A DNA stretch of 64,000 nucleotides, from positions 1 through 64,000 of the forward strand of contig NZ_DF967585.1 in NCBI RefSeq assembly GCF_000971475.1. The letters run 5' to 3'. Below the pieces are notes generated by a model. That model worked only from the letters and a program-made list of their open reading frames with translations. It was not told the DNA's origin and searched no databases. The position numbers were made by a program, and so were the translations under genes. Source of the stretch: Sulfuricella sp. T08 (GTDB lineage: Bacteria > Pseudomonadota > Gammaproteobacteria > Burkholderiales > Sulfuricellaceae). This document shows, piece by piece, positions 1 to 64,000 of this stretch; position 1 is the stretch's first letter, and each line of letters opens with the position of its first letter.

Positions 1-497
1 GCTGCAAAACTGAGTTGTTTCATGGGCAATTTCAGTCGATTGATGATGTCCGCTATTTTACAGGTTCAGGAACTTGTTCAGGGCTTCCTTAGCAACCATC
101 CCGCCCCACGGCAGGATGCCCCGGATTCCATTTCATTCCATCCGGGCTACGCTGGCTCAACTCGCGTAAGGCAATAACGATTGCGTCAGACGCGGCCTGA
201 GAGCCTTGCCAATAGGCGTTCTACAATGCAGCATGACTGAGAGCCAATAATGACGGCACTCTTCATGAATCACACCTGAACAATGCCTATCCATGCGGGT
301 TGCAGTTCGTAGGATGCGCTGAGGCACGAAGCGCATCGTTCGCGACTGGATATGCGGGTGGCGCCATGAAACAGTCAAGTAGGGTGGGCACGTTTTTGTG
401 CCCACGCGGTTGACGAAGGTTATTTCCGCGTGGGCACAAAAACGTGCCCACCCTACCCGGCTTGACTTTTCGTCAGCACATCCTACGCAGGCTGAGG
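1..497. other. Window-edge stretch without a recognisable gene
   Basis: No convincing protein-coding gene was found here. The stretch holds several imperfect palindromic units of the dispersed GTAG type: a CCCGGATT...ATCCGGGCTAC hairpin at about 120-150, a GTAGGATGCGCTGAGG...GAAGCGCATC unit at about 309-340, and the large inverted repeat listed separately at 379-456. It is probably the repeat-rich downstream flank of the leftward accessory genes. Confidence 0.6.
379..456. repeat. Perfect 31-bp inverted repeat (GTAGGGTGGGCACG family)
   Basis: The left arm at 379-409 (begins GTAGGGTGGGCACG) and right arm at 426-456 (ends CGTGCCCACCCTAC) are exact reverse complements separated by 16 bases. The GTAGG...CCTAC ends match the style of the units at 23518-23661 and 36768-36810, so this is probably one member of a dispersed palindromic family. 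It has no T-tract, so it is not an obvious terminator. Confidence 0.8.
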
Positions 498-1085
498 TTA
501 TGCCTCTGTCTCTCTCGGCAACCTGCAACCGTCTCTACCACAAGCGACTAGCAAATCATGCAAACGACTCATTTCGTCGTAGAGCGGTTGCATAGCGTAG
601 CGCTCTCCTAATACCTCGAATACGCCAATGTCTGTAAAGAAGGCTCGAAAGAAATGACTCGGAACCCCCGACTTTGGTGCAGGCCCAACATAGGCGGGGA
701 TAAAGTCTCCTGCAATTGGCTGTGACAGAAAAATATCCAGACTTTCATCGAAGTGTTCGATTCGATTACGAAGGGTTCTGTTCTTGAGGGGATTGTCTTC
801 GTTGATCTGAAAAGCTGCTCGAAGTTGAGCACCTCTACGGCGATGGAGTTCAATGTGCTTACTCTTGGGGCTGGCAGATGGCCAGAAGTAGCGAGATACA
901 GCGGCAGCCTGTTGAATGATGTTTTGGAAGCAGTCCAAAAACTGCTCCTGAGTTAGTTCACTTTCACTCTCCCCGTAGGTACGTGAGATCGCCTCGGCTG
1001 AAGTGAGCGCGGAAGATATGCAAGCCAGCATGCCTTCCAAGTAGAAGAACTCATACACGCAGAATATACCCTTCTGATCGTTCAT
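498..1085 (-). CDS. Hypothetical protein with HEPN-like RN-x3-H motif, linked to the restriction-modification gene
   Basis: This 195-residue, predicted mostly helical, soluble protein is not recognised as a named family. The sequence shows Arg106-Asn107 followed by His111 (RNRIEH), which fits the R-x4-6-H signature of HEPN-domain ribonucleases and has the usual Asn after Arg. The gene starts 25 bp after the stop of the MmeI-like enzyme on the same strand, so the two are probably co-transcribed. HEPN proteins often accompany defence systems as toxins or RNA-cleaving effectors, so an accessory role is plausible, but that is inference from one short motif and gene order. Base composition is lower in GC than the neighbouring enzyme gene. 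Confidence 0.6.
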   Translation of the reverse strand: MNDQKGIFCVYEFFYLEGMLACISSALTSAEAISRTYGESESELTQEQFLDCFQNIIQQAAAVSRYFWPSASPKSKHIELHRRRGAQLRAAFQINEDNPLKNRTLRNRIEHFDESLDIFLSQPIAGDFIPAYVGPAPKSGVPSHFFRAFFTDIGVFEVLGERYAMQPLYDEMSRLHDLLVACGRDGCRLPRETEA

Positions 1086-1110
1086 CGCCGCTAATGCGCC
1101 CAGCGCGGAC

Positions 1111-4038
1111 TCATTGCTCCGCTCGCGCCAAATTTAACGCCAGCAACCGCCGCAAGATTTCCTCGTCCGGCATCTCCGGCGTGTAGTCGTTCCAGCCGTA
1201 AGCCTTGGCAACGGCGGCATCCAGTGTCTTATGCGCGTTGTCCAGCCACGCGGGACGGGCATTGTAGAGGTTGGTGAGGGTGCGTTTTTTCAGGTCGGCC
1301 TCATGTCCGGGTTTGGCGACGGGACGCGCTGGGTAGCCTGCTTTTTCTTCTTCGGGGGTGCGCACCCAGTCTACCCACTCCGGCGGGTTGAGCCAGTTTT
1401 CGCGCAGTTTGTTCAACTCTTGTGCGGCGGTGGCAATCTCGGTGGCTGCGGTGTTGGCGTAATCGGATGGCACGAGGTTGGGCGTCAGCCCTTCTGGAAA
1501 TTGGAAAGTCTCGAAGGTGGTGGTTGGTGTGTAGCGTGGGTCATTTCCAGCACCATGCCAAGAACAAACCGCCAGCGCCCAGAGTTCGTGAAAGCACGAA
1601 TGAAGGATGCCGAATGTCGTATTGTCTGAACGGGCAATGGCATAAAGCTTCTGGTCTGGCAGAATACTTTTATCCATCCATACAAAAATGCGGTGCTTGG
1701 CTACTTCTGGAGTAGCAATGTAGCGCGGCAAGCCAGTTAAAGCTTTTCGCATTCCAGGGCGCGCTTCGGCGTGACGCCACCAGTATTTTCGGTAAGCCTC
1801 GCGATTGTTTTTTTCGCGCTCTGGTTTGACATGTTGCGTTACATACTCGAACGGGGCTTCGTACAGCGCGGCATCCGCCTCACTCATCCCTGTGCCGAAA
1901 TCAATAATCCAGCCATCGCGCGGACGGCGCGCCACATCCAGCCCGTTCCATAAAGGCTTGAGTACGTCACTGTTCGGTCGGCCATTCGGATTCGGTAGCT
2001 TGAGCCATTGCCGCGCCAAGTCACCATCAATATCGAATGCGCCTTTTTTCGATGCCCCCATGAAACACACACCCGCATTCTCTTTCAGCGGCTTGGCCTG
2101 AGTGAGATTCAGCCCAGCGCCTGCGGTCAAATCGGCGTGGATGGTTTCAACGGGTTGTCCGTTTAATACGACTGACTGGATTCCCGCCTGCGCGGGAATG
2201 ACGGAAGCGAAGCACACCAGCGATACACGCACCGCTGCGCCTTCGTTAATCCATTCCTCATCGCTCCACGCATTGAAGATTTTGGAAGTGCCGCAGATAC
2301 GCGCCAGCACTTGCTGATTCGAGCCGCCGCGTATGGAGTTGGTGGCAACCAGTCCGGCGCGCTGGCAGTTACCAGCTTCGATTTGCGCCCGTGTTTTCTC
2401 GAACCAATACGTCACCAAGTCCGCGCCACCCGGTACGCGGCCTTCATACACATTGCGCAGGGCTTCGGTGTAGTCATCGCTCAACTCGCCGCGCATCTTG
2501 GAGCCGCCCAAAAATGGCGGGTTGCCGATGATGGCATCGACGGTGGGCCATTGTGCCTCTACGGCTTCACCCTCTCCCCCAACCCCTCTCCCGCTTGCGG
2601 GCGAGGGGAGTAAAAGCACCGCGTCGCGGTTCTCGATGTGATCGAGCGGTTGCAGGATGGGGTTCTTGCGGATGGGGTAGCCATTCTTGAGCATCCACTG
2701 GATTTCGCCGATCCACACGGTGACGCGGGCGAGTTCGGCGGCGTAAGGGTTGAGCTCGATGCCCAGCACATTGGCGGGCGAGGCTTCGATGCTGACCTGG
2801 CGATGCAGGCCGTGTTGTTCGGCTTCGAGGTTGGCTTTGTGTTCGAGGTCTTTCAGTGCGCGCAGGGCGAGGTAGAGAAAGTTTCCACTCCCGCACGCGG
2901 GGTCGAGCACTTTGAAATTCTTGAGCCGTTCGAGATAGACAATGAACGCGCCTTGTGCTTCTTGCAGGGCATTCTTCGAGCCTTTGCCGCCTTTCTCGTA
3001 CAGCGCCATGCGCTCGGCGATGAGGCGTTTCGCTGCTTCCCATTCCGCCGCGAGCGGCTCGACGATCACCGGGTTGATGATGCGCAGGATGGATTGCTGG
3101 TCGGTGTAGTGCGCGCCAAGCTGGGAGCGTTTCTTCGGGTCAAGCCCGCGTTCGAACAAGGTGCCGAAGATGGAGGGCTCGATGCCGCTCCAATTGAGCT
3201 TGGCGGCGGCGTGCAGGGTGGTTATTTCGCTGGTGATGAGCGGTAACACTTCCACCGTTTCGAACAATCCGCCGTTGAACCAGTGAATATCCTCCAGCGC
3301 GAAGTCTCCCCCCTTGCGCATCGCATTGAATAATTCTTCGAAGCGGCTGGAAAGTTTGGCGGGGTCGGCCTGGCTTTTGTCCAGCAAGCGCTCGAACAAC
3401 TTGCCCGGCAGCAGTTCGGCATCTTCGGCAAACAGGCAGAACAGGCACTGATTAAGAAAGTGCGCCACGGTCTGCGGGGCATGGCCTCTGGCGTTCAATG
3501 ACTGCGCGAGGGCGGCGAACTTGCCTGCCGCTTCTTCGGTGATTTCTGAAATGGTGCGTTGTGGGTGGAACTTGTCGGGGTCGGTGAACAGCCAGCGCAG
3601 CTTGTCGAGGTTGGAAGGTGAGGCGATGTCTTCCAGCGCGATGGTGTGAACTTCGCTGGGCGCGTTGGTGAAGTGGGTGTGGATTTCGATGATGTTGGTA
3701 TCGCACACCACGAGCAACGGCGGGTTGTCCAAGGCCAGCGCGTAGGTCATCAACTGTTTCAGGGCTTCGCCCAAGTTGCGCCGCATGGCTTTATATTCAA
3801 ACCCGAAAAAGCCTTTTTTCCATACATCAGCCCAGCCTTGCCCGGCTCCGGTGCGCGCGGCGCCGCGCTCGAAGCAATAGGTCTCATGGCTGGATGGCGA
3901 AGGGGTGGGCACGCCCAACAGGGCGCACAGGTCAATGAAGTGGAGTTGATAGCTGGCGCGCTCTTTGAGCGGGTTATCTCGCCACTTCTCGATGAATTCG
4001 CGCGGGGTCATATTTTTATTTTCCACCGCCCTCTTCAT
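1111..4038 (-). CDS. MmeI-like type IIG/IIL restriction-modification enzyme
   Basis: This is a single-chain endonuclease plus N6-adenine DNA methyltransferase. Asp71 followed by nine residues and Glu81-Tyr-Lys83 gives the D-x9-E-x-K nuclease signature at almost the same residues as MmeI. The SAM-binding motif DPACGSGNF lies at residues 379-387 and the catalytic NPPF at 506-509; the later part should carry the target-recognition domain and helical tail. A start at Met10 (4011) is also possible. Two stretches look foreign: residues about 478-491 (SPASGRGVGGEGE) are encoded by a CCCTCTCC-type repeat, and residues 612-622 (VIPAQAGIQ) by a dRS3-like palindrome. Both keep the frame. Whether the enzyme is still active cannot be told, since the first insert lies just before the catalytic motif and the second after it. 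Confidence 0.88.
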   Translation of the reverse strand: MKRAVENKNMTPREFIEKWRDNPLKERASYQLHFIDLCALLGVPTPSPSSHETYCFERGAARTGAGQGWADVWKKGFFGFEYKAMRRNLGEALKQLMTYALALDNPPLLVVCDTNIIEIHTHFTNAPSEVHTIALEDIASPSNLDKLRWLFTDPDKFHPQRTISEITEEAAGKFAALAQSLNARGHAPQTVAHFLNQCLFCLFAEDAELLPGKLFERLLDKSQADPAKLSSRFEELFNAMRKGGDFALEDIHWFNGGLFETVEVLPLITSEITTLHAAAKLNWSGIEPSIFGTLFERGLDPKKRSQLGAHYTDQQSILRIINPVIVEPLAAEWEAAKRLIAERMALYEKGGKGSKNALQEAQGAFIVYLERLKNFKVLDPACGSGNFLYLALRALKDLEHKANLEAEQHGLHRQVSIEASPANVLGIELNPYAAELARVTVWIGEIQWMLKNGYPIRKNPILQPLDHIENRDAVLLLPSPASGRGVGGEGEAVEAQWPTVDAIIGNPPFLGGSKMRGELSDDYTEALRNVYEGRVPGGADLVTYWFEKTRAQIEAGNCQRAGLVATNSIRGGSNQQVLARICGTSKIFNAWSDEEWINEGAAVRVSLVCFASVIPAQAGIQSVVLNGQPVETIHADLTAGAGLNLTQAKPLKENAGVCFMGASKKGAFDIDGDLARQWLKLPNPNGRPNSDVLKPLWNGLDVARRPRDGWIIDFGTGMSEADAALYEAPFEYVTQHVKPEREKNNREAYRKYWWRHAEARPGMRKALTGLPRYIATPEVAKHRIFVWMDKSILPDQKLYAIARSDNTTFGILHSCFHELWALAVCSWHGAGNDPRYTPTTTFETFQFPEGLTPNLVPSDYANTAATEIATAAQELNKLRENWLNPPEWVDWVRTPEEEKAGYPARPVAKPGHEADLKKRTLTNLYNARPAWLDNAHKTLDAAVAKAYGWNDYTPEMPDEEILRRLLALNLARAEQ
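2180..2199. repeat. dRS3-like 20-bp palindrome inside the MmeI-like gene
   Basis: The sequence has the form ATTCCC-N8-GGGAAT, the layout of neisserial dRS3 units, and its arms extend inward by GC/GC pairs. On the coding strand it yields the peptide VIPAQAGIQ, a well-known translation product of such repeats. It sits in frame within the methyltransferase/specificity part of the protein. Confidence 0.8.
2569..2610. repeat. CCCTCTCC-family repeat inside the MmeI-like gene
   Basis: A palindromic unit of CCCTCTCCCCCAACCC followed by CTCTCCCGC...GCGGGCGAGGGG is located in coding sequence. Other copies of the family lie at 36656-36721, 54570-54684 and 56768-56832. This copy lacks the GGGCGCTTGTTTTGAT tail seen in those. 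It is read through in frame as a Gly/Ser/Pro-rich insert. Confidence 0.8.
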
Positions 4039-4115
4039 TCAGCGGCATTATCGGGTTGGTTTTTACGCAGCGGATCAGAAGTGATCTAGCTCGACATCAA
4101 AGGGGATGGATTTAT

Positions 4116-4196
4116 TTATCCTAAAAAGAAGCAGTTGAAGCCACAGAGAACACAGAGATGGCGCGGCACCGACTCGTCAAGCAGGACACGCCTCAT
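4116..4196 (-). pseudogene. Truncated DUF5615-like (PIN-like) toxin stub
   Basis: A 26-codon reading frame starts at ATG 4196 and overlaps the DUF433 stop by 4 bp (ATGA), the usual arrangement for an antitoxin-toxin pair. Its first 14 residues (MRRVLLDESVPRHL) match the start of DUF5615 proteins, where the early Asp belongs to the PIN-like active site. After that it runs into a CTCTGTGTTCTCTGTGG-type dispersed repeat and stops. The rest of a toxin of about 110 residues is absent. This is read as a toxin gene cut by repeat insertion or deletion; an unrelated short ORF is less likely given the overlap and motif. Confidence 0.65.
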
Positions 4197-4399
4197 GCTG
4201 CCAGCAGTGCTTGCCGGGATTCTTCAAGGAGCGCTACGGCCTGCTCGCGTTTGACACTGGGGAATTCGTCAAGGAAGGTATCCAGATTGTCGCCACCTTC
4301 CAGATAGTCAAACAGGGTTTTGACCGGAACCCGTGTGTCGGCAAAGCATGGGGTGCCGCCAAGGATATCGGGATCAATCTTTACAACGGCGGAACGCAT
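4193..4399 (-). CDS. DUF433 family antitoxin-like protein
   Basis: This 68-residue protein has the family core IDPDILGGTPCFADTRVPV near its start, followed by an LFDYLEGGDNLD...FPSVKREQAV helical segment. DUF433 proteins are small helix-turn-helix-like proteins, usually encoded just upstream of a DUF5615 PIN-like toxin. The ATG at 4399 is preferred over an in-frame TTG at 4417 because a TTGGAGA ribosome-binding site lies just before it. The toxin partner downstream survives only as a stub, so this may be an orphan antitoxin. Confidence 0.85.
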   Translation of the reverse strand: MRSAVVKIDPDILGGTPCFADTRVPVKTLFDYLEGGDNLDTFLDEFPSVKREQAVALLEESRQALLAA

Positions 4400-4488
4400 C
4401 GCATTCTCCAAACACAACTAAAGCTGATTTAATAATACACCACGTCGCGGCGCTCATCCATAGTACGCAACACGTGATGAAACAGTCC

Positions 4489-7047
4489 TTAAAGCCAAAC
4501 CATCAACCCCATCTCCAGAGGATGGGTCAGGAGTTCCTGCCAGGGATAAACGCGGATCTTGTAATCCAGATGACCGCACCGATCGGGGGCCAGATCGAGG
4601 GCGAACAGATGTTCCCCGGTCTCTTCCACGATCCCCTGGAACGAGAAGCTGAAGTGCAAGTAATCCTTCATCTCCTTGCGGGTCGGGCGACGCATCATCA
4701 GCTCGACCACCACATCCTCAGGTGCCAGGCCGTTCAATTTCAGGACGACTTCGAAGCGCACTTTGTCGCCAAACTGAATGTGCTTCTTCGGTGTATCCAG
4801 GCGGCGTATCTCGACGCCCTGCCAGGTAGCGCGGATCTTTGTTTTCCAGACCGAAAGATTTTTCGCGTTTGCGTAGTCATCGCGGGCGTACAGCTCGCCC
4901 TGGCGGCTGGCCTGCAGGTAGAAGCGGGTCACGTATTCGCCCACCATCCGGTTGGAATTGAAGCGTGGCAACAGGGTGCCGATCGAGCGCTTGGAACGCC
5001 TGATCCATTCCGCCGAGTAGCCCATCTTGCCGCGATCGTAGTACTGGGGCACGATACGGTCCTGCAGGATCTCGTAAAAGGTCTGGCTGTCTTCCTTGTT
5101 GCGACGGTAGTCGTCCATGTAGGTTGGTGCCGGCTTGATCGCCCAGCCGTTGGTGCCGTCGTAGCCCTCGCCCCACCAGCCGTCCAGCACCGAGAAATTG
5201 ATCGCGCCGTTGATGCCCGCCTTCATGCCGGAAGTGCCGCTCGCTTCAAGCGGGTACACCGGGTTGTTGAGCCACACATCCACGCCCGCTACCAGTCTGC
5301 GCGCCATACCCATATCGTAGCCTTCTACCAGCAGCACCTTGCCCTCGAATTCCGGCATGTGGGACATCCCTTGAATATGCCGGATTAAATCCTGGCCTGG
5401 GCGGTCGGCAGGGTGCGCCTTGCCGGCAAAAATAAACAGCACCGGACGGTCGGCCTCGGAAATGATCTGGCTCAGCCAGGTTGGATCTTCGAACAGCAGC
5501 GCGGCGCGTTTGTAGGTGGCGAAGCGGCGGGCGAAACCGATGGTGAGGACGTTCGGATTGAGGGGATCGATGTGCTTCAGCAGCCTGTCGAGGTGGGCTT
5601 CGGAGCCGTTGTTGCGGAAATGCTGCTGGCTGATGCGAAAGCGCACCAGTTCGAGCATTTGCGACTTGAGCGACTGGCGCACACTCCAGAACAGGTGGTC
5701 GGAGATCTCGTCGATACGCGCCCAGTAGCCCTGATTGGTGAGATTATGGCGCCACTCGTAGCCGAACTGGTTGTCGAACAGGTCGATCCATTCCTGCGCC
5801 AGGAAAGTCGGCATGTGCACACCGTTGGTGACGTAGCTCATCGGGTTTTCCTCGGGAGCCAACTGCGGCCACTGGCTGGCACAGATGCGCGAGGATACTT
5901 CGCCGTGAATGCGGCTGACGCCGTTGTGAAAACGCGAGCCCCGCAACGCCAGGGCGGTCATGTTGAAATCCGGCCCATCCGGCGTCCTGCCCAGGGAGAG
6001 AAACGCTTCACGGCTGATTTTCAGCTCATGGCACATGTGCTCGAAGTAGTCGCAGACCGTATTTTCGGCGAAATGGTCGTGCCCCGCCGGCACCGGCGTG
6101 TGGGTGGTGAACACGGTATTGCCGGCAGCCGCTTCCAGCGCGCTGGCGAAATCCAGCCCCTCGGCGACCAGGTAGCGGGCGCGTTCCAGCACCAGGAAGG
6201 CGGCATGGCCCTCGTTGATGTGCCACACCGTGGGCGTCAGTCCCAGCGCTCTGAGGGCGCGTACGCCGCCGACGCCAAGAACGCTTTCCTGCATGATGCG
6301 CATGTTGCTGTCGCCGCCGTAAAGCTGGTGGGTAATATCGCGGTCCTCGGGCGTGTTTTCCTCCAGGTCGGTATCGAGCAGGTACAGCGTAACGTGACCG
6401 ACCCGTGCCTGCCATACCTTGACCGTCACCTCCCGTCCCGGCAGGTCGACGGAAACATGCATCTCTTTGCCATCCTCCCCCAAAGCGGGAACGACCGGCA
6501 GGTCTTCGAAATCTGAATCGCTGTAAGTGGCGATCTGGTTGCCTTCGCCGTCGATAATCTGGGAAAAGTAGCCTTGGCGGTAGAGCAGTCCAACCGCAAC
6601 GAAGGGCAGGCGCAGGTCACTCGCCGACTTGCAGTGATCGCCGGCGAGTATGCCGAGGCCACCGGAATAGATCGGGAAACTTTCGTGAAAGCCGAATTCG
6701 GCGCAAAAATAGGCGATCAGATCGCCTTCCTTGAACTGCTCGTGGTTGCTGCCGCGACGCAGCGGCTCGTTGTGGTAGGTATCGTAAGCCGACAGCACGC
6801 GGTTCACGGTGGCCAGAAACACCTGGTCCTCCGCCGCTTCCACCAGGCGTTTTTCGTCCACCCGGCGCAGGAACACCTTGGGATTGTGTCCGACCGCATC
6901 CCACAGGGCGGGATGAAGGCGCGCGAACAATGTCCGGGTCGGCTTGTCCCAACCATACCAGAGGTTGTTGGCAAGCTCATCCAGGCGCAACAGCTTGCGC
7001 GGAATCTTCGGGTTGACCTCGATAACGAAAGTGGTGCCCTGCTTCAT
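4489..7047 (-). CDS. glgP: Alpha-glucan (glycogen) phosphorylase, GT35
   Basis: It catalyses phosphorolysis of alpha-1,4-glucans to glucose-1-phosphate, a cytoplasmic step in glycogen or maltodextrin breakdown. The 852-residue length and features such as FCAEFGFHESFPIYSGGLGILAGDH (residues about 115-140, of which FGFHES and GGLGILAGDH are the marks) fit the shorter bacterial/archaeal GlgP subfamily. The pyridoxal-phosphate lysine lies in EASGTSGMKA near residue 600. The gene stands alone on the minus strand, flanked by dispersed repeats, with no other glycogen gene in the window. The start has no strong competitor. Confidence 0.95.
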   Translation of the reverse strand: MKQGTTFVIEVNPKIPRKLLRLDELANNLWYGWDKPTRTLFARLHPALWDAVGHNPKVFLRRVDEKRLVEAAEDQVFLATVNRVLSAYDTYHNEPLRRGSNHEQFKEGDLIAYFCAEFGFHESFPIYSGGLGILAGDHCKSASDLRLPFVAVGLLYRQGYFSQIIDGEGNQIATYSDSDFEDLPVVPALGEDGKEMHVSVDLPGREVTVKVWQARVGHVTLYLLDTDLEENTPEDRDITHQLYGGDSNMRIMQESVLGVGGVRALRALGLTPTVWHINEGHAAFLVLERARYLVAEGLDFASALEAAAGNTVFTTHTPVPAGHDHFAENTVCDYFEHMCHELKISREAFLSLGRTPDGPDFNMTALALRGSRFHNGVSRIHGEVSSRICASQWPQLAPEENPMSYVTNGVHMPTFLAQEWIDLFDNQFGYEWRHNLTNQGYWARIDEISDHLFWSVRQSLKSQMLELVRFRISQQHFRNNGSEAHLDRLLKHIDPLNPNVLTIGFARRFATYKRAALLFEDPTWLSQIISEADRPVLFIFAGKAHPADRPGQDLIRHIQGMSHMPEFEGKVLLVEGYDMGMARRLVAGVDVWLNNPVYPLEASGTSGMKAGINGAINFSVLDGWWGEGYDGTNGWAIKPAPTYMDDYRRNKEDSQTFYEILQDRIVPQYYDRGKMGYSAEWIRRSKRSIGTLLPRFNSNRMVGEYVTRFYLQASRQGELYARDDYANAKNLSVWKTKIRATWQGVEIRRLDTPKKHIQFGDKVRFEVVLKLNGLAPEDVVVELMMRRPTRKEMKDYLHFSFSFQGIVEETGEHLFALDLAPDRCGHLDYKIRVYPWQELLTHPLEMGLMVWL

Positions 7048-7080
7048 GCTGATTCCTTAAATCTTTGCTAAAAAAGGCAA

Positions 7081-7213
7081 TTCACCGCAGAGGACGCGGA
7101 GGAATTCAAAGGCTTATGTGTCATTACGTGCTCACCAAGAGGGCAGTCAAAGTCTGGTATTAAGCTCTTATTTTTGTTTTTCCTCTGCGTCCTCCGCGTC
7201 CTCTGCGGTTCAA
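7081..7213. repeat. Inverted pair of CTCTGCGTCCTCTGCGG-type repeats
   Basis: The unit at about 7081-7104 (TTCACCGCAGAGGACGCGG) is the reverse complement of that at about 7190-7213 (CGCGTCCTCTGCGGTTCAA), with about 85 bp between. Related units occur at 4141-4158 and 36815-36830. The pair lies between orn and glgP, so a hairpin could form in the orn transcript downstream of its stop. No function is evident. Confidence 0.6.
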
Positions 7214-7227
7214 CAGCTTTTGACAGA

Positions 7228-7776
7228 TTATTCCAACCGAAGGAAATTCTCCCGGTAATACCTCATCTCGCCGATGGATTCATACACATCGGCCAGCGCG
7301 GTATGGTTGTTCTCCTTTTTGAAACCGCCGTAAACCTGTGGCCTCCAGCGCTTGGCCAGTTCTTTCAGGGTGCTCACGTCGAGGTTGCGATAGTGAAAAT
7401 AATCCTCAAGCTTGGGCATGTAGTTCGCCATGAAACGGCGATCCTGGCAGATCGAATTACCGCACATCGGCGATTTTTTTGCCGGAATGTATTCCTTCAG
7501 AAACTCGATCAGTTGGGCCTCGACGGCGGCATCATCCAGTTTAGATGCCTTGACCTTGTCGATCAGGCCGGATTTGCCGTGAGTCGCAGTGTTCCAGGCG
7601 TCCATGCCATTCAGCACCTCATCGGACTGGTGCACGACCAGTACCGGCGCTTCGGCGATGGTCTCCAGGTTGGAGTCGGTGATCACCAGCGCGATTTCGA
7701 TGATGCGATCCCGTTCGGGAACCAACCCGGACATCTCCATGTCGATCCAGATGAGGCGATTGCTGTCTTGTGCCAT
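7228..7776 (-). CDS. orn: Oligoribonuclease
   Basis: This DEDDh 3'-5' exoribonuclease degrades 2-5 nt RNAs and the linear dinucleotide pGpG, finishing mRNA turnover and c-di-GMP breakdown. The first motif is IDMEMSG (Asp12, Glu14); the last is NNHTALADV (His158, Asp163). The 182-residue length is typical. It is divergent from the M48 peptidase gene, with only 57 bp between the starts, so their promoters must be tightly packed. Confidence 0.97.
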
Positions 7777-7833
7777 AATGGAAACCCAGTAATCTTAAAG
7801 ACGCCATTTTAGACCGAAACCACCTGTGACTCC

Positions 7834-9078
7834 ATGACATTTACCCTGATCTTCCTCGCCACACTGGCAATCTCCGTACTCTTGCGCTACTGGCTCGCAC
7901 AACGTCATATCCGCCACATCCAGGCACACCGTGCCAGCGTGCCGCAGAATTTCGCCGACCGCATCGATCTGGAATCACACCAGAAAGCCGCTGATTACAG
8001 CATAGCCAAAACCCGCCTGGATAATCTGCATCTCGTGCTGGAAACCGCACTGTTACTGGCCTTTACCCTGGGCGGCGGGATCGAGGTGCTGTATGGCCTG
8101 TGGCACGGCCTGCTCGGGTCGGGGCTATGGCAGGGCACGGCACTGATACTGAGCGTATTCGCTATTTCCACTTTAGTTGAAATTCCGCTGGGGTTCTACA
8201 GCGCCTTCAGTATCGACGCCCGCTTCGGCTTCAACAAGATGACACCGGCGCTGTTTTTCACCGACCTCGCCAAGCAGATGCTGCTCGGTGCGGCGCTCGG
8301 CATTCCACTGTTACTCGGCGTACTCTGGCTGATGGGGCGGATGGGTGAATACTGGTGGCTCTACGTATGGAGCGCATGGATGGGATTCAACCTGCTGGTA
8401 CTGGCGGTTTACCCCACCTTCATCGCGCCACTGTTCAACAAGTTCACGCCGCTTGAGGATACCACGCTGAAAGAGCGCGTCGGCCAGTTGCTGCAGAAAT
8501 GCGGCTTCCGCGCTCAGGGCTTCTACGTGATGGACGGTTCCAAGCGCAGCACCCATGGCAACGCCTATTTCAGCGGCTTCGGCAAATCCCGGCGGATCGT
8601 GTTTTTCGACACTCTGCTGGAACGCCTCGGCCACGACGAGATCGTTGCGGTGCTGGCCCATGAACTCGGACACTTCAAGCACCGTCACATCATCAAGCGC
8701 ATTGCCCTGATGGCCGCCATGAGCCTGGCCGGACTGTGGCTGCTCGGCTGGCTGATGGACAAGGAATGGTTTTACCACGGTCTCGGCGTCACCACGCCAG
8801 GCACTGCCACGGCACTGCTGCTGTTCCTGCTGGCGATGCCGGTATTCACCTTTCTGCTGCACCCGCTGATGAGTTTTTATTCGCGCAGGAACGAATTCGA
8901 GGCCGACCGCTACGCCGCAAAAAATGCCAGTGCCGACGATCTGGTTCGTGCGCTGGTCAAGCTCTACAACGACAACGCCTCGACCCTCACCCCCGATCCG
9001 CTGCACTCGGCGTTCTACGATTCGCATCCGCCTGCGGCGATCCGCATTGCACACCTTCAGGCTCATGCTAGTATTTAG
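7834..9078 (+). CDS. M48 family (Ste24/CAAX prenyl protease-like) membrane metallopeptidase
   Basis: This 414-residue integral-membrane zinc protease has several hydrophobic segments before and after the catalytic HELGHFKH motif near residue 276, and the third zinc ligand in EFEADRYA further on. The length and layout fit the bacterial Ste24-like branch rather than the shorter HtpX. Bacteria lack the yeast a-factor substrate, so the likely role is membrane-protein quality control (inference). It is the first gene of a rightward run with a cytochrome c, phhB, rsgA and a ychJ-like gene. Confidence 0.9.
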   Translation: MTFTLIFLATLAISVLLRYWLAQRHIRHIQAHRASVPQNFADRIDLESHQKAADYSIAKTRLDNLHLVLETALLLAFTLGGGIEVLYGLWHGLLGSGLWQGTALILSVFAISTLVEIPLGFYSAFSIDARFGFNKMTPALFFTDLAKQMLLGAALGIPLLLGVLWLMGRMGEYWWLYVWSAWMGFNLLVLAVYPTFIAPLFNKFTPLEDTTLKERVGQLLQKCGFRAQGFYVMDGSKRSTHGNAYFSGFGKSRRIVFFDTLLERLGHDEIVAVLAHELGHFKHRHIIKRIALMAAMSLAGLWLLGWLMDKEWFYHGLGVTTPGTATALLLFLLAMPVFTFLLHPLMSFYSRRNEFEADRYAAKNASADDLVRALVKLYNDNASTLTPDPLHSAFYDSHPPAAIRIAHLQAHASI

Positions 9079-9123
9079 TAGCCCATTTCACCAAAACAGC
9101 GACATCAACCCACGGAGGTCCAC

Positions 9124-9432
9124 ATGAAATTTATTACACTGCTCCTGAGCCTGCTGCTCGTCAGCTCGCCTGTGCTTGCTGATCCCTTTCCCAAGGGAGA
9201 CGCCAAGATCGGCAAAACCCTGCACGATAAATCCTGCGTCAGCTGCCACGTTTCCATGGTGGGTGGAGACGGCTCCGCCATTTACTCCCGCCTCGAACGC
9301 AAGGTGAAGAATCCGCAGCAACTCCAGGCTCGCATCCGCAACTGCAATGCCAATGTCGGCGCAAACTGGTTCCCCGATGAGGAGAACCACGCTGCGGCCT
9401 ACCTCAACAACGCCTATTACCACTTCAAATAA
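9124..9432 (+). CDS. Small periplasmic mono-haem cytochrome c-like protein
   Basis: This 102-residue precursor has a Sec signal peptide (residues 1-19, cleavage after VLA) and one haem site Cys38-Val-Ser-Cys41-His42. A clear ribosome-binding site (GGAGGT) precedes the ATG. A small electron carrier is the expected role. The C-terminal half has no methionine where the distal haem ligand normally sits (the only Met after the haem site is Met45, three residues past the haem His), so the axial ligation is unclear. It lies 45 bp after the M48 gene and 4 bp before phhB. Confidence 0.85.
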   Translation: MKFITLLLSLLLVSSPVLADPFPKGDAKIGKTLHDKSCVSCHVSMVGGDGSAIYSRLERKVKNPQQLQARIRNCNANVGANWFPDEENHAAAYLNNAYYHFK

Positions 9433-9436
9433 ACCC

Positions 9437-9724
9437 ATGAATCCGTTAAGCACCGAGCAAATCACGCAGCGACTGGGCACGCTGGAAGGCGGCTGGGAAT
9501 ACGCTGACGGCAAAATCAGCAAGACCTACCGCTTCAATGACTATTACCAGACCATGGCCTTCGTCAATGCCACCGCCTGGGTATCCCATCGCGAGGATCA
9601 CCACCCCGATCTTGAAGTGGGCTACAACCAGTGCCGGGTGAGTTACCACACCCATGACATCAAAGGTCTGTCCGAAAACGACTTCATCTGCGCGGCGAAG
9701 ATAGACGCCCTGCTCAAGATCTGA
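9437..9724 (+). CDS. phhB: 4a-hydroxytetrahydrobiopterin dehydratase (PCD/DCoH)
   Basis: It dehydrates 4a-hydroxytetrahydropterin, recycling the cofactor of aromatic amino acid hydroxylases. The 95-residue protein carries the active-site HHP at residues 55-57 and a second conserved His at 73 (HTHD). The ATG at 9437 gives the normal family length; the frame is open further upstream but that would overlap the cytochrome gene. No phenylalanine hydroxylase is in the window, so it may act on another pterin or in a different role. Its stop directly abuts the rsgA start. Confidence 0.93.
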   Translation: MNPLSTEQITQRLGTLEGGWEYADGKISKTYRFNDYYQTMAFVNATAWVSHREDHHPDLEVGYNQCRVSYHTHDIKGLSENDFICAAKIDALLKI

Positions 9725-10585
9725 ATGGGGCAGGTGCAGCACGGCCAAGTTGTCGCCGCCTTCGGCAGGCACTTCGATGTTGAAACGGCAGAGGGCATCG
9801 TTTCCTGCGTCACCCGCGGCAAAAAAGGCGGCATCGCCTGCGGCGACCGGCTCCAGGTCGAGATGACCGGCACTGCCCAAGGCGTGATCAAGTCGATCGA
9901 CACTCGCACATCACTGCTGTTCCGCTCCGATGAATTCAAAGAGAAGATCATTGCCGCCAACGTCACCCAGATTATCGTCGTGGTGGCAGCAGAGCCGGCC
10001 TTCTACGAGGATCTGGTCAGCCGCTGCCTGATCGCAGCCGAGGCTGCCTCTCTCAAGATCGTCATCGTGCTCAACAAGTGCGACCTGGAGCAGGCAACCC
10101 AGGCCGCGCTCGAGAAACTCAAACTGTACCGCGATCTGGGCTACCCCCTTGTAACCCTCTCAGCCAAGCGGGACATCAGCCCGCTACGCCCCTATTTACA
10201 GGGCGAAACCAGCGTGCTGGTGGGGCAGTCCGGCATGGGCAAGTCGAGCATCATCAACGCCCTGCTGCCGGCGGCGCAGGCACACACGCGCGAGATTTCC
10301 CAGGCACTGAATTCCGGCAAGCACACCACTACTCATGCACGCCTTTACCACCTTGATGACGACAGTCATATCATCGATTCACCCGGCCTGCAGGAATTCG
10401 GCCTGGCCCACGTCAACGAGCAAGACATCGCTTACGCCTTCGTCGAGTTCCGCCCCTACCTCGGCCATTGCCGCTTCAGCAATTGCCGCCATCTGGTGGA
10501 ACCGGGCTGCGCCGTTCTTGAAGCCACTACGGCAGGTAAAATCGACAGACGACGACTGGGCACTTTCCACAAGTTGGTCAGATGA
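9725..10585 (+). CDS. rsgA: Ribosome small subunit-dependent GTPase A
   Basis: This is a circularly permuted GTPase that checks late 30S subunit assembly. An N-terminal OB-fold is followed by NKCD (G4, near residue 117) and then the P-loop GQSGMGKSS (near residue 168). The C-terminal zinc knuckle is CRFSNCRHLVEPGC. The order G4-G1-G3 and the 286-residue length are typical. It begins at the base after the phhB stop and overlaps the next gene by 4 bp, so translation is probably coupled along this run. Confidence 0.96.
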   Translation: MGQVQHGQVVAAFGRHFDVETAEGIVSCVTRGKKGGIACGDRLQVEMTGTAQGVIKSIDTRTSLLFRSDEFKEKIIAANVTQIIVVVAAEPAFYEDLVSRCLIAAEAASLKIVIVLNKCDLEQATQAALEKLKLYRDLGYPLVTLSAKRDISPLRPYLQGETSVLVGQSGMGKSSIINALLPAAQAHTREISQALNSGKHTTTHARLYHLDDDSHIIDSPGLQEFGLAHVNEQDIAYAFVEFRPYLGHCRFSNCRHLVEPGCAVLEATTAGKIDRRRLGTFHKLVR

Positions 10586-10974
10586 ATGCACCTCTGCCCT
10601 GCCCCTGCGGCCTGCCGCACAGTTACGAGGTTTGCTGCGGCCGCTACATCAGCGACAACATCCCCGCCCCCACCGCCGAAGCGCTGATGCGCTCGCGCTA
10701 CACCGCCTACACCCTGGCGCAGGAGCCCTACCTGCTTGCCACATGGCACCCCAGCACCCGCCCCGCCGTGCTGGACCTCGGCACCAAACCCCAGCCCAAA
10801 TGGCTTGGACTGCAAGTCAAACACCGCCAGCAAACCGACGACAGCCACGCCGAAGTTGAATTCATCGCCCGCTACAAGATCGGCGGCCGCGCCTACCGGT
10901 TGCATGAAACCAGCCGCTTCGTGCGCGAAGAAGGGCAGTGGTATTACCTGAATGGGGACATCAAGGAAAGCTGA
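10582..10974 (+). CDS. YchJ-like SEC-C motif protein (UPF0225)
   Basis: This 130-residue protein has an N-terminal SEC-C zinc motif with Cys7, Cys9, Cys18 and Cys19 (CPCG...CCG), followed by the YchJ middle domain (LMRSRYTAY). The biochemical role of the family is not settled. The start codon overlaps the rsgA stop (ATGA), suggesting co-translation. Confidence 0.9.
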   Translation: MNAPLPCPCGLPHSYEVCCGRYISDNIPAPTAEALMRSRYTAYTLAQEPYLLATWHPSTRPAVLDLGTKPQPKWLGLQVKHRQQTDDSHAEVEFIARYKIGGRAYRLHETSRFVREEGQWYYLNGDIKES

Positions 10975-11110
10975 TGCGGCACGGATTATTCGAACCGCAT
11001 ATTGCGTTTCGGTGTGAATGCGGTAATGCTAAACTGTAATTTGCTAATGCGCTTGATCAGGCGGGGGAATTAATCGAGTCTGATCCAATTTAACCAACCG
11101 GAAGACGGCC

Positions 11111-11863
11111 ATGGGCAATGAAGAGACTCCGCTAGCCAAGCTGCTCGACCTGTCCAATTTCCTCGAATCCGAGGGCGCCCTGGACGAGAACCTCTATCAA
11201 CTCGCGAAGATGGCGGCCAAGATCCTCAACGCCGAAAACTGCTCCATCATGCTGTTGAACGATGACGAATTCGAAGAATTGCGCCTGCGCGTCTGCGCCA
11301 ACTTTGGAAATTTGCCAGCCAGTGCCTACCAAAGCCCCGTCAAGCGGGGAGAAGGCATTTCCGGGCATGTCGTCGCCACCGGCAAGTCGCTTCTGATCGA
11401 GGACATCACGCAATCGGAATTCGCGCAGGTGGCTCGCCAGCTTCACGACACTCGCAAGAGCATGATCTCCTCCCCGATCCTGATCAACGGCAAGATCATC
11501 GGCGTGGTCAACGTCAATGCACCGAAGCATCAGCGCCCGTTTAACCTGGACGATCTCAATCTGCTCGACATCGTGGCCTTGTTCATTGGCCGGTCAATCC
11601 AGGTCATCCAGCTGCAAAGTATCCTGAATTCCCGCTTCGCCCAGATCACCCTGGCCGCAGAAGCGGATAAAACCTTCGGCAACGCCCTGTTCACCGCCGC
11701 TCAGAATCCGGACCAGATGGCGAAGATTGTCGCCAAATCGTTCTACCGCGAAATGACCAAAGCCGGCTTCGGCTCAAACCAGATCATCAAAGCCGCCTCG
11801 GAAATCATCTCGGAACTGACTCAAAGCCTGCACAAGCACAGCAAGCGACTAAAAAAACAGTGA
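11111..11863 (+). CDS. GAF domain protein
   Basis: A 250-residue soluble protein. Residues about 20-165 form a GAF domain, visible as ILNAENCSIMLLNDD, then GEGISGHVVATGKSLLIEDI and SPILINGKIIGVVNVN. GAF domains bind small molecules or sense redox or nitric oxide. No output domain is attached; the remaining C-terminal 85 residues are helical and of unknown type. It may signal by protein interaction. It starts a loosely spaced set with a cytochrome c and a cNMP-binding protein, a mix that hints at redox or second-messenger signalling (inference). Confidence 0.85.
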   Translation: MGNEETPLAKLLDLSNFLESEGALDENLYQLAKMAAKILNAENCSIMLLNDDEFEELRLRVCANFGNLPASAYQSPVKRGEGISGHVVATGKSLLIEDITQSEFAQVARQLHDTRKSMISSPILINGKIIGVVNVNAPKHQRPFNLDDLNLLDIVALFIGRSIQVIQLQSILNSRFAQITLAAEADKTFGNALFTAAQNPDQMAKIVAKSFYREMTKAGFGSNQIIKAASEIISELTQSLHKHSKRLKKQ

Positions 11864-11984
11864 TCCCGATGAACCCTGCAATTCTTCTTTTTTCCTGATC
11901 TTCATGCCTGCCTGCCGGGCAGAAAAATGTACCCTGAAAAATCACCTATAATTTTTATTATCCGCACCTCACAAAGGAAAAGTC

Positions 11985-12416
11985 ATGAAATGCCTATGGA
12001 TTGCGATTAAATCATCGATGATCGTCTCGGCAATGCTAGGCGTCTCGAGCCTCTCCTGCGCTGCCGATAAATTCGATATCGGCAAAAACGAATACATGAC
12101 CAACTGCGCCAGTTGTCATGGCACTACAGGAAAAGGAGATGGACCATCCGCGGAAACGCTTAAAAGCCGCGTATCCGACCTGACTGTGCTTTCCAGGAAT
12201 AACGGCGGCGTATTCCCTGTTTCCCGCGTATATGAAGTGATTGACGGAAGACAGCAGGTGAAAGCCCATGGAGTACGAGAGATGCCCATTTGGGGAAAAA
12301 ACTACAGCATCAAGGGTGCACAGCACTACGACGACTACCCCTACGACCCAGAGTCTTTCATACGCGGGCGCATACTCGCTTTGATCGATTATCTGAATCG
12401 TATGCAGGGAAAATAG
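11985..12416 (+). CDS. Periplasmic class I cytochrome c
   Basis: This 143-residue precursor has a signal peptide ending near residue 26 and a haem-binding Cys41-Ala-Ser-Cys44-His45. A likely distal ligand is Met100 in REMPIWG. It is a small soluble electron carrier or the haem domain of a larger partner complex that is not visible here. A good ribosome-binding site (AAAGGAAAAG) precedes the ATG. A hairpin terminator follows within 10 bp of the stop, so the gene is probably monocistronic. Confidence 0.9.
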   Translation: MKCLWIAIKSSMIVSAMLGVSSLSCAADKFDIGKNEYMTNCASCHGTTGKGDGPSAETLKSRVSDLTVLSRNNGGVFPVSRVYEVIDGRQQVKAHGVREMPIWGKNYSIKGAQHYDDYPYDPESFIRGRILALIDYLNRMQGK

Positions 12417-12421
12417 AACAA

Positions 12422-12447
12422 AAGGGTCTACGTTTCCGTAGGCCCTT
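12422..12447 (+). terminator. Hairpin terminator after cytochrome c gene
   Basis: The arms AAGGGTCTACG (12422-12432) and CGTAGGCCCTT (12437-12447) pair with one G-U wobble around a TTTC loop, 6 bp after the stop codon. The T-tract is short, so it may be inefficient. Confidence 0.65.
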
Positions 12448-12693
12448 ATCTAAATCCAGCGCCATCTGGAAGATAAATCTTCGCTCCGGCTGGAATTGAT
12501 CGCCTTGCCATAACGTCAAGAATGCCTGCGAAAATCGTGAAGCGACCATTCTTCTGACCAAACCACAGGCAGCTCGAAGTCTAGATTAATAGTAAAACCC
12601 TGTTATCCCTTACCCGAACCCAGGTGAAGGTAAGTCCCCGTTTCGTGGTAAATTTGGCGTTTCCAACAGGCGCCCCATGAAGAAGCACGTGCA

Positions 12694-13224
12694 ATGACCT
12701 CGCCACAGAAAAACGACATGCTCGACTCGCTCAAACTGATTGGCACCGGCAAGGCCTTTCAGGATGAGCTTTGCAGCATGATAGCAACCACCCAGATGTT
12801 CCGCGATTTCGAGTGGCACGACATCGAAGCGCTTTCCGGATACATGCAAGCCTACGAAGCGAGCGATGGAACCACCCTGTTCCGCGAGGGCGAAAAGGGC
12901 ACCTACGTGTGCCTGATCATCAAGGGCAAGGTCGACGTCTACAAGGAAGATCACCACGACAGGAAGAAAATCGTCGCCACCATAGGTTCTGGCAAAACCT
13001 TGGGCGAAATGGCGATCATCGACGGCGAACCGCGATCGGCAACGGCAATCGTCGCCGAGCCCACCACACTGACCATACTCACCGAAACTAACTTTCTCCG
13101 CATCATCAGCGAAAAACCCGCCTTGGCCACTAAAATCCTGCTGAAGATAGCGCGCCTGTTAAGCCAGCGCCTGCGTCAGACAAGTGGCATTTTGGTGGAT
13201 TATCTGGAGAGCAAAGCCGATTAG
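12694..13224 (+). CDS. Cyclic nucleotide-binding domain protein
   Basis: This 176-residue protein has one CNB domain, residues about 35-160. The phosphate-binding cassette reads GEMAIIDGEPRSATA, with the Glu and Arg that contact the cyclic nucleotide ribose and phosphate intact, so cAMP or cGMP binding is likely. There is no DNA-binding or enzymatic domain, so it is a stand-alone sensor that must act through a partner. The ribosome-binding site is weak; Met9 (12718) is another possible start. Confidence 0.88.
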   Translation: MTSPQKNDMLDSLKLIGTGKAFQDELCSMIATTQMFRDFEWHDIEALSGYMQAYEASDGTTLFREGEKGTYVCLIIKGKVDVYKEDHHDRKKIVATIGSGKTLGEMAIIDGEPRSATAIVAEPTTLTILTETNFLRIISEKPALATKILLKIARLLSQRLRQTSGILVDYLESKAD

Positions 13225-13305
13225 GCCGATGCTTGCACGGCTGCAGGGTTCGGACCAATCATAGCCGATCCCATGCACCGAGTTGCTGAACGCTGCGAAA
13301 CCCCC

Positions 13306-13923
13306 TTACCTGCTGCTCCTGGCGCCTAGCTTAGCCAGCACCCTCAATGCGGCGCGCAGCGCCAGCACGATTAGCAGGCTGAGCGCAAAACCACCCAGTA
13401 CGTCAGCGGGAAAATGCGCGCCCAGGCTGATGCGCGACAAGCCGACCCAGAGCAGGAAAAATACCCCGGCAAAACGCCACCAGCGGGCGAGCGGCCAGAC
13501 CGAGGCGCACACCAGCATGGCGAACGAGGAATGGCCGCTGGGGAAGCTGTGGTGGAGCTTGGCTTCGCCGACGATATGCACGCTGGCCTCGCCCAGTGCC
13601 AATGGCGGCCGGGGGAAATCGAGCAGAGGCTTGAGCCAGCCGAGCACCAGCCCGTCGATGAAATAGCCGAGAGTGAACACTGCCAACACGCCGATCCACA
13701 GATTGGCGGCATTTTCGCCGAATCCCAGTTGCTGCACATAGCTGCGTGGAACGGTGAACACTGCAGCCAGCATCAGCAGGCACAGGATCGGCACGAAGCT
13801 GGTATGTTCGCCGATGGCGGTACCGAACAGCATGAACTGGTCTAGCCAGCCGGCACGCACATCGTTGATGAGGTGGAACAGCCAGACGTTGAGACCGCCC
13901 CAGTCGTAGAGGATTGCCCTCAT
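13306..13923 (-). CDS. PAP2 superfamily membrane phosphatase
   Basis: A 205-residue integral membrane protein with the three phosphatase motifs: KPLLDFPRPP, the SFPSGHSSFA block and RISLGAHFPADV, which carry the catalytic Lys, Arg and His residues. Such enzymes dephosphorylate phosphatidate, undecaprenyl pyrophosphate or similar lipids; the substrate cannot be told. The ATG at 13923 is chosen because GGGAGAGG precedes it and it clears the upstream gene, whereas the longer frame overlaps it. Confidence 0.88.
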   Translation of the reverse strand: MRAILYDWGGLNVWLFHLINDVRAGWLDQFMLFGTAIGEHTSFVPILCLLMLAAVFTVPRSYVQQLGFGENAANLWIGVLAVFTLGYFIDGLVLGWLKPLLDFPRPPLALGEASVHIVGEAKLHHSFPSGHSSFAMLVCASVWPLARWWRFAGVFFLLWVGLSRISLGAHFPADVLGGFALSLLIVLALRAALRVLAKLGARSSR

Positions 13924-13933
13924 CCTCTCCCTT

Positions 13934-14503
13934 TCAGGCCAGCCAGGCCAGCGCCCACAGCACGCAACCACCTGCGGCGGCGATGCCGGCGCCGATGAAC
14001 AGCCAGCGCTTGCGCGTCAGCACGGTCATGGAAGCGAGTGCAATGGCAATCTGGATCAGCGTCATGGATTGCGCCAGGCGGTGATGCGGATGCATCATGT
14101 GCTCGCTTTGATGGTTGGCTTCCTCGGATTTCTTTTCAAGTTCTTCGGCCTTGGCCTTGATCTCTTTCTTTTCCTCGTTGTACTTCTCGATCTGCTTCTT
14201 GTAGTACTCCTGCTTGTCAGACGGCGCGATGTTGGCGGCCAGTTCCATCAGGTGGCCCTTGGTGCTCTTGGCCTGATAGAAATTCCACTGGTCGGAAGCA
14301 TGTGATTTCTGCAGCACCGCTTCGTTCTTGTACAGCATCGCTTCGTTCTGGGTGGCGCCGCCCTGATAGCTGACGATAGCGCCGACGGTGGACAAGATGG
14401 CGGTGAAGATCGCGACCGACTGAGCCAAGCCAGGCCCGTGCTGGGCCTGGTGCTCGACTTCGTGGTCATGCGCGCCGTGAACGTGAAAACCGTGACCGGA
14501 CAT
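13934..14503 (-). CDS. DUF4337 family membrane protein
   Basis: This 189-residue protein has a His-rich N terminus (HVHGAHDHEVEH), a first membrane segment around residues 28-48, a charged coiled-coil-like middle (residues about 95-135, rich in Lys and Glu), and two C-terminal membrane segments. The architecture and NEAMLYKNEAVL stretch fit DUF4337, whose function is unknown. It is 10 bp upstream of the PAP2 gene on the same strand and so probably in one operon with it. Confidence 0.82.
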   Translation of the reverse strand: MSGHGFHVHGAHDHEVEHQAQHGPGLAQSVAIFTAILSTVGAIVSYQGGATQNEAMLYKNEAVLQKSHASDQWNFYQAKSTKGHLMELAANIAPSDKQEYYKKQIEKYNEEKKEIKAKAEELEKKSEEANHQSEHMMHPHHRLAQSMTLIQIAIALASMTVLTRKRWLFIGAGIAAAGGCVLWALAWLA

Positions 14504-14526
14504 GGCTTAACCTCGACAAAACCGGC

Positions 14527-14745
14527 TTAAGCGTGACGCTTATGCGCGCGCTTGGCCTTGTGCTTCGGCTTGGCGATTTTTTTGGCTTTCTTGGCTTTCT
14601 TGGCCTTGTGCACGGTTGCTGGCCTGGCAGCCTCAGCAGGCTGGACGGCTATCGGAACCATCTCATTGGGTTCGGCCGCAGCAACGGGCAAAACGGCGGT
14701 GGCGGAAAAAGCGATGGCGGCGAGAAAAGTAATCAATTTTTTCAT
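14527..14745 (-). CDS. Small secreted Lys/Ala/His-rich basic protein
   Basis: This 72-residue precursor has a clear Sec signal peptide (cleavage after VAAA, about residue 23). The mature tail is extremely basic, made of KKAKKAKK, KPKHKAKRAHKRHA-type repeats. No family is recognised. It starts the leftward set with the DUF4337 and PAP2 genes, 23 bp upstream. A polyanion- or envelope-binding role is only a guess from charge. Confidence 0.7.
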   Translation of the reverse strand: MKKLITFLAAIAFSATAVLPVAAAEPNEMVPIAVQPAEAARPATVHKAKKAKKAKKIAKPKHKAKRAHKRHA

Positions 14746-14822
14746 GGTGTCCTCAAAATTAACAAAGAATGGCGCTGGGATTATGCCACAGAACGATTCG
14801 AATCCGGCAGGGCCGAAGATTT

Positions 14823-15746
14823 TTACAAGCCGCTCAGCACCTTGATGTGTGCCGCCACACTGCGGCCCAATGCGTGCAGTTCATAGCCCCCCTCCAGCGC
14901 AGACACAATCCGCCCCTGGGCATACTTTTCCGCAACATCCTTGATCTGCTGCGTGACCCAGATGTAATCCGCCTCCTTCAGCCGGAACATCGCCATGTCG
15001 TCTTCCCAGTGGGCGTCGAAGCCGGCGGAGATGAACAGCATTTCGGGCCGGAAGCGTTCCAGGGCAGGTAACCAGCGCTCATTCACCGCCTGGCGGAACG
15101 CAGCGCCATCGGTTCCTGCCGGCAGCGGCACGTTGATGATGTGGTCGTTGCCGCTGTCGGCCCCGCAATACGGGTAGAATGGATGCTGGAAGGTCGAGCA
15201 CAACATGACGCGCGGATCATCGTGGAAGATTTCCTCGGTGCCGTTGCCATGATGGACGTCGAAATCGACAATGGCGACCCGTTTCAGGCCATAGCGCTCA
15301 ATGGCGTGCGCTACGCCGACGGCCACGTTGTTGAACAGGCAGAAACCCATGGCGCGGCCCGATTCAGCATGGTGGCCGGGCGGGCGGATGGCACAGAAAG
15401 CATTCTCCAACTTTCCCTCCAGTACCAGTTCGGTCGCCAACACCACTGCGCCGGCAGCGCGCAGCGCCGCATTCAGAGAGAACGGGTTCATCGCCGTGTC
15501 CGGATCGAGGTAGACCAGCCCATGCTGGGGCGCTGCGGCTTGCACGGCTTCAATGTAATGCGGCTTGTGCACCCGCGCCAGTTGCTCGAACGTGGCCAGC
15601 GGCGCATCATGGTGCTGAAGAAAAGACAGCAACCCGGAAGCAATCAGCTGATCTTCGATTGCACGAAGCCGCGCCGGGGATTCCGGGTGGTGCGCCCCCA
15701 TGTCGTGCTTGAGGCAATCTGGATGGGTGATATAACCAGTATGCAA
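14823..15746 (-). CDS. Histone deacetylase superfamily (class II-like) deacetylase
   Basis: A 307-residue zinc-dependent amidohydrolase related to class II HDACs, acetylpolyamine amidohydrolases and AcuC. Visible marks are HHPESPARL near the start, RPPGHHAE (the tandem catalytic His pair) near residue 120, and VDFDVHHGNG, which carries metal ligands. It could remove acetyl groups from protein lysines or polyamines. It is divergent from a Pat-type protein acetyltransferase across only about 120 bp, which makes protein deacetylation attractive, but the substrate is not shown by the sequence. Confidence 0.88.
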   Translation of the reverse strand: MHTGYITHPDCLKHDMGAHHPESPARLRAIEDQLIASGLLSFLQHHDAPLATFEQLARVHKPHYIEAVQAAAPQHGLVYLDPDTAMNPFSLNAALRAAGAVVLATELVLEGKLENAFCAIRPPGHHAESGRAMGFCLFNNVAVGVAHAIERYGLKRVAIVDFDVHHGNGTEEIFHDDPRVMLCSTFQHPFYPYCGADSGNDHIINVPLPAGTDGAAFRQAVNERWLPALERFRPEMLFISAGFDAHWEDDMAMFRLKEADYIWVTQQIKDVAEKYAQGRIVSALEGGYELHALGRSVAAHIKVLSGL

Positions 15747-15865
15747 TTGTCACACCTAAAATCGTGCCGTCAACTAAAATGGAAGAAAGAAGCTGAACAT
15801 ACCGGATTCGGTTATCCATCTCCCTTATCGTTATATTTAACCTAAACAACAACGAGTGCAAGCCC

Positions 15866-18544
15866 ATGGGACAACATTACCTCAGTACTTTATTCTCTCC
15901 TAAATCAGTCGCGATCATCGGCGCCAGCGACCGCGCCGACTCGGTGGGAGCCATAGTATTCAAAAACATGCTGGAAAGCGGCTTCAAGGGGTCGCTTTAC
16001 CCGATCAACCCCAACCACAAGAAAATCCAGGGCAAACGCGCCTATGCCACGATCGAAGAAATCGGCAAGCCGGTTGAACTGGCGGTGATCTGCACCAATG
16101 CGGCAACCGTGCCCGACGTCATCGAAGCCTGCGGCAAGCACGGCGTGCGCTCCGCGGTAGTGCTGTCCGCCGGTTTCAGCGAAGTAGGCGCCCATGGCGC
16201 CGAGATCGAGCGCACCATGCTGGCCAACGCCAGAACTTACGGCGTGCGCATCATCGGCCCTAACTGCCTGGGTATCATGCGCACCGGCATCGGCCTCAAC
16301 GCCACTTTCTTCAAGGGCAACGTCAAGCCCGGCAAGCTCGCGCTGGTGTCGCAATCGGGCGCGCTCTGCACTGCCATTCTGGACTGGGCGCCAGCCAACG
16401 ACATCGGCTTCTCCAGCGTGGTATCGATGGGCACTTCGGCCGACGTGGATTTCGGCGAAATTCTCGACTATCTGGCATCAGACCCGCAAACCGAAAGCAT
16501 CCTGATCTACATTGAGGGTATCCACAAGGCGCGCGGCTTCATGAGCGCCCTGCGCGCCGCCGCCCGCTCCAAGCCGGTATTCGTGGTCAAGGTCGGCCGC
16601 CATGCCGCCGGCTCGAAGGCGGTGATGTCGCACACCGGCGCACTGGTCGGCTCCGACGACGTGTTCGACGCCGCGGTGCGCCGCGCTGGCGTAGTGCGCG
16701 TGATGTCGATCGGCGAGCTGTTTTCCGCAGCCAAAGCGCTTGCCTCTCCCCACCGCTCCAGCGGCAACCGGCTGGCCATCGTCACCAACGGCGGCGGGCC
16801 AGGCGTGATGGCGATCGACCATGCGGTCGACCTGGGCGTCACTGTCGCCAGCTTGTCCGATCAGACTATCGAAGCGCTGAATAAAGTGCTGCCCGCCACC
16901 TGGTCGCACAACAATCCGGTGGACATCATCGGCGACGCTACGCCGGAACGCTATCGCGACGCAGTCACCATCTGCATGGAAGATTCAGACGTGGATGGCG
17001 TGCTGGTTATCCTCACCCCCCAGGCGATGACTAACCCGCTAGCAGTGGCCAGCACGTTGATCGAAATAGCCAGCCGCTTCAAGAAACCCATGCTGACCTG
17101 CTGGATGGGCGACATCCAGATCAAGGCAGGAAGGGCAGCATTTGCCCAGGCACGCATCCCCACCTTCAGCACGCCGGAATCCGCAGTCGAGGCCTTCTCC
17201 TACATCACCGCCTTCTACCGCAACCAGCGCCTTCTGGCACAGACTCCCGGCCCGCTGTCGCACCGCGACGAACCGGACGTGGAAGGCGCACGCATGCTGA
17301 TCGAAACCGTGTTGTCCGAACGGCGCAAGGTACTCTCTGAAATGGAATCCAAGGCCTTGCTGGCCGCATTCCGCATCCCGGTGGCGAGCACCGTCATCGC
17401 CCGCTCCCCCGGCGAGGCACTGCTCCTGGCCCAGCAACTCGGTTACCCGGTGGCAATGAAAGTCAACTCGCCCGACATCACGCACAAATCCGATGCCGGC
17501 GGCGTCAAACTCAACCTGATGAACGCGCCTGCCGTGCGCGCCGCCTACCAGGACATCATCACCGAGGTGAAGAAAAACCGGCCAGAGGCACACATCGACG
17601 GCATCGCCATCCAGCCGATGGTGGTCAAGCCCAATGGCCGCGAGTTGATGCTCGGCGTCACCTCCGATCCGGTATTCGGTCCGGTGATTACCTTCGGTGC
17701 CGGCGGCACCACGGTGGAAGTGCTGGGAGACCGCGCCGTTGCGTTGCCGCCCCTGAACAGCTTTCTGGTGCGCGAACTGATTGCCGGCACGCGCATCTCG
17801 AAACTGCTCGGCGCCTTCCGCCACATGCCGCCGATCCAGATGGTGGCACTGGAAAGCCTGCTCCTACGCGTTTCAGAGATGGTATGCGAGCTGCCTTGGC
17901 TCAAGGAGATGGACATCAACCCGCTGATCGTAGACGAGAACGGTGCACTGGCAGCGGATGCGCGCGTGATGGTGGACTTCGCCCCGGTCTCCGGCGACCG
18001 CTATGCCCATATGGCGATCTATCCCTACCCTTCCCATCTTGTCACTGAGTGGCAGTTGCCGGACGGCACGGAAATCACCATCCGCCCGATCCGCCCGGAG
18101 GATGCCGAAATGGTGCAGGAGTTCGTGCGCAACCTGTCGGCCGAAGCCAAATACTTCCGCTTCATGAACACCCTGCAGGAACTTTCTCAAACCATGCTGG
18201 CGCGCTTCACACAGATCGACTACGACCGCGAAATGGCACTGATTGCCGTGACCGAAGAAGGAGGCAAGGAAGTGGAAATCGGCGTCTGCCGCTACGCTAT
18301 CAACCCCGACGGCGAATCCTGCGAATTTGCTCTGGTGGTAAACGACCAGTGGCAGCACAAGGCAATCGGCCACAAGCTGATGGGCAGCCTGATGGATGCG
18401 GCGCGCACCAGGGGTCTGAAAACCATGGAAGGCGAAGTGCTGGCGAGCAATCACAACATGCTCAAGCTGGTTGGGACGCTTGGCTTCGCCATCGCCACCA
18501 GCGAGGAAGATTCGGCCATCAAGCGGGTGACCCGTAGCCTGTAA
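15866..18544 (+). CDS. Pat-type protein: NDP-forming acyl-CoA synthetase fused to GNAT acetyltransferase
   Basis: An 892-residue fusion. Residues about 1-450 are the CoA-binding and ligase part (SPKSVAIIGAS, then SQSGAL), about 480-700 an ATP-grasp domain, and about 725-892 a GNAT acetyltransferase. The family includes Salmonella Pat and E. coli PatZ, which acetylate acetyl-CoA synthetase and other proteins. Here the ligase part retains SHTGAL with His256 at the position of the phosphorylated His of archaeal acetyl-CoA synthetases, whereas Pat/PatZ lack it. It may therefore still bind or process acyl-CoA actively. The Acs target is encoded about 12 kb away. Confidence 0.92.
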   Translation: MGQHYLSTLFSPKSVAIIGASDRADSVGAIVFKNMLESGFKGSLYPINPNHKKIQGKRAYATIEEIGKPVELAVICTNAATVPDVIEACGKHGVRSAVVLSAGFSEVGAHGAEIERTMLANARTYGVRIIGPNCLGIMRTGIGLNATFFKGNVKPGKLALVSQSGALCTAILDWAPANDIGFSSVVSMGTSADVDFGEILDYLASDPQTESILIYIEGIHKARGFMSALRAAARSKPVFVVKVGRHAAGSKAVMSHTGALVGSDDVFDAAVRRAGVVRVMSIGELFSAAKALASPHRSSGNRLAIVTNGGGPGVMAIDHAVDLGVTVASLSDQTIEALNKVLPATWSHNNPVDIIGDATPERYRDAVTICMEDSDVDGVLVILTPQAMTNPLAVASTLIEIASRFKKPMLTCWMGDIQIKAGRAAFAQARIPTFSTPESAVEAFSYITAFYRNQRLLAQTPGPLSHRDEPDVEGARMLIETVLSERRKVLSEMESKALLAAFRIPVASTVIARSPGEALLLAQQLGYPVAMKVNSPDITHKSDAGGVKLNLMNAPAVRAAYQDIITEVKKNRPEAHIDGIAIQPMVVKPNGRELMLGVTSDPVFGPVITFGAGGTTVEVLGDRAVALPPLNSFLVRELIAGTRISKLLGAFRHMPPIQMVALESLLLRVSEMVCELPWLKEMDINPLIVDENGALAADARVMVDFAPVSGDRYAHMAIYPYPSHLVTEWQLPDGTEITIRPIRPEDAEMVQEFVRNLSAEAKYFRFMNTLQELSQTMLARFTQIDYDREMALIAVTEEGGKEVEIGVCRYAINPDGESCEFALVVNDQWQHKAIGHKLMGSLMDAARTRGLKTMEGEVLASNHNMLKLVGTLGFAIATSEEDSAIKRVTRSL

Positions 18545-18549
18545 AACAG

Positions 18550-20118
18550 ATGGATGCCACCCTCGCCCGCCAGGAAATTCTGGTTACCGCCCTCCGCAAC
18601 GCCCTCGGAGAGTCGGTCGAGATAGTGGAAACACATATTTCCTGGGTGCTGCTGGCTGGCGACTACGCCTACAAGATCAAGAAAGCGGTCGACCTCGGCT
18701 TTCTCGATTTCAGCACGCTGGAAAAACGCCGCTTCTATTGCGCTGAAGAACTGCGCCTCAACCGGCGACTGGCGCCCGATCTTTACTTGGAAGTCGTTCC
18801 CATCGCCGGCAGCGCAGACCACCCCGACCTGAGCGGCACCGGACCCGCCATCGAATACGCCGTTAAAATGCGGCGCTTCCCCCAGTCCTGCCTGCTCGAC
18901 CAGGTGTTGCTGCACGGCGAACTAGCCCCTGAAACGGTAGACGCCATCGCCCGCAGAATTGCCGATTTCCATGGCCACACTTCAATCGCAGACAACGAAA
19001 GCCCTTTCGGCACACCGGAGCTCACTCACCTGCCGGTGGCAGAAAATTTCGCGCAAATTCGTCCGCGACTACGGGATAAAGAAGACCTTATTCGCCTGGA
19101 CAAACTTGAGCGATGGAGCGAACGGGAATATCAGGCACGTTTCGACGCCCTTGCGGCGCGCAAGGCACGGAGTTTTGTCCGCGAATGCCACGGCGATCTG
19201 CATCTCGGCAACATGGTGCTGCTGGATGGCGAGGCGGTTCCCTTCGACTGCATCGAATTCAGCGACAATCTGCGCTGGATCGACGTTATCAGCGAGACGG
19301 CCTTCCTGGCCATGGACCTGCAAGACCGCGAGCGGCCTGACCTGGCGCGCCGATTTCTCAATGCCTACCTGGAGCAAACCGGGGATTACGAAGGTCTTGA
19401 GGTGCTGAGCTACTACCTGGTGTACCGCGCCATGGTGCGCGCCAAGGTGGCCTGCATCCGGGCCGGACAGGCGAAACTGTCGGCTGACCACTGGACGCAA
19501 TACCGAAACCACATCGAACTGGCGGCAGACTTTACTCGCCCCTTTCAACCTTTCCTCGCCATCACCCACGGCTTTTCCGGAGCCGGAAAAACCACGGTCA
19601 CTCAATCGCTGCTGGAAGCGACAAGCTTGTTTCGAGTCCGTTCCGACGTGGAAAGAAAACGCTTGTATGGGCTCAAGCCGGAGGCGCGCAGCGGCGCCGG
19701 GACAGGTGAAGGCATGTACTCTCCGGTAGCCAGTGAGCGCACCTACCGACGTCTGGCGGAGGTGGCGCGGGGGATTATCCACTCCGGCTTCTCTGCCATC
19801 GTCGATGCGGCATTCCTCAAACGACGAGAGCGCACAGCCTTCCATGAACTGGCACAGGAATTAAGCATTCCTTTCGTCATTCTGGATGTGACCGCACCCG
19901 AAAACCTGCTGCGAGAACGTGTAAAGCAACGCATGCAACACGGGCGAGATGCCTCGGAAGCGGATATCACTGTGCTGGAAAATCAGCTCCGCAATAGCGA
20001 GCCGCTAGACGCCAGCGAACTGGCCGTAGCAATCGAGGTGGATACGGAACAGGCAGAAAATGTTCAGGCGCTTGTGCAGCGCTTGGCGGGCATGGCGAGA
20101 AGCACCACCCCGATATGA
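18550..20118 (+). CDS. Bifunctional aminoglycoside phosphotransferase-like/P-loop kinase fusion
   Basis: A 522-residue two-domain protein. The N-terminal part resembles the aminoglycoside phosphotransferase/kinase fold, with catalytic HGDLHLGNM near residue 214 and the metal-binding FDCIEFSD after it. The C-terminal part is a P-loop kinase (GFSGAGKTT near residue 342). This fusion is widespread in proteobacteria and its substrate is not established; antibiotic resistance should not be assumed. It begins 5 bp after the Pat gene, so the two are probably one transcript. Confidence 0.88.
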   Translation: MDATLARQEILVTALRNALGESVEIVETHISWVLLAGDYAYKIKKAVDLGFLDFSTLEKRRFYCAEELRLNRRLAPDLYLEVVPIAGSADHPDLSGTGPAIEYAVKMRRFPQSCLLDQVLLHGELAPETVDAIARRIADFHGHTSIADNESPFGTPELTHLPVAENFAQIRPRLRDKEDLIRLDKLERWSEREYQARFDALAARKARSFVRECHGDLHLGNMVLLDGEAVPFDCIEFSDNLRWIDVISETAFLAMDLQDRERPDLARRFLNAYLEQTGDYEGLEVLSYYLVYRAMVRAKVACIRAGQAKLSADHWTQYRNHIELAADFTRPFQPFLAITHGFSGAGKTTVTQSLLEATSLFRVRSDVERKRLYGLKPEARSGAGTGEGMYSPVASERTYRRLAEVARGIIHSGFSAIVDAAFLKRRERTAFHELAQELSIPFVILDVTAPENLLRERVKQRMQHGRDASEADITVLENQLRNSEPLDASELAVAIEVDTEQAENVQALVQRLAGMARSTTPI

Positions 20119-20153
20119 CCAAAAGTAGGCGACATCGCTTCTCGCCGTGCCCG

Positions 20154-20194
20154 CTCCGTCCCCCTCTCCCACGTTGTGGGAGAGGGGGACGGAG
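20154..20194. repeat. 19-bp perfect inverted repeat between convergent genes (CCCTCTCC family)
   Basis: The arms 20154-20172 (CTCCGTCCCCCTCTCCCAC) and 20176-20194 are exact reverse complements around a GTT loop. It lies 36 bp after the kinase fusion and 31 bp before the end of the convergent DUF2934 gene, so it may serve as a bidirectional transcription barrier. There is no T-tract. Its core matches the CCCTCTCC repeat family. Confidence 0.75.
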
Positions 20195-20225
20195 TATCAC
20201 TACGCGATGTTCACTTTATTGAAGG

Positions 20226-20579
20226 CTACTTCTTGCTGAGAAGCGCTTCAATTTCCGCTTCTGCCGCAATCCAGTCCTGCAACGAATTGCCCAGAAACCC
20301 ATGCCGCTCGGCGTGGTAATAAGCCGCCTCGGCAACCATGCGATAGCGCTGCTCTGGCGTGACGGTGGATTTGGCAACCGCTGCGCGCTTCGCTGCAGGT
20401 TTTTTCGGCGCAGCGGCTTTTGTCGGCGCAGCAGGCTTTTTCGGTGCTGCCGCAACAGCCTTCTTCGGCGCAGCCACCTTGGCAGCAGCTGGCTTCTTCA
20501 CGGTAGCTTTTGCGCTGGCAGTGGTTTTTGCAGCGCTTGATGATGTCTTTTTCTTGTCTGTACTTGGGGTTGTTGCCAT
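20226..20579 (-). CDS. DUF2934 protein with histone H1-like Lys/Ala/Pro N terminus
   Basis: A 117-residue protein. The first 70 residues are repetitive and very basic (KKPAAAK, PKKAVAAAPKKPAAP), like histone H1 tails or bacterial nucleoid proteins. The last 45 residues form a DUF2934 domain (AAYYHAERHGFLGNSLQDW, then AEAEIEALL). DUF2934 is of unknown function. DNA binding through the basic tail is plausible but unproven. A strong ribosome-binding site (GGAGAAA) precedes the ATG. Confidence 0.82.
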   Translation of the reverse strand: MATTPSTDKKKTSSSAAKTTASAKATVKKPAAAKVAAPKKAVAAAPKKPAAPTKAAAPKKPAAKRAAVAKSTVTPEQRYRMVAEAAYYHAERHGFLGNSLQDWIAAEAEIEALLSKK

Positions 20580-20697
20580 AATTTTTCTCCAGGTTAAATC
20601 TTGAATAATTTCACATCAATTTTTGAATGCAGTATAGCTCAATTTTTCAAGGGTAGAGCAGTTTCATGACATTACGATGAAACCTGCGCATCCTGCC

Positions 20698-21018
20698 CTA
20701 CTTTGCCTCGAGCGACCGGTCCGGTCGGATCAGAAACCTGTCACTGCGCTCCTTGCGGTTCTGGAGGTAGTGGTTGACTGTGATCTCCCGGCCTGATTTG
20801 TCGAAGATGATTTCGTAGTAAACATAATTCTTGAACACCTCTTCGAGGTTCAGGTCCTGACCGGGATCCCACGGTTTCATCGCCGGATCGAAGTTCTCGA
20901 AATAATAAGGCGCGCCGGGCTGGAATTTTTCCTCCAGCGATGCCGCGCTTGCCCCCACCCAAAACAGGATCGCAATAACTGCCGCTGCAATACGTACGCC
21001 TTGCCTCATGTTCAGCAC
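20698..21018 (-). CDS. Small secreted protein of unknown function
   Basis: This 106-residue precursor has a signal peptide ending around residue 25 (GASAA). The mature part begins with SLEEKFQPGAPYYFENFDP and contains VYYEIIFDKSGREITVNHY, suggesting a compact beta-rich periplasmic protein. It resembles small conserved hypothetical proteins but no family is recognised. Met4 is a possible alternative start. It lies between tldD and the DUF2934 gene, separated from tldD by two dispersed repeats. Confidence 0.7.
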   Translation of the reverse strand: MLNMRQGVRIAAAVIAILFWVGASAASLEEKFQPGAPYYFENFDPAMKPWDPGQDLNLEEVFKNYVYYEIIFDKSGREITVNHYLQNRKERSDRFLIRPDRSLEAK

Positions 21019-21025
21019 TCAGGGT

Positions 21026-21096
21026 GTAGGGCGGAAAAGCGCAGCGCCTTCCGCCGTATGATATCCCCCGGATTGCGCTTCGCTTATCCAGGCTAC
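21026..21096. repeat. Two adjacent GTAG-type palindromic repeats
   Basis: The unit at 21026-21055 (GTAGGGCGGAA...CTTCCGCC) and the unit at about 21067-21096 (CCCGGATTGCGC...ATCCAGGCTAC) are each imperfect hairpins, in opposite orientations. Similar units occur at about 120-150 and 309-340. Confidence 0.65.
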
Positions 21097-21113
21097 GCAC
21101 TCAGGGCTAGCAA

Positions 21114-22577
21114 TCAAGCCGTTCCACCCACCGTCAGACCGTCGATGCGCAGGGTCGGCTGGCCCACGCCCACAGGCACGCTCTGGCCGTCCTTGCCGCA
21201 GGTGCCCACGCCAGGGTCGAGCGCCATGTCGTTGCCGATCATCGACACCCGCGTCAGCACGTCCGGCCCGTTGCCGATCAGGGTCGCGCCCTTCACCGGG
21301 TAGGTGATCTTGCCGTCCTCGATCATGTAGGCTTCCGCCGCCGAGAACACGAACTTGCCGCTGGTGATATCGACCTGGCCGCCGCCGAAATTGGCCGCAT
21401 ACAGGCCATGCTTGACCGACTTGATGATTTCCGCCGGGTCCTTGTCGCCGTTCAGCATGTAGGTGTTGGTCATGCGCGGCATCGGGATGTGCGCGAAGGA
21501 TTCGCGCCGGGCGTTGCCGGTAACGGCCATGCCCATCAAGCGGGCATTCAGCGTGTCCTGCATGTAGCCCTTGAGAATGCCGTTTTCGATCAGCACCGTG
21601 CACTGGGTCGGATTGCCCTCGTCGTCGACGTTGAGCGAGCCACGGCGACGGGCGATCGTGCCGTCGTCCACCACGGTCACACCGGCTGATGCGACGCGCT
21701 GGCCGATCTTGCCGCTGAAGGCGGAGCTGCCCTTGCGGTTGAAATCCCCTTCCAGTCCGTGGCCGATCGCCTCATGCAGCAGGATGCCCGGCCAGCCTGA
21801 ACCCAGTACCACGGTCATGGTGCCCGCCGGAGCCGGCTTGGCATCGAGATTGATGAGCGCCTGATGCACCGCCTTTTGCGCGTAATCCTGCAGCACCTCA
21901 TCGCTGAAATAAGTGTAGTCGAAACGCCCGCCACCGCCTGCGCTGCCCTGCTCGCGCCGGCCACCATCCTCCACGATAACCTGCAGAGAGACCCTGACCA
22001 GAGGACGCACATCCGCTGCCAGCAGGCCGTCGTTACGGGCGATCAGCACCACCTCGTACTCTCCGGCAAGCGATGCCATGACCTGGGTGACACGCTTATC
22101 AAGCGCGCGAGCATGGCGCTCCAGCCTTTCCAGCAGGGCCACTTTTTCGGCATCCTTGAGACTGGCGATCGGATCGTGAGGCAGGTAAAGCTGGGGCTTG
22201 GCTGAACCATAAACCGCCGGCACCGATTTTCCCGCCCCCTGCCGGGCAATCGCACGGGTGGTTTCGGCCGCAGCCGCCAGGGCTGGCAGGCTGATGTCAT
22301 CGGAATAGGCAAAAGCGGTCTTTTCGCCGGATACGGCGCGCACGCCCACGCCCTGGTCGATGCTGAAACTGCCCGACTTGACCTGGCCTTCCTCCAGGCT
22401 CCAACCCTCGGCGCGGGTGTACTGGAAGTAGAGGTCGGCGTAATCCACCTGATGGGTCATGATGCGGCCGAACACCTGCTGCAAATCTCCTACATCCAAC
22501 CCGTAAGGGGTCAGCAGAGTCGACTGGGCGGTGCCGAACAGAGGGTCGGACTGGAACGAAGCGGTTTCAATTTTCAT
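21114..22577 (-). CDS. tldD: Metalloprotease TldD
   Basis: This 487-residue protein belongs to the TldD/TldE (PmbA) zinc protease family, which matures peptide antibiotics and degrades CcdA-type antitoxins, as a heterodimer with TldE. The HExxxH zinc motif is [11 protein letters not shown] near residue 268. No tldE/pmbA is in the window. It is 13 bp downstream of the nitrilase-family gene, a conserved order with yhdP. Confidence 0.95.
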
Positions 22578-22590
22578 AAATTTTAAGGAT

Positions 22591-23475
22591 TCAGCAAGTT
22601 TTCAAGGTTCGGTGTGTCAGGGCAGGCAGGCTCTTGCGCAAGCTCGCCTGATAGGCCGGGTTGACGTTGGCAATCACTACACCGGAGCCACGCGGCAGAC
22701 GATCGAGAATCACACCCCAGGGATCGACGATCATGCTGTTTCCGTGTGTTTCGCGGCCGGACAGATGGTAACCGCCCTGGGCCGAGGCCACCACATAAGC
22801 CAGGTTCTCGATGGCGCGGGCACGTACCAGAGTTTCCCAATGCGCCTTACCAGTGGTTTCAGTGAAGGCGGCGGGCACAACGATAATATCGACCTCGCCC
22901 ATGGCGCGATAAAGTTCGGGAAAACGCAGGTCATAACATACGGATAGACCGATTCGGCCGAACGGAGTTTCAACCACCACTACCTGGTCACCCGGTTCAA
23001 TGGTTTTTTCTTCGCGATATTTCTCGTTGCCGAGATCCAGGCCGAACAAGTGGATCTTGTCGTAGCGCGCCACCAGCTTTCCCTTGTCGTCGTACACCAG
23101 ACAGCTGTTGCGCACCTTGGTCGGAACGCTCGCCTCCAGCGGCACCGAGCCACCTATGATCCATATCTTGTGCTTCCTTGCCATGGCACTGAGGAATTTC
23201 TGCATCGGCCCCTTGCCCTCGGCTTCACGCACCGCTACCTTGTCGCTTTCCTTCTTCCCCATGATGGCAAAAAACTCCGGCAGCACGACCAGTTTGGCGC
23301 CCTGCGCCGCGGCCATGCCAATCAGGCGCTCGGCCTCGGAAAGGTTGGCCGCCACGCTCGGGCCGGAGGCCATCTGGATGGCCGCGATGCGGCAAACGCC
23401 GGGCTGCGGTTTGGCGCGTGCAACTGCAGTGCGGGTCTTGGTTCTGGCGAAACTCGATTTGGCTTTCGTTATCAT
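22591..23475 (-). CDS. Carbon-nitrogen hydrolase (Nit1/deaminated glutathione amidase-like)
   Basis: A 294-residue nitrilase superfamily amidase with the Glu-Lys-Cys triad visible in [18 protein letters not shown] and [13 protein letters not shown]. The last motif resembles Nit1/NitFhit, which hydrolyses deaminated glutathione. The first 25 residues (Lys/Arg-rich) precede the family start at [10 protein letters not shown] and may be a non-native extension; a later start is possible but no internal Met fits well. The yhdP-nit-tldD order is common in beta- and gammaproteobacteria. Confidence 0.9.
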
Positions 23476-23517
23476 TTTCTTTCCTCTAGTCCATTGCTTA
23501 ATTCAGTGATGAGTCAT

Positions 23518-23661
23518 GTAGGTTGGGTTAGCGGCTTCATCGCGTAACCCAACAAACTCAACCAAAAGTAGGCGCCTCTAGGCGACATTCAAGACCAACA
23601 TTTGAAGGAAACTTAGGTTTGTTGGGTTACGGCGCAAAAAACCGCGCCTAACCCAACCTAC
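23518..23661. repeat. GTAGGTTGGGTTA-type composite inverted repeat
   Basis: The stretch begins GTAGGTTGGGTTAGCGGC and ends GCCTAACCCAACCTAC, with two internal hairpins built from GTTGGGTTA and TAACCCAAC. It fills most of the gap between yhdP and the nitrilase-family gene. A shorter version is at 36768-36810. Confidence 0.75.
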
Positions 23662-23676
23662 ATTTCACCCATCACC

Positions 23677-26600
23677 TCACTGCGCGTTCCCGCCGATTTT
23701 TACGACATTGGGATTGTCCCATGTTCCGGTAATACTGTATTCGTAAGCAGCGATTTGATCAATCGGATCTCGCAACAATTTTTGCGCCACCAGCGCAGCT
23801 ATCCCAACCACGGGTCCACCCAGAAAAGCGCCGGCGACGGACACGCCCTCTCCCAGCTGGGGAGCCACTCTCACTTTCAGGTTCTGGGTTTCCCTGGCAA
23901 GATCGGTTTCACCCTGCATCCGGACTTTTGCCGCCGGGCCTTCCAGCCTGAAATCATCGGTGTGCGCTACACCGTGGTCGATGCGCGCACTGCCGGAAAT
24001 CGAGTCAAAGGCGAAACCTCCGCTGAAAATATCGCGAAAATCCAGCGTCAGGCGCCGTGGCAGCGACTGAAGACTGAGCAGGCCAAGCAGCTTGCCCACT
24101 CCCGGCTCGACTTTGAGAAACTGGCCATTCTTCGCTTCCAGTTTGAGACTGCCGGCCAAACTCGGAAAATCGATATCATGTGGACTCCCCGCCCAGGAAA
24201 GCTCGCCGTCGAGCTTCGCCGTTCCGCGCTTCACCGCTTCCGGGTAGCCCAGCCGGGCCAGCAGCTTACCCACATCCTGCGCCTCAAGATGCAGATTGGC
24301 GTTGGTCATCGGCCTGCGTCGCCACCCCTGCCACAACCCGTCCATCTGCAGGCTGCCATCAGGGTTGCTGATGCGCAGTTTCTCGATACGCCAATCCTCA
24401 TCCTCCTGCACGGCCAGCAGTTCGAGCTTGCCTAGTTTCTTCTGCTTGGCCGAGAAACTGTCCGCGATTATATCCAGTGCAGGCAGTTCCTTCTCCTGCG
24501 GCGCTTCGGTCGGCACCCCCAGCTTCGCCGGAGCTGGATCGGGAATAGTCAGATAACCCAGGCGCGCCTGCAGCCGGCCACGGCCCCCAGGGTTCCAGTT
24601 CACGCTGCCGGCAAGCTCCCTGCTCTCTATCTTCGCCTGCCAGGTGCTCTCCTGGATTTTGGCGCTAATACGCAAGTCATTAAAGCGCTTGCCGAATGCA
24701 TCGAGTGCACCAAATTTCAGGTTGAGCCCGGCAAACCCGGACAACGGCGACGCCTTGGCCGATGGCTGTCCAAGGAGTCCGCGCCAATGATCGAGATCAA
24801 GCAAGGCCAGTTCGCCGCTCAACCAGATGCCAGGCTGCGGGGGCAACACCGCCGCTGCTCCCAGATTGACCGCGCCACGTTCAATTGTCGTTTTGCCGTT
24901 TTCTTGATTGCGTGACAGAACTGCCGCCAGAACCTTGCCATAGCTGAGCTGAAGCAGGTCCTGATTCGCACCCGTTATTTTCTTCTCGATGTGCAGCGGC
25001 ACCGCTTCAGCCGCTTTTTTGCCAAAAGGCGCAGGCAGGTTAACCGCCAACCCAACCAGTGAAGATTCGAGCAGCATATCGGCCTGCTTTTTGCGGATCG
25101 AGACCACCCCACGCCAGTCGGCAGTTCCATTCAAGTTGTTGATTAACGGCAAGTCGGCCAATCCACGTATTCCGGCAGCGGTGGCACGCCCCTGAGCATT
25201 GATACGCACGCCGCCATCCTTCTGTGTCGCCCCGCTGATCGATGCCGGACCACCCACGACCTGCGCCGTAATTTGAGGGATCCCCACCGAGGCTTCGGTA
25301 AAATCCAGACGTCCATTCACTTGTTCCAGCGTCGGGAAGTCCGCGCCAAGAGAAACGCGGTTGTTGACGAACTGGTAGCTTCCCACCACCCGGCTGTCCT
25401 TGTTGCGTCGCAAGGGGATAACCAGCTTCAGCTTGAAATTGCCGTTGCCCGATGCCCCCATGCCTTCGGTGAAATCGTCGATCATGGCGCTGACCGGGCT
25501 GCGGTCGATGAACTTGATCATATCGCCAGTCGGTCCGCGAGCTTCGCCCTCCACTTCAAGAATTTCATCCAGGCTCAACAGGTCTGGAATCACCACACGT
25601 GTCTTGCTGATTTGCATGCCATCGGTATTGCCTTGATGTGCGGTGATTTCCATGCGCGCGCCACGGAACAGGAGATCGACCGTGATATTCTCAATTTTTG
25701 GCCAGCCCGGCGCATATTCCAGCGTGCCGCCAGTCACCTTCCCGGCCACCTCGAACAGGCCGTGCTTGCCGTCGGCAAAGGGGAAATCGGCCAGATTGCC
25801 CTTCAGCCGCAGCCTCACATCGTTGGACTGCCCGGCCAGCAGCGCCGTATCGAGCCAGTCGCGCGTCGATTGGCCGACCGTGAGAGGGATGTATCGGGCG
25901 ACCTGGCGCCCATCGCCGCGGGTGAACTGGCCGGTGAGATCGATCGTGCCCGGCGTACCGCTTTTCATCTTGTAGCTGCCGAACAGCGTGCCCGCCAGGT
26001 GGCGGTTGGCAAGAGAAAGACTGGTCAGGGTAATATCCAGACCATTTTCCTGTTTCTTCCAGTTCATCTGCGCAGTCAGCGCATCCATCTCCAGCGGCTC
26101 GCGGAACAGACCGGGAAAGTCCGCACGCACGCCGTGTGAATCCAGCGCCAGGGTGCCGGATTTTTCGTTGGCGTCGAGGTTGCCGCTCAGGCCGGAAACA
26201 CCCGGCAGCTTTCCATGGGGCTTCATGCCCAAGCCGGTAAAGCCACCCTTGGCCGTATAGCGCTGCGGCGTTTTCCAGTCGCCGCTCCATTTAACGCTGA
26301 AGTCGTGGAAGCTGCCCTGGGGAGCGATTTCAGCCATATTGCCACGCACTTCCTGTGACAGCGGCAGCGCATCGGCCAATTTCACCAGCGGTTCCAGGTA
26401 AAGGCCATTGGCGCGAATTTCCCCGGTAGCGGGATTTTTGCCTTGCGCCGGGATATAGCGCACCAGCAAATCGGTAGCCGGCAAATTGACGCCGCTCTTC
26501 GCTGCCAGACTCACACGCTGCGCGCGGAACTCGAATGCACCCGGCAGCGGCTTTCGTCCGAGACGGCCTTGCAGACTTTGCAGTTCGGCCTCGGCCAGGT

Positions 26601-27564
26601 CGCCGATAAAACGGGCTGCCGAATCGACAAAACGAACATCCGCCTGCAACGGCCGCCAACTCAGGCGGCCGCTCAGGCTATGCAGATCGAGCTGGGGCAA
26701 ATCAGTGGCGAAGCGGGCGGCTACATCGTTCAGACGAATGTCCGCTGTGACCTCGCTGACCCCGCCGGCCTTGAGCCCAAGCCAGGCCTGCACCCCGCCA
26801 TAACCGTGCCGCAGCTCGAACGGGAAGGGTAGCCAGGTCTGCCAGGCAGCGATGTCGGCATGGTCGAGTTTCGCATAAACCCTGCCCTCCCAGGCAGCCA
26901 GATCGGCCACTTTTTCACCTTTCAAATCGGCACGAATATCCAGCGGGTCTGACAGTTCGACAGGCGGAACGGCCTGCAGGCCCAGTCGATGCCGACTGCC
27001 GCTGTTCTCCAGGCGCAGGTTGACGCGGCTCAAGGTCAAAGCCGGCGCCTGGAGCTTCTCGTCGCGCCACTCGATCACTGCGTTGCGGATGACGATGCGC
27101 GATTGCTGCAACAGCCAATCGGCAAAACCGCTGTCGCTGTCCGGCTGGTTGAGCTCGATTCCCGCAATGAAGATGTGCCCTTCGGCGTCTCGCCGGAGAC
27201 TCAATATGGGATCGCTGATTTCGAGGGAATGCAGGCGCACCTCGCCGACCAGCAGCGTCCACCACGACAGGGTGCTATCAACGTTCTGGAGTACCAGCGC
27301 AGGACGTCCCTGCCGGTCGTAAACCTGAACTTCGCGTAACGCCAGGTGCGGCCTCAAGCGCTCCCAGCTGGCATCGATTGCGCCTATCGCCACACGCTGG
27401 CCGGCTGCGCGGGTAATGGAAGCGGCAATGTCCTCGCGGTATTGGCCGATATTGGGCAAAATCCAGTAGCGCAGTGCCACCACCGTCGAGGCGAACGCCA
27501 GCCCGGCCAGAAACAGGGCCGCGATTGCAATTCGGTAACTCCAGCGCCAAGAGGTTTTGAGCAT
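23677..27564 (-). CDS. yhdP: YhdP family AsmA-like envelope lipid transport protein
   Basis: A 1295-residue protein with a single N-terminal membrane anchor (residues about 10-35) and a long periplasmic repeat-rich beta body. It is of the TIGR02099/YhdP family, which with TamB and YdbH forms bridge-like conduits moving phospholipids to the outer membrane. The C-terminal AsmA-like portion includes GTAKLDGELSWAGSP and VRMQGETDLARETQNLKV. Length is normal for the family. It heads the leftward operon yhdP-nit-tldD. Confidence 0.94.
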   Translation of the reverse strand: MLKTSWRWSYRIAIAALFLAGLAFASTVVALRYWILPNIGQYREDIAASITRAAGQRVAIGAIDASWERLRPHLALREVQVYDRQGRPALVLQNVDSTLSWWTLLVGEVRLHSLEISDPILSLRRDAEGHIFIAGIELNQPDSDSGFADWLLQQSRIVIRNAVIEWRDEKLQAPALTLSRVNLRLENSGSRHRLGLQAVPPVELSDPLDIRADLKGEKVADLAAWEGRVYAKLDHADIAAWQTWLPFPFELRHGYGGVQAWLGLKAGGVSEVTADIRLNDVAARFATDLPQLDLHSLSGRLSWRPLQADVRFVDSAARFIGDLAEAELQSLQGRLGRKPLPGAFEFRAQRVSLAAKSGVNLPATDLLVRYIPAQGKNPATGEIRANGLYLEPLVKLADALPLSQEVRGNMAEIAPQGSFHDFSVKWSGDWKTPQRYTAKGGFTGLGMKPHGKLPGVSGLSGNLDANEKSGTLALDSHGVRADFPGLFREPLEMDALTAQMNWKKQENGLDITLTSLSLANRHLAGTLFGSYKMKSGTPGTIDLTGQFTRGDGRQVARYIPLTVGQSTRDWLDTALLAGQSNDVRLRLKGNLADFPFADGKHGLFEVAGKVTGGTLEYAPGWPKIENITVDLLFRGARMEITAHQGNTDGMQISKTRVVIPDLLSLDEILEVEGEARGPTGDMIKFIDRSPVSAMIDDFTEGMGASGNGNFKLKLVIPLRRNKDSRVVGSYQFVNNRVSLGADFPTLEQVNGRLDFTEASVGIPQITAQVVGGPASISGATQKDGGVRINAQGRATAAGIRGLADLPLINNLNGTADWRGVVSIRKKQADMLLESSLVGLAVNLPAPFGKKAAEAVPLHIEKKITGANQDLLQLSYGKVLAAVLSRNQENGKTTIERGAVNLGAAAVLPPQPGIWLSGELALLDLDHWRGLLGQPSAKASPLSGFAGLNLKFGALDAFGKRFNDLRISAKIQESTWQAKIESRELAGSVNWNPGGRGRLQARLGYLTIPDPAPAKLGVPTEAPQEKELPALDIIADSFSAKQKKLGKLELLAVQEDEDWRIEKLRISNPDGSLQMDGLWQGWRRRPMTNANLHLEAQDVGKLLARLGYPEAVKRGTAKLDGELSWAGSPHDIDFPSLAGSLKLEAKNGQFLKVEPGVGKLLGLLSLQSLPRRLTLDFRDIFSGGFAFDSISGSARIDHGVAHTDDFRLEGPAAKVRMQGETDLARETQNLKVRVAPQLGEGVSVAGAFLGGPVVGIAALVAQKLLRDPIDQIAAYEYSITGTWDNPNVVKIGGNAQ

Positions 27565-27574
27565 TTCAGATTCA

Positions 27575-27616
27575 GAAAAAGAATAACCGCAGGGGCGCTT
27601 AATGCGCCCCTGCGGT
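27575..27616 (-). terminator. Strong hairpin terminator upstream of yhdP
   Basis: A perfect 13-bp stem (27586-27598 with 27604-27616, ACCGCAGGGGCGC arms) has a 5-nt loop. Read leftward it is followed by TTATTCTTTTT, the usual rho-independent tail. It lies only 11-22 bp before the yhdP start, so it either ends transcription coming from the accessory island or attenuates yhdP. Confidence 0.8.
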
Positions 27617-27681
27617 CAGATTATACTCCGGCGGCGGGGATTGCTTCACGTTACCCTTTGGTCAGCTTGCAATTGCGTGTG

Positions 27682-28231
27682 CGCTGCGCGCGGATGTTTA
27701 GATGCCGGGGGCTGCCCGGCAGCAGGTTACTTTATTTTGCTTGCCCAAAATATAAGTAACCAAACAAAAGGGCACCCACCCGCACCGGCCCTTCGGGCTA
27801 CCCTCGATTTTCCGGGCAAATCGGGCGGCCGCGTTAAACTCGGCCTTTGGCCTCAGACAAACGCAGCCGACGGCCCCCGATTCACCCGAAAAACCGAGGC
27901 GGTGCAGAGGGGGATTCAAATCGGTTTTGTGAGCGTAGCCCGTGTTTTGGTTGCCCTCCCCGCCGGGGAGGGCTGGGTGGGGCGGTTTTGTTTTGCTTTT
28001 CGGTCCCCTTGGGCCACCGCCGAGCAGCGCAGCCGGGCCGGGAGATTTCGGCGAGGACTGTCTGAGGCCCACAGGGCCGAGTTCCGCAGCCGCCCGGTTC
28101 GGCGAGCAGCGCAGGGAACCCCGAAGGGGCGGTGGAGAGGGGCGGCTTTCTTTGGTTACTTTCTTTAGCAGTTTAAAGAAAGCAACTAGCCCGCCGGGCT
28201 ACCCCCGGCACCTAAACATCCGCGCGAAGCG
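27682..28231. mobile_element. ~550-bp non-coding element with imperfect 39-bp terminal inverted repeats
   Basis: The left end at 27682-27720 and right end at 28193-28231 are inverted copies matching at about 35 of 39 bases (core TCTAAACATCCGCGCG against CCTAAACATCCGCGCG). Just inside each end is a second hairpin built on GGTTACTTT (27726-27761 left, near 28154-28185 right). The interior is GC-rich with runs such as CCCTCCCCGCCGGGGAGGG and encodes no recognisable protein. It looks like a non-autonomous, MITE-like or complex REP-like element. No target-site duplication was identified. Confidence 0.65.
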
Positions 28232-28274
28232 CGCCTTACGAATCCAATATTACTGGTAGTCTGGCCCCGAATAT

Positions 28275-28293
28275 GCGGAATGCAGAGTTAGGC
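28275..28293 (-). repeat. attC-like half-site (inverse core GCCTAAC)
   Basis: Read leftward, 46 bp after the stop of the zinc-ribbon membrane protein gene, the sequence is GCCTAACTCTGCATTCCGC. It starts with a perfect RYYYAAC inverse core and continues like the first arm of an integron attC. The second half (GTTRRRY side) was not found; the inverted-repeat element begins 44 bp further on and may have displaced it. Confidence 0.5.
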
Positions 28294-28339
28294 TGGATGC
28301 GTGATGGCAAGACCTGACCCCGCTAGTTACGATCTCATC

Positions 28340-29716
28340 TTAAGTTGAATATGTAGCACGGACTCTCTTTGACCGCCTAAGGTATGTAAACCAGATTGCG
28401 CATGCCATGAACGTTAGAAAAGCCTGCTTTGCCAGTTCTTCGACCATAACGCTGCTGACCTCAGATGGAAGGTCGGAAATGCCTGAAAAAATAAATGGCA
28501 ATGCAATGCTATAAGCCAACCTCGAAAGGAAATACGCCTTAGCGATTTTTACTGCATTTTGTTTGACCGACCATAAAACAGAGCCCGCATAGAAACTGAA
28601 CGCCATCAACCATATGCTCATTGTTGTTTCAATCGAGACCATTATGCGCATGCTTGGAAATGAACTGAAAAGGGACGCAGTTGCCTCCCACGCTCTGATT
28701 AACTCCACAATCGTTGAGAGCGGCGAAAGAATTGTAAGGGATATACAGAGGAATGCCAGCCACCCTTTAACTCCTTTCAACGTGGCGTCAGCCGTAGCAA
28801 CTTTCGTAACTGTTGGCTGTACCACGGGTGGCAACAAAATCGCCGACGCCTGAGTAGAGCCCACGGCAGCCCCGCATTTGTGGCAGAAATGGGCGCCGAT
28901 GAGAATCTCTGAGCCACATTGAGTGCAGTACATATTCCCGACTTCTTTCTGCGCTATCTGCAAACCATCTTCGGATGGATCTTCCCGAGAACCAGTCTCA
29001 GCTATAGATCTTTGTGTACCTTGACCTTGGAAGCCATAAATTATCCACTGATAACCCTTTAGTCCAACAAGCACTGCGAAAGGGGGAATAACAAGGTTCA
29101 CAAAGAATGAATCACTATCCCAGTAATCGAAATAATGCCCGAGAAATTCAAAGCTAGTATTCGTGCGGAAAAGAACGAATAGCGCCCATACGACAGAACA
29201 GATAAGGTAGGCACGTCCGAACCGACCAAGGCCATTCAATTTCACTTTGAGCCCTATGGTCGGAGGGGGAGATAGGGCGGAATGCAGTGCTATCGCCCTC
29301 TCAATTTTTGCGGACTTATTTGCCCGAAATTCATCGTCAGTCGCAAGTATCCGTTCAAATACATCAAGGATATTGGTTGGTGGCGTATGCCGCTTGAGTT
29401 GTTCAGCATCCGACCGTTTTGAGATCATGCTAAACATAGGCTGTAAATCTGAAGTAGGTGCAACACCGATAGCCAAGTATGCCGCCCAAGCGTCCGTAAT
29501 CTTCTTGGTGTCATCGTCATTGAATTCTCGGCCGGAACTCCCCAGCCAATTTTCAATTGTTTGCCATTCCGCTCTAAGCTGGGAAGAAGCCTTGGGATCA
29601 AGAGCCATGTCGCGCAACACATTGATGTAGAACAGTCCCAAGTCCAACAAAAAGCCATGCCCCGATGCATCGTCGGCAGCAATCAATAGCGTTCGGGTGC
29701 TTGAGTCGTAGGGCAT
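28340..29716 (-). CDS. Zinc-ribbon membrane protein of unknown function, probable integron cassette gene
   Basis: A 458-residue protein. The N-terminal 150 residues are helical and soluble, followed by two membrane segments (about 165-215). A zinc ribbon with CTQCG and CHKCG lies near residues 265-285. A C-terminal multi-pass region begins KGVKGWLAFLCISLTILSPL and resembles DUF2569. No function can be assigned. GC content is lower than in neighbouring core genes. It is followed by an attC-like half-site and preceded by a full attC-like site, so it fits a gene-cassette arrangement. Confidence 0.7.
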   Translation of the reverse strand: MPYDSSTRTLLIAADDASGHGFLLDLGLFYINVLRDMALDPKASSQLRAEWQTIENWLGSSGREFNDDDTKKITDAWAAYLAIGVAPTSDLQPMFSMISKRSDAEQLKRHTPPTNILDVFERILATDDEFRANKSAKIERAIALHSALSPPPTIGLKVKLNGLGRFGRAYLICSVVWALFVLFRTNTSFEFLGHYFDYWDSDSFFVNLVIPPFAVLVGLKGYQWIIYGFQGQGTQRSIAETGSREDPSEDGLQIAQKEVGNMYCTQCGSEILIGAHFCHKCGAAVGSTQASAILLPPVVQPTVTKVATADATLKGVKGWLAFLCISLTILSPLSTIVELIRAWEATASLFSSFPSMRIMVSIETTMSIWLMAFSFYAGSVLWSVKQNAVKIAKAYFLSRLAYSIALPFIFSGISDLPSEVSSVMVEELAKQAFLTFMACAIWFTYLRRSKRVRATYST

Positions 29717-29787
29717 TTGGTTGCTCCAGGAAATTCGGTGCGGAAATTCGGGGTTCGGATTCTGACCCCTCGGATTCCCTTGCTGAT

Positions 29788-29868
29788 GGCTAACGCTCCA
29801 CTTGAGCCGCGGCTTGCCTTGGAGCGCAGCGGAAGGGTAAGCCGTCGGACTCGAAGTGGTTGTTAGCG
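29788..29868 (-). repeat. Integron attC-like recombination site (81 bp)
   Basis: Read leftward, the ends are CGCTAAC (29868-29862) and GTTAGCC (29794-29788). GCTAAC pairs with GTTAGC, then comes an unpaired spacer, then CCACTT pairs with AAGTGG followed by GAG/CTC with one extra unpaired base, then CGGCTT pairs with AAGCCG. Outer box, spacer, inner box with an extrahelical base and a variable loop are the hallmarks of attC. It lies just downstream of the 84-residue gene and upstream of the 458-residue gene, as expected between two cassettes. No integrase is in the window. Confidence 0.75.
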
Positions 29869-29948
29869 CTATTGCGGACTAAGTACATAAATTGTTTCTT
29901 ACGCATCTTAGCTCAGCCCTATTAAATCATGCTTACTCAGGGGACACC

Positions 29949-30203
29949 CTAAACATCCCCCCCTGAGATTGCCCTGTCTCTCAGTGATTCCATCTTGGTA
30001 AGAATCCTTTTGTAGAGTCGTGCCGCCTCATCCGCCTCTTCTATCATTATGGGCAGAAGTTCCTTGCCATCGTCATCAAAAGCCGAGAGCCCGCTGTTCT
30101 TCAATTCGATTAGCCTATCTCGCTGTCCTTCTGCGCGATCCAAAGAGTCCTTCCACTGGTCACAATATACTTTGAGATAAATAATTCGATTTTCTGTTGC
30201 CAT
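29949..30203 (-). CDS. Small coiled-coil hypothetical protein, probable cassette gene
   Basis: An 84-residue acidic helical protein starting MATENRIIYLKVYCDQWKD with a likely coiled coil over most of its length. The ATG at 30203 is chosen over an upstream start at 30251 because GGGGAAGAA precedes it. No family is recognised. The gene sits between an attC-like site (29788-29868) and a GTTAGCG core (30228-30234), which would make it a cassette of about 440 bp. Confidence 0.65.
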   Translation of the reverse strand: MATENRIIYLKVYCDQWKDSLDRAEGQRDRLIELKNSGLSAFDDDGKELLPIMIEEADEAARLYKRILTKMESLRDRAISGGDV

Positions 30204-30227
30204 TTCTTCCCCCTCGATCCTGTATTG

Positions 30228-30234
30228 CGCTAAC
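30228..30234 (-). repeat. Possible cassette boundary core site GTTAGCG
   Basis: Read leftward, GTTAGCG lies 25 bp upstream of the 84-residue gene and matches the 7-mer at the inverse-core end of the attC-like site. It could mark the upstream cassette junction. A lone 7-mer is weak evidence. Confidence 0.35.
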
Positions 30235-30393
30235 GTAAAGTAGACCCCCATAAAACACTAAAAATATTATCGGGTTGGTTTATAAACATGACAACGACTC
30301 TAAGCTTAATTTAAAATCAAGACAACCAAATATTTATTGGGCATTTTTTCGGCTTTTAACACCCCGCCTACCCGCTCCAGCAACGAGCATAAA

Positions 30394-30423
30394 AAAAGCC
30401 GCCAAAAACCCCGGCGGCTTTTT
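30394..30423. terminator. Bidirectional rho-independent terminator after acs
   Basis: The arms AAAAGCCGCC and GGCGGCTTTT form a strong stem with an A-tract on one side and T-tract on the other, 22 bp beyond the acs stop. It should end acs transcription going left and block entry from the island going right. Confidence 0.88.
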
Positions 30424-30444
30424 CGTTCCCCACAGGCAGGAAAG

Positions 30445-32412
<1,968 letters not shown>

Positions 32413-32500
32413 GTTTTCTCCTCGGAGTTTTTGTTACGATGCGGTAGGTTGATTAGAACTGATGATATCGCTTTTATTAATTGATGCAAGCCAAACAAAA

Positions 32501-32514
32501 TTGATTTTTGTCAA
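32501..32514. promoter_or_regulatory. Candidate FNR/Anr-type site in the acs-glnE intergenic region
   Basis: TTGATTTTTGTCAA matches the TTGAT-N4-ATCAA consensus with one mismatch. It lies 88 bp upstream of acs and 70 bp upstream of glnE. It could make one of them respond to oxygen. One short match in an AT-rich gap is only suggestive. Confidence 0.35.
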
Positions 32515-32584
32515 CGTGATGCCGACAAAACTCGGGATTCCGCCAAACATATAGATAAGCTAACTGACATCTCATCATATCAAA

Positions 32585-35284
32585 ATGGATATTTCCACGC
32601 AAAACACCCCCGAACAACTCATAGCAAAGGCGCTCAACCTCAGCCGCTATGCCCGGCGCCTGACCGAAAGCGACACCACCGCTCTCGACCGGCTGCGTGC
32701 AACCCTGTTCACACCCTGGGATGCGGCTGCGATGCAGGCCATCCTCGACGGCTGCGCGATCGAGGATGAAACCGCCCTGAAGAAAGCCCTGCGCTTTTTG
32801 CGCAAGCAGGTGATGCTGCGTCTGATCGTGCGTGACCTCGCTGGACTGGCCGACCTGCGCGAAGTCATGAGCACCGCCACCGTGCTGGCCGAAGTCACCA
32901 CCAACTTCGCCCTCTCCCGGATCGACAGCTGGCTGCGCAGCCAATACGGCCCCCCTGTCGGCGAAGAAAGCGGCACCGAGCAAGACCTGGTCGTGGTCGG
33001 CATGGGCAAGCTCGGCGGCGGCGAGCTCAACGTCTCATCGGACATCGACCTGATCTTTGCCTACCCTGAGGAAGGCGAAACCACCGGGCCGCGCAAAACC
33101 AGCAACCATGAATATTTCGCCCTGCTCGGCAAGAAGCTGATCGGCGCCCTCAACGAGGCCACCCCGGACGGTTTTGTCTTCCGCGTCGACATGCGGCTGC
33201 GGCCCTATGGCGACTCCGGGCCGCTGGTCGGCAGCTTTTCCATGCTGGAAAACTACTACCTCACCCAGGGCCGGGAATGGGAGCGATACGCCTGGATCAA
33301 GGGGCGGCCTCTCACCGGCAGCCTGTACCGGGAACTGGCCGCCATCCTGCGGCCATTCGTGTTCCGCAAATACCTGGATTTCGGCGCCTTTGCCTCGATG
33401 CGCGGCCTGCACACCCAGATCCGCCAGGAAGTGAACCGGCGCGACATGCAGGACAACATCAAACTGGGGCCGGGCGGCATACGCGAAATCGAGTTCATCG
33501 CCCAGGTATTCCAGCTCATCCGCGGCGGCAAGGAAACCGACCTGCAGACCCGCTCCACCCTGGTGGCGCTCGACCTGATCGAACAGCGCAAGCTGCTGCC
33601 GGCACAGACCGTGACCGAGCTGCGCAGCGCCTACTTCTTCCTGCGCAACCTGGAGCACCGCCTGCAATACCTGGAGGACGCCCAGACCCAGACCCTGCCG
33701 GTTAACGACGCCGACCGGCAGATCATCGCCGCCGCGATGGGCTACGCCGACTGGCCCGAATTCCTGCACGCACTCGACAGCCACCGCAGCAAGGTGGAGC
33801 GCCATTTCGAGCAAGTCTTCGCTGCGCCGCAAAGCGCGCAGGGCAATCACTCCCTGGCAGCATTGTGGCAGGGCGCGCCAGCTGAAGAGGAAGCCATCTC
33901 ACTGCTTGCCGAACAGGGCTACCACCACCCAGCCGATGCCTGGCAGCGGCTCAACCGTATCCGCGAAGGCAGCCGCTACAACCAGCTGCCAACCGAAAGC
34001 CGCACCCGCTTCGACTCACTCCTGCCGCCGCTGATCCAGGTGGCCTGCAACTTCTCCAACCCGGACGAAACCCTGGAGCGCATTCTCCATCTGGTGGAAA
34101 ACATCAGCCGGCGCGGCACCTACCTCGCCCTGCTGGTGGAATACCCGCAGACCCTCAACCAGGTGGCCAAGCTGTGCAGCGCCAGCCCCTGGGTATCGGA
34201 TTACCTCACCCAGCACCCGATTTTGCTGGATGAACTGCTCGACACCCGCGAGCTTTACGCCAGGTACGACCGGGAGGAACTCCGGAACGAGCTGAAGGGG
34301 CTGCTGCACGCGGCTGAAGGCGACACCGAGCGGCAGATGGACATCATGCGCCACTTCAAGCAGGCGCAAACATTCCGCCTCGTGGCGCAGGATCTGGCCG
34401 GGGCGCTGCCGCTGGAAATCCTGTCCGACCAGCTCTCTGACCTGGCCGACATGATCCTGGACGAAACCCTGCGCCTCGCCTGGGCCGGGCTGCGCGTCAA
34501 ACACCGCGACACACCGCGCTTCGCCATCATCGCCTACGGCAAACTGGGCGGCAAGGAACTGGGCTACGCCTCCGACCTCGACATCATCTTCCTTTATGAC
34601 GACGATTCGCCCGATGCTGCCGAGAACTACGCAAAACTGGCGCAGCGCATCAACAGCTGGATTTCCAGCATGACGCCGGCCGGCATCCTTTACGAAACCG
34701 ACCTGAGGCTACGCCCCAACGGCGCCAGCGGCCTGCTGGTCAGCTCGGTCGAGGCATTCGAGGACTACCAGAAGAATCAGGCCTGGGTGTGGGAACACCA
34801 GGCGCTGACCCGTGCCCGCTTCTGTGCCGGCGATGCCGATATCGGCGCGACCTTCGAGCGCATCCGCATCGAGGTGTTGCGGCAGGTGCGCGACCCCGCC
34901 ACCCTGCGCGAGGAAGTGCTCAAGATGCGGCAGAAGATGCTGGACGCACACCCCAACCCCAGCGGCCTGTTCGACATCAAACATGATAGAAACGGCATCA
35001 TCGACGTCGAGTTCATCGTGCAGTATCTGGTGCTGAACTTTTCCCGCCTCCATCCCGAATTGACGCGAAACGCAGGCAACCTCGCCCTACTCCGGATCGC
35101 CGGCGAGTTCAAGCTGATCCCTGCGAAACTGGCAGAGCAGGTACGCGACACCTACCGCGAATACCGCCTGCTCCAGCACCAGCTCCGGCTACAGGGCGGC
35201 GCTCATGCCCGCATCGATCCGGAGCAGACGGAAGAACACGCGGAAGCCGTCAAGCAGCTGTGGCAGGCGGTGTTCGCTCCTTAA
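32585..35284 (+). CDS. glnE: Glutamine synthetase adenylyltransferase/adenylyl-removing enzyme
   Basis: It adenylylates and deadenylylates glutamine synthetase in response to PII, coupling nitrogen status to glutamine production. The 899-residue protein has two nucleotidyltransferase domains: GMGKLGGGELNVSSDIDLIF near residues 140-159 (adenylyl removal) and YGKLGGKELGYASDLDIIF near residues 650-670 (adenylylation). Neither active-site Asp pair is disrupted. Length is normal. It is followed by ilvE, a zinc-finger gene and waaF, an order common in betaproteobacteria. Confidence 0.96.
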   Translation: MDISTQNTPEQLIAKALNLSRYARRLTESDTTALDRLRATLFTPWDAAAMQAILDGCAIEDETALKKALRFLRKQVMLRLIVRDLAGLADLREVMSTATVLAEVTTNFALSRIDSWLRSQYGPPVGEESGTEQDLVVVGMGKLGGGELNVSSDIDLIFAYPEEGETTGPRKTSNHEYFALLGKKLIGALNEATPDGFVFRVDMRLRPYGDSGPLVGSFSMLENYYLTQGREWERYAWIKGRPLTGSLYRELAAILRPFVFRKYLDFGAFASMRGLHTQIRQEVNRRDMQDNIKLGPGGIREIEFIAQVFQLIRGGKETDLQTRSTLVALDLIEQRKLLPAQTVTELRSAYFFLRNLEHRLQYLEDAQTQTLPVNDADRQIIAAAMGYADWPEFLHALDSHRSKVERHFEQVFAAPQSAQGNHSLAALWQGAPAEEEAISLLAEQGYHHPADAWQRLNRIREGSRYNQLPTESRTRFDSLLPPLIQVACNFSNPDETLERILHLVENISRRGTYLALLVEYPQTLNQVAKLCSASPWVSDYLTQHPILLDELLDTRELYARYDREELRNELKGLLHAAEGDTERQMDIMRHFKQAQTFRLVAQDLAGALPLEILSDQLSDLADMILDETLRLAWAGLRVKHRDTPRFAIIAYGKLGGKELGYASDLDIIFLYDDDSPDAAENYAKLAQRINSWISSMTPAGILYETDLRLRPNGASGLLVSSVEAFEDYQKNQAWVWEHQALTRARFCAGDADIGATFERIRIEVLRQVRDPATLREEVLKMRQKMLDAHPNPSGLFDIKHDRNGIIDVEFIVQYLVLNFSRLHPELTRNAGNLALLRIAGEFKLIPAKLAEQVRDTYREYRLLQHQLRLQGGAHARIDPEQTEEHAEAVKQLWQAVFAP

Positions 35285-35340
35285 ATTCGGCAAAATGCGC
35301 TACAATTAGCCGATTCCTGACAATTCCTAGCGACATTATT

Positions 35341-35444
35341 CCCTCCCCCTGGCAGGGGGAGGGCTAGGGTGGGGGTGGAAAGCCTCGCGTGAGAACGGGC
35401 ATTTTTACCCCCATCCCAACCTTCCCCCTATGAGGGGGAAGGGG
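35341..35444. repeat. CCCTCC-rich composite inverted repeat between glnE and ilvE
   Basis: Two local hairpins (35341-35363, CCCTCCCCC/GGGGGAGGG; 35420-35442, CCTTCCCCC/GGGGGAAGG) lie inside a larger inverted repeat joined through GGGTGGGGGT and ACCCCCATCCC. It is about 100 bp and resembles a MITE-like or REP-doublet unit. It may weaken readthrough from glnE into ilvE. Confidence 0.65.
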
Positions 35445-35509
35445 CAAAAAAACCGGCCCCGGCATTGTTGATTGGCAGTTAACTTTAATTAGAGTTTGGA
35501 GCAACAAAT

Positions 35510-36430
35510 ATGTCTATGTCCGACCGCGACGGCCTGATCTGGTACGACGGCAAGATGGTGGATTGGCGCGACGCCACCACCCACGTCCTCACCCATACAC
35601 TGCACTACGGCATGGGCGTGTTCGAAGGCGTGCGCGCCTACAAGACCGACAAGGGCACGGCGATCTTCCGCTTGAAGGAGCACACCGACCGGCTATTCGC
35701 CTCGGCGCACATCTTCTGCATGAAAATGCCTTTCGATAAAGCCACGCTGATGCAGGCCCAGCTGGATGTGGTGCGCGGCAACAATCTTGAATCCGGCTAC
35801 ATCCGTCCGATCGTGTTTTACGGTTCGGAAGCCATGGGCATCGCGGCAACCACGCTCTCCACCCATATCGCCGTGGCCGCCTGGTCGTGGGGCACCTATC
35901 TCGGCGCAGAAGCGCTGGAGAAAGGTATCCGCGTGAAAACCTCGTCGTTCACCCGCCACCACGTTAACGTCAACATGTGCCGCGCCAAGTCGGTATCTAC
36001 CTACACCAACTCCATTCTCGCCCACCAGGAAGCAGCGCACGATGGCTACGATGAAGCCCTGCTGCTGGATGTGGATGGCTACGTGGCGGAAGGCGCAGGC
36101 GAAAATCTTTTCATCGTCAAGAATGGCAAACTGTTCACGCCCGACCTGACTTCCTGCCTGGAAGGCATCACCCGCGCCTCTATCATCGAGCTCGCCGGCG
36201 AACTGGGCATCCCGGTGATCGAAAAACGCATTACCCGCGATGAAGTGTATTGCGCCGATGAAGCCTTCTTCACCGGCACGGCGGCTGAAGTTACGCCGAT
36301 CCGCGAACTGGACAACCGCACCATCGGCGAAGGCAAGCGTGGCCCGATCACGACCAAATTGCAGACCATGTTTTTTGACTGCGTCACCGGCAAGGCAGCC
36401 AACCATCAGGATTGGCTGAGCCTGGTTTAA
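35510..36430 (+). CDS. ilvE: Branched-chain amino acid aminotransferase
   Basis: A fold-type IV PLP enzyme for the last step of valine, leucine and isoleucine synthesis. The 306-residue protein shows HTLHYGMGVFEGVRAY (residues about 30-45), the PLP lysine in NMCRAKSVSTYTNS near residue 160 and the GTAAEVTPI motif near residue 262. A TTGGAGC ribosome-binding site precedes ATG 35510. It is followed 10 bp later by a small zinc-finger gene. Confidence 0.96.
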   Translation: MSMSDRDGLIWYDGKMVDWRDATTHVLTHTLHYGMGVFEGVRAYKTDKGTAIFRLKEHTDRLFASAHIFCMKMPFDKATLMQAQLDVVRGNNLESGYIRPIVFYGSEAMGIAATTLSTHIAVAAWSWGTYLGAEALEKGIRVKTSSFTRHHVNVNMCRAKSVSTYTNSILAHQEAAHDGYDEALLLDVDGYVAEGAGENLFIVKNGKLFTPDLTSCLEGITRASIIELAGELGIPVIEKRITRDEVYCADEAFFTGTAAEVTPIRELDNRTIGEGKRGPITTKLQTMFFDCVTGKAANHQDWLSLV

Positions 36431-36440
36431 GGAGAGATCG

Positions 36441-36638
36441 ATGCAACCCGAATTCAAGGCACGTTATTACGAAGTCACGGCGAAGGATTTGCCGCTGCAC
36501 TGCCCGACACCGGCGATGCAGAGCTGGAGCAGCCACCCGCGTGTGTTCCTGCCGATAGAAAAGACCGGCGAAGCGCTGTGCCCCTATTGCGGAACGCTGT
36601 ACAAGCTCAAGGGCGAGTTGCCCAAGGGGCATCACTAA
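36441..36638 (+). CDS. zf-CHCC family zinc-finger protein
   Basis: A 65-residue protein with Cys21, His32, Cys47 and Cys50 arranged C-x10-H-x14-C-x2-C, matching the zf-CHCC family related to the NADH dehydrogenase NDUFS6 subunit. Function in bacteria is not settled. It is translationally close to ilvE (10 bp) with an AAGGAGAGATCG ribosome-binding site, so it is likely in the same operon. Confidence 0.9.
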   Translation: MQPEFKARYYEVTAKDLPLHCPTPAMQSWSSHPRVFLPIEKTGEALCPYCGTLYKLKGELPKGHH

Positions 36639-36655
36639 CAACCTGATTTACCGCC

Positions 36656-36830
36656 GATCAAAACAAGCGCCCTTCGCGCTTGCCCCCTCTCCCCCTGTGG
36701 GAGAGGGTTGGGGAGAGGGGTAGCCGGCGTCTCCAAAACAAAACCAACACACTAAGGAAGTTTGGGTTTGTTGGGTTATGGCGCAAAAAACCGCGCCTAA
36801 CCCAACCTACATAACTGCGTCCTCTGCGGT
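36656..36830. repeat. Stack of three dispersed repeat types upstream of waaF
   Basis: This stretch contains a full CCCTCTCC-family unit in reverse orientation (36656-36721, with its AAACAAGCGCCCTTCGC tail), a GTAGGTTGGGTTA-type unit (36768-36810) and a CTGCGTCCTCTGCGG unit (36815-36830). The waaF start lies 12 bp after the last. Any waaF promoter must lie within or upstream of the repeats. Confidence 0.75.
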
Positions 36831-36841
36831 AAAAAAGATTC

Positions 36842-37885
36842 ATGTCGAAAATCCTCATCATCGCCCCCTCCTGGGTCGGCGACGCCGTGATGGCGCAGCC
36901 CCTGTTACGACGTCTGCGGGAACTCTATCCCGATGCCGTGATCGATGCCTTCGCGCCGGCCTGGGTGGCCCCGGTACTGGAACGCATGCCGGAAATCCGG
37001 CGCGTCATCATCAATCCGCTGGCCCATGGCGAGCTCTGTCTCAAGCTGCGCTGGAAGCTGGGGAGCGCGCTGCGGCAGGATCACTATGATCACGCCTTCA
37101 TCCTGCCCAATTCGCTAAAATCGGCACTGATTCCTTTCTTTGCGGGCATTTCGTTGCGCACCGGCTTCAAAGGCGAGATGCGCTTTGGCCTGATCAATGA
37201 CATGCGGCATCTGGACAAGCAGTCCCTACCCCTGATGGTGGAGCGCTTCGCCGCCCTGGCCGAATATCCCGGCACCCCCCTGCACCGCCCGGTGAATAAC
37301 CCGCGCCTGACGGCGGATAAAGAACGGACACAAACCACGCTTGCCAAACTGGGCCTGACCCCGAAAAAAACGGTGGTCGCTTTCTGCGTCGGCGCCGAAT
37401 ACGGCCCGGCCAAGCGCTGGCCGGCTCCACATTTCGCCGAACTGGCGCGCATGCTGGCAGATGAAGGCCATGAAATCTGGCTACTGGGCTCGCACAAGGA
37501 TGCGGAAATCGGCGCCGAAATCGAAAACTCAAGCAACGGGGTGGCCCGCAACCTGTGCGGCCAAACCGACCTCGCCGAGGCCATCGACCTGCTTGCCGCT
37601 GCAAACCTTGCCGTCGTCAACGATTCCGGCCTGATGCACATTGCCGCCTCACTCGACAAGCCGATGATCGCCTTGTTCGGCTCGTCCAGCCCCGGCTTTA
37701 CCCCGCCAATGTCGGACCAGGCCAGGATTATCAGCCTGAACCTGCCCTGCAGTCCCTGTTTCAAAAGGGAGTGTCCGCTCGGCCATTTCGACTGCATGAT
37801 CAAGCTCTCTCCGAAACGGGTTTTCGAGGAAGCCGCCGCAATGCTCCAGCATGCCGGCCCACAAGATAAAAACCAGGGAAAATGA
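36842..37885 (+). CDS. waaF: Lipopolysaccharide heptosyltransferase II
   Basis: It adds the second L-glycero-D-manno-heptose to the LPS inner core, at the inner face of the inner membrane. This 347-residue GT9 enzyme starts MSKILIIAPSWVGDAVMAQ (family N-terminal loop) and carries KRWPAPHFAELA and VVNDSGLMHIAASL near residues 195 and 260. It lies 23 bp... after no close gene: repeats separate it from ilvE, though the ilvE-zf-waaF order is commonly seen. HDOD genes follow. Confidence 0.94.
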   Translation: MSKILIIAPSWVGDAVMAQPLLRRLRELYPDAVIDAFAPAWVAPVLERMPEIRRVIINPLAHGELCLKLRWKLGSALRQDHYDHAFILPNSLKSALIPFFAGISLRTGFKGEMRFGLINDMRHLDKQSLPLMVERFAALAEYPGTPLHRPVNNPRLTADKERTQTTLAKLGLTPKKTVVAFCVGAEYGPAKRWPAPHFAELARMLADEGHEIWLLGSHKDAEIGAEIENSSNGVARNLCGQTDLAEAIDLLAAANLAVVNDSGLMHIAASLDKPMIALFGSSSPGFTPPMSDQARIISLNLPCSPCFKRECPLGHFDCMIKLSPKRVFEEAAAMLQHAGPQDKNQGK

Positions 37886-37943
37886 GAATTGACAAGCGCA
37901 GCAGCTTTCACCACGATATGCACTTAACCGGTTTGGAATCGTA

Positions 37944-38792
37944 ATGGCAACAGGAATACCCAAAGGGTTTGAATTCATCGAAAGCCTGGCAAAGGAGCTT
38001 TCCTCCAAAAACCTGGTTTTCCCGACCTCACTGAATGCCACAATGCGCATTCGCTCTGCGCTGAATGACCCCAACTCGTCAACAGACAAAGTCGCTCACA
38101 TCGTCGGGGCGGAGCCGGTGCTTTCCGCACATCTGTTACAGCTTGCCAATTCGGTCGCGATGAACACCAGCGGCAAGCCGATCGTCGACCTGCGCACGGC
38201 GATCACCCGGCTAGGCTATGCGCTGGTACGCAACGTCGCCATCTCGGTCGGGATGCGCCAGCTATCCCAGGCATCACCGCAGGGCGTCATGCAGCCGTGG
38301 GTGGAAAAGCTATGGAAGCACAGCATCCTGGTCGCATCCATCTCCTACATACTGGCAAAAAAACGGGCGCGAATTAACCCGGACGAAGCGATGCTGGCAG
38401 GGCTGCTGCATGATATCGGCGAGTTTTACATTCTGACCCGGGTGAAAGACTTCCCGGAACTCTTTGCCGATGAGGCGGCCATCAAGGAAATCACCCGCCT
38501 CTGGCACGCCGAGGTGGGACGTGCGATCCTGGAAAGCTGGGAAATTCCCGAGGAAATCGCCGCCGCGATCCAGGATCATGAAACATTCAACCGCATCCAC
38601 GCCGCGCCGGCCGACCTGACTGACGTGATCATGGTCGCCAACATCCTCAGCGGCGAGGGTATGCCGGAAAACATTGACTGGGAAAAAGCTCCGCAAGCCT
38701 TCGGACATCTGAGGCTGGACTCGGAAACCTGCGATACGGTGTTGATGGATTCCGAAGACGAAATGAAACAGATTGCCCTGGCCTTGGGCTGA
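37944..38792 (+). CDS. HDOD domain signalling protein (first copy)
   Basis: A 282-residue protein made almost entirely of an HDOD domain (residues about 20-215), a catalytically degraded relative of HD phosphohydrolases. The helical core includes VLSAHLLQLANSVAMN and AGLLHDIGEFYIL. HDOD proteins scaffold signalling and c-di-GMP or stress responses. A highly similar gene follows at 38957, so the pair arose by tandem duplication. Confidence 0.9.
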   Translation: MATGIPKGFEFIESLAKELSSKNLVFPTSLNATMRIRSALNDPNSSTDKVAHIVGAEPVLSAHLLQLANSVAMNTSGKPIVDLRTAITRLGYALVRNVAISVGMRQLSQASPQGVMQPWVEKLWKHSILVASISYILAKKRARINPDEAMLAGLLHDIGEFYILTRVKDFPELFADEAAIKEITRLWHAEVGRAILESWEIPEEIAAAIQDHETFNRIHAAPADLTDVIMVANILSGEGMPENIDWEKAPQAFGHLRLDSETCDTVLMDSEDEMKQIALALG

Positions 38793-38956
38793 CCAGCCCT
38801 ATCTACAGGGTAGTTGAAATAGGCAGCTTTTCTTCCGAACAAGTGTTCAATAAAGATTCTGCAATATTTCCATTGGATGGCAATCAAGCCGATAATTTCA
38901 ACATTGACAACCGAAGCGGCACCATCCACGATAATACCGTCAATCTGGAGAGCTCA

Positions 38957-39814
38957 ATGAGCACCGTACAAACAAATATGGCGGATTTTATCGATACCCT
39001 CGCCAGGGAGATATCGGCGAAGAACCTGATTTTCCCAAGCTTTCCCGACATCACAATGCGGATTCGGTCCGCACTGAGCGACCCCAACATTTCCGCCAGC
39101 AAAGTCGCCAAAATCGTCGGAACAGAACCGGTTCTGTCAGCACAGCTATTACGCCTGGCAAACAGTGCTGCATTATGCGCCGGTAGCAGACCGGTTGACG
39201 ACCTGCCCACAGCGATCAAACGTCTGGGTTATGCTCTGGTTCGCAACGCCGCGATTGCGCTAGGGATACGTCAACTGGCCCAGGATACCCACCAGAGCAT
39301 GATGCGTGTTCCCCTGGAAAAATTGTGGCGACACAGTATCCAGGTTGCCGCGCTCAGCTACGTGCTGGCGAAAAGGCTGACCCGCCTTAACCCCGACACT
39401 GCGATGCTGGCGGGTCTGCTACACGATATCGGCATGTTCTACATCCTGGCCCGCGCGAATAAATACCCGGATCTGTTTACCGATGAGGCGATGTTAAGAA
39501 ACATCCCGCATCAAACGCATGCACAAATCAGTCCGGTTATTCTGGAAAGCTGGGATGTCCCGGAGGACATCATTACTGCCGCAAGAGATCATGCCTCATT
39601 TAACCGGATCCACTACGCACCGGCAGACCTGACCGATGTGGTAATGGTAGCCAACATCCTGGCCAAACGAGGCTGCCCCGGGCCAGATGGAAGCTTTGAA
39701 TGGTCAACGCCTCCCCCCGCCTTCGGCCGGCTTAACCTGGATGCGACAACCTGCGCCGCTGTAATGCTCAAGTCCGAAGAGGAAATTACGCTGATATCCC
39801 AAGTATTCTGCTGA
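38957..39814 (+). CDS. HDOD domain signalling protein (second copy)
   Basis: A 285-residue paralogue of the preceding gene, colinear over the whole length (compare AGLLHDIGMFYIL with AGLLHDIGEFYIL). The ATG at 38957 is chosen because GGAG lies 6 bp before it and the protein then aligns end to end with the first copy; the frame is open further upstream. The 164-bp gap to the first copy has no stem-loop that I can see. The copies have clearly diverged, so the duplication is not recent. Confidence 0.9.
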   Translation: MSTVQTNMADFIDTLAREISAKNLIFPSFPDITMRIRSALSDPNISASKVAKIVGTEPVLSAQLLRLANSAALCAGSRPVDDLPTAIKRLGYALVRNAAIALGIRQLAQDTHQSMMRVPLEKLWRHSIQVAALSYVLAKRLTRLNPDTAMLAGLLHDIGMFYILARANKYPDLFTDEAMLRNIPHQTHAQISPVILESWDVPEDIITAARDHASFNRIHYAPADLTDVVMVANILAKRGCPGPDGSFEWSTPPPAFGRLNLDATTCAAVMLKSEEEITLISQVFC

Positions 39815-39840
39815 AATATCGAGCCCGGCCTTTTTCCTGG

Positions 39841-41211
39841 TTATAGCGTCCGGGAAAAACGCGGCTTCTCTGCCGATTGCTGCTTGAGATAGGCATCGAA
39901 GGGCATCGCGATATTGCGCAGGAAGAAGCGCCCGACCTGGGTTACCGCAACCTTTTCAGGCGACAGTGCAACCAGTCCGTCGGCTTCCATTTCCTTCAAT
40001 TCCACCATGGCATCGGCAAAGTATTTGTCGAAATCGATTCCCCATGCACGCCCGAAGGACGCCTTGTCGAGTTCAAGGTCACACATGATGCGGGTAATGG
40101 CATCGCGCCGCAGCTTGTCCTCATTCGTGACGCGCAGGCCGCGCTCTGTCGGCAGCCGCCCCTCACCCACCAGTCGATAATAGTCGGACAGCTTTTTCAC
40201 GTTCTGCACGAACACATCCTCGGTCTGGCTGATCGAGGAAGCGCCGAAAGCGTAAATATCGCAGTTCTTGTGAGTGGTGTAGCCCTGGAAGTTGCGGTAC
40301 AGGGTCTTGCTCTGTTGCGCCCTGACGATCTCGTCGTCGGGTTTTGCGAAATGGTCCATGCCAATGTAGACGTAGCCTGCAGCGCCAAGTTTGTCCAGAA
40401 TCAGCTGTTGCAGTTCCAGACGTGTAGCGAGACTGGGCAGATCGGCTTCAACAATTAGTTTCTGGTTTTTTTTCATCCACGGCACGTGGGCATAATTGAA
40501 CACTGCCAGCCGGTCCGGCCCCATGTCGATAATCTTGTCCAGCGTTTCACGATAGGTTTCCACGGTCTGATGCGGCAGGCCCACCATCAGGTCCATGTTG
40601 ATACTGTCAAAACCTTCTTCACGCATCCAGCCATAAACCTGCCGGATCAGGCTTTCCGGTTGCACCCGGTTGACCGCCTTCTGCACGGTGTCATTCAGAT
40701 CCTGCACGCCCAGGCTGATGCGGTTGAAGCCGGCATCTTTCAGGGCCTTTACATGCTCGCGGGAAAGCTCGCGCGGATCAACCTCGCAGCCTTTTTCCGC
40801 ATCAGCAGCGATGGTAAAACGGCTGGCGATATGAGCGAACAGGCGGCGGATATCGTCGGGGGCCAAATAGGTCGGCGTGCCGCCGCCCCAGTGCAACTGG
40901 CGCGCGACTCTGGACGGGTTGGTCAGTGCAGCCACCTGGTCAATTTCCTTGAACAGGTAATCCAGATATTCGGTAGCACGATTGTAGTTCCTCGTCGCCA
41001 CCATGTTGCAGCCGCAGTAGTAGCACAGCGTGTCGCAGAACGGAATGTGCACATACAGCGACAGGTCGCGCCCCTTGTCCTGGGTCTGTTTGATTTCTTC
41101 CAGCCACTCCTTCTCGCCGAAGGCATCGGTAAAATAGGGTGCGGTCGGGTAAGAAGTGTAGCGTGGACCGGCCTTGCTGTATTTTTCGAGTAAAGAAGCG
41201 GCGAGTTGCAT
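39841..41211 (-). CDS. hemN: Oxygen-independent coproporphyrinogen III oxidase
   Basis: A radical-SAM enzyme that converts coproporphyrinogen III to protoporphyrinogen IX without oxygen, in haem synthesis. The 456-residue protein has the [4Fe-4S] cysteines C59-x3-C63-x2-C66-x-C68 (CDTLCYYCGC), the pattern of true HemN, and HWGGGTPTY after it. It converges with the HDOD gene (26 bp gap) and is divergent from the phosphoglucomutase gene. Presence suggests a low-oxygen lifestyle at times. Confidence 0.96.
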   Translation of the reverse strand: MQLAASLLEKYSKAGPRYTSYPTAPYFTDAFGEKEWLEEIKQTQDKGRDLSLYVHIPFCDTLCYYCGCNMVATRNYNRATEYLDYLFKEIDQVAALTNPSRVARQLHWGGGTPTYLAPDDIRRLFAHIASRFTIAADAEKGCEVDPRELSREHVKALKDAGFNRISLGVQDLNDTVQKAVNRVQPESLIRQVYGWMREEGFDSINMDLMVGLPHQTVETYRETLDKIIDMGPDRLAVFNYAHVPWMKKNQKLIVEADLPSLATRLELQQLILDKLGAAGYVYIGMDHFAKPDDEIVRAQQSKTLYRNFQGYTTHKNCDIYAFGASSISQTEDVFVQNVKKLSDYYRLVGEGRLPTERGLRVTNEDKLRRDAITRIMCDLELDKASFGRAWGIDFDKYFADAMVELKEMEADGLVALSPEKVAVTQVGRFFLRNIAMPFDAYLKQQSAEKPRFSRTL

Positions 41212-41331
41212 GGTGACGTGCTTTTCAGAATAGGTGAGGCGGTAATTATACTCCGGCTTGAAAGCTGGTGGAAAAAACGGCCGAAAACCGCGATAATCAA
41301 GGCAAAATCACACAAAGAGAAAGTGCACTAC

Positions 41332-42708
41332 ATGATCAGCCTGCCCAAAGAAATTTTCAAAGCCTACGACATCCGCGGCATCGTCGGAAAAACCCTGACA
41401 CCGGAAATCGTCGAGGCCATCGGCCACGCCATCGGTTCGGAAGCCGTAGCTCGCAAGCAGACCGCCATCGCCATCGGCCGCGACGGACGCCTGTCTGGCC
41501 CGGACTTGGCCGCAGCGCTGGCGCGCGGCATTCAGAAAGCCGGCATTGACGTCATCGATCTGGGTCTGGTTGCCACGCCCATGACCTATTTCGCCGCTTA
41601 CCAGCTCAACACCCACTCCGCGGTCATGCTCACCGGCAGCCACAACCCGCCCGACTACAATGGCCTGAAAATGGTGCTGGCCGGCGACACCCTGTCCGGC
41701 GACGCAATCCAGGCGCTGCGGATTCGGCTGGAACAGGGCGACCTGTCCAACGGCAGCGGCAGCTACAGCACCCACGACATCGCCGACGAATACCTCAACC
41801 GCATCACCTCCGACGTGAAGATGGCGAGAAAGATGAAGATCATCGTCGACTGCGGCAATGGTGTACCCGGCGCGTTCGCGCCCCAGCTCTATCGCGACAT
41901 GGGATGCGAAGTCGAAGAAATGTTCTGCGAAGTGGACGGCAATTTTCCTAACCACCACCCCGACCCCTCGGTCCCCGAGAACCTGCGCGACCTGATCGCC
42001 CGCCTCAAGACCAGCGATGCCGAAATCGGCTTCGCTTTCGACGGCGACGGCGACCGCCTGGGCGTTGTTACCAAGGACGGGCGGATTATCTTCCCTGACC
42101 GCCAGCTGATGCTGTTCGCGCAGGACGTGCTCTCACGCAATCCCGGCGCGGAAATCATCTTCGACGTCAAATCCACCCGCAACCTGTTTTCCTGGATCCG
42201 CGAACGCGGCGGCAAACCGCTGCTGTGGAAAACCGGCCACTCCTTCATCAAAGCCAAGATGAAAGAAACCGGCGCTCTGCTGGCTGGCGAGATGAGCGGC
42301 CACATCTTTTTCAAGGAGCGCTGGTACGGCTTCGACGACGGCCTCTACGCTGGCGCACGCATGCTCGAATTCCTCAGCAATCAGGCTGACATCAACGCCA
42401 CCCTGCATGGCCTGCCGGATACCGTGAACACGCCGGAACTCCAGATCAAGATGGAGGAAGGCGCGCACTATGCCCTGATCGACAAGCTGCAAAAAACCGC
42501 AAAATTCCCGGATGCCACGGAAATCATCACCCTCGACGGCCTGCGCGTGGAATACGCCGACGGCTTCGGCCTGATGCGGCCGTCCAACACCACGCCGGTG
42601 ATCGTGCTGCGCTTTGAAGGGGATAACGAAGTGGCGCTGAAGCGGATTCAGGAAGAGTTTCGGGCGGTGTTGCTGGCGGCGGAACCGAATGCGCAGTTGC
42701 CTTTCTAA
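41332..42708 (+). CDS. Phosphomannomutase/phosphoglucomutase
   Basis: It interconverts hexose 1- and 6-phosphates for LPS, exopolysaccharide and glycogen precursors; AlgC is a close relative. Taking ATG 41332 gives 458 residues, the normal length. The catalytic phosphoserine is Ser103 in TGSHNPPDYNG, the metal loop is FDGDGDRLG near residue 240, the sugar-recognition loop is GEMSGH near 320, and the phosphate-binding RPSNTTP is near 420. The frame is open further upstream to 41206, but that part has no ribosome-binding site and does not resemble the family. Confidence 0.92.
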   Translation: MISLPKEIFKAYDIRGIVGKTLTPEIVEAIGHAIGSEAVARKQTAIAIGRDGRLSGPDLAAALARGIQKAGIDVIDLGLVATPMTYFAAYQLNTHSAVMLTGSHNPPDYNGLKMVLAGDTLSGDAIQALRIRLEQGDLSNGSGSYSTHDIADEYLNRITSDVKMARKMKIIVDCGNGVPGAFAPQLYRDMGCEVEEMFCEVDGNFPNHHPDPSVPENLRDLIARLKTSDAEIGFAFDGDGDRLGVVTKDGRIIFPDRQLMLFAQDVLSRNPGAEIIFDVKSTRNLFSWIRERGGKPLLWKTGHSFIKAKMKETGALLAGEMSGHIFFKERWYGFDDGLYAGARMLEFLSNQADINATLHGLPDTVNTPELQIKMEEGAHYALIDKLQKTAKFPDATEIITLDGLRVEYADGFGLMRPSNTTPVIVLRFEGDNEVALKRIQEEFRAVLLAAEPNAQLPF

Positions 42709-42793
42709 GATAAATGGATCCGAAACATCTAAAATTCAGTCGCAGGATATTGCCAAGCAGAACGCACTCATCGTAACATTACGCCATCGGTAC

Positions 42794-42829
42794 TTGTTTT
42801 ATATCTCTTATATAAGATATATAAAACAA
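42794..42829. promoter_or_regulatory. 36-bp near-perfect AT-rich palindrome upstream of apbE-rnf
   Basis: The two 18-base halves pair at 17 of 18 positions (TTGTTTTATAT ... ATATAAAACAA, centre CTTATATAAG). It lies 52 bp before the apbE start. It has no terminator-like T-tract in either useful direction. A dimeric-regulator operator controlling the apbE-rseC-rnf operon, or a cruciform, is plausible. No known regulator is assigned. Confidence 0.55.
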
Positions 42830-42880
42830 AAAGGTTTCGCAGCGTAAAAACCACTAGGTTATTTGTCGAGGTCATACATT

Positions 42881-43879
42881 ATGCCTGTCGTCATGTCTCG
42901 CCGTCGCTTCATCACCATCGCCGCCGCCGCTGTCGGCCTGCCGTTGCTGCTGAAGGCAGGTAGTTCCCAGGCCAGGCCGGTGCGCTGGGAAGGCACCGCA
43001 CTGGGAGCGCCCGCCTCCATCCAGCTTTACCACACCGACGAAGCACAGGCGCGCGCAGCCATCGCTGCCGGGCTGGACGAACTGAAGCGACTGGAGGCAA
43101 TTTTCAGTGTCTACCGCGCCGACAGCGCCATCGCCGCGCTCAACCGCGACAGCGTGCTGGAGAATGCACCGGCTGACTTCATCGCCCTGCTGACCCACGC
43201 CCTGTCGCTGGCCAGGATCAGCGACGGCATCTACGACCCCACAGTGCAACCGCTGTGGCAGACCTATTTTCGCCATTTCACTGCCGCACACCCCGATCCC
43301 TCCGGGCCGGCTCCGCACGACATTGCCGCTGCGCTTGCCCTGGTGGATTGGCGCGCAGTCGAGGTGGACGCAAACCGCCAACGCATCGCTTTCACCCATC
43401 CCGGCATGGGCCTGACGCTCAACAGCGGCGCCCAGGGCTATATCACAGACCGCGTCACCGATGTGCTGCGCGCCCATGGCTTCGAGCACATGCTGGTGGA
43501 CATGGGCGAGCCGCGTGCCTTGTCGACCAAGCCTGATGGCTCGGCCTGGCGCATCGGCATAGCCAATCCTGCCGATCCCAATAGCACGGTGGCCACGCTT
43601 GAAGTGGTGGACCAGTGCGTATCCACTTCAGGTGGCTATGGCACCCTGTTCGACCCTGCCGGCGCCTTCACCCACCTGATCGACACCCGCACCGGACGCA
43701 CTGCGCCCGCGCTGCTGGGGGTTTCGGTCATAGCCAGCACCGGCACCATCGCCGACGGCCTCTCCGCCGCCATGCTGATGGCGCCGGTCGAGAGTCGACT
43801 AGCCATCCTCCGGGCTGCTGGCGGCACGAAGGCCATCTATGTCACACCCGAAGGCGTGATATCCACCGTGGTGTCCTGA
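42881..43879 (+). CDS. apbE: FAD:protein FMN transferase ApbE
   Basis: It covalently attaches FMN to Thr residues of RnfG and RnfD (and NqrB/C) on the periplasmic side. This 332-residue protein has a twin-arginine-type signal (SRRRFITIAAAAVGLPLLL). The family core starts near TALGAPASIQLY and carries LNSGAQGYITD near residue 190, SGGYGT near 250 and HLIDTRTGR near 262. The ATG at 42881 has GAGG 9 bp upstream; a TTG at 42863 and an ATG at 42893 are alternatives. It is the first gene of the first Rnf operon. Confidence 0.92.
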   Translation: MPVVMSRRRFITIAAAAVGLPLLLKAGSSQARPVRWEGTALGAPASIQLYHTDEAQARAAIAAGLDELKRLEAIFSVYRADSAIAALNRDSVLENAPADFIALLTHALSLARISDGIYDPTVQPLWQTYFRHFTAAHPDPSGPAPHDIAAALALVDWRAVEVDANRQRIAFTHPGMGLTLNSGAQGYITDRVTDVLRAHGFEHMLVDMGEPRALSTKPDGSAWRIGIANPADPNSTVATLEVVDQCVSTSGGYGTLFDPAGAFTHLIDTRTGRTAPALLGVSVIASTGTIADGLSAAMLMAPVESRLAILRAAGGTKAIYVTPEGVISTVVS

Positions 43880-43905
43880 CCGTGAACGCCACCGAGGAAA
43901 ACACG

Positions 43906-44388
43906 ATGGATTTCAGCGCACCCGACATGGTCGAGGGCATCGCCCACGTTGTAGCGGTGGAAGGCACCATAGTCTGGCTGGAACCGGAACAGACCACCAG
44001 CTGCGGCAGTTGCGCCTCGTCCTCGACCTGCGGCGCCAAGGGGGGTATCGGCACTACCGCCAACCGGCTCGAAGCCCGCCGCTTCTCGCTCGAAAATCAT
44101 CCCGGCCTGGTTGTCGGCGAACGCGTGGTGGTCGGCATCCGCGAGAATACGCTGCTCAAGGCTTCGCTCACCGCCTATGCCATTCCGCTTGCCGCCATGC
44201 TGGGCGCAGGCGTAATGGCACAATGGGCCGCCGGCAGCGATGGCATCACCATGGCCGCCATGGTCGCCGGGCTGGCGCTCGGTCTTGGCATCGCGCGCCT
44301 GAGCGCCGGCCATCTGTCTTCCCGAGGCGACCTCGCCCCCCGCTTCATTCGTCGCGCCAATACGGGCGGCACCTGTAAAATAACCTAG
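43906..44388 (+). CDS. rseC: RseC/MucC-type (SoxR-reducing system) protein
   Basis: A 160-residue inner-membrane protein. The N-terminal part has a cysteine cluster C-x2-C-x5-C (CGSCASSSTC) and the C-terminal part two membrane segments (about 85-130). In E. coli RseC works with Rsx to keep SoxR reduced and also touches sigma-E control. The ATG at 43906 has GAGG 8 bp upstream; the frame also has an upstream GTG at 43882. It lies between apbE and rnfA, a typical Rnf operon position. Confidence 0.88.
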   Translation: MDFSAPDMVEGIAHVVAVEGTIVWLEPEQTTSCGSCASSSTCGAKGGIGTTANRLEARRFSLENHPGLVVGERVVVGIRENTLLKASLTAYAIPLAAMLGAGVMAQWAAGSDGITMAAMVAGLALGLGIARLSAGHLSSRGDLAPRFIRRANTGGTCKIT

Positions 44389-44398
44389 AGGCCGAGGC

Positions 44399-44983
44399 AT
44401 GAAAGAATACATCCTTCTGATGGTGAGCGCGGCACTGGTCAACAACGTCATCCTGGCCCGCTTTCTCGGTCTGTGCTCGTTCATGGGCGTCACCACGCGC
44501 ATCGACACCGCGGTCGGCATGGGCATGGCAACCACTTTCGTGATCACCGTCTCGTCGATGGCTGACTGGGCAGTCGCAACCTATTTGCTTGAGCCCTATA
44601 ACCTGTGGTATCTGCGCACGGTGACTTTCATCATGGTTATCGCCGCCGCCGTGCAGTTCACCGAGTTGACGGTAAAAAAGGTATCGCCACACCTGTTCCA
44701 GATGCTGGGCATCTACCTGCCGCTCATCACTACCAATTGCGCGGTGCTGGGTATTGCCATCCTGCTGGTCGAGCACAGAATGAATTTCATTAGCGCCACG
44801 CTGTTCGGCTTTGCTTCCTCCATCGGCTATAGCTTGGTGATGGTTATTTTCGCCGGGCTGCGCGAACGAATGGCATTGGCCGAGATCCCACGCCTGTTCG
44901 CCGGCCCACCGATCGGATTTATCGTCGCCAGCCTGCTGGCGCTGGCGTTCATGGGTTTTTCCGGGATGACCACGACTGGGTGA
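44399..44983 (+). CDS. rnfA: Electron transport complex subunit RnfA (cluster 1)
   Basis: A 194-residue, six-helix inner-membrane subunit of the ion-translocating Rnf complex, which couples ferredoxin and NAD redox to a Na+ or H+ gradient. The cysteines thought to hold an intramembrane iron-sulfur cluster with RnfE are present in GLCSFMGV (Cys25-26 region) and TTNCAVLG (about residue 112). It sits 10 bp after rseC. Confidence 0.95.
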   Translation: MKEYILLMVSAALVNNVILARFLGLCSFMGVTTRIDTAVGMGMATTFVITVSSMADWAVATYLLEPYNLWYLRTVTFIMVIAAAVQFTELTVKKVSPHLFQMLGIYLPLITTNCAVLGIAILLVEHRMNFISATLFGFASSIGYSLVMVIFAGLRERMALAEIPRLFAGPPIGFIVASLLALAFMGFSGMTTTG

Positions 44984-45045
44984 GATGTGATGAATAAACC
45001 CTTGGCACATCACTCATCACCTTTCATTGGCTTAGGAGTCTGACT

Positions 45046-45585
45046 ATGTTATTAGCGGTCGGCAGTCTCACGATAATGGGCGTCACACTCGGCAGCATAC
45101 TCGGCGCGGCCGCATATTTTCTCGCTGTTGAGGAAAATCCGCTGGAGGAGGAATTGAAGGAGATGCTGCCCGGCTCGCAATGCGGCCAGTGCGGCTATGT
45201 TGGCTGTGGCCAGTATGCAGTTGCGCTGGCGAAGGGCGAGGCACCGATAACCCTGTGCACGCCCGGCGGCAGGGCAGTGATCGAAGTGCTTGCCAGGAAG
45301 CTGGGCGTCACCGCCGACCTGTCCGAGCATGAAGAGAAGGTGCCAGAATACGCCGTCATCATCGAGGATCTGTGCATCGGCTGCACCCGCTGCATCAAGG
45401 AGTGCTCGGTGGACGCCATCATGGGTGCCAACAAGCTGATGCACACGGTCATCGCCGATGTCTGCCACGGCTGCGCCAAATGCGTCAAGGTCTGCCCCAC
45501 CGACGCGATCGAGATGCGCCCGATCCCGATGACGCTGGGCAGCTGGCATTGGGCCAAACCTGAAGACCAGCATGCCATGCATTAA
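45046..45585 (+). CDS. rnfB: Electron transport complex subunit RnfB (cluster 1)
   Basis: A 179-residue ferredoxin-like subunit with an N-terminal membrane anchor, a CGQCGYVGC cluster motif (residues about 45-53) and two [4Fe-4S] motifs CIGCTRCIKEC and CHGCAKCVKVC. It accepts electrons from ferredoxin or a similar donor and passes them on through the complex. In the second ferredoxin motif Pro is replaced by Ser (CSVDAI) after the fourth Cys, a minor change. Confidence 0.95.
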   Translation: MLLAVGSLTIMGVTLGSILGAAAYFLAVEENPLEEELKEMLPGSQCGQCGYVGCGQYAVALAKGEAPITLCTPGGRAVIEVLARKLGVTADLSEHEEKVPEYAVIIEDLCIGCTRCIKECSVDAIMGANKLMHTVIADVCHGCAKCVKVCPTDAIEMRPIPMTLGSWHWAKPEDQHAMH

Positions 45586-45600
45586 AGAGGGCGATTTAAG

Positions 45601-47076
45601 ATGAAACTTTTCCCCATCCGCGGCGGCATCCATCCCGACTACCGCAAGGAACTGACCAGCGAGAAGGCCATCGTCGCATTACCCATGCCGGTTGCACTTT
45701 ACATCCCCCTGCAGCAGCACATCGGCGCGCCGGCCGAAGTACTGGTGAATGAGGGCGACCCAGTCAAAAAAGGGCAGATGATCGCGCGTAGCGGCGGCAC
45801 GGTGTCCGCTCCCCAGCACGCACCCACCTCGGGACGCATCAAGGCCATCACCGCCATCGCTGCGCCTCACCCTTCCGGGCTGGCGCAAACCACCATCATC
45901 CTCGAACCCGATGGCAAGGACGAGTGGGGCGAGCTCCCCGAACCCATCGCTGATCCCTTCACAGCGGACACACACACCATCAACGAGCGCGTCGCCGCTT
46001 CAGGCATCGTCGGCATGGGAGGGGCAGCCTTCCCCTCGGCAATCAAACTGAACCTCGGCACCCAGAAAAAGCTGGAAATCCTGCTCCTCAACGGCGCTGA
46101 ATGCGAACCCTACCTGACCTGCGACGACCGGGTGATGCGCGAGTACGCCGACGAGATCATCGACGGCGCGCGCATCATGGCACATGCGCTGGGCGTACCC
46201 AGGGTGGTGATCGCCATCGAACAGAACAAGCCCCAGGCAATCGATGCCATGACACGGGCCGCTTCCACCTTTTCCGAGGTTGAGGTAGTGGGCGTGCCGG
46301 TGCAATATCCGATGGGCTCCGAGCGCCATCTGGTGCAGGCCATCACCGGGCGCGAAACACCGGCAAAGAAACTCACCGCCGACATCGGCGTTGTGGTGCA
46401 CAACGTCGCCACCGCCCGCGCCGTGCATCATGCCGTGCGCTTCGGCCGTCCGCTCATCTCCCGCGTAGTGACGGTGAGCGGTAACGCGGTGCGCGAACCG
46501 AATAATATCGAGGTGCCGATCGGCGCCCGGGTGGCCGACCTGATCGCCTTCTGCGGCGGATTCGCCGTCGAGCCCGAAAGCCTGATCAACGGCGGGCCGC
46601 TGATGGGCCAACCGCTGCCCGGACTGGACGTGCCTGTGATCAAGGGCATGTCGGGCATCCTGGCTCTCACCGCCGCAGAAATCAACCAGCAGCCGGCCAG
46701 CGCCTGCATCCGCTGTGGCAACTGCGTGACAATCTGCCCGTGCGGGCTGGTTCCGGTAGAAATGGCCGCCTTCATCCGCAAGGACAATTTTAAAGTCGCC
46801 GCCCAGCTCGGGGTAATGGACTGCGTTTCCTGCGGCAGTTGTTCCTGGCTGTGCCCGTCGCATATCCCGCTGGTGCACTATTTCAACTACGCCAAGGGCA
46901 TGATCAACGCCCAGGATCGCGAACGGCGCAAGATCGAACAGACCCGGATTCTGGCCGAAGCGCACACCCTGCGCGTGGAAAAAGCAGCTGCGGACAAAGC
47001 CGCCACCCTTGCCGCCAAGAAAGCCCAGGCAGCCGCGGCAGCCGCTGCCAAAGAAAAGGACGAGACCCCCGCATGA
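45601..47076 (+). CDS. rnfC: Electron transport complex subunit RnfC (cluster 1)
   Basis: A 491-residue peripheral subunit with NADH/flavin-binding core ([24 protein letters not shown] near residue 170) and two [4Fe-4S] motifs CIRCGNCVTICPC and CVSCGSCSWLCPS. The C-terminal tail is Ala/Lys-rich. Stop overlaps the rnfD start (ATGA). Of normal length for the family. Confidence 0.95.
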   Translation: MKLFPIRGGIHPDYRKELTSEKAIVALPMPVALYIPLQQHIGAPAEVLVNEGDPVKKGQMIARSGGTVSAPQHAPTSGRIKAITAIAAPHPSGLAQTTIILEPDGKDEWGELPEPIADPFTADTHTINERVAASGIVGMGGAAFPSAIKLNLGTQKKLEILLLNGAECEPYLTCDDRVMREYADEIIDGARIMAHALGVPRVVIAIEQNKPQAIDAMTRAASTFSEVEVVGVPVQYPMGSERHLVQAITGRETPAKKLTADIGVVVHNVATARAVHHAVRFGRPLISRVVTVSGNAVREPNNIEVPIGARVADLIAFCGGFAVEPESLINGGPLMGQPLPGLDVPVIKGMSGILALTAAEINQQPASACIRCGNCVTICPCGLVPVEMAAFIRKDNFKVAAQLGVMDCVSCGSCSWLCPSHIPLVHYFNYAKGMINAQDRERRKIEQTRILAEAHTLRVEKAAADKAATLAAKKAQAAAAAAAKEKDETPA

Positions 47077-48152
47077 CCTTTCTATCCATCAAGAACAGCG
47101 CACCGTTTACCCACCAGGTCAGCAGCGTTCAAAAAATCATGTTCACGGTGTTGCTGGCGCTGATACCGGCTACCGCTTTCAACCTCTACCTGTTCGGCTG
47201 GCCTGCGATCCTGCTGTTCACCGTCACAGTCGGCGCCTGCGTAGTGGTAGAGGCAGGTTGTCTGATACTGGCTGGCCAGCCGGTGAAAGCGACACTCAAC
47301 GACTACTCGGCAGTGCTTACCGGCTGGCTGCTGGCGATGAGCCTGCCGCCCTGGGCACCTTGGTGGATCGGCGTGCTGGGGGCGATTTTCGCCATCGCCC
47401 TGGCCAAACATCCCTTTGGCGGCATCGGCCAGAATGTGTTCAACCCCGCCATGGTGGCGCGCGTCGCCCTGCTGATATCGTTCCCTGTGGCGATGACCGT
47501 CTGGGTGATGCCGCATCCGCTGTTCTCGGCCCATGCACCCGGCCTGGCCGACGCCATTGCCATCACCTTCGGCGGCCAGATGCCCGATGCGGTGAGCGCG
47601 GCTTCTGCGCTTGGCCATATCAAGACCGAGCTGTCGCGCGGCATTCCGGTGTCGCAATCTCTGGCGCAGGCGCCCGACATGATGGACATGATGCTGGGCT
47701 ACCGCGCCGGCAGTCTGGGCGAAACCTCGGCGATACTGATACTCGCCGGCGGCCTGTTCCTGATGGCCCGGCGCATCATTTCATGGCATATTCCGTTGAG
47801 CGTAATGGGCGGGGTGTTCCTGATGGGCGCGATATTCCACGCCGTTGACCCGGCCCGCTTTGCCCCCGGCACCTTCCATCTGGTATCCGGCGCCACCTTT
47901 CTGGGAGCGTTTTTCATCGCTACCGACTACGTCACTTCGCCGGTGTCAAAAAAGGGACAACTGATATTCGGCCTCGGCTGTGGCGTGCTGATCTGGCTCA
48001 TCCGCACCTTCGCCGGCTACCCCGAAGGCGTGGCTTTTGCAGTTCTGCTGATGAATGCGCTGGTTCCCATTATCGATCAATACACCCGTCCGCGCGCGTT
48101 CGGGCGCACCCGCAAGGGCGAACCGCTGCCGCTGGGGAAAGAAAATCCATGA
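47073..48152 (+). CDS. rnfD: Electron transport complex subunit RnfD (cluster 1), flavinylation motif present
   Basis: A 359-residue, multi-helix inner-membrane subunit. The covalent FMN acceptor motif SGAT is present near residue 273 (HLVSGATFLGAFFIATDYV). Its start overlaps the rnfC stop by 4 bp, and its stop overlaps the rnfG start, so the genes are translationally coupled. Confidence 0.95.
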   Translation: MTFLSIKNSAPFTHQVSSVQKIMFTVLLALIPATAFNLYLFGWPAILLFTVTVGACVVVEAGCLILAGQPVKATLNDYSAVLTGWLLAMSLPPWAPWWIGVLGAIFAIALAKHPFGGIGQNVFNPAMVARVALLISFPVAMTVWVMPHPLFSAHAPGLADAIAITFGGQMPDAVSAASALGHIKTELSRGIPVSQSLAQAPDMMDMMLGYRAGSLGETSAILILAGGLFLMARRIISWHIPLSVMGGVFLMGAIFHAVDPARFAPGTFHLVSGATFLGAFFIATDYVTSPVSKKGQLIFGLGCGVLIWLIRTFAGYPEGVAFAVLLMNALVPIIDQYTRPRAFGRTRKGEPLPLGKENP

Positions 48153-48781
48153 AAGCACAGCGCACGCTACGCCACGGGTTGATTCTGGGCACATTTTGCT
48201 TGGGTTTCGGGATCGTGCTCGCCATTAGCGACAGCATTACCGTGGATGATATCGCCGCTCGCGCGCAGGAAGACAGGCTGAATTCGCTCAGCCAGGTGAT
48301 CCCGGCCAGCATCCACGACAACAATCCAGTGACGGATACCGTCACTATGAAGAACGATCGCAACAAGGAAATCACCGTCTACCGTGCTCGCAAAGAAGGC
48401 AAGGTAACCGGTGTGGCCTACGAGATATTTGGCTCGGGCTATGCCGGCGAAATGAAGCTGATGATGGGCGTGGATGCCCAGGGTAAGATCCTCGGCGTGC
48501 GCGTTCTTGCCCATAAAGAGACCCCCGGCCTGGGCGACAAGATCGAAGTAAAAAAAGGCGACTGGATACTGCGCTTCACCGACCTTTCGCTCGGCAATCC
48601 GCTGCCAGACAAGTGGAAAGTAAAGAAGGACGGCGGTCAGTTCGACCAGTTTGCCGGAGCCACCATTACGCCCCGTGGCGTGGTTGACGCCATCCACAAG
48701 GGGCTTGAACTGTTCTCCGCCAACAAGGCAAAAATGATGGACATCGATACCAGCAAGGTGGCAACGAAGGAGGCACATTAA
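48149..48781 (+). CDS. rnfG: Electron transport complex subunit RnfG (cluster 1)
   Basis: A 210-residue subunit with one N-terminal membrane segment (about 12-32) and a periplasmic FMN domain. The acceptor motif appears as FAGATITP near residue 172, with the flavin-binding Thr present and Ala in place of the usual Ser/Thr three residues before it. ApbE at the start of the operon is the expected transferase. Confidence 0.94.
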   Translation: MKAQRTLRHGLILGTFCLGFGIVLAISDSITVDDIAARAQEDRLNSLSQVIPASIHDNNPVTDTVTMKNDRNKEITVYRARKEGKVTGVAYEIFGSGYAGEMKLMMGVDAQGKILGVRVLAHKETPGLGDKIEVKKGDWILRFTDLSLGNPLPDKWKVKKDGGQFDQFAGATITPRGVVDAIHKGLELFSANKAKMMDIDTSKVATKEAH

Positions 48782-49456
48782 ATGACAACACCATACCGAA
48801 CCATTGTCCGCGATGGTCTGTGGGATAACAACGGGGTGCTCGCTATGTTGTTGGGCCTGTGTCCGGCCATGGCCATGACGACCAGCGCCACCAACGCGCT
48901 GGGCATGGGATTGGCAACAGCGGTAGTAATGGCTGCATCCAGCATGCTGGTAGGCATGTTCCGCAACCAAATTACCCAGGAAGTGCGCATCCCGGTATTC
49001 ATCCTGGTCATCGCCTCCATGGTAACACTGGTGGATCTCTTCATGAATGCCTGGATGCACGAGCTTTACAAGGTGCTGGGCATGTTCATTCCTCTGATTG
49101 TGTCCAACTGCCTGCCACTTGCCCGCCTTGAAGCTTTTGCTGGTAAAAACTCGACGTTGCCCTCGCTAGTGGACGGTCTCTTCATGGGTCTCGGCTTCAC
49201 CATCGCGCTCACCCTTATCGGCGCGGTGCGCGAGATCGTTGGCGTGGGCACCCTGTTCGCCGATGCATCGCTGCTGTTTGGGCCCGCTTTCAAATTCATG
49301 GAAATGCGCTTGTTACCCGCTGACACAGGCATATTGATGATGGTTCTGCCGCCCGGCGGGTTCCTGGCGCTCGGACTGCTGGTAGTAGGCAAACGCATGC
49401 TGGACGTGCGCGCCGGCAAAGCCATCCAGATGGGCGGCGCACACAGTGCAGCATGA
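48782..49456 (+). CDS. rnfE: Electron transport complex subunit RnfE (cluster 1)
   Basis: A 224-residue membrane subunit related to RnfA. It keeps the first Cys motif (LLGLCPA) and the second Cys in VSNCLPLARLEAF, where the usual NC[10 protein letters not shown] reads NCLPLARLEAFA. The change leaves the cysteine but alters the following loop. Starts directly after the rnfG stop. Confidence 0.93.
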   Translation: MTTPYRTIVRDGLWDNNGVLAMLLGLCPAMAMTTSATNALGMGLATAVVMAASSMLVGMFRNQITQEVRIPVFILVIASMVTLVDLFMNAWMHELYKVLGMFIPLIVSNCLPLARLEAFAGKNSTLPSLVDGLFMGLGFTIALTLIGAVREIVGVGTLFADASLLFGPAFKFMEMRLLPADTGILMMVLPPGGFLALGLLVVGKRMLDVRAGKAIQMGGAHSAA

Positions 49457-49466
49457 GGAAGGTGCA

Positions 49467-49757
49467 ATGAAGATCGGGGTCGTCTACGCCGCACCAACCC
49501 GCCAAGCCTGGCTCAGCGTCGAAGTACTCGACGGTGCGACTGTCAGGGACGCCATCGAGCGTTCGGGCATCCTCCAGCAGTTTCCTGAAATCGACCTGGA
49601 ACAGCAAAAAGTAGGCATCTTCAGCAAGCTCACCAAGCTCGACGCTGCGCTCGCGGATGGCGACCGCATCGAAATCTACCGCCCCATCACTTGCGATCCC
49701 AAGACCGTAAAGCGCAAGGCCAAAACCGAAGGTGAAGAAGAGGCATCGGAAGGCTGA
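49467..49757 (+). CDS. rnfH: RnfH family (ubiquitin-like beta-grasp) protein
   Basis: A 96-residue protein of the RnfH/UPF0125 family, starting MKIGVVYAAPTRQAWLSVEV and containing LTKLDAALADGDRIEIYRP. The start ATG 49467 has GAGGAAGG upstream. Its role in Rnf assembly is unproven; the gene often follows rnfE in operons of this type. Confidence 0.9.
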   Translation: MKIGVVYAAPTRQAWLSVEVLDGATVRDAIERSGILQQFPEIDLEQQKVGIFSKLTKLDAALADGDRIEIYRPITCDPKTVKRKAKTEGEEEASEG

Positions 49758-49830
49758 ACACTACACATAGCCCAGCTTATTTGGATTATTTTCCCCAAAT
49801 CATGTCGGCGTTGTAGCGAGTTTGTTATGA

Positions 49831-50847
49831 TTGGCGATCATTTCAAGAATTCGCCCTCATCGCATAAGGGATAACTTCGTGGCACGGTCGCCGCTTCCGG
49901 CTTCTTTTTTCGGTATGGTTCTGGGAATCGCCGGCCTTGGTCAATCTTGGCGCGTTTCCGTTCGACTTTGGGGTATGCCATCTGCGATCGGAGAAGGGTT
50001 GCTGCTACTATCCGCGCTGATCTGGGCAGCGCTTCTGGTTGTTTATATATGGCAGGCAATAAGGCATCCAGAGGTCGTCCGAAGCGAATTCCAACATCCG
50101 GTTCAGGGTAGCACGCCCGCCCTGTTGGCTATTTCGACACTGCTGATCGCGCTCGCGGTGTTGCCCTACTCGCGCTCATTGGCATGGACACTTACCGCTG
50201 CAGGAATCACCTGGCATTTGGCTTTTTCGCTCTGGCATACTGGCGCACTCTGGCAAGGGGGGCGCGATGCACTAGATACGGCGCCGACCCTTTATTTACC
50301 CACTGTGGCCGGCAACTTCACCAGCGCTGCCGCGCTGGGGGGATTAGGGCATCCAGACTGGGGCTGGTTATTTCTGGGTGCTGGAATTTTTTCCTGGCTG
50401 GCACTCGAATCGCTCGTCATCCAGCGTCTATGGCACTCCAAAGCCCTGCCAGCAGCGCAGCGCCCCCTTCTCGGCATCCAGTTTGCCCCGCCGGTGGTTT
50501 GCGCCATGGCCTGGATGATGCTCGACCCAGGCGCCGCTGATCATTGGCTGCTGATGCTCTGGGGCTACGGGCTGTTCCAGCTTTTGCTGGGCTTGCGACT
50601 GGGTTCATGGCTCGGTGCGCAACCCTTTTCCCCTTCCTACTGGGCCTATACTTTCGGCATTGCCGCTGCAACAATCTGCGGTCTCAAATTAGCATTGGCG
50701 GGTGTCGGCGCCGCCCAGATCCTCGCTATTCCGATTTTTGCAGGGGCCAACTTATTTATTGGCTATCTCTCCCTGCGAACTGCATGGCACGCTGCCTACC
50801 GCCCCTCCTCCACCTTCAGCCGCACCGCCCCCCGTTCCCCCGACTGA
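49831..50847 (+). CDS. TehA/SLAC1-type anion or C4-dicarboxylate transporter
   Basis: A 338-residue, about ten-helix inner-membrane protein that starts with PASFFGMVLGIAGLGQSWR, the family signature of TDT/TehA/SLAC1 channels. These move anions; in E. coli TehA confers tellurite resistance when overexpressed, though the natural substrate is not established. The annotated start is a TTG; an upstream or alternative start cannot be excluded. Its last 52 bp overlap the convergent secretin-like gene. Confidence 0.85.
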   Translation: MAIISRIRPHRIRDNFVARSPLPASFFGMVLGIAGLGQSWRVSVRLWGMPSAIGEGLLLLSALIWAALLVVYIWQAIRHPEVVRSEFQHPVQGSTPALLAISTLLIALAVLPYSRSLAWTLTAAGITWHLAFSLWHTGALWQGGRDALDTAPTLYLPTVAGNFTSAAALGGLGHPDWGWLFLGAGIFSWLALESLVIQRLWHSKALPAAQRPLLGIQFAPPVVCAMAWMMLDPGAADHWLLMLWGYGLFQLLLGLRLGSWLGAQPFSPSYWAYTFGIAAATICGLKLALAGVGAAQILAIPIFAGANLFIGYLSLRTAWHAAYRPSSTFSRTAPRSPD

Positions 50848-51656
50848 GCGGAAGCCGTCTCCAGAATAGCTCGGCTGATTTCATCGCGGCTGGCGTTTAT
50901 CCCGCCCAGATCCACCCATTCCCCCAGCTTGGCGCTGACGGTGGTGCGCAGCTCCTGGAAATTCACGTCCTGGACTCCCCGATTGCCTACGAAAGACAAG
51001 CGCGGTGCGATCTCCAGCTCCACCCGGTCGCCGTTGAGACGCGGCAGCACCTCGAAACCGGTGGTGACATTGAGAAACTGCGTATCCTGTCCGTACACGA
51101 TGCGATTACCGGCAAATGCCAGAAAGCGTTGCACGTAAGGCAGCGATTGGCCGACGCGGATGAAGGCGGGCGCGCCTTCCAGCACATTAATGAACTGGCT
51201 GGTGTTGTCCTGACCCGAACCGGTGCTGCGGGTGATCTGGTAGCGCAGGCTGTCTTCCTGCCGGCCGCCGATCACCAACCCGCCGCTGCCGGACGGTTCT
51301 TTCCCCGGCAAGATGATGCGTACGTTCCCCGCCCGGCCTGCGCCGGACACACCCTGTGATTCGCTACCGCCGCTGCGCGCGACGTCCTGCTGCAAAGTGA
51401 TTCTCAGGTTTTTCCGCGCCCGGTCGAGTTCGGCCAGCAGCAGTTCGATGTCGCGCAGGCCCTGGTCCGAAGCGCGCACGAAAAGCTGGTAATTCATGCC
51501 GCCGACGTTCTCTCCCGCCCCCAGCATGGGGCGGATCACCGGGATCAATTCCTCGGCGGAGCGATACTTGAGCGGGATGATTTTGAGCGGATAATCTGCC
51601 AGCGCCGCCGTGGTCAGTATCGATAGCAAAAGCGTCACGATCAGCTTCTTCAACAT
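50796..51656 (-). CDS. Secretin-like (type II/III secretion, STN/N0 type) protein, short
   Basis: A 286-residue precursor with a signal peptide (cleavage after TAALA). The first mature 70 residues (YPLKIIPLKYRSAEELIPV...) look like a secretin N-domain, followed by a Gly/Ser linker and a region with secretin-family features (FINVLEGAPAFIRVGQSLP, LNVTTGFEVLPRL). It is much shorter than outer-membrane secretins and lacks their full gate region, so it may be a periplasmic partial relative. It is not near other secretion genes in the window. Confidence 0.75.
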   Translation of the reverse strand: MLKKLIVTLLLSILTTAALADYPLKIIPLKYRSAEELIPVIRPMLGAGENVGGMNYQLFVRASDQGLRDIELLLAELDRARKNLRITLQQDVARSGGSESQGVSGAGRAGNVRIILPGKEPSGSGGLVIGGRQEDSLRYQITRSTGSGQDNTSQFINVLEGAPAFIRVGQSLPYVQRFLAFAGNRIVYGQDTQFLNVTTGFEVLPRLNGDRVELEIAPRLSFVGNRGVQDVNFQELRTTVSAKLGEWVDLGGINASRDEISRAILETASAQSGERGAVRLKVEEGR

Positions 51657-51731
51657 TGGTTTCTCCTTGCAGAATCCCTATTCTAGCGTCTTGCTTGCCC
51701 CTTGTTACAGGTTAGGAGGTAAAATGCCGGG

Positions 51732-52772
51732 ATGTACTCATTCATCCGCTCCATATTTTTCAGCCTCGACGCTGAAACCGCCCACGGCCTCGGCATGCGT
51801 GCAATCAGGGATGCCCACCGGGTAGGCCTGCTGTGCCTGCTCGCACCGCGCATCAAAACAACGCCCCGCACCGTGATGGGATTGACCTTCCCCAACCCGG
51901 TCGGCCTGGCAGCCGGACTGGACAAAGACGGCGACTATATCGATGCGCTCGGCGCGCTGGGTTTCGGTTTCATCGAAATTGGCACTGTCACGCCCCGCCC
52001 CCAGCCCGGCAACCCCAAGCCGCGTCTGTTCCGGTTGCCGAAGGCGGAGGCGATCATCAACCGCATGGGCTTCAACAACAAGGGTGTCGACTATCTGGTC
52101 AGCAGCGTCAAGCGCAGCCGCTACAAGGGCATACTCGGCATCAACATCGGCAAGAACTTCGACACGCCGATCGAAAAAGCCGTCGACGACTACCTGATCT
52201 GTTTGCGCAAGGTCTACCCCTACGCCAGTTATGTCACCGTCAACATTTCCTCACCCAACACCAAGAACCTGCGCCAGCTGCAGCAGTCGGATGAACTGGA
52301 AAACCTGCTTGCCGCACTCAAGGCCGAACAGAAAATGCTCGCCGAGCAACACGGCAAATACGTGCCACTGGCGCTCAAGATCGCGCCCGACCTCGACACC
52401 GAGCAGATCATCATGATCGCCGACTTGCTGCTCAAGTACCAGATCGACGGCGTGATTGCCACCAACACCACCATCGGCCGCGAAGGTGTTGAAGGCCTGC
52501 CGCATGCGGAAGAAACCGGCGGCCTCTCCGGCGCGCCGGTGCGCCAGAAATCCAATGCGGTGATCAAGCAGCTCTCTATTGCCCTGCAGGGAAAAATCCC
52601 GATTATCGGGGTGGGGGGCATCATGAACGGGCTCGATGCCGCGGAAAAGATCCAGGTTGGCGCCAGCCTGGTGCAGTTCTACTCCGGCTTTATCTACCGT
52701 GGCCCGGAGCTGATCGCCGAAGCCGTGCGCGAGATCGAAAGCGCTGAGCGCATGTCCTTCAAACAGAAGTGA
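51732..52772 (+). CDS. pyrD: Dihydroorotate dehydrogenase (quinone), class 2
   Basis: It oxidises dihydroorotate to orotate in pyrimidine synthesis, feeding electrons to quinone at the inner membrane. This 346-residue class 2 enzyme starts [20 protein letters not shown] and contains the catalytic Ser region [11 protein letters not shown] near residue 175 and [11 protein letters not shown] near 295. It starts a two-gene run with ald 7 bp behind it. Confidence 0.96.
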
Positions 52773-52779
52773 TCACTGC

Positions 52780-53892
52780 ATGCTGATCGGCGTCCCCAGG
52801 GAAATCAAAGACCACGAATACCGTGTCGGCATCACTCCGGCCGGGGTGCGCGCCCTGACCGACGCCGGCCACGAAGTTTGGGTGGAAACCCGCGCTGGCG
52901 AGCGCATTGGTTTTAGCGACGCACTCTATCTGGCTGCCGGCGCCAGGATAGCCAACACGGCATCCGACGCCTACGCCTGCCCGCTGATCGTCAAGGTCAA
53001 GGAACCCCAACCCAGCGAGATTCCGCTGCTCCGGAAAGAACAGGTGCTGTTTACCTATTTGCATCTGGCCGCCGACCCGGCGCTCACCCGCCGCCTGCTG
53101 GAAAGCAGAATTATCGCCATCGCCTACGAAACCGTCACCGATGCGGCAGGCGCCTTGCCTCTGCTCACCCCGATGTCGGAAGTGGCCGGAAGAATTGCCA
53201 TCCAGGCCGGCGCCACCGCGCTACAATTGGCCAACGGGGGCCGCGGGGTGCTGCTCGGTGGCGTCCCCGGCGTAGCGCCCGGAAAAGTGTTGATCCTCGG
53301 CGCCGGCACGGTCGGCACCCATGCCGCCAGGATGGCGCTGGGGCTGGGCGCCGACGTCACCCTCATGGACATCAGCCTGCCGCGGTTACGCCATCTCGAC
53401 GACATCTTCGGTGCCCGTCTCAAGACCCGCTATTCCGAAGCACATGCCATCGAGGAACTGGCGTACGAGGCCGACCTGATCGTCGGCTCGGTGCTGCTTC
53501 CCGGCAAGCGTGCGCCGAAATTGATCAGCCGCGCCCTCATCCAACGGATGAAACCGGCCTCGGTGCTGGTGGATGTGGCAATCGATCAGGGCGGCTGCGC
53601 CGAAACCTCCCGCCCCACGACGCATTCCAGCCCAACTTACATTGAGGAAGGCGTAGTGCATTACTGCGTCGCCAACATGCCGGCAGCCTGTGCGCGTACC
53701 GCCACCCAGGCGCTGACCAACGCCACCTTGCCCTACGTGCTGGCGATTGCCGGCAAGGGATGGAGGGACGCGCTGAAAGCGGATGCCGGACTACGCAAGG
53801 GACTCAACCTTCACCTTGGCCAAGTGACCCATGCCGGCTTGGCTGCCGACCTTGAATTTCCCTGCATCAGCCCTGATATTGCCCTGGAGTAA
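52780..53892 (+). CDS. ald: Alanine dehydrogenase
   Basis: This 370-residue NAD-dependent enzyme interconverts L-alanine and pyruvate plus ammonia. The N-terminus MLIGVPREIKDHEYRVGITP and the nucleotide-binding GAGTVGTHAA (near residue 173) are typical. It follows pyrD by 7 bp but a functional link is not evident. The second Rnf cluster begins 84 bp downstream. Confidence 0.95.
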   Translation: MLIGVPREIKDHEYRVGITPAGVRALTDAGHEVWVETRAGERIGFSDALYLAAGARIANTASDAYACPLIVKVKEPQPSEIPLLRKEQVLFTYLHLAADPALTRRLLESRIIAIAYETVTDAAGALPLLTPMSEVAGRIAIQAGATALQLANGGRGVLLGGVPGVAPGKVLILGAGTVGTHAARMALGLGADVTLMDISLPRLRHLDDIFGARLKTRYSEAHAIEELAYEADLIVGSVLLPGKRAPKLISRALIQRMKPASVLVDVAIDQGGCAETSRPTTHSSPTYIEEGVVHYCVANMPAACARTATQALTNATLPYVLAIAGKGWRDALKADAGLRKGLNLHLGQVTHAGLAADLEFPCISPDIALE

Positions 53893-53976
53893 AGCCCAAG
53901 CTTTGTGCGACTTGCAAGTAGGGGATTTAATGGCCGACAATCCCACCATAGCGAACATTGAGGCGGCCTGACGACA

Positions 53977-54555
53977 ATGGAACATTACTTTTTCATTCTG
54001 ATCGGCACGGTATTGGTCAACAACATCGTGCTGGTCAAAATACTTGGCCTGTGCCCCTTCATGGGGGTATCCAAAAAGCTAAGCGCTGCCGTCGGCATGG
54101 GCGCGGCGACCGCATTCGTCCTCACCCTGGCTTCCGGCCTGAGCTATCTGGTGGATCACCACCTCCTGATCCCCAATGATCTCAGCTATCTGCGCACCCT
54201 GTCCTTCATCGTGGTGATCGCGGCCATTGTCCAGTTCACCGAAATGTTCATCCGCAAGTCCAGCCCGGCGCTGTACCAGACGCTGGGCATCTACCTGCCG
54301 CTGATTACCACCAACTGCGCGGTGCTCGGCATCCCCCTGCTGAACGTGCAGGAAAACCACAATTTCATCGAATCCCTGCTCTTCGGCTTCGGTGGCGCGA
54401 TGGGTTTCGCACTGGTGCTGGCGTTATTCGCCGCCATGCGCGAACGCCTTGAAGGCGCCGCCATTCCAGCGCCATTCCGCGGCTCGGCCATCGCGATGGT
54501 GACTGCCGGACTGTTGAGTTTGGCGTTCATGGGTTTTGCCGGGCTGGTGAAGTGA
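53977..54555 (+). CDS. rnfA: Electron transport complex subunit RnfA/RsxA (cluster 2)
   Basis: A 192-residue membrane subunit, paralogue of the gene at 44399. It keeps the cysteine motifs GLCPFMGV and TTNCAVLG. It is the first gene of the second Rnf cluster, which lacks apbE, rseC and rnfH and so resembles the enterobacterial rsxABCDGE layout. Confidence 0.95.
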
Positions 54556-54569
54556 TGATGTTAGGACTA

Positions 54570-54684
54570 CCCCCCTCTCCCCAACCCTCTCCCGCGAGGG
54601 GCTGCCCTCTCCTCAATCCTCTCCCGCAAGCGGGAGAGGAGGCAAACGAGAAAGGCACTTGTTTTGATCGGCGCTTGTTTTGAT
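54570..54684. repeat. Double CCCTCTCC-family repeat between rnfA2 and rnfB2
   Basis: Two tandem partial units: CCCCCTCTCCCCAACC... then CCCTCTCCTCAATCC..., a GCGGGAGAGGAGG arm, and two successive copies of the GCACTTGTTTTGAT/GCGCTTGTTTTGAT tail. The last tail reaches 54684 and contains the TTG at 54680 from which rnfB2 appears to start. It breaks what is otherwise a tightly packed operon. Confidence 0.8.
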
Positions 54685-55234
54685 TAGCGCCATTCTGGTC
54701 ATGATTCTCCTCGCCGTCATTCTGGGCGCCGTACTGGGTTACGCCTCGATCAAGTTCAGGGTCGAAGGCAACCCACTGGTCGAAAAAGTCGAGGCCATCC
54801 TGCCGCAGACGCAGTGCGGACAATGCGGTTTTGCCGGCTGCCGACCTTATGCCGAAGCGGTTGCCGCCGGAGAGGCCGAAATCAATCAATGCGTTCCCGG
54901 CGGCAATAATGTGGCCAAACACCTGGCCGAGTTGCTCGGCGTAGAATTCAAGCCTGTCGGTGGCGAAGAGGATTTCGACCACAAGCCCAAGATGGTCGCT
55001 TTCATCGATGAAAACACCTGCATTGGCTGCACCGCCTGCATCAAGGTCTGCCCGGTGGATGCCATCGTCGGCGCGACGAAGCTGATGCATACTATCCTGG
55101 CCGATCCGTGCACCGGCTGCGAACTATGCATACCGGCCTGCCCAGTGGACTGCATCACGATGATCCCGGTGAAGGAAAATGTCACCACCTGGAAACGGCA
55201 GTTTCCAATTTTTGAATTGAAGAAAGTGGCATGA
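54680..55234 (+). CDS. rnfB: Electron transport complex subunit RnfB/RsxB (cluster 2)
   Basis: A 184-residue ferredoxin-like subunit with an N-terminal anchor, CGQCGFAGC and two [4Fe-4S] motifs ([22 protein letters not shown]). A TTG at 54680, inside the tail of a dispersed repeat, gives the full-length anchor starting [13 protein letters not shown]; an ATG at 54701 would give a 7-residue shorter protein with a weaker anchor. No good ribosome-binding site is visible before either. The stop overlaps the rnfC2 start (ATGA). Confidence 0.92.
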
Positions 55235-56886
55235 GAACGCTCCACAAATTCCACGGCGGCGTGCATCCGCCGGATCACAAGACAGAATCGAGTCGCCTGC
55301 CTATCGCCGCCGCGCCGCTGCCGCAGCGCCTGATCGTTCCGCTGCGCCAGCATATCGGCACCCCGGCCACGCCTATCGTCAAAGTCGGCGACCATGTACT
55401 GAAAGGACAGATGATAGGCGCTGCCGACGATTTCATCTCTGCTGCCGTTCATGCGCCGACATCAGGCATCATCAGTGCCATAGAAATCCATGCCGTACCC
55501 CATCCATCCTCCCTGCCGGACCTGTGCATCACCATCGTGTCAGATGGCGATGAGCGCTGGATAGAGCGCCAGCCACTGGATTACCGAACTGCCGACCCCG
55601 ATGCAGTGCGCGCCCGGCTACGCGATGCCGGCATCGTCGGGCTGGGCGGCGCGGTGTTTCCCACCCACGTCAAACTCAGCCCCGGCCAGCAGAAAATCAA
55701 GACCCTGATCCTGAACGGTGCCGAGTGCGAACCCTGGATTACCTCCGACGACCTGCTGATGCGAGAGCGCGCAGCCGAAATCGTGGCGGGCATCAAAATC
55801 ATGGCGCACCTGATACAGCCGGAAGAAGTCCTGATCGGCATCGAGGACAACAAACCCGAGGCCATCGCGGCGATGCAGGCGGCTTGCCAGAGCACAGGCT
55901 TTGAAGTGGTCACGGTGCCCGTCCTTTACCCCAGCGGCGGCGAGAAACAGCTGATCAAGATGCTGACGGGCAAGGAAGTGCCGAGCGGCCAGCGCACGGT
56001 CAATATCGGCGTTTTGTGCTCCAACACCGGCACTGCCTATACCATGCACCGCGCCGTCGACCACGGCGAACCGGTGATCTCGCGCATTGTCACGGTCACC
56101 GGCAATGTCACCAAACCGCAGAATTTCGAGGCGTTGCTCGGCACCCCGCTCGGCGAACTAGTTCAACTCGCGGGTGGCGCCAGGCCCGACACCAGCCACT
56201 ACCTCATCGGCGGGCCGATGATGGGCTTCGGCCTGAACAATCTCGATGCCCCTCTGACCAAGGCAACCAACTGCCTGATCGCCGTTTCACCCGCGCTGTT
56301 CCCACCCAAGCCGGCAGCCATGCCATGCATCCGCTGCACCCAGTGCGCCCAGGCCTGCCCATGCAACCTCCAGCCACAGGAACTCTTCTGGTTTTCGCAA
56401 AGCAAGAATTTCGACAAGGCGCGCGCCTACAACCTGTTTGACTGCATCGAATGCGGCTGCTGCGATTACGTCTGCCCCAGCCATATCCCGCTGGTTTCCT
56501 TTTTCCGCTTTGCCAAGAGTGAAATTGCCACGCAAGACCGGGAAATAATGGCAGCAGAGCAGGCCAAGCAACGCTTCGAGTTCAAGCAGATGAGGGAAAA
56601 ACGCGAGAGAGCAGAAAAAGCGGCTCGCATGGCCGAGAAGACGGCTGCCGCCAGGGCAGCGGCCGCCGCAAACCCGGACGATCCCGTAGCGGCAGCGAAA
56701 AAGGCCGCGATCCAGGCCGCCGTGGAACGTGCCAAGGCGAAGAAAGCCGAGGCAGTTGCTGCTCTTTCCCCCTCTCCCCAACCCTCTCCCACGAGGGGAG
56801 AGGGAGCAAACGAGAAGGGCGCTTGCTTTGATTTGCCGCCTTCCGAACAGTCGACCGCACCGGAAAACAACACGGAACCCTCATGA
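55231..56886 (+). CDS. rnfC: Electron transport complex subunit RnfC/RsxC (cluster 2), repeat-derived tail
   Basis: A 551-residue subunit with the NADH/flavin core ([13 protein letters not shown] near residue 167) and two [4Fe-4S] motifs [13 protein letters not shown] and [13 protein letters not shown]. It is 60 residues longer than the cluster-1 copy. The extension is an Ala/Lys-rich helix and then a segment ([20 protein letters not shown]) encoded by a CCCTCTCC-family repeat in frame at 56768-56832. The tail is past all cofactor sites, so the enzyme should tolerate it. Confidence 0.94.
56768..56832. repeat. CCCTCTCC-family repeat inside the 3' end of rnfC2
   Basis: A full unit: CCCCCTCTCCCCAACCC, CTCTCCCACGAGGGGAGAGG and the tail GCAAACGAGAAGGGCGCTTG then CTTTGAT. 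It is read in frame into the RnfC C-terminus. Confidence 0.85.
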
Positions 56887-57911
56887 GCTCACCCCACGTC
56901 CTCACCCCCGGCAGCAGCGTCAGCACCATCATGCTGCTGGTGCTGGCCGCCCTGCTGCCGGCGATCGCCGTCTATTACTTCTACTTCGGTCCCGGCATCC
57001 TGATCAGCCTCGCCCTGGCAAGCGTCACAGCCCTGGTGGCCGAAGCGGCGATGCTGCAGCTGCGCAACTATCCGGTGAAATATTTCCTGACCGATGGCAG
57101 CGCTGTGCTCACTGCCTGGCTGCTGGCGCTGTCCATCCCGCCGCTGGCGCCATGGTGGCTAATCGTGGTCGGCACCGCCTTCGCCATCATCGTCGCCAAG
57201 CACCTTTACGGCGGCCTCGGCAACAACCTGTTCAATCCGGCGATGGTGGGATTCGCCGTACTGATGATCTCCTTCCCCTCTTACATGACGCAATGGACAG
57301 CACCTTTACTGCTGTCGCATCACCCGGTCGGATTTTCCGAAACGCTGCAGTACTACTTCAGCGGCACGCTGCAAGGTGTCAAGCTTGACGCGGTGACCAT
57401 GGCCACCCCGCTCGACGCCATGAAGACCCGCCTCAATCTCCAGCACACCATGAGCGAAGTGACGAACATGCCGATCTTCGGTATGTTCGGTGGCAAAGGG
57501 ACCGAGGCGATCGCCGCCATGTACCTGCTCGGCGGCCTGTTCCTGTGGCAGCGACGCATCATCACCTGGCACACCCCGGTCTCCTTCCTGGTCGCCCTGG
57601 CTCTGGTCGCCACGCTGTTCAACGGCATCGACCCCAACCGCTATGCACCACCGATGTTCCACCTCTTCACCGGCGGTGCCATGCTGGGTGCCTTCTTCAT
57701 TGCCACCGACTACGTCACCAGCCCGACCACGCCGCTCGGCAAGCTGATTTTCGGCGCCAGCGCCGGCTTCCTCGTATACGTCATTCGGGTATTCGGCGGC
57801 TACCCGGATGGCATCGCATTCGCCGTCCTGATCATGAACGCGGCCGTGCCGCTGATCGATGCCTACACTCAGCCGCGGGTCTTCGGCCACGACTCCAGGA
57901 CGAAACCATGA
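56883..57911 (+). CDS. rnfD: Electron transport complex subunit RnfD/RsxD (cluster 2), flavin-acceptor Thr missing
   Basis: A 342-residue membrane subunit, paralogue of the gene at 47073. At the flavinylation site the family reads SGAT; here the aligned residues are TGGA (HLFTGGAMLGAFF), so the acceptor Thr is Ala. The DNA reading is unambiguous at this point. If so this RnfD cannot carry covalent FMN in the usual way. Start and stop overlap its neighbours (ATGA). Confidence 0.94.
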   Translation: MSSPHVLTPGSSVSTIMLLVLAALLPAIAVYYFYFGPGILISLALASVTALVAEAAMLQLRNYPVKYFLTDGSAVLTAWLLALSIPPLAPWWLIVVGTAFAIIVAKHLYGGLGNNLFNPAMVGFAVLMISFPSYMTQWTAPLLLSHHPVGFSETLQYYFSGTLQGVKLDAVTMATPLDAMKTRLNLQHTMSEVTNMPIFGMFGGKGTEAIAAMYLLGGLFLWQRRIITWHTPVSFLVALALVATLFNGIDPNRYAPPMFHLFTGGAMLGAFFIATDYVTSPTTPLGKLIFGASAGFLVYVIRVFGGYPDGIAFAVLIMNAAVPLIDAYTQPRVFGHDSRTKP

Positions 57912-58558
57912 CCACCAGCATCCTTCGCCACGCCTCCGCCTCCGCCGGCATCCTCACTGCCTTTGCGGTCGTCGGCACGGCGCTGCTTGCCGCCACCTAC
58001 CTGGTCACCCACCCGATCATTGCCGAATCCGAAAAGCAGGCCAAGCTCGCCCTGATCGGCCAGATCCTGCCTGCCGCACTCCACGACAACGATTTATTCA
58101 AGGACTCTGCGCTGCTTCCGCCCGCCGGGGAACTCGGCAACAGCGAACCCACTCCGGTCTATCGCGCCCTCAAGGAAGGCAAACCCTCCGCCGCGGTACT
58201 GGAAGTGATTGCTCCTGACGGCTACAGCGGAAAAATCCGGATGATCGTCGCGATCAAGGCGGACGGCGAAGTTTCCGGCGTGCGTGTAGTGACTCACAAT
58301 GAAACCCCTGGCCTGGGCGACTATATCGAAATCGCAAAAAACAGCTGGATCCGGATATTCGAGAGAAAATCGCTGTCGAAATATGCAGATCAGGACTGGA
58401 AAGTAAAGAAGGACGGCGGCAAGTTCGAGCACATGGCCGGCGCCACGGTGACACCGCGCGCGGTAGTCAAAGCCGTGCACAAATCGTTGAAATACTTCGC
58501 CGCAAATCAGGACAACATCTTTTCCCTGCCGGCCAATTCTCAGGAGCAAGCGAAATGA
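57908..58558 (+). CDS. rnfG: Electron transport complex subunit RnfG/RsxG (cluster 2)
   Basis: A 216-residue subunit with one N-terminal membrane segment (about 13-35) and the FMN-acceptor motif MAGATVTP near residue 182, with Thr present. It must depend on the ApbE of the first cluster or another one elsewhere. Overlaps rnfD2 and rnfE2 by 4 bp each. Confidence 0.93.
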
Positions 58559-59256
58559 GTGACGACACCATCAGCTACAAGGAAATCATCTGGAATGGCC
58601 TGTGGAAGAACAATGCCGGCATCGTCGCACTGCTCGGCCTGTGCCCCCTGCTGGCGGTCAGCTCCACGGTGGTAAACGGCATCAGCCTGGGGCTTGCCAC
58701 GGCGCTGGTGATGGCCTTCAGCAACGGAGCGGTGTCGGTGGTGCGCGGCTGGGTGCCGAACGAAATCCGCATTCCCGTTTTCATCCTGATCATTGCCGTG
58801 CTGGTAACCATCATCCAGCTGTTGATGAATGCCTACATGCAGCCGCTTTACCTGGTGCTGGGTATTTTCGTGCCGCTGATCGTAGTCAACTGCAACGTGC
58901 TCGGCCGTGCCGAAGCCTTCGCCTCGAAAAACCCGGTGATGCCTTCGGTAGTGGACGGCTTCATGGTCGGCTTCGGCCTCACCCTGACCCTCGGTGTACT
59001 CGGGGCGATGCGCGAGATAATCGGCAAGGGCACGCTGTTTTCCGGCATCGATCTGGCGTTGGGCGAATCGACCAAGGGGTTGATCATCACCGTGTTCCCC
59101 GACTACCATGGATTTCTGCTCGCCATCCTGCCGCCCGGCGCCTTCCTCGGCTTGGGCCTGTTGATTGCCGGAAAAAACTGGATCGACCAGCGTGCCAGCA
59201 AGAAAGCGCAAAGACAGCCCGCCGCAACCCTCCCGCCTTCCCACGTAACCGCGTAG
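58555..59256 (+). CDS. rnfE: Electron transport complex subunit RnfE/RsxE (cluster 2)
   Basis: A 233-residue membrane subunit with the cysteine motifs [10 protein letters not shown] and [17 protein letters not shown], closer to the family norm than RnfE of cluster 1. It is the last gene of the cluster; in enterobacteria nth follows directly, whereas here about 4.2 kb intervenes. Confidence 0.95.
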
Positions 59257-59616
59257 GTATGAACTGATAAAAAACGATTACCCAAGAGAACTGCAGTTTC
59301 CAGGATTGACCACGAATTTGCTGGCATCAGGATTCCGCGATTGATCCGTTCAACTTTTTAGTGTGTCGCTCATGACTAATACAGGAATGTGGATTGATAG
59401 GCGGCAATCACTCAACCACCCTGAAATCGACGCCGAGCGATACGACACCTTCGTCGAGAAGGTGGCCTCATTAAGTGTTGGCTGAAGGTCAGTTGCGTGC
59501 TAATAGCTGCCGATCGTTGTTTGCAGGAGAGGACGTTTGATCTACAGATGTCGCTGCAATGGGGTTAGCGAGGAAATCACGCTTTGATCGAAAAGATAAC
59601 CGAGACATGTCTCGAG
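59257..59616. other. Low-GC gene-poor stretch after rnfE2
   Basis: No intact gene is recognised. The stretch is less GC-rich than the Rnf genes and holds a 37-codon reading frame (59372-59485, listed separately) and other short broken frames, which suggests decayed coding sequence at the edge of an inserted segment. No terminator hairpin was identified. Confidence 0.55.
59372..59485 (+). pseudogene. Short ORF fragment, possibly a gene remnant
   Basis: A 37-codon frame starting MTNTGMWIDRRQSLNHPEI. The opening MWIDRRQ resembles the N-terminus of small proteins annotated as translational-machinery or host-attachment-like (for example, M.VWIDHR), but the frame then changes character and stops. 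It could be a gene remnant or a chance ORF. It is included because of its position at the boundary of the inserted segment. Confidence 0.3.
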
Positions 59617-59835
59617 CTAAAGTCCAATATACCGAGTGAGTAGCTTAAATGGCCAAATCTTTTCCCATAAAAAGTGCTCTACTGGAAAGCCCAGGGTTAA
59701 CCCTAGCCAGAAGCTAACAGACAGCAGCACTGTTTTAGACTTGTGGTAGCACTTCACCATAAGACCGTTTTCGTCCGGATGCGTATGAAACATCTTAAGC
59801 TCCTCAAGTGCTAGTCTTGTTGTCGAATGAGCCAT
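59617..59835 (-). CDS. Small membrane protein of unknown function
   Basis: A 72-residue protein with one or two hydrophobic stretches (about residues 35-50, VLLSVSFWLGLTLGF) and a Trp-rich C-terminus. No family is recognised. It lies downstream of the sigma-54 activator on the same strand, 139 bp away. It could be a small membrane partner or an overlooked fragment; coding status is not certain. Confidence 0.45.
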   Translation of the reverse strand: MAHSTTRLALEELKMFHTHPDENGLMVKCYHKSKTVLLSVSFWLGLTLGFPVEHFLWEKIWPFKLLTRYIGL

Positions 59836-59974
59836 TAGTACCTCACGATTGCGTTAACACTCCGCACTGGCATGCGGATATCGCATCATCATAAGCACTG
59901 GGGTAAATGTATGAACCACTACTGCGGTAGCCCGCCGCACGCGCTTCAAAATTTGCGACAGGCCCTAGTACTCG

Positions 59975-61603
59975 CTACTTCCCTTTATCCAGATGCGCAA
60001 CTTTGAGCCTTCCCTGGGAGCGATATTTGTTGGGATCTATGCTGTGCAAATTGATCTTCTGATGAATCGCCCTCGGCGTAAGCCCCAAAGACTTCGCCAC
60101 CTCGCTGACATTGCCGCAGAAGCGGGTAAGCGCCTCCTTGAGGATTAGCGCCTCAACCTGTTCACCTGCCCGCTGTTTCACCTCCTTGAGGGACAAGTCA
60201 ACGGGTTGACAAACGCTCGCTAGCACCCCGCCACTGGTTTGGGGAAGCAGTAGCTCGGACATAATAGGACCGGGCGAAAATAGGAACGAGCGCTCCAGTA
60301 CGTTCTCCAGTTCACGTACGTTGCCAGGCCAATCGTACTGCATCACCCTAGCTATTGCGGCCTCGCTTAATGCTTTGATAACTTTGTTGTACTTCGCGGA
60401 GAGTTGAGCAAGGATGTGATTGACGAGTGGCAAAAGATCCTCGCGTCGTTCGCGCAGCGGTGGGATAAGGATGGGTACTACGTTTATCCGGTAGTAGAGA
60501 TCCATCCGAAAAGCTCCCTCGGCAATGAACTTGTCTAGGCGCATACTGGCCGCGGCGATCACCCGAACATCAGCGGATAGGCGCTGCTTCCCCCCCACCC
60601 GCTCGAACTCACCGCCTTGGAGCACCCGCAAAAGACGCGCTTGGGCGGCGAGAGGCAACGAATCGATCTCGTCAAGAAACAGACTTCCGCCCTCTGCCTG
60701 CTCAAATAGTCCGTGGTGGACTTCGTAGGCACCGGTAAACGCACCGCGCTCATGTCCAAATAGCGTAGTCTCGATTAAATTTTCTGGTATTGCGCCGCAG
60801 TTCACCGCGACAAAATTCCTGTTCCAGCGCTCACTCATGGCGTGGATGCGACGAGCAATGACCTCCTTGCCTACACCGGTCTCACCGGTAATCAGCACGG
60901 TCGCGGTGGTTGGTGCTACTACCTTTACTATCTCCAGAGCATTGAGCATGGATGGGGACTTCGCCACGACGGGAGGTTTGTCGGCATCCTCGGGCTGGCT
61001 CGGACTGACGCCGCACCATGCTTTTCCGTCGCGCCGCTCTCTAGTGATTTGCGCTTTGACTGTCGCCTCCCGACCGCGGATGACGCCCTGTTCCCGGTGA
61101 TATTCGTCTCCCTCAAAGGAGGCGGCTATCTTGGGGTCGGTATAAATGCGTGCCTCGCACATCCCGTCTTCCACAGCAATGCGTTTGTCCAGGATCACTT
61201 TCGCGTAGCCGAAGTTACGTGCTGCAATCCCGCCGAAGACGCTGGACGTCATTTTGCAGAGCTCAGGGGCTTGCATGACGGCTTCCCCGAAGGGGCAGCG
61301 CGTGTTGACCACTCGCACCATGCCAGGTTCGCTTGATGCACGGGAAAAATTCCCGCCGATCTTATTCTTAATTTCCACAATCATGTCTGCGTACTTGTCA
61401 TGATCCAGTGGCCCATCTTGCGCCAACTCTTGGCGGTACGCGGCCTCAAAGCAACCACTCGCGGTGAGACCGAGTTGCTCGATGTAATTTAGGCGATTAT
61501 TACCCTTGCCGCCACCCATCTTTGCGCTGACCTCGACGCTCTGGGCAACGAAAGTTTGCAAAAACAGGATGGGGTTTAGATGGGAAAAAAGCTTATCGGG
61601 CAT
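59975..61603 (-). CDS. Sigma-54-dependent transcriptional activator with Cys-rich sensor domain
   Basis: A 542-residue enhancer-binding protein. The N-terminal ~200 residues are a sensor with Cys103, Cys116 and Cys149 around CPFGEAV and MTSSVFGGIAARNFGYA, resembling the domain called methanogen output domain 1 (by memory, not by search). The central AAA+ domain has Walker A GETGVGKE, GAFTGA and LFLDEID; the C-terminus is a Fis-type helix-turn-helix (NVSEVAKSLGLTPRAI). ATG 61603 has GAGGAG upstream. The Cys set suggests metal or redox sensing. It probably controls the sigma-54 promoter found upstream of the carbonic-anhydrase-like gene. Confidence 0.9.
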   Translation of the reverse strand: MPDKLFSHLNPILFLQTFVAQSVEVSAKMGGGKGNNRLNYIEQLGLTASGCFEAAYRQELAQDGPLDHDKYADMIVEIKNKIGGNFSRASSEPGMVRVVNTRCPFGEAVMQAPELCKMTSSVFGGIAARNFGYAKVILDKRIAVEDGMCEARIYTDPKIAASFEGDEYHREQGVIRGREATVKAQITRERRDGKAWCGVSPSQPEDADKPPVVAKSPSMLNALEIVKVVAPTTATVLITGETGVGKEVIARRIHAMSERWNRNFVAVNCGAIPENLIETTLFGHERGAFTGAYEVHHGLFEQAEGGSLFLDEIDSLPLAAQARLLRVLQGGEFERVGGKQRLSADVRVIAAASMRLDKFIAEGAFRMDLYYRINVVPILIPPLRERREDLLPLVNHILAQLSAKYNKVIKALSEAAIARVMQYDWPGNVRELENVLERSFLFSPGPIMSELLLPQTSGGVLASVCQPVDLSLKEVKQRAGEQVEALILKEALTRFCGNVSEVAKSLGLTPRAIHQKINLHSIDPNKYRSQGRLKVAHLDKGK

Positions 61604-61724
61604 AGTTGGTCTCCTCAAATCCGATATCGCTATCGTAAGTCGCGCGCTGTTGCGCGCTGGGCTTAGCTATTCCAAGGTTCTGCAGTGGCTATCTACCTAG
61701 GCTACACCAAAATATTGATTGCGT

Positions 61725-61976
61725 TTAAGAATGTTGGTGACCCCCACATCCGCACCCAGGTCCGTGTACATGTTTTTTCTGGCCGTGTTTCGGCTGAAGT
61801 GAACGCATAGCCAGATCACGACCACGCGCCATGTTGCCATGCATCGCGGGGGCAGATAGGATCACTTTTTCGGTCGCGCCCCCACATACCGAGCAATCCG
61901 GGCTGGATGCGTTGATTGCATGGCGTGCTTCGAATTGCAGTTTGCATCGGGTACACAGGTAATCATAAGTTGGCAT
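61725..61976 (-). CDS. FmdB family zinc-ribbon protein
   Basis: An 83-residue protein with an N-terminal zinc ribbon Cys8-x2-Cys11...Cys28-x2-Cys31 (MPTYDYLCTRC, CSVCGG) of the FmdB/CxxC-CxxC-SSSS family. The C-terminus is His/Cys-rich (GPGCGCGGHQHS), suggesting metal binding. FmdB proteins are named from the formamidase operon of Methylophilus; their role is regulatory but not well defined. ATG 61976 is chosen because it begins the family and has GGAAGGCGGGAC upstream. Confidence 0.88.
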   Translation of the reverse strand: MPTYDYLCTRCKLQFEARHAINASSPDCSVCGGATEKVILSAPAMHGNMARGRDLAMRSLQPKHGQKKHVHGPGCGCGGHQHS

Positions 61977-62077
61977 TTTTGTCCCGCCTTCCGTTGTTCT
62001 AGTGCGTTTCTCGGAAATACTAAGACGTGGACACCTGTTACACCAGGCGCCCACGTTTCCAGGTGTCTCTCTTGGAC

Positions 62078-62731
62078 TTAGCCCCAACGTGGCGGTTGTT
62101 TCCCTTTGACGCCGAATTGGCTGGAGGTGACATCGGTTCTTGCCCGTTTTTCATGATCCCGGGTCGGCGCCCTCAGCCGACGCGTCTCGACCTCCCAGAC
62201 CCAGCCGCTGATGACCACATCCTTGGGAATGAGAGGATGGTTTTTGAATGCCTCTATGGTCTTCATGCAGGTTTCGTCCACGTCGTCCATCATCCCGATC
62301 CACTTGGCGAACGCACCTTTCTCCAGTTTCAGTTCCGGCAGCGTCGGGTCCATCGCGATATTGTCCGTATCGACCCCCTTGTCGCGTAACATCTTTTCCA
62401 GATCGGTCGCATTCGCAGACAGCATGCCGCATTGCGTATGCTGCACGATGACGATTTCCTTGGTGCCAAAGAAATTGCAAGTCAGCATCGCCGAGCGAAT
62501 TGCATCGTCGGTGACGATTCCTCCGGCATTGCGGAAGCAGTGTGCATCCCCACCGCCGGCCGGTGTATCTACGTGAATGCCGAGCGCTTCGTCTACCGGC
62601 AGGCGTTCGTCCATACAGGCAAGTACCCACAAGCTTCGGTTGTTATGCCCATCCGGTCCATAGCGGCGACGTTGTGCCCAGAGGTCATATGAGGCGACGT
62701 GTGTGCTTAGTTGCTCTTTGAGAGTGGTCAT
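62078..62731 (-). CDS. Beta-carbonic anhydrase family protein (carbonic anhydrase or COS/CS2 hydrolase)
   Basis: A 217-residue zinc enzyme. The ligands are Cys39, His98 and Cys101 and the Asp41-Arg43 dyad is present (ACMDER...QHTQCGM). The short form with this motif spacing fits the beta-CA branch that also contains carbonyl sulfide hydrolase of Thiobacillus and CS2 hydrolase of Acidianus, so the substrate could be CO2/bicarbonate, COS or CS2. A sigma-54-type promoter lies 116 bp upstream of the start. It appears to lead the leftward set with FmdB and the activator. Confidence 0.85.
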   Translation of the reverse strand: MTTLKEQLSTHVASYDLWAQRRRYGPDGHNNRSLWVLACMDERLPVDEALGIHVDTPAGGGDAHCFRNAGGIVTDDAIRSAMLTCNFFGTKEIVIVQHTQCGMLSANATDLEKMLRDKGVDTDNIAMDPTLPELKLEKGAFAKWIGMMDDVDETCMKTIEAFKNHPLIPKDVVISGWVWEVETRRLRAPTRDHEKRARTDVTSSQFGVKGKQPPRWG

Positions 62732-62846
62732 TGATGAGTCTCCTTGCTAAAAGGCTACAAATTTAAAACCACTTGAGCAGCCTAATTTCTTTGGTAGCAT
62801 CCCAAGTGGATTGGTAACGGGTGTTTTACCCGCAGAACTTACTTTA

Positions 62847-62861
62847 GCAAGTCTCATGCCA
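62847..62861 (-). promoter_or_regulatory. Sigma-54 (-24/-12) promoter for the carbonic-anhydrase-like gene
   Basis: Read leftward, TGGCATGAGACTTGC matches the TGGCACG-N4-TTGC consensus with one mismatch, with the invariant GG and GC at exact spacing. It lies 116 bp upstream of the ATG at 62731 on the same strand, giving an estimated leader of about 100 nt. The activator encoded two genes downstream is the natural candidate regulator. Confidence 0.75.
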
Positions 62862-63043
62862 GATAATAACCATAGCAAATACAAAGACTTATGACATCTG
62901 ACTCTCTCTCCATTGATCACAATTTCCTACTAATAACTAGTTTAGTTCACATAACATATTGAATAATTGAAATAATATTGAAATGAAGAAACACTTCATA
63001 GTGGGAAGTGATATTGCTTAGGGCGGGGGAAATTGGAGCTACC

Positions 63044-63214
63044 ATGGTCAATCAGCACTCAGAGGTTCACCAGTACATCTGCGACGGAAGAACGCATTGC
63101 TCTTAGATAGCATCATGCGAGGAAGCAACTTACTTCCTGAAAAACTGTTACGGAACAGAAATGGATGGAGACAACGATGGTGTTCCTTGCGAGCAGCAGT
63201 GGTGCAATCGATAA
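63044..63214 (+). pseudogene. Broken excalibur calcium-binding domain gene
   Basis: The frame reads QYICDGRTHCS, then an in-frame TAG at 63104-63106, then IASCEEATYFLKNC and EMDGDNDGVPCEQQWC, which together form an excalibur domain with its D-x-D-x-D-G-V-x-C calcium loop. Elsewhere this domain usually reads CSQM at the break, so a CAG to TAG change would explain the stop. The upstream half, which would supply a signal peptide, is not in the same frame. It looks like a decayed gene for a small secreted protein. Confidence 0.65.
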
Positions 63215-63500
63215 CAAATTACCGAATGCCACAGTGCTAACACTCCGGTCATCCGGACGCCCTGTAAGCGGGACGTTTCGCATCGGCATGGCAGCGCGGG
63301 CGCCTGTTAGCTTCACGTTGAAGGTCCTAAGGGGTCGGGTACCGAAGTTCGAGTTTCCCGGTAGCAGACGCTGGAGTTGATCCACCAACCTTGCTGCGGC
63401 TTCAAGAATAGCGCGCTTTGAGCCCTGTTTCTATCATGGAATCCGGATACCCGAATTCGCTTTTGGCATTCGTGCTTTTTGCCGTGTTAAACTTTTCCAT

Positions 63501-64000
63501 ATGAACGCTGCCAAACGTCGCGAAATCTTCACCCGCTTTCGCTCAGCCAACCCCAAGCCCACCACTGAACTGGTCTACCGTACCCCCTTCGAACTGCTGG
63601 TGGCGGTGGTGCTGTCGGCCCAGGCCACGGACAAGAGCGTCAACCTCGCCACCGCCAAACTGTTTCCAGTGGCCAATACGCCGGCAGCCATACTGGCGCT
63701 CAGCCAGGAAGGGCTGGAGTCCTACGTCAAATCCATTGGCCTGTACAAGAGCAAGGCCAAACACCTGATCGCAACCTGCCGCCTGCTGCTGGAACAGCAC
63801 GACAGCGAAGTGCCGCAGAACCGGGAGCAACTGGAGAAGCTGCCCGGCGTTGGGCGCAAGACCGCGAATGTGATTTTGAACACCGCCTTCGGTCAGCCTA
63901 CCATCGCTGTAGACACCCACATCTTCCGCGTCGCCAACCGCATCGGCATCGCACCGGGCAAGACCGTGCTGGAAGTGGAAAAGAACCTGCTCAAGTTCAT
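63501..64000 (+). CDS. nth: Endonuclease III (5' part, runs off the window)
   Basis: A base-excision repair glycosylase/AP lyase for oxidised pyrimidines. The 166 residues visible start MNAAKRREIFTRFRSANP and include ELLVAVVLSAQATDKSVN, the helix-hairpin-helix LPGVGRKTANVI with the catalytic Lys, and the following VDTHIFRVANR with the catalytic Asp. The C-terminal [4Fe-4S] cysteines lie beyond the window. In enterobacteria nth directly follows rsxE; here it is 4.2 kb from rnfE2. Confidence 0.96.
   Translation, partial: MNAAKRREIFTRFRSANPKPTTELVYRTPFELLVAVVLSAQATDKSVNLATAKLFPVANTPAAILALSQEGLESYVKSIGLYKSKAKHLIATCRLLLEQHDSEVPQNREQLEKLPGVGRKTANVILNTAFGQPTIAVDTHIFRVANRIGIAPGKTVLEVEKNLLKF

Follow-up and report, generated by a model that had tools for sequence, protein, structure and literature searches.

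The stretch of Sulfuricella sp. T08 DNA analysed here (the window, 64,000 nucleotides of contig C13 of the genome under study, G000; other G numbers denote the relatives compared with it) contains, between the genes acs and yhdP, a locus that we take with good confidence to be a chromosomal integron that has lost its integrase gene intI and whose attI site has since gained or shed cassettes through an IntI supplied in trans. An earlier note on this DNA, made from the letters alone, had claimed that integron cassettes lie here without an integrase nearby, and this was borne out: no match to TIGR02249 was found on contig C13.

The sole complete attC site of the locus, attC1, lies at 29788-29868 on the minus strand. 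The note had proposed that the hairpin at this position folds as an attC, and it does: the hairpin is present, its DNA MFE is -23.6 kcal/mol (z = -2.33), and only 4 of 200 shuffles folded equally well. When the 64 kb were ranked with a rule-based attC score, which combines the match between R'' and R' with a bulge-tolerant L''/L' helix, attC1 came out on top, with 20.5 on the minus strand and 17.0 on the plus strand; 20.5 was reached in 2/300 random 64-kb sequences of matched dinucleotide content. Read on the minus strand, R'' is CGCTAAC and R' is GTTAGCC, and the order of elements is R'', a 9-nt spacer, an L'' arm with extrahelical bases, a variable loop, L', and R'. One unpaired base had been described in the inner box; unpaired bases are indeed present, but there is more than one, since C, T, and A are all extrahelical in the 5' arm.

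The note had suggested checking the site by a covariance search. Both models used for it were built in this analysis as substitutes for the IntegronFinder attC model. The narrow model R1, made from 9 attCs that belong to the main array of this genome on contig C59, failed to recognise attC1 (4.8 bits, filters off), and because of this miss a broad model, R2, was built from 82 attCs of relatives with the window left out. R2 matched attC1 on the minus strand at 21.3 bits (E = 0.0072 over the 64 kb), against 5.4 bits on the plus strand. This score is only moderate, and the E-value is not significant alone when scaled to the 3.4-Mb genome, so the identification of attC1 leans on its context as well. 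A search of the window against Rfam at gathering thresholds returned no match. Elsewhere in the window, R2 also picked out a second, lone attC at 63235-63323 on the plus strand (31.8 bits, E = 1.9e-5), which sits behind a decayed frame at about 63043-63212, named Excalibur-like by reading, and for which no left cassette end was seen.

The R'' box of an integron cassette should match the cassette's own left end. For the cassette ending in attC1, R'' (CGCTAAC) and the left end (GTTAGCG) are complementary at 7/7 positions, and cassette 1 is therefore taken to span 440 bp on the minus strand, from the attI core at 30233 to the R' core of attC1 at 29794, with the gene orfA inside it. The same rule is obeyed by most cassettes in the complete integron on C59, in a comparison that excludes the rows for the first C59 cassette and for cassette 1 of G005. 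The product of orfA (29949-30203, minus strand) is 84 aa long and belongs to no known family, having neither a Pfam or PADLOC match nor a convincing NCBIfam match, and neither 399 genomes of the order nor plasmids yielded a homologue. Cassette 2 contains orfB (28340-29716, minus strand), whose 458-aa product combines an N-terminal domain with a zinc ribbon and a DUF2569 membrane domain (Pfam PF13240 and PF10754, both above cut-offs). The N-terminal domain occurs in some plasmid hypothetical proteins at 30-35% identity, a distant DUF2569 relative is found in G386 with attC absent nearby, and comparison to solved structures yielded no convincing match. As proof of cassette mobility, homologues of the two genes were of no use; the one closer DUF2569 relative has no attC nearby. 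With GC contents of 46.7% and 47.6% for orfA and orfB against 58.2% for the window, the note's description of two same-strand, lower-GC genes flanking the attC holds.

The half-site GCCTAAC reported after the second gene is present at 28287-28293, but it is really the start of a truncated second attC, in which cassette 2 terminates. This site, with GCCTAAC as its R'' followed by a partial L'', makes up the array tail at 28276-28324 on the minus strand; R2 does not score it as an attC (6.0 bits). The tail is shared with the congener G005, where 17648-17731 of locus L087 is 90% identical to window 28241-28324, and part of it also matches attC a11 and the 3' tail in the genome's C59 array. Directly beyond it, at 28241-28275 on the minus strand, lies ancestral flank that is conserved in G005 and, from about 28252, also in G003. 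A cassette 3' tail, GGGGTCAGGTCTTGCAATCACGCA-CCAGCCTAACTCTGCATTC, is common to window 28276-28320, L010:3072-3117, L100:3955-3998, and L087:17648-17731, and the genes ahead of it otherwise differ. Beside yhdP, at 27641-28240, there is a GC-rich repeat of about 600 bp with inverted ends, which has an 81% copy at the corresponding position in the congener G003; there are also partial copies near the C59 integron (L011:708-1364).

At the other end of the array, attI was recognised when the stretches that separate intI from the first cassette were compared across many integrons. Window positions 30228-30372 (minus strand) are 79-84% identical to the regions upstream of intact intI in G010, G008, and G015, and by this homology to the attI regions of intact integrons they are a complete orphan attI together with the intI-attI promoter region. 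The recombination core, ACG/TTAG (cut between ACG and TTAG), lies near 30230-30236. A promoter scan returned a candidate cassette promoter Pc at 30266-30294 on the minus strand (TTGTCA-N17-GATAAT, 10/12 matches, a consensus match only), and a candidate for the former promoter of the now absent intI at 30288-30317 on the plus strand (ATGACA-N18-TAAAAT), whose TTTAAAAT is present also in G010 and G008. The integrase gene itself has left a scar at 30369-30388 (plus strand), where the 5' end of intI remains for about the first 4 codons, with the start codon lost, and is then fused to the acs terminator; the window reads TTTTAACACCCCGCC-TACCCGC where G010 reads TTTTTAACACCCCGCCATGCCCACC. G000, G005, and G003 can be aligned across this junction without a gap.

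The neighbourhood of the locus points the same way. To the right of the window cassettes stands acs, and in the congeners G010 and G006 intI directly adjoins this gene, in the orientation expected if the array extends to yhdP; at that position attI alone is left in the window. In G012, from another genus, the gap between acs and yhdP is about 75 bp. Two other MAGs related to the lineage carry about 9 and about 6 attCs in arrays upstream of yhdP, which identifies the acs-yhdP interval as an integron locus. Since the acs terminator of G010 and G006 differs from that of the window, and the attI type of G006 at this locus is also a different one, the integron may have arrived already without intI. 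Extra copies of the acs 3' end were seen at L087:16622-16708, between acs and yhdP in G005 (97% over 29 aa), and at L137:6219-6338, upstream of yhdP in another MAG (55%); they are possibly traces of element insertion at the acs 3' end.

Two alternatives in which no integron ever stood at this place can be weighed at this point. Free cassettes could have been put by IntI into a non-classical chromosomal site (attG), as the intact IntI and the attC-like sites outside the main array would fit, and such insertion is documented according to papers that cite Loot et al. 2024 (10.1038/s41564-023-01548-y). This was our initial idea, dropped because the region upstream proved to be attI: rather than a bare core there are about 145 bp whose homology to attI/PintI regions takes in the start of intI, and G010 and G006 carry intI at the same place, leaving the attG explanation very improbable. 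That a chance hairpin lies between two unrelated orphan genes, with no integron at all, would suit the 4.8 bits of R1 and the weak genome-wide E-value of R2, but can practically be discounted given the attI homology, the own-end complementarity, the rarity of the score among random sequences, the R2 match on the right strand, and the comparative data that follow.

Evidence that cassettes changed after the loss of intI comes from the comparison of G000 with G005. In a tree of acs and glnE these two genomes belong to one clade, with G003 in the neighbouring clade, and the scar common to all three across two clades thus predates their split. To the left of the core, G000 and G005 are 86.6% identical over 300 bp; over the next 400 bp to its right, identity is 38.7% against a shuffled mean of 42.4%. 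At the far end of the array, including the truncated attC, they are again 86-90% identical, so that only the genes between differ, and the junction of attI with the first cassette falls on the CGTT core in G000 as in G005. A second orthologous pair of orphan attI sites, in G006 (contig C57) and G002 (contig C4), both without intI, shows the same pattern, with 90.7% identity on the left and 46.7% on the right (shuffled maximum 50%). As G000 and G005 share a junction without intI and yet have unrelated cassettes past the core, the cassettes changed after intI was gone, and the join at the core in both genomes argues for site-specific recombination after the loss and hence for an IntI from elsewhere.

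The same comparison bears on two further alternatives. One holds that the locus is a static dead remnant, from which intI and most cassettes were deleted, and that G000 and G005 came to differ only by deletions in what was once a longer shared array, no integrase having acted after intI was lost. The truncated last attC and the decayed neighbours would agree with it, as would precedent, static arrays after loss of IntI being usual in Xanthomonas (PMC12444791) and assumed for Treponema phagedenis (PMC3607928). We nevertheless regard it as unlikely, since ordinary deletions are not expected to end at a CGTT-core join twice, and excision at attI from a longer array itself needs an integrase. The other, that cassettes were swapped by homologous recombination between attI-region copies at several places and not by an integrase, draws on the many orphan attI copies, which are similar within and between genomes. 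Here, however, the recombination core is where the similarity breaks off, not some arbitrary position, and because the array tail is kept too, a double crossover would be required, which makes this route more doubtful still.

An IntI acting in trans would therefore most simply account, on the sequence comparisons, for the change of cassettes after the loss of intI. A chromosomal integron at acs-yhdP would have lost intI and been left with its promoter/attI region, two cassettes, and the old array tail, after which cassettes would have been inserted or excised at the orphan attI with IntI supplied in trans. The C59 integron could be the supplier in G000 now; its IntI goes with a different attI type than that of the window, and could serve the window attI in trans. 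In G005, an assembly of 2 contigs, no intI was found at E <= 1e-60, so the helper integrase there would since have been lost or be of outside origin.

That the genome has no integrase was an assumption we had to drop: contig C59 encodes an intact IntI (491 bits with TIGR02249, cut-off 265), next to which attI and about 14 cassettes were read. This is a complete sedentary integron (locus L010, C59:205000-224900), its array at about 1430-9330 and intI from about 9440 within the locus, and the sequences on either side of it are conserved in the congeners G011 and G003. By reading, its cassettes include a DNA-3-methyladenine glycosylase-like gene, GNAT acetyltransferases, and a toxin-antitoxin-like pair. 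The window locus resembles it in attI, cassette orientation, and attC architecture, and differs in that the C59 integron has kept intI and about 14 cassettes and carries a different attI type. Outside this main array, about 17 attC-like sites were found in the genome. Contig C54 holds an integron (L007/L029, C54:116457-118125) whose intI is reduced to a stub of 51 codons and whose attI region is shortened; it has cassettes and two attC sites. Contig C67, on which there is no intI match, has an attI-like site, CTACTTTACGTTGGG (L025, about 1207), ahead of two attCs.

Orphan attI sites outnumber complete integrons of the same attI types in the genus, in counts that are approximate because several genomes are fragmented MAGs. 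Of the places that have the window's attI type, 3 possess a full intI, one a 153-aa stub, and about a dozen no detectable intI; most of the intI-less sites precede attC sites, and a few have a damaged core. For the C59 type, 3 places have intI and about ten have none or a stub, while intI is present at all six places (6/6) with a third attI type. The orphan attI loci (L119-L132, L142-L151, and window 30369-30388) mostly keep 0-50 codons of the intI 5' end. Were the cuts distributed evenly over the roughly 325 codons of the gene, longer stubs would be expected. The short stubs may stem from selection for retaining attI and Pc, or from the deletion mechanism.

Assigning the locus to a known class is less straightforward. 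A cassette with its attC in the same orientation is present, as the strand of attC1 in R2 and the own-end complementarity indicate, and so is an attI recognised by homology, but no integrase gene stands beside it as in a complete integron. The earlier note had called the locus a CALIN-type remnant. It was right about cassettes without an integrase nearby, the genome's only full IntI being on another contig, but attI and promoter are kept, and one complete attC plus a truncated one falls short of two attC sites, the default CALIN threshold of IntegronFinder 2 (PMC9024848). "Remnant" is apt in that intI has been lost; the implication that the locus is dead is opposed by the cassettes that differ from those of G005 after the loss. 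The locus does fit the definition of a SALIN, a single attC without an integrase (term in PMC12690207), a label that ignores the retained attI. It is no attG insertion either, where the joined site is neither attI nor attC, because here the joined site is homologous to attI. With a 145-bp attI/promoter region at the left end of its array, the locus is better described as an integron minus intI than as an attC-only cluster.

Compared with described systems, the locus shares with CALINs and SALINs attC-bearing cassettes and no intI within reach, and departs from them in retaining attI and a promoter region with its one complete attC. As IntegronFinder detects no attI beyond class 1 (PMC9024848), it does not distinguish loci of this kind from clusters of attC alone. 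The ilvD integrons of Xanthomonas (PMC12444791) are likewise chromosomal and beside a conserved gene, with intI repeatedly inactivated or deleted, cassettes left behind, and CALINs elsewhere; there, however, the same intI defect usually means identical arrays, whereas here two species share a scar and have different cassettes. In the Treponema phagedenis remnant (PMC3607928), attC sites and cassettes also persist after intI loss, but that study centred on attC, not attI, and describes the remnant as static. The attG insertions, as papers citing Loot et al. 2024 describe them, also place cassettes outside a complete integron with IntI in trans, but the receiving site here is an attI homologue rather than a non-classical core.

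Integrase-less arrays are already known, and an orphan attI that still exchanges cassettes is less documented. Integron loci without intI are classed with attC clusters and regarded as static leftovers. In the present case attI can be recognised by homology, and the shared intI scar serves as a time marker for cassette change between species, which turns continued cassette exchange at integrase-free attI sites into a testable claim. The orphan attI with its Pc would remain a usable docking and expression site for cassettes. Tentatively, and with more doubt than conviction, one might extend this to the genus, where the norm would be one integrase and many docking sites, with several orphan attI sites per genome, each with promoter and cassettes, refilled over species divergence by a single IntI in trans. 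The locus suggests that surveys seeking only attC and intI would miss working platforms.
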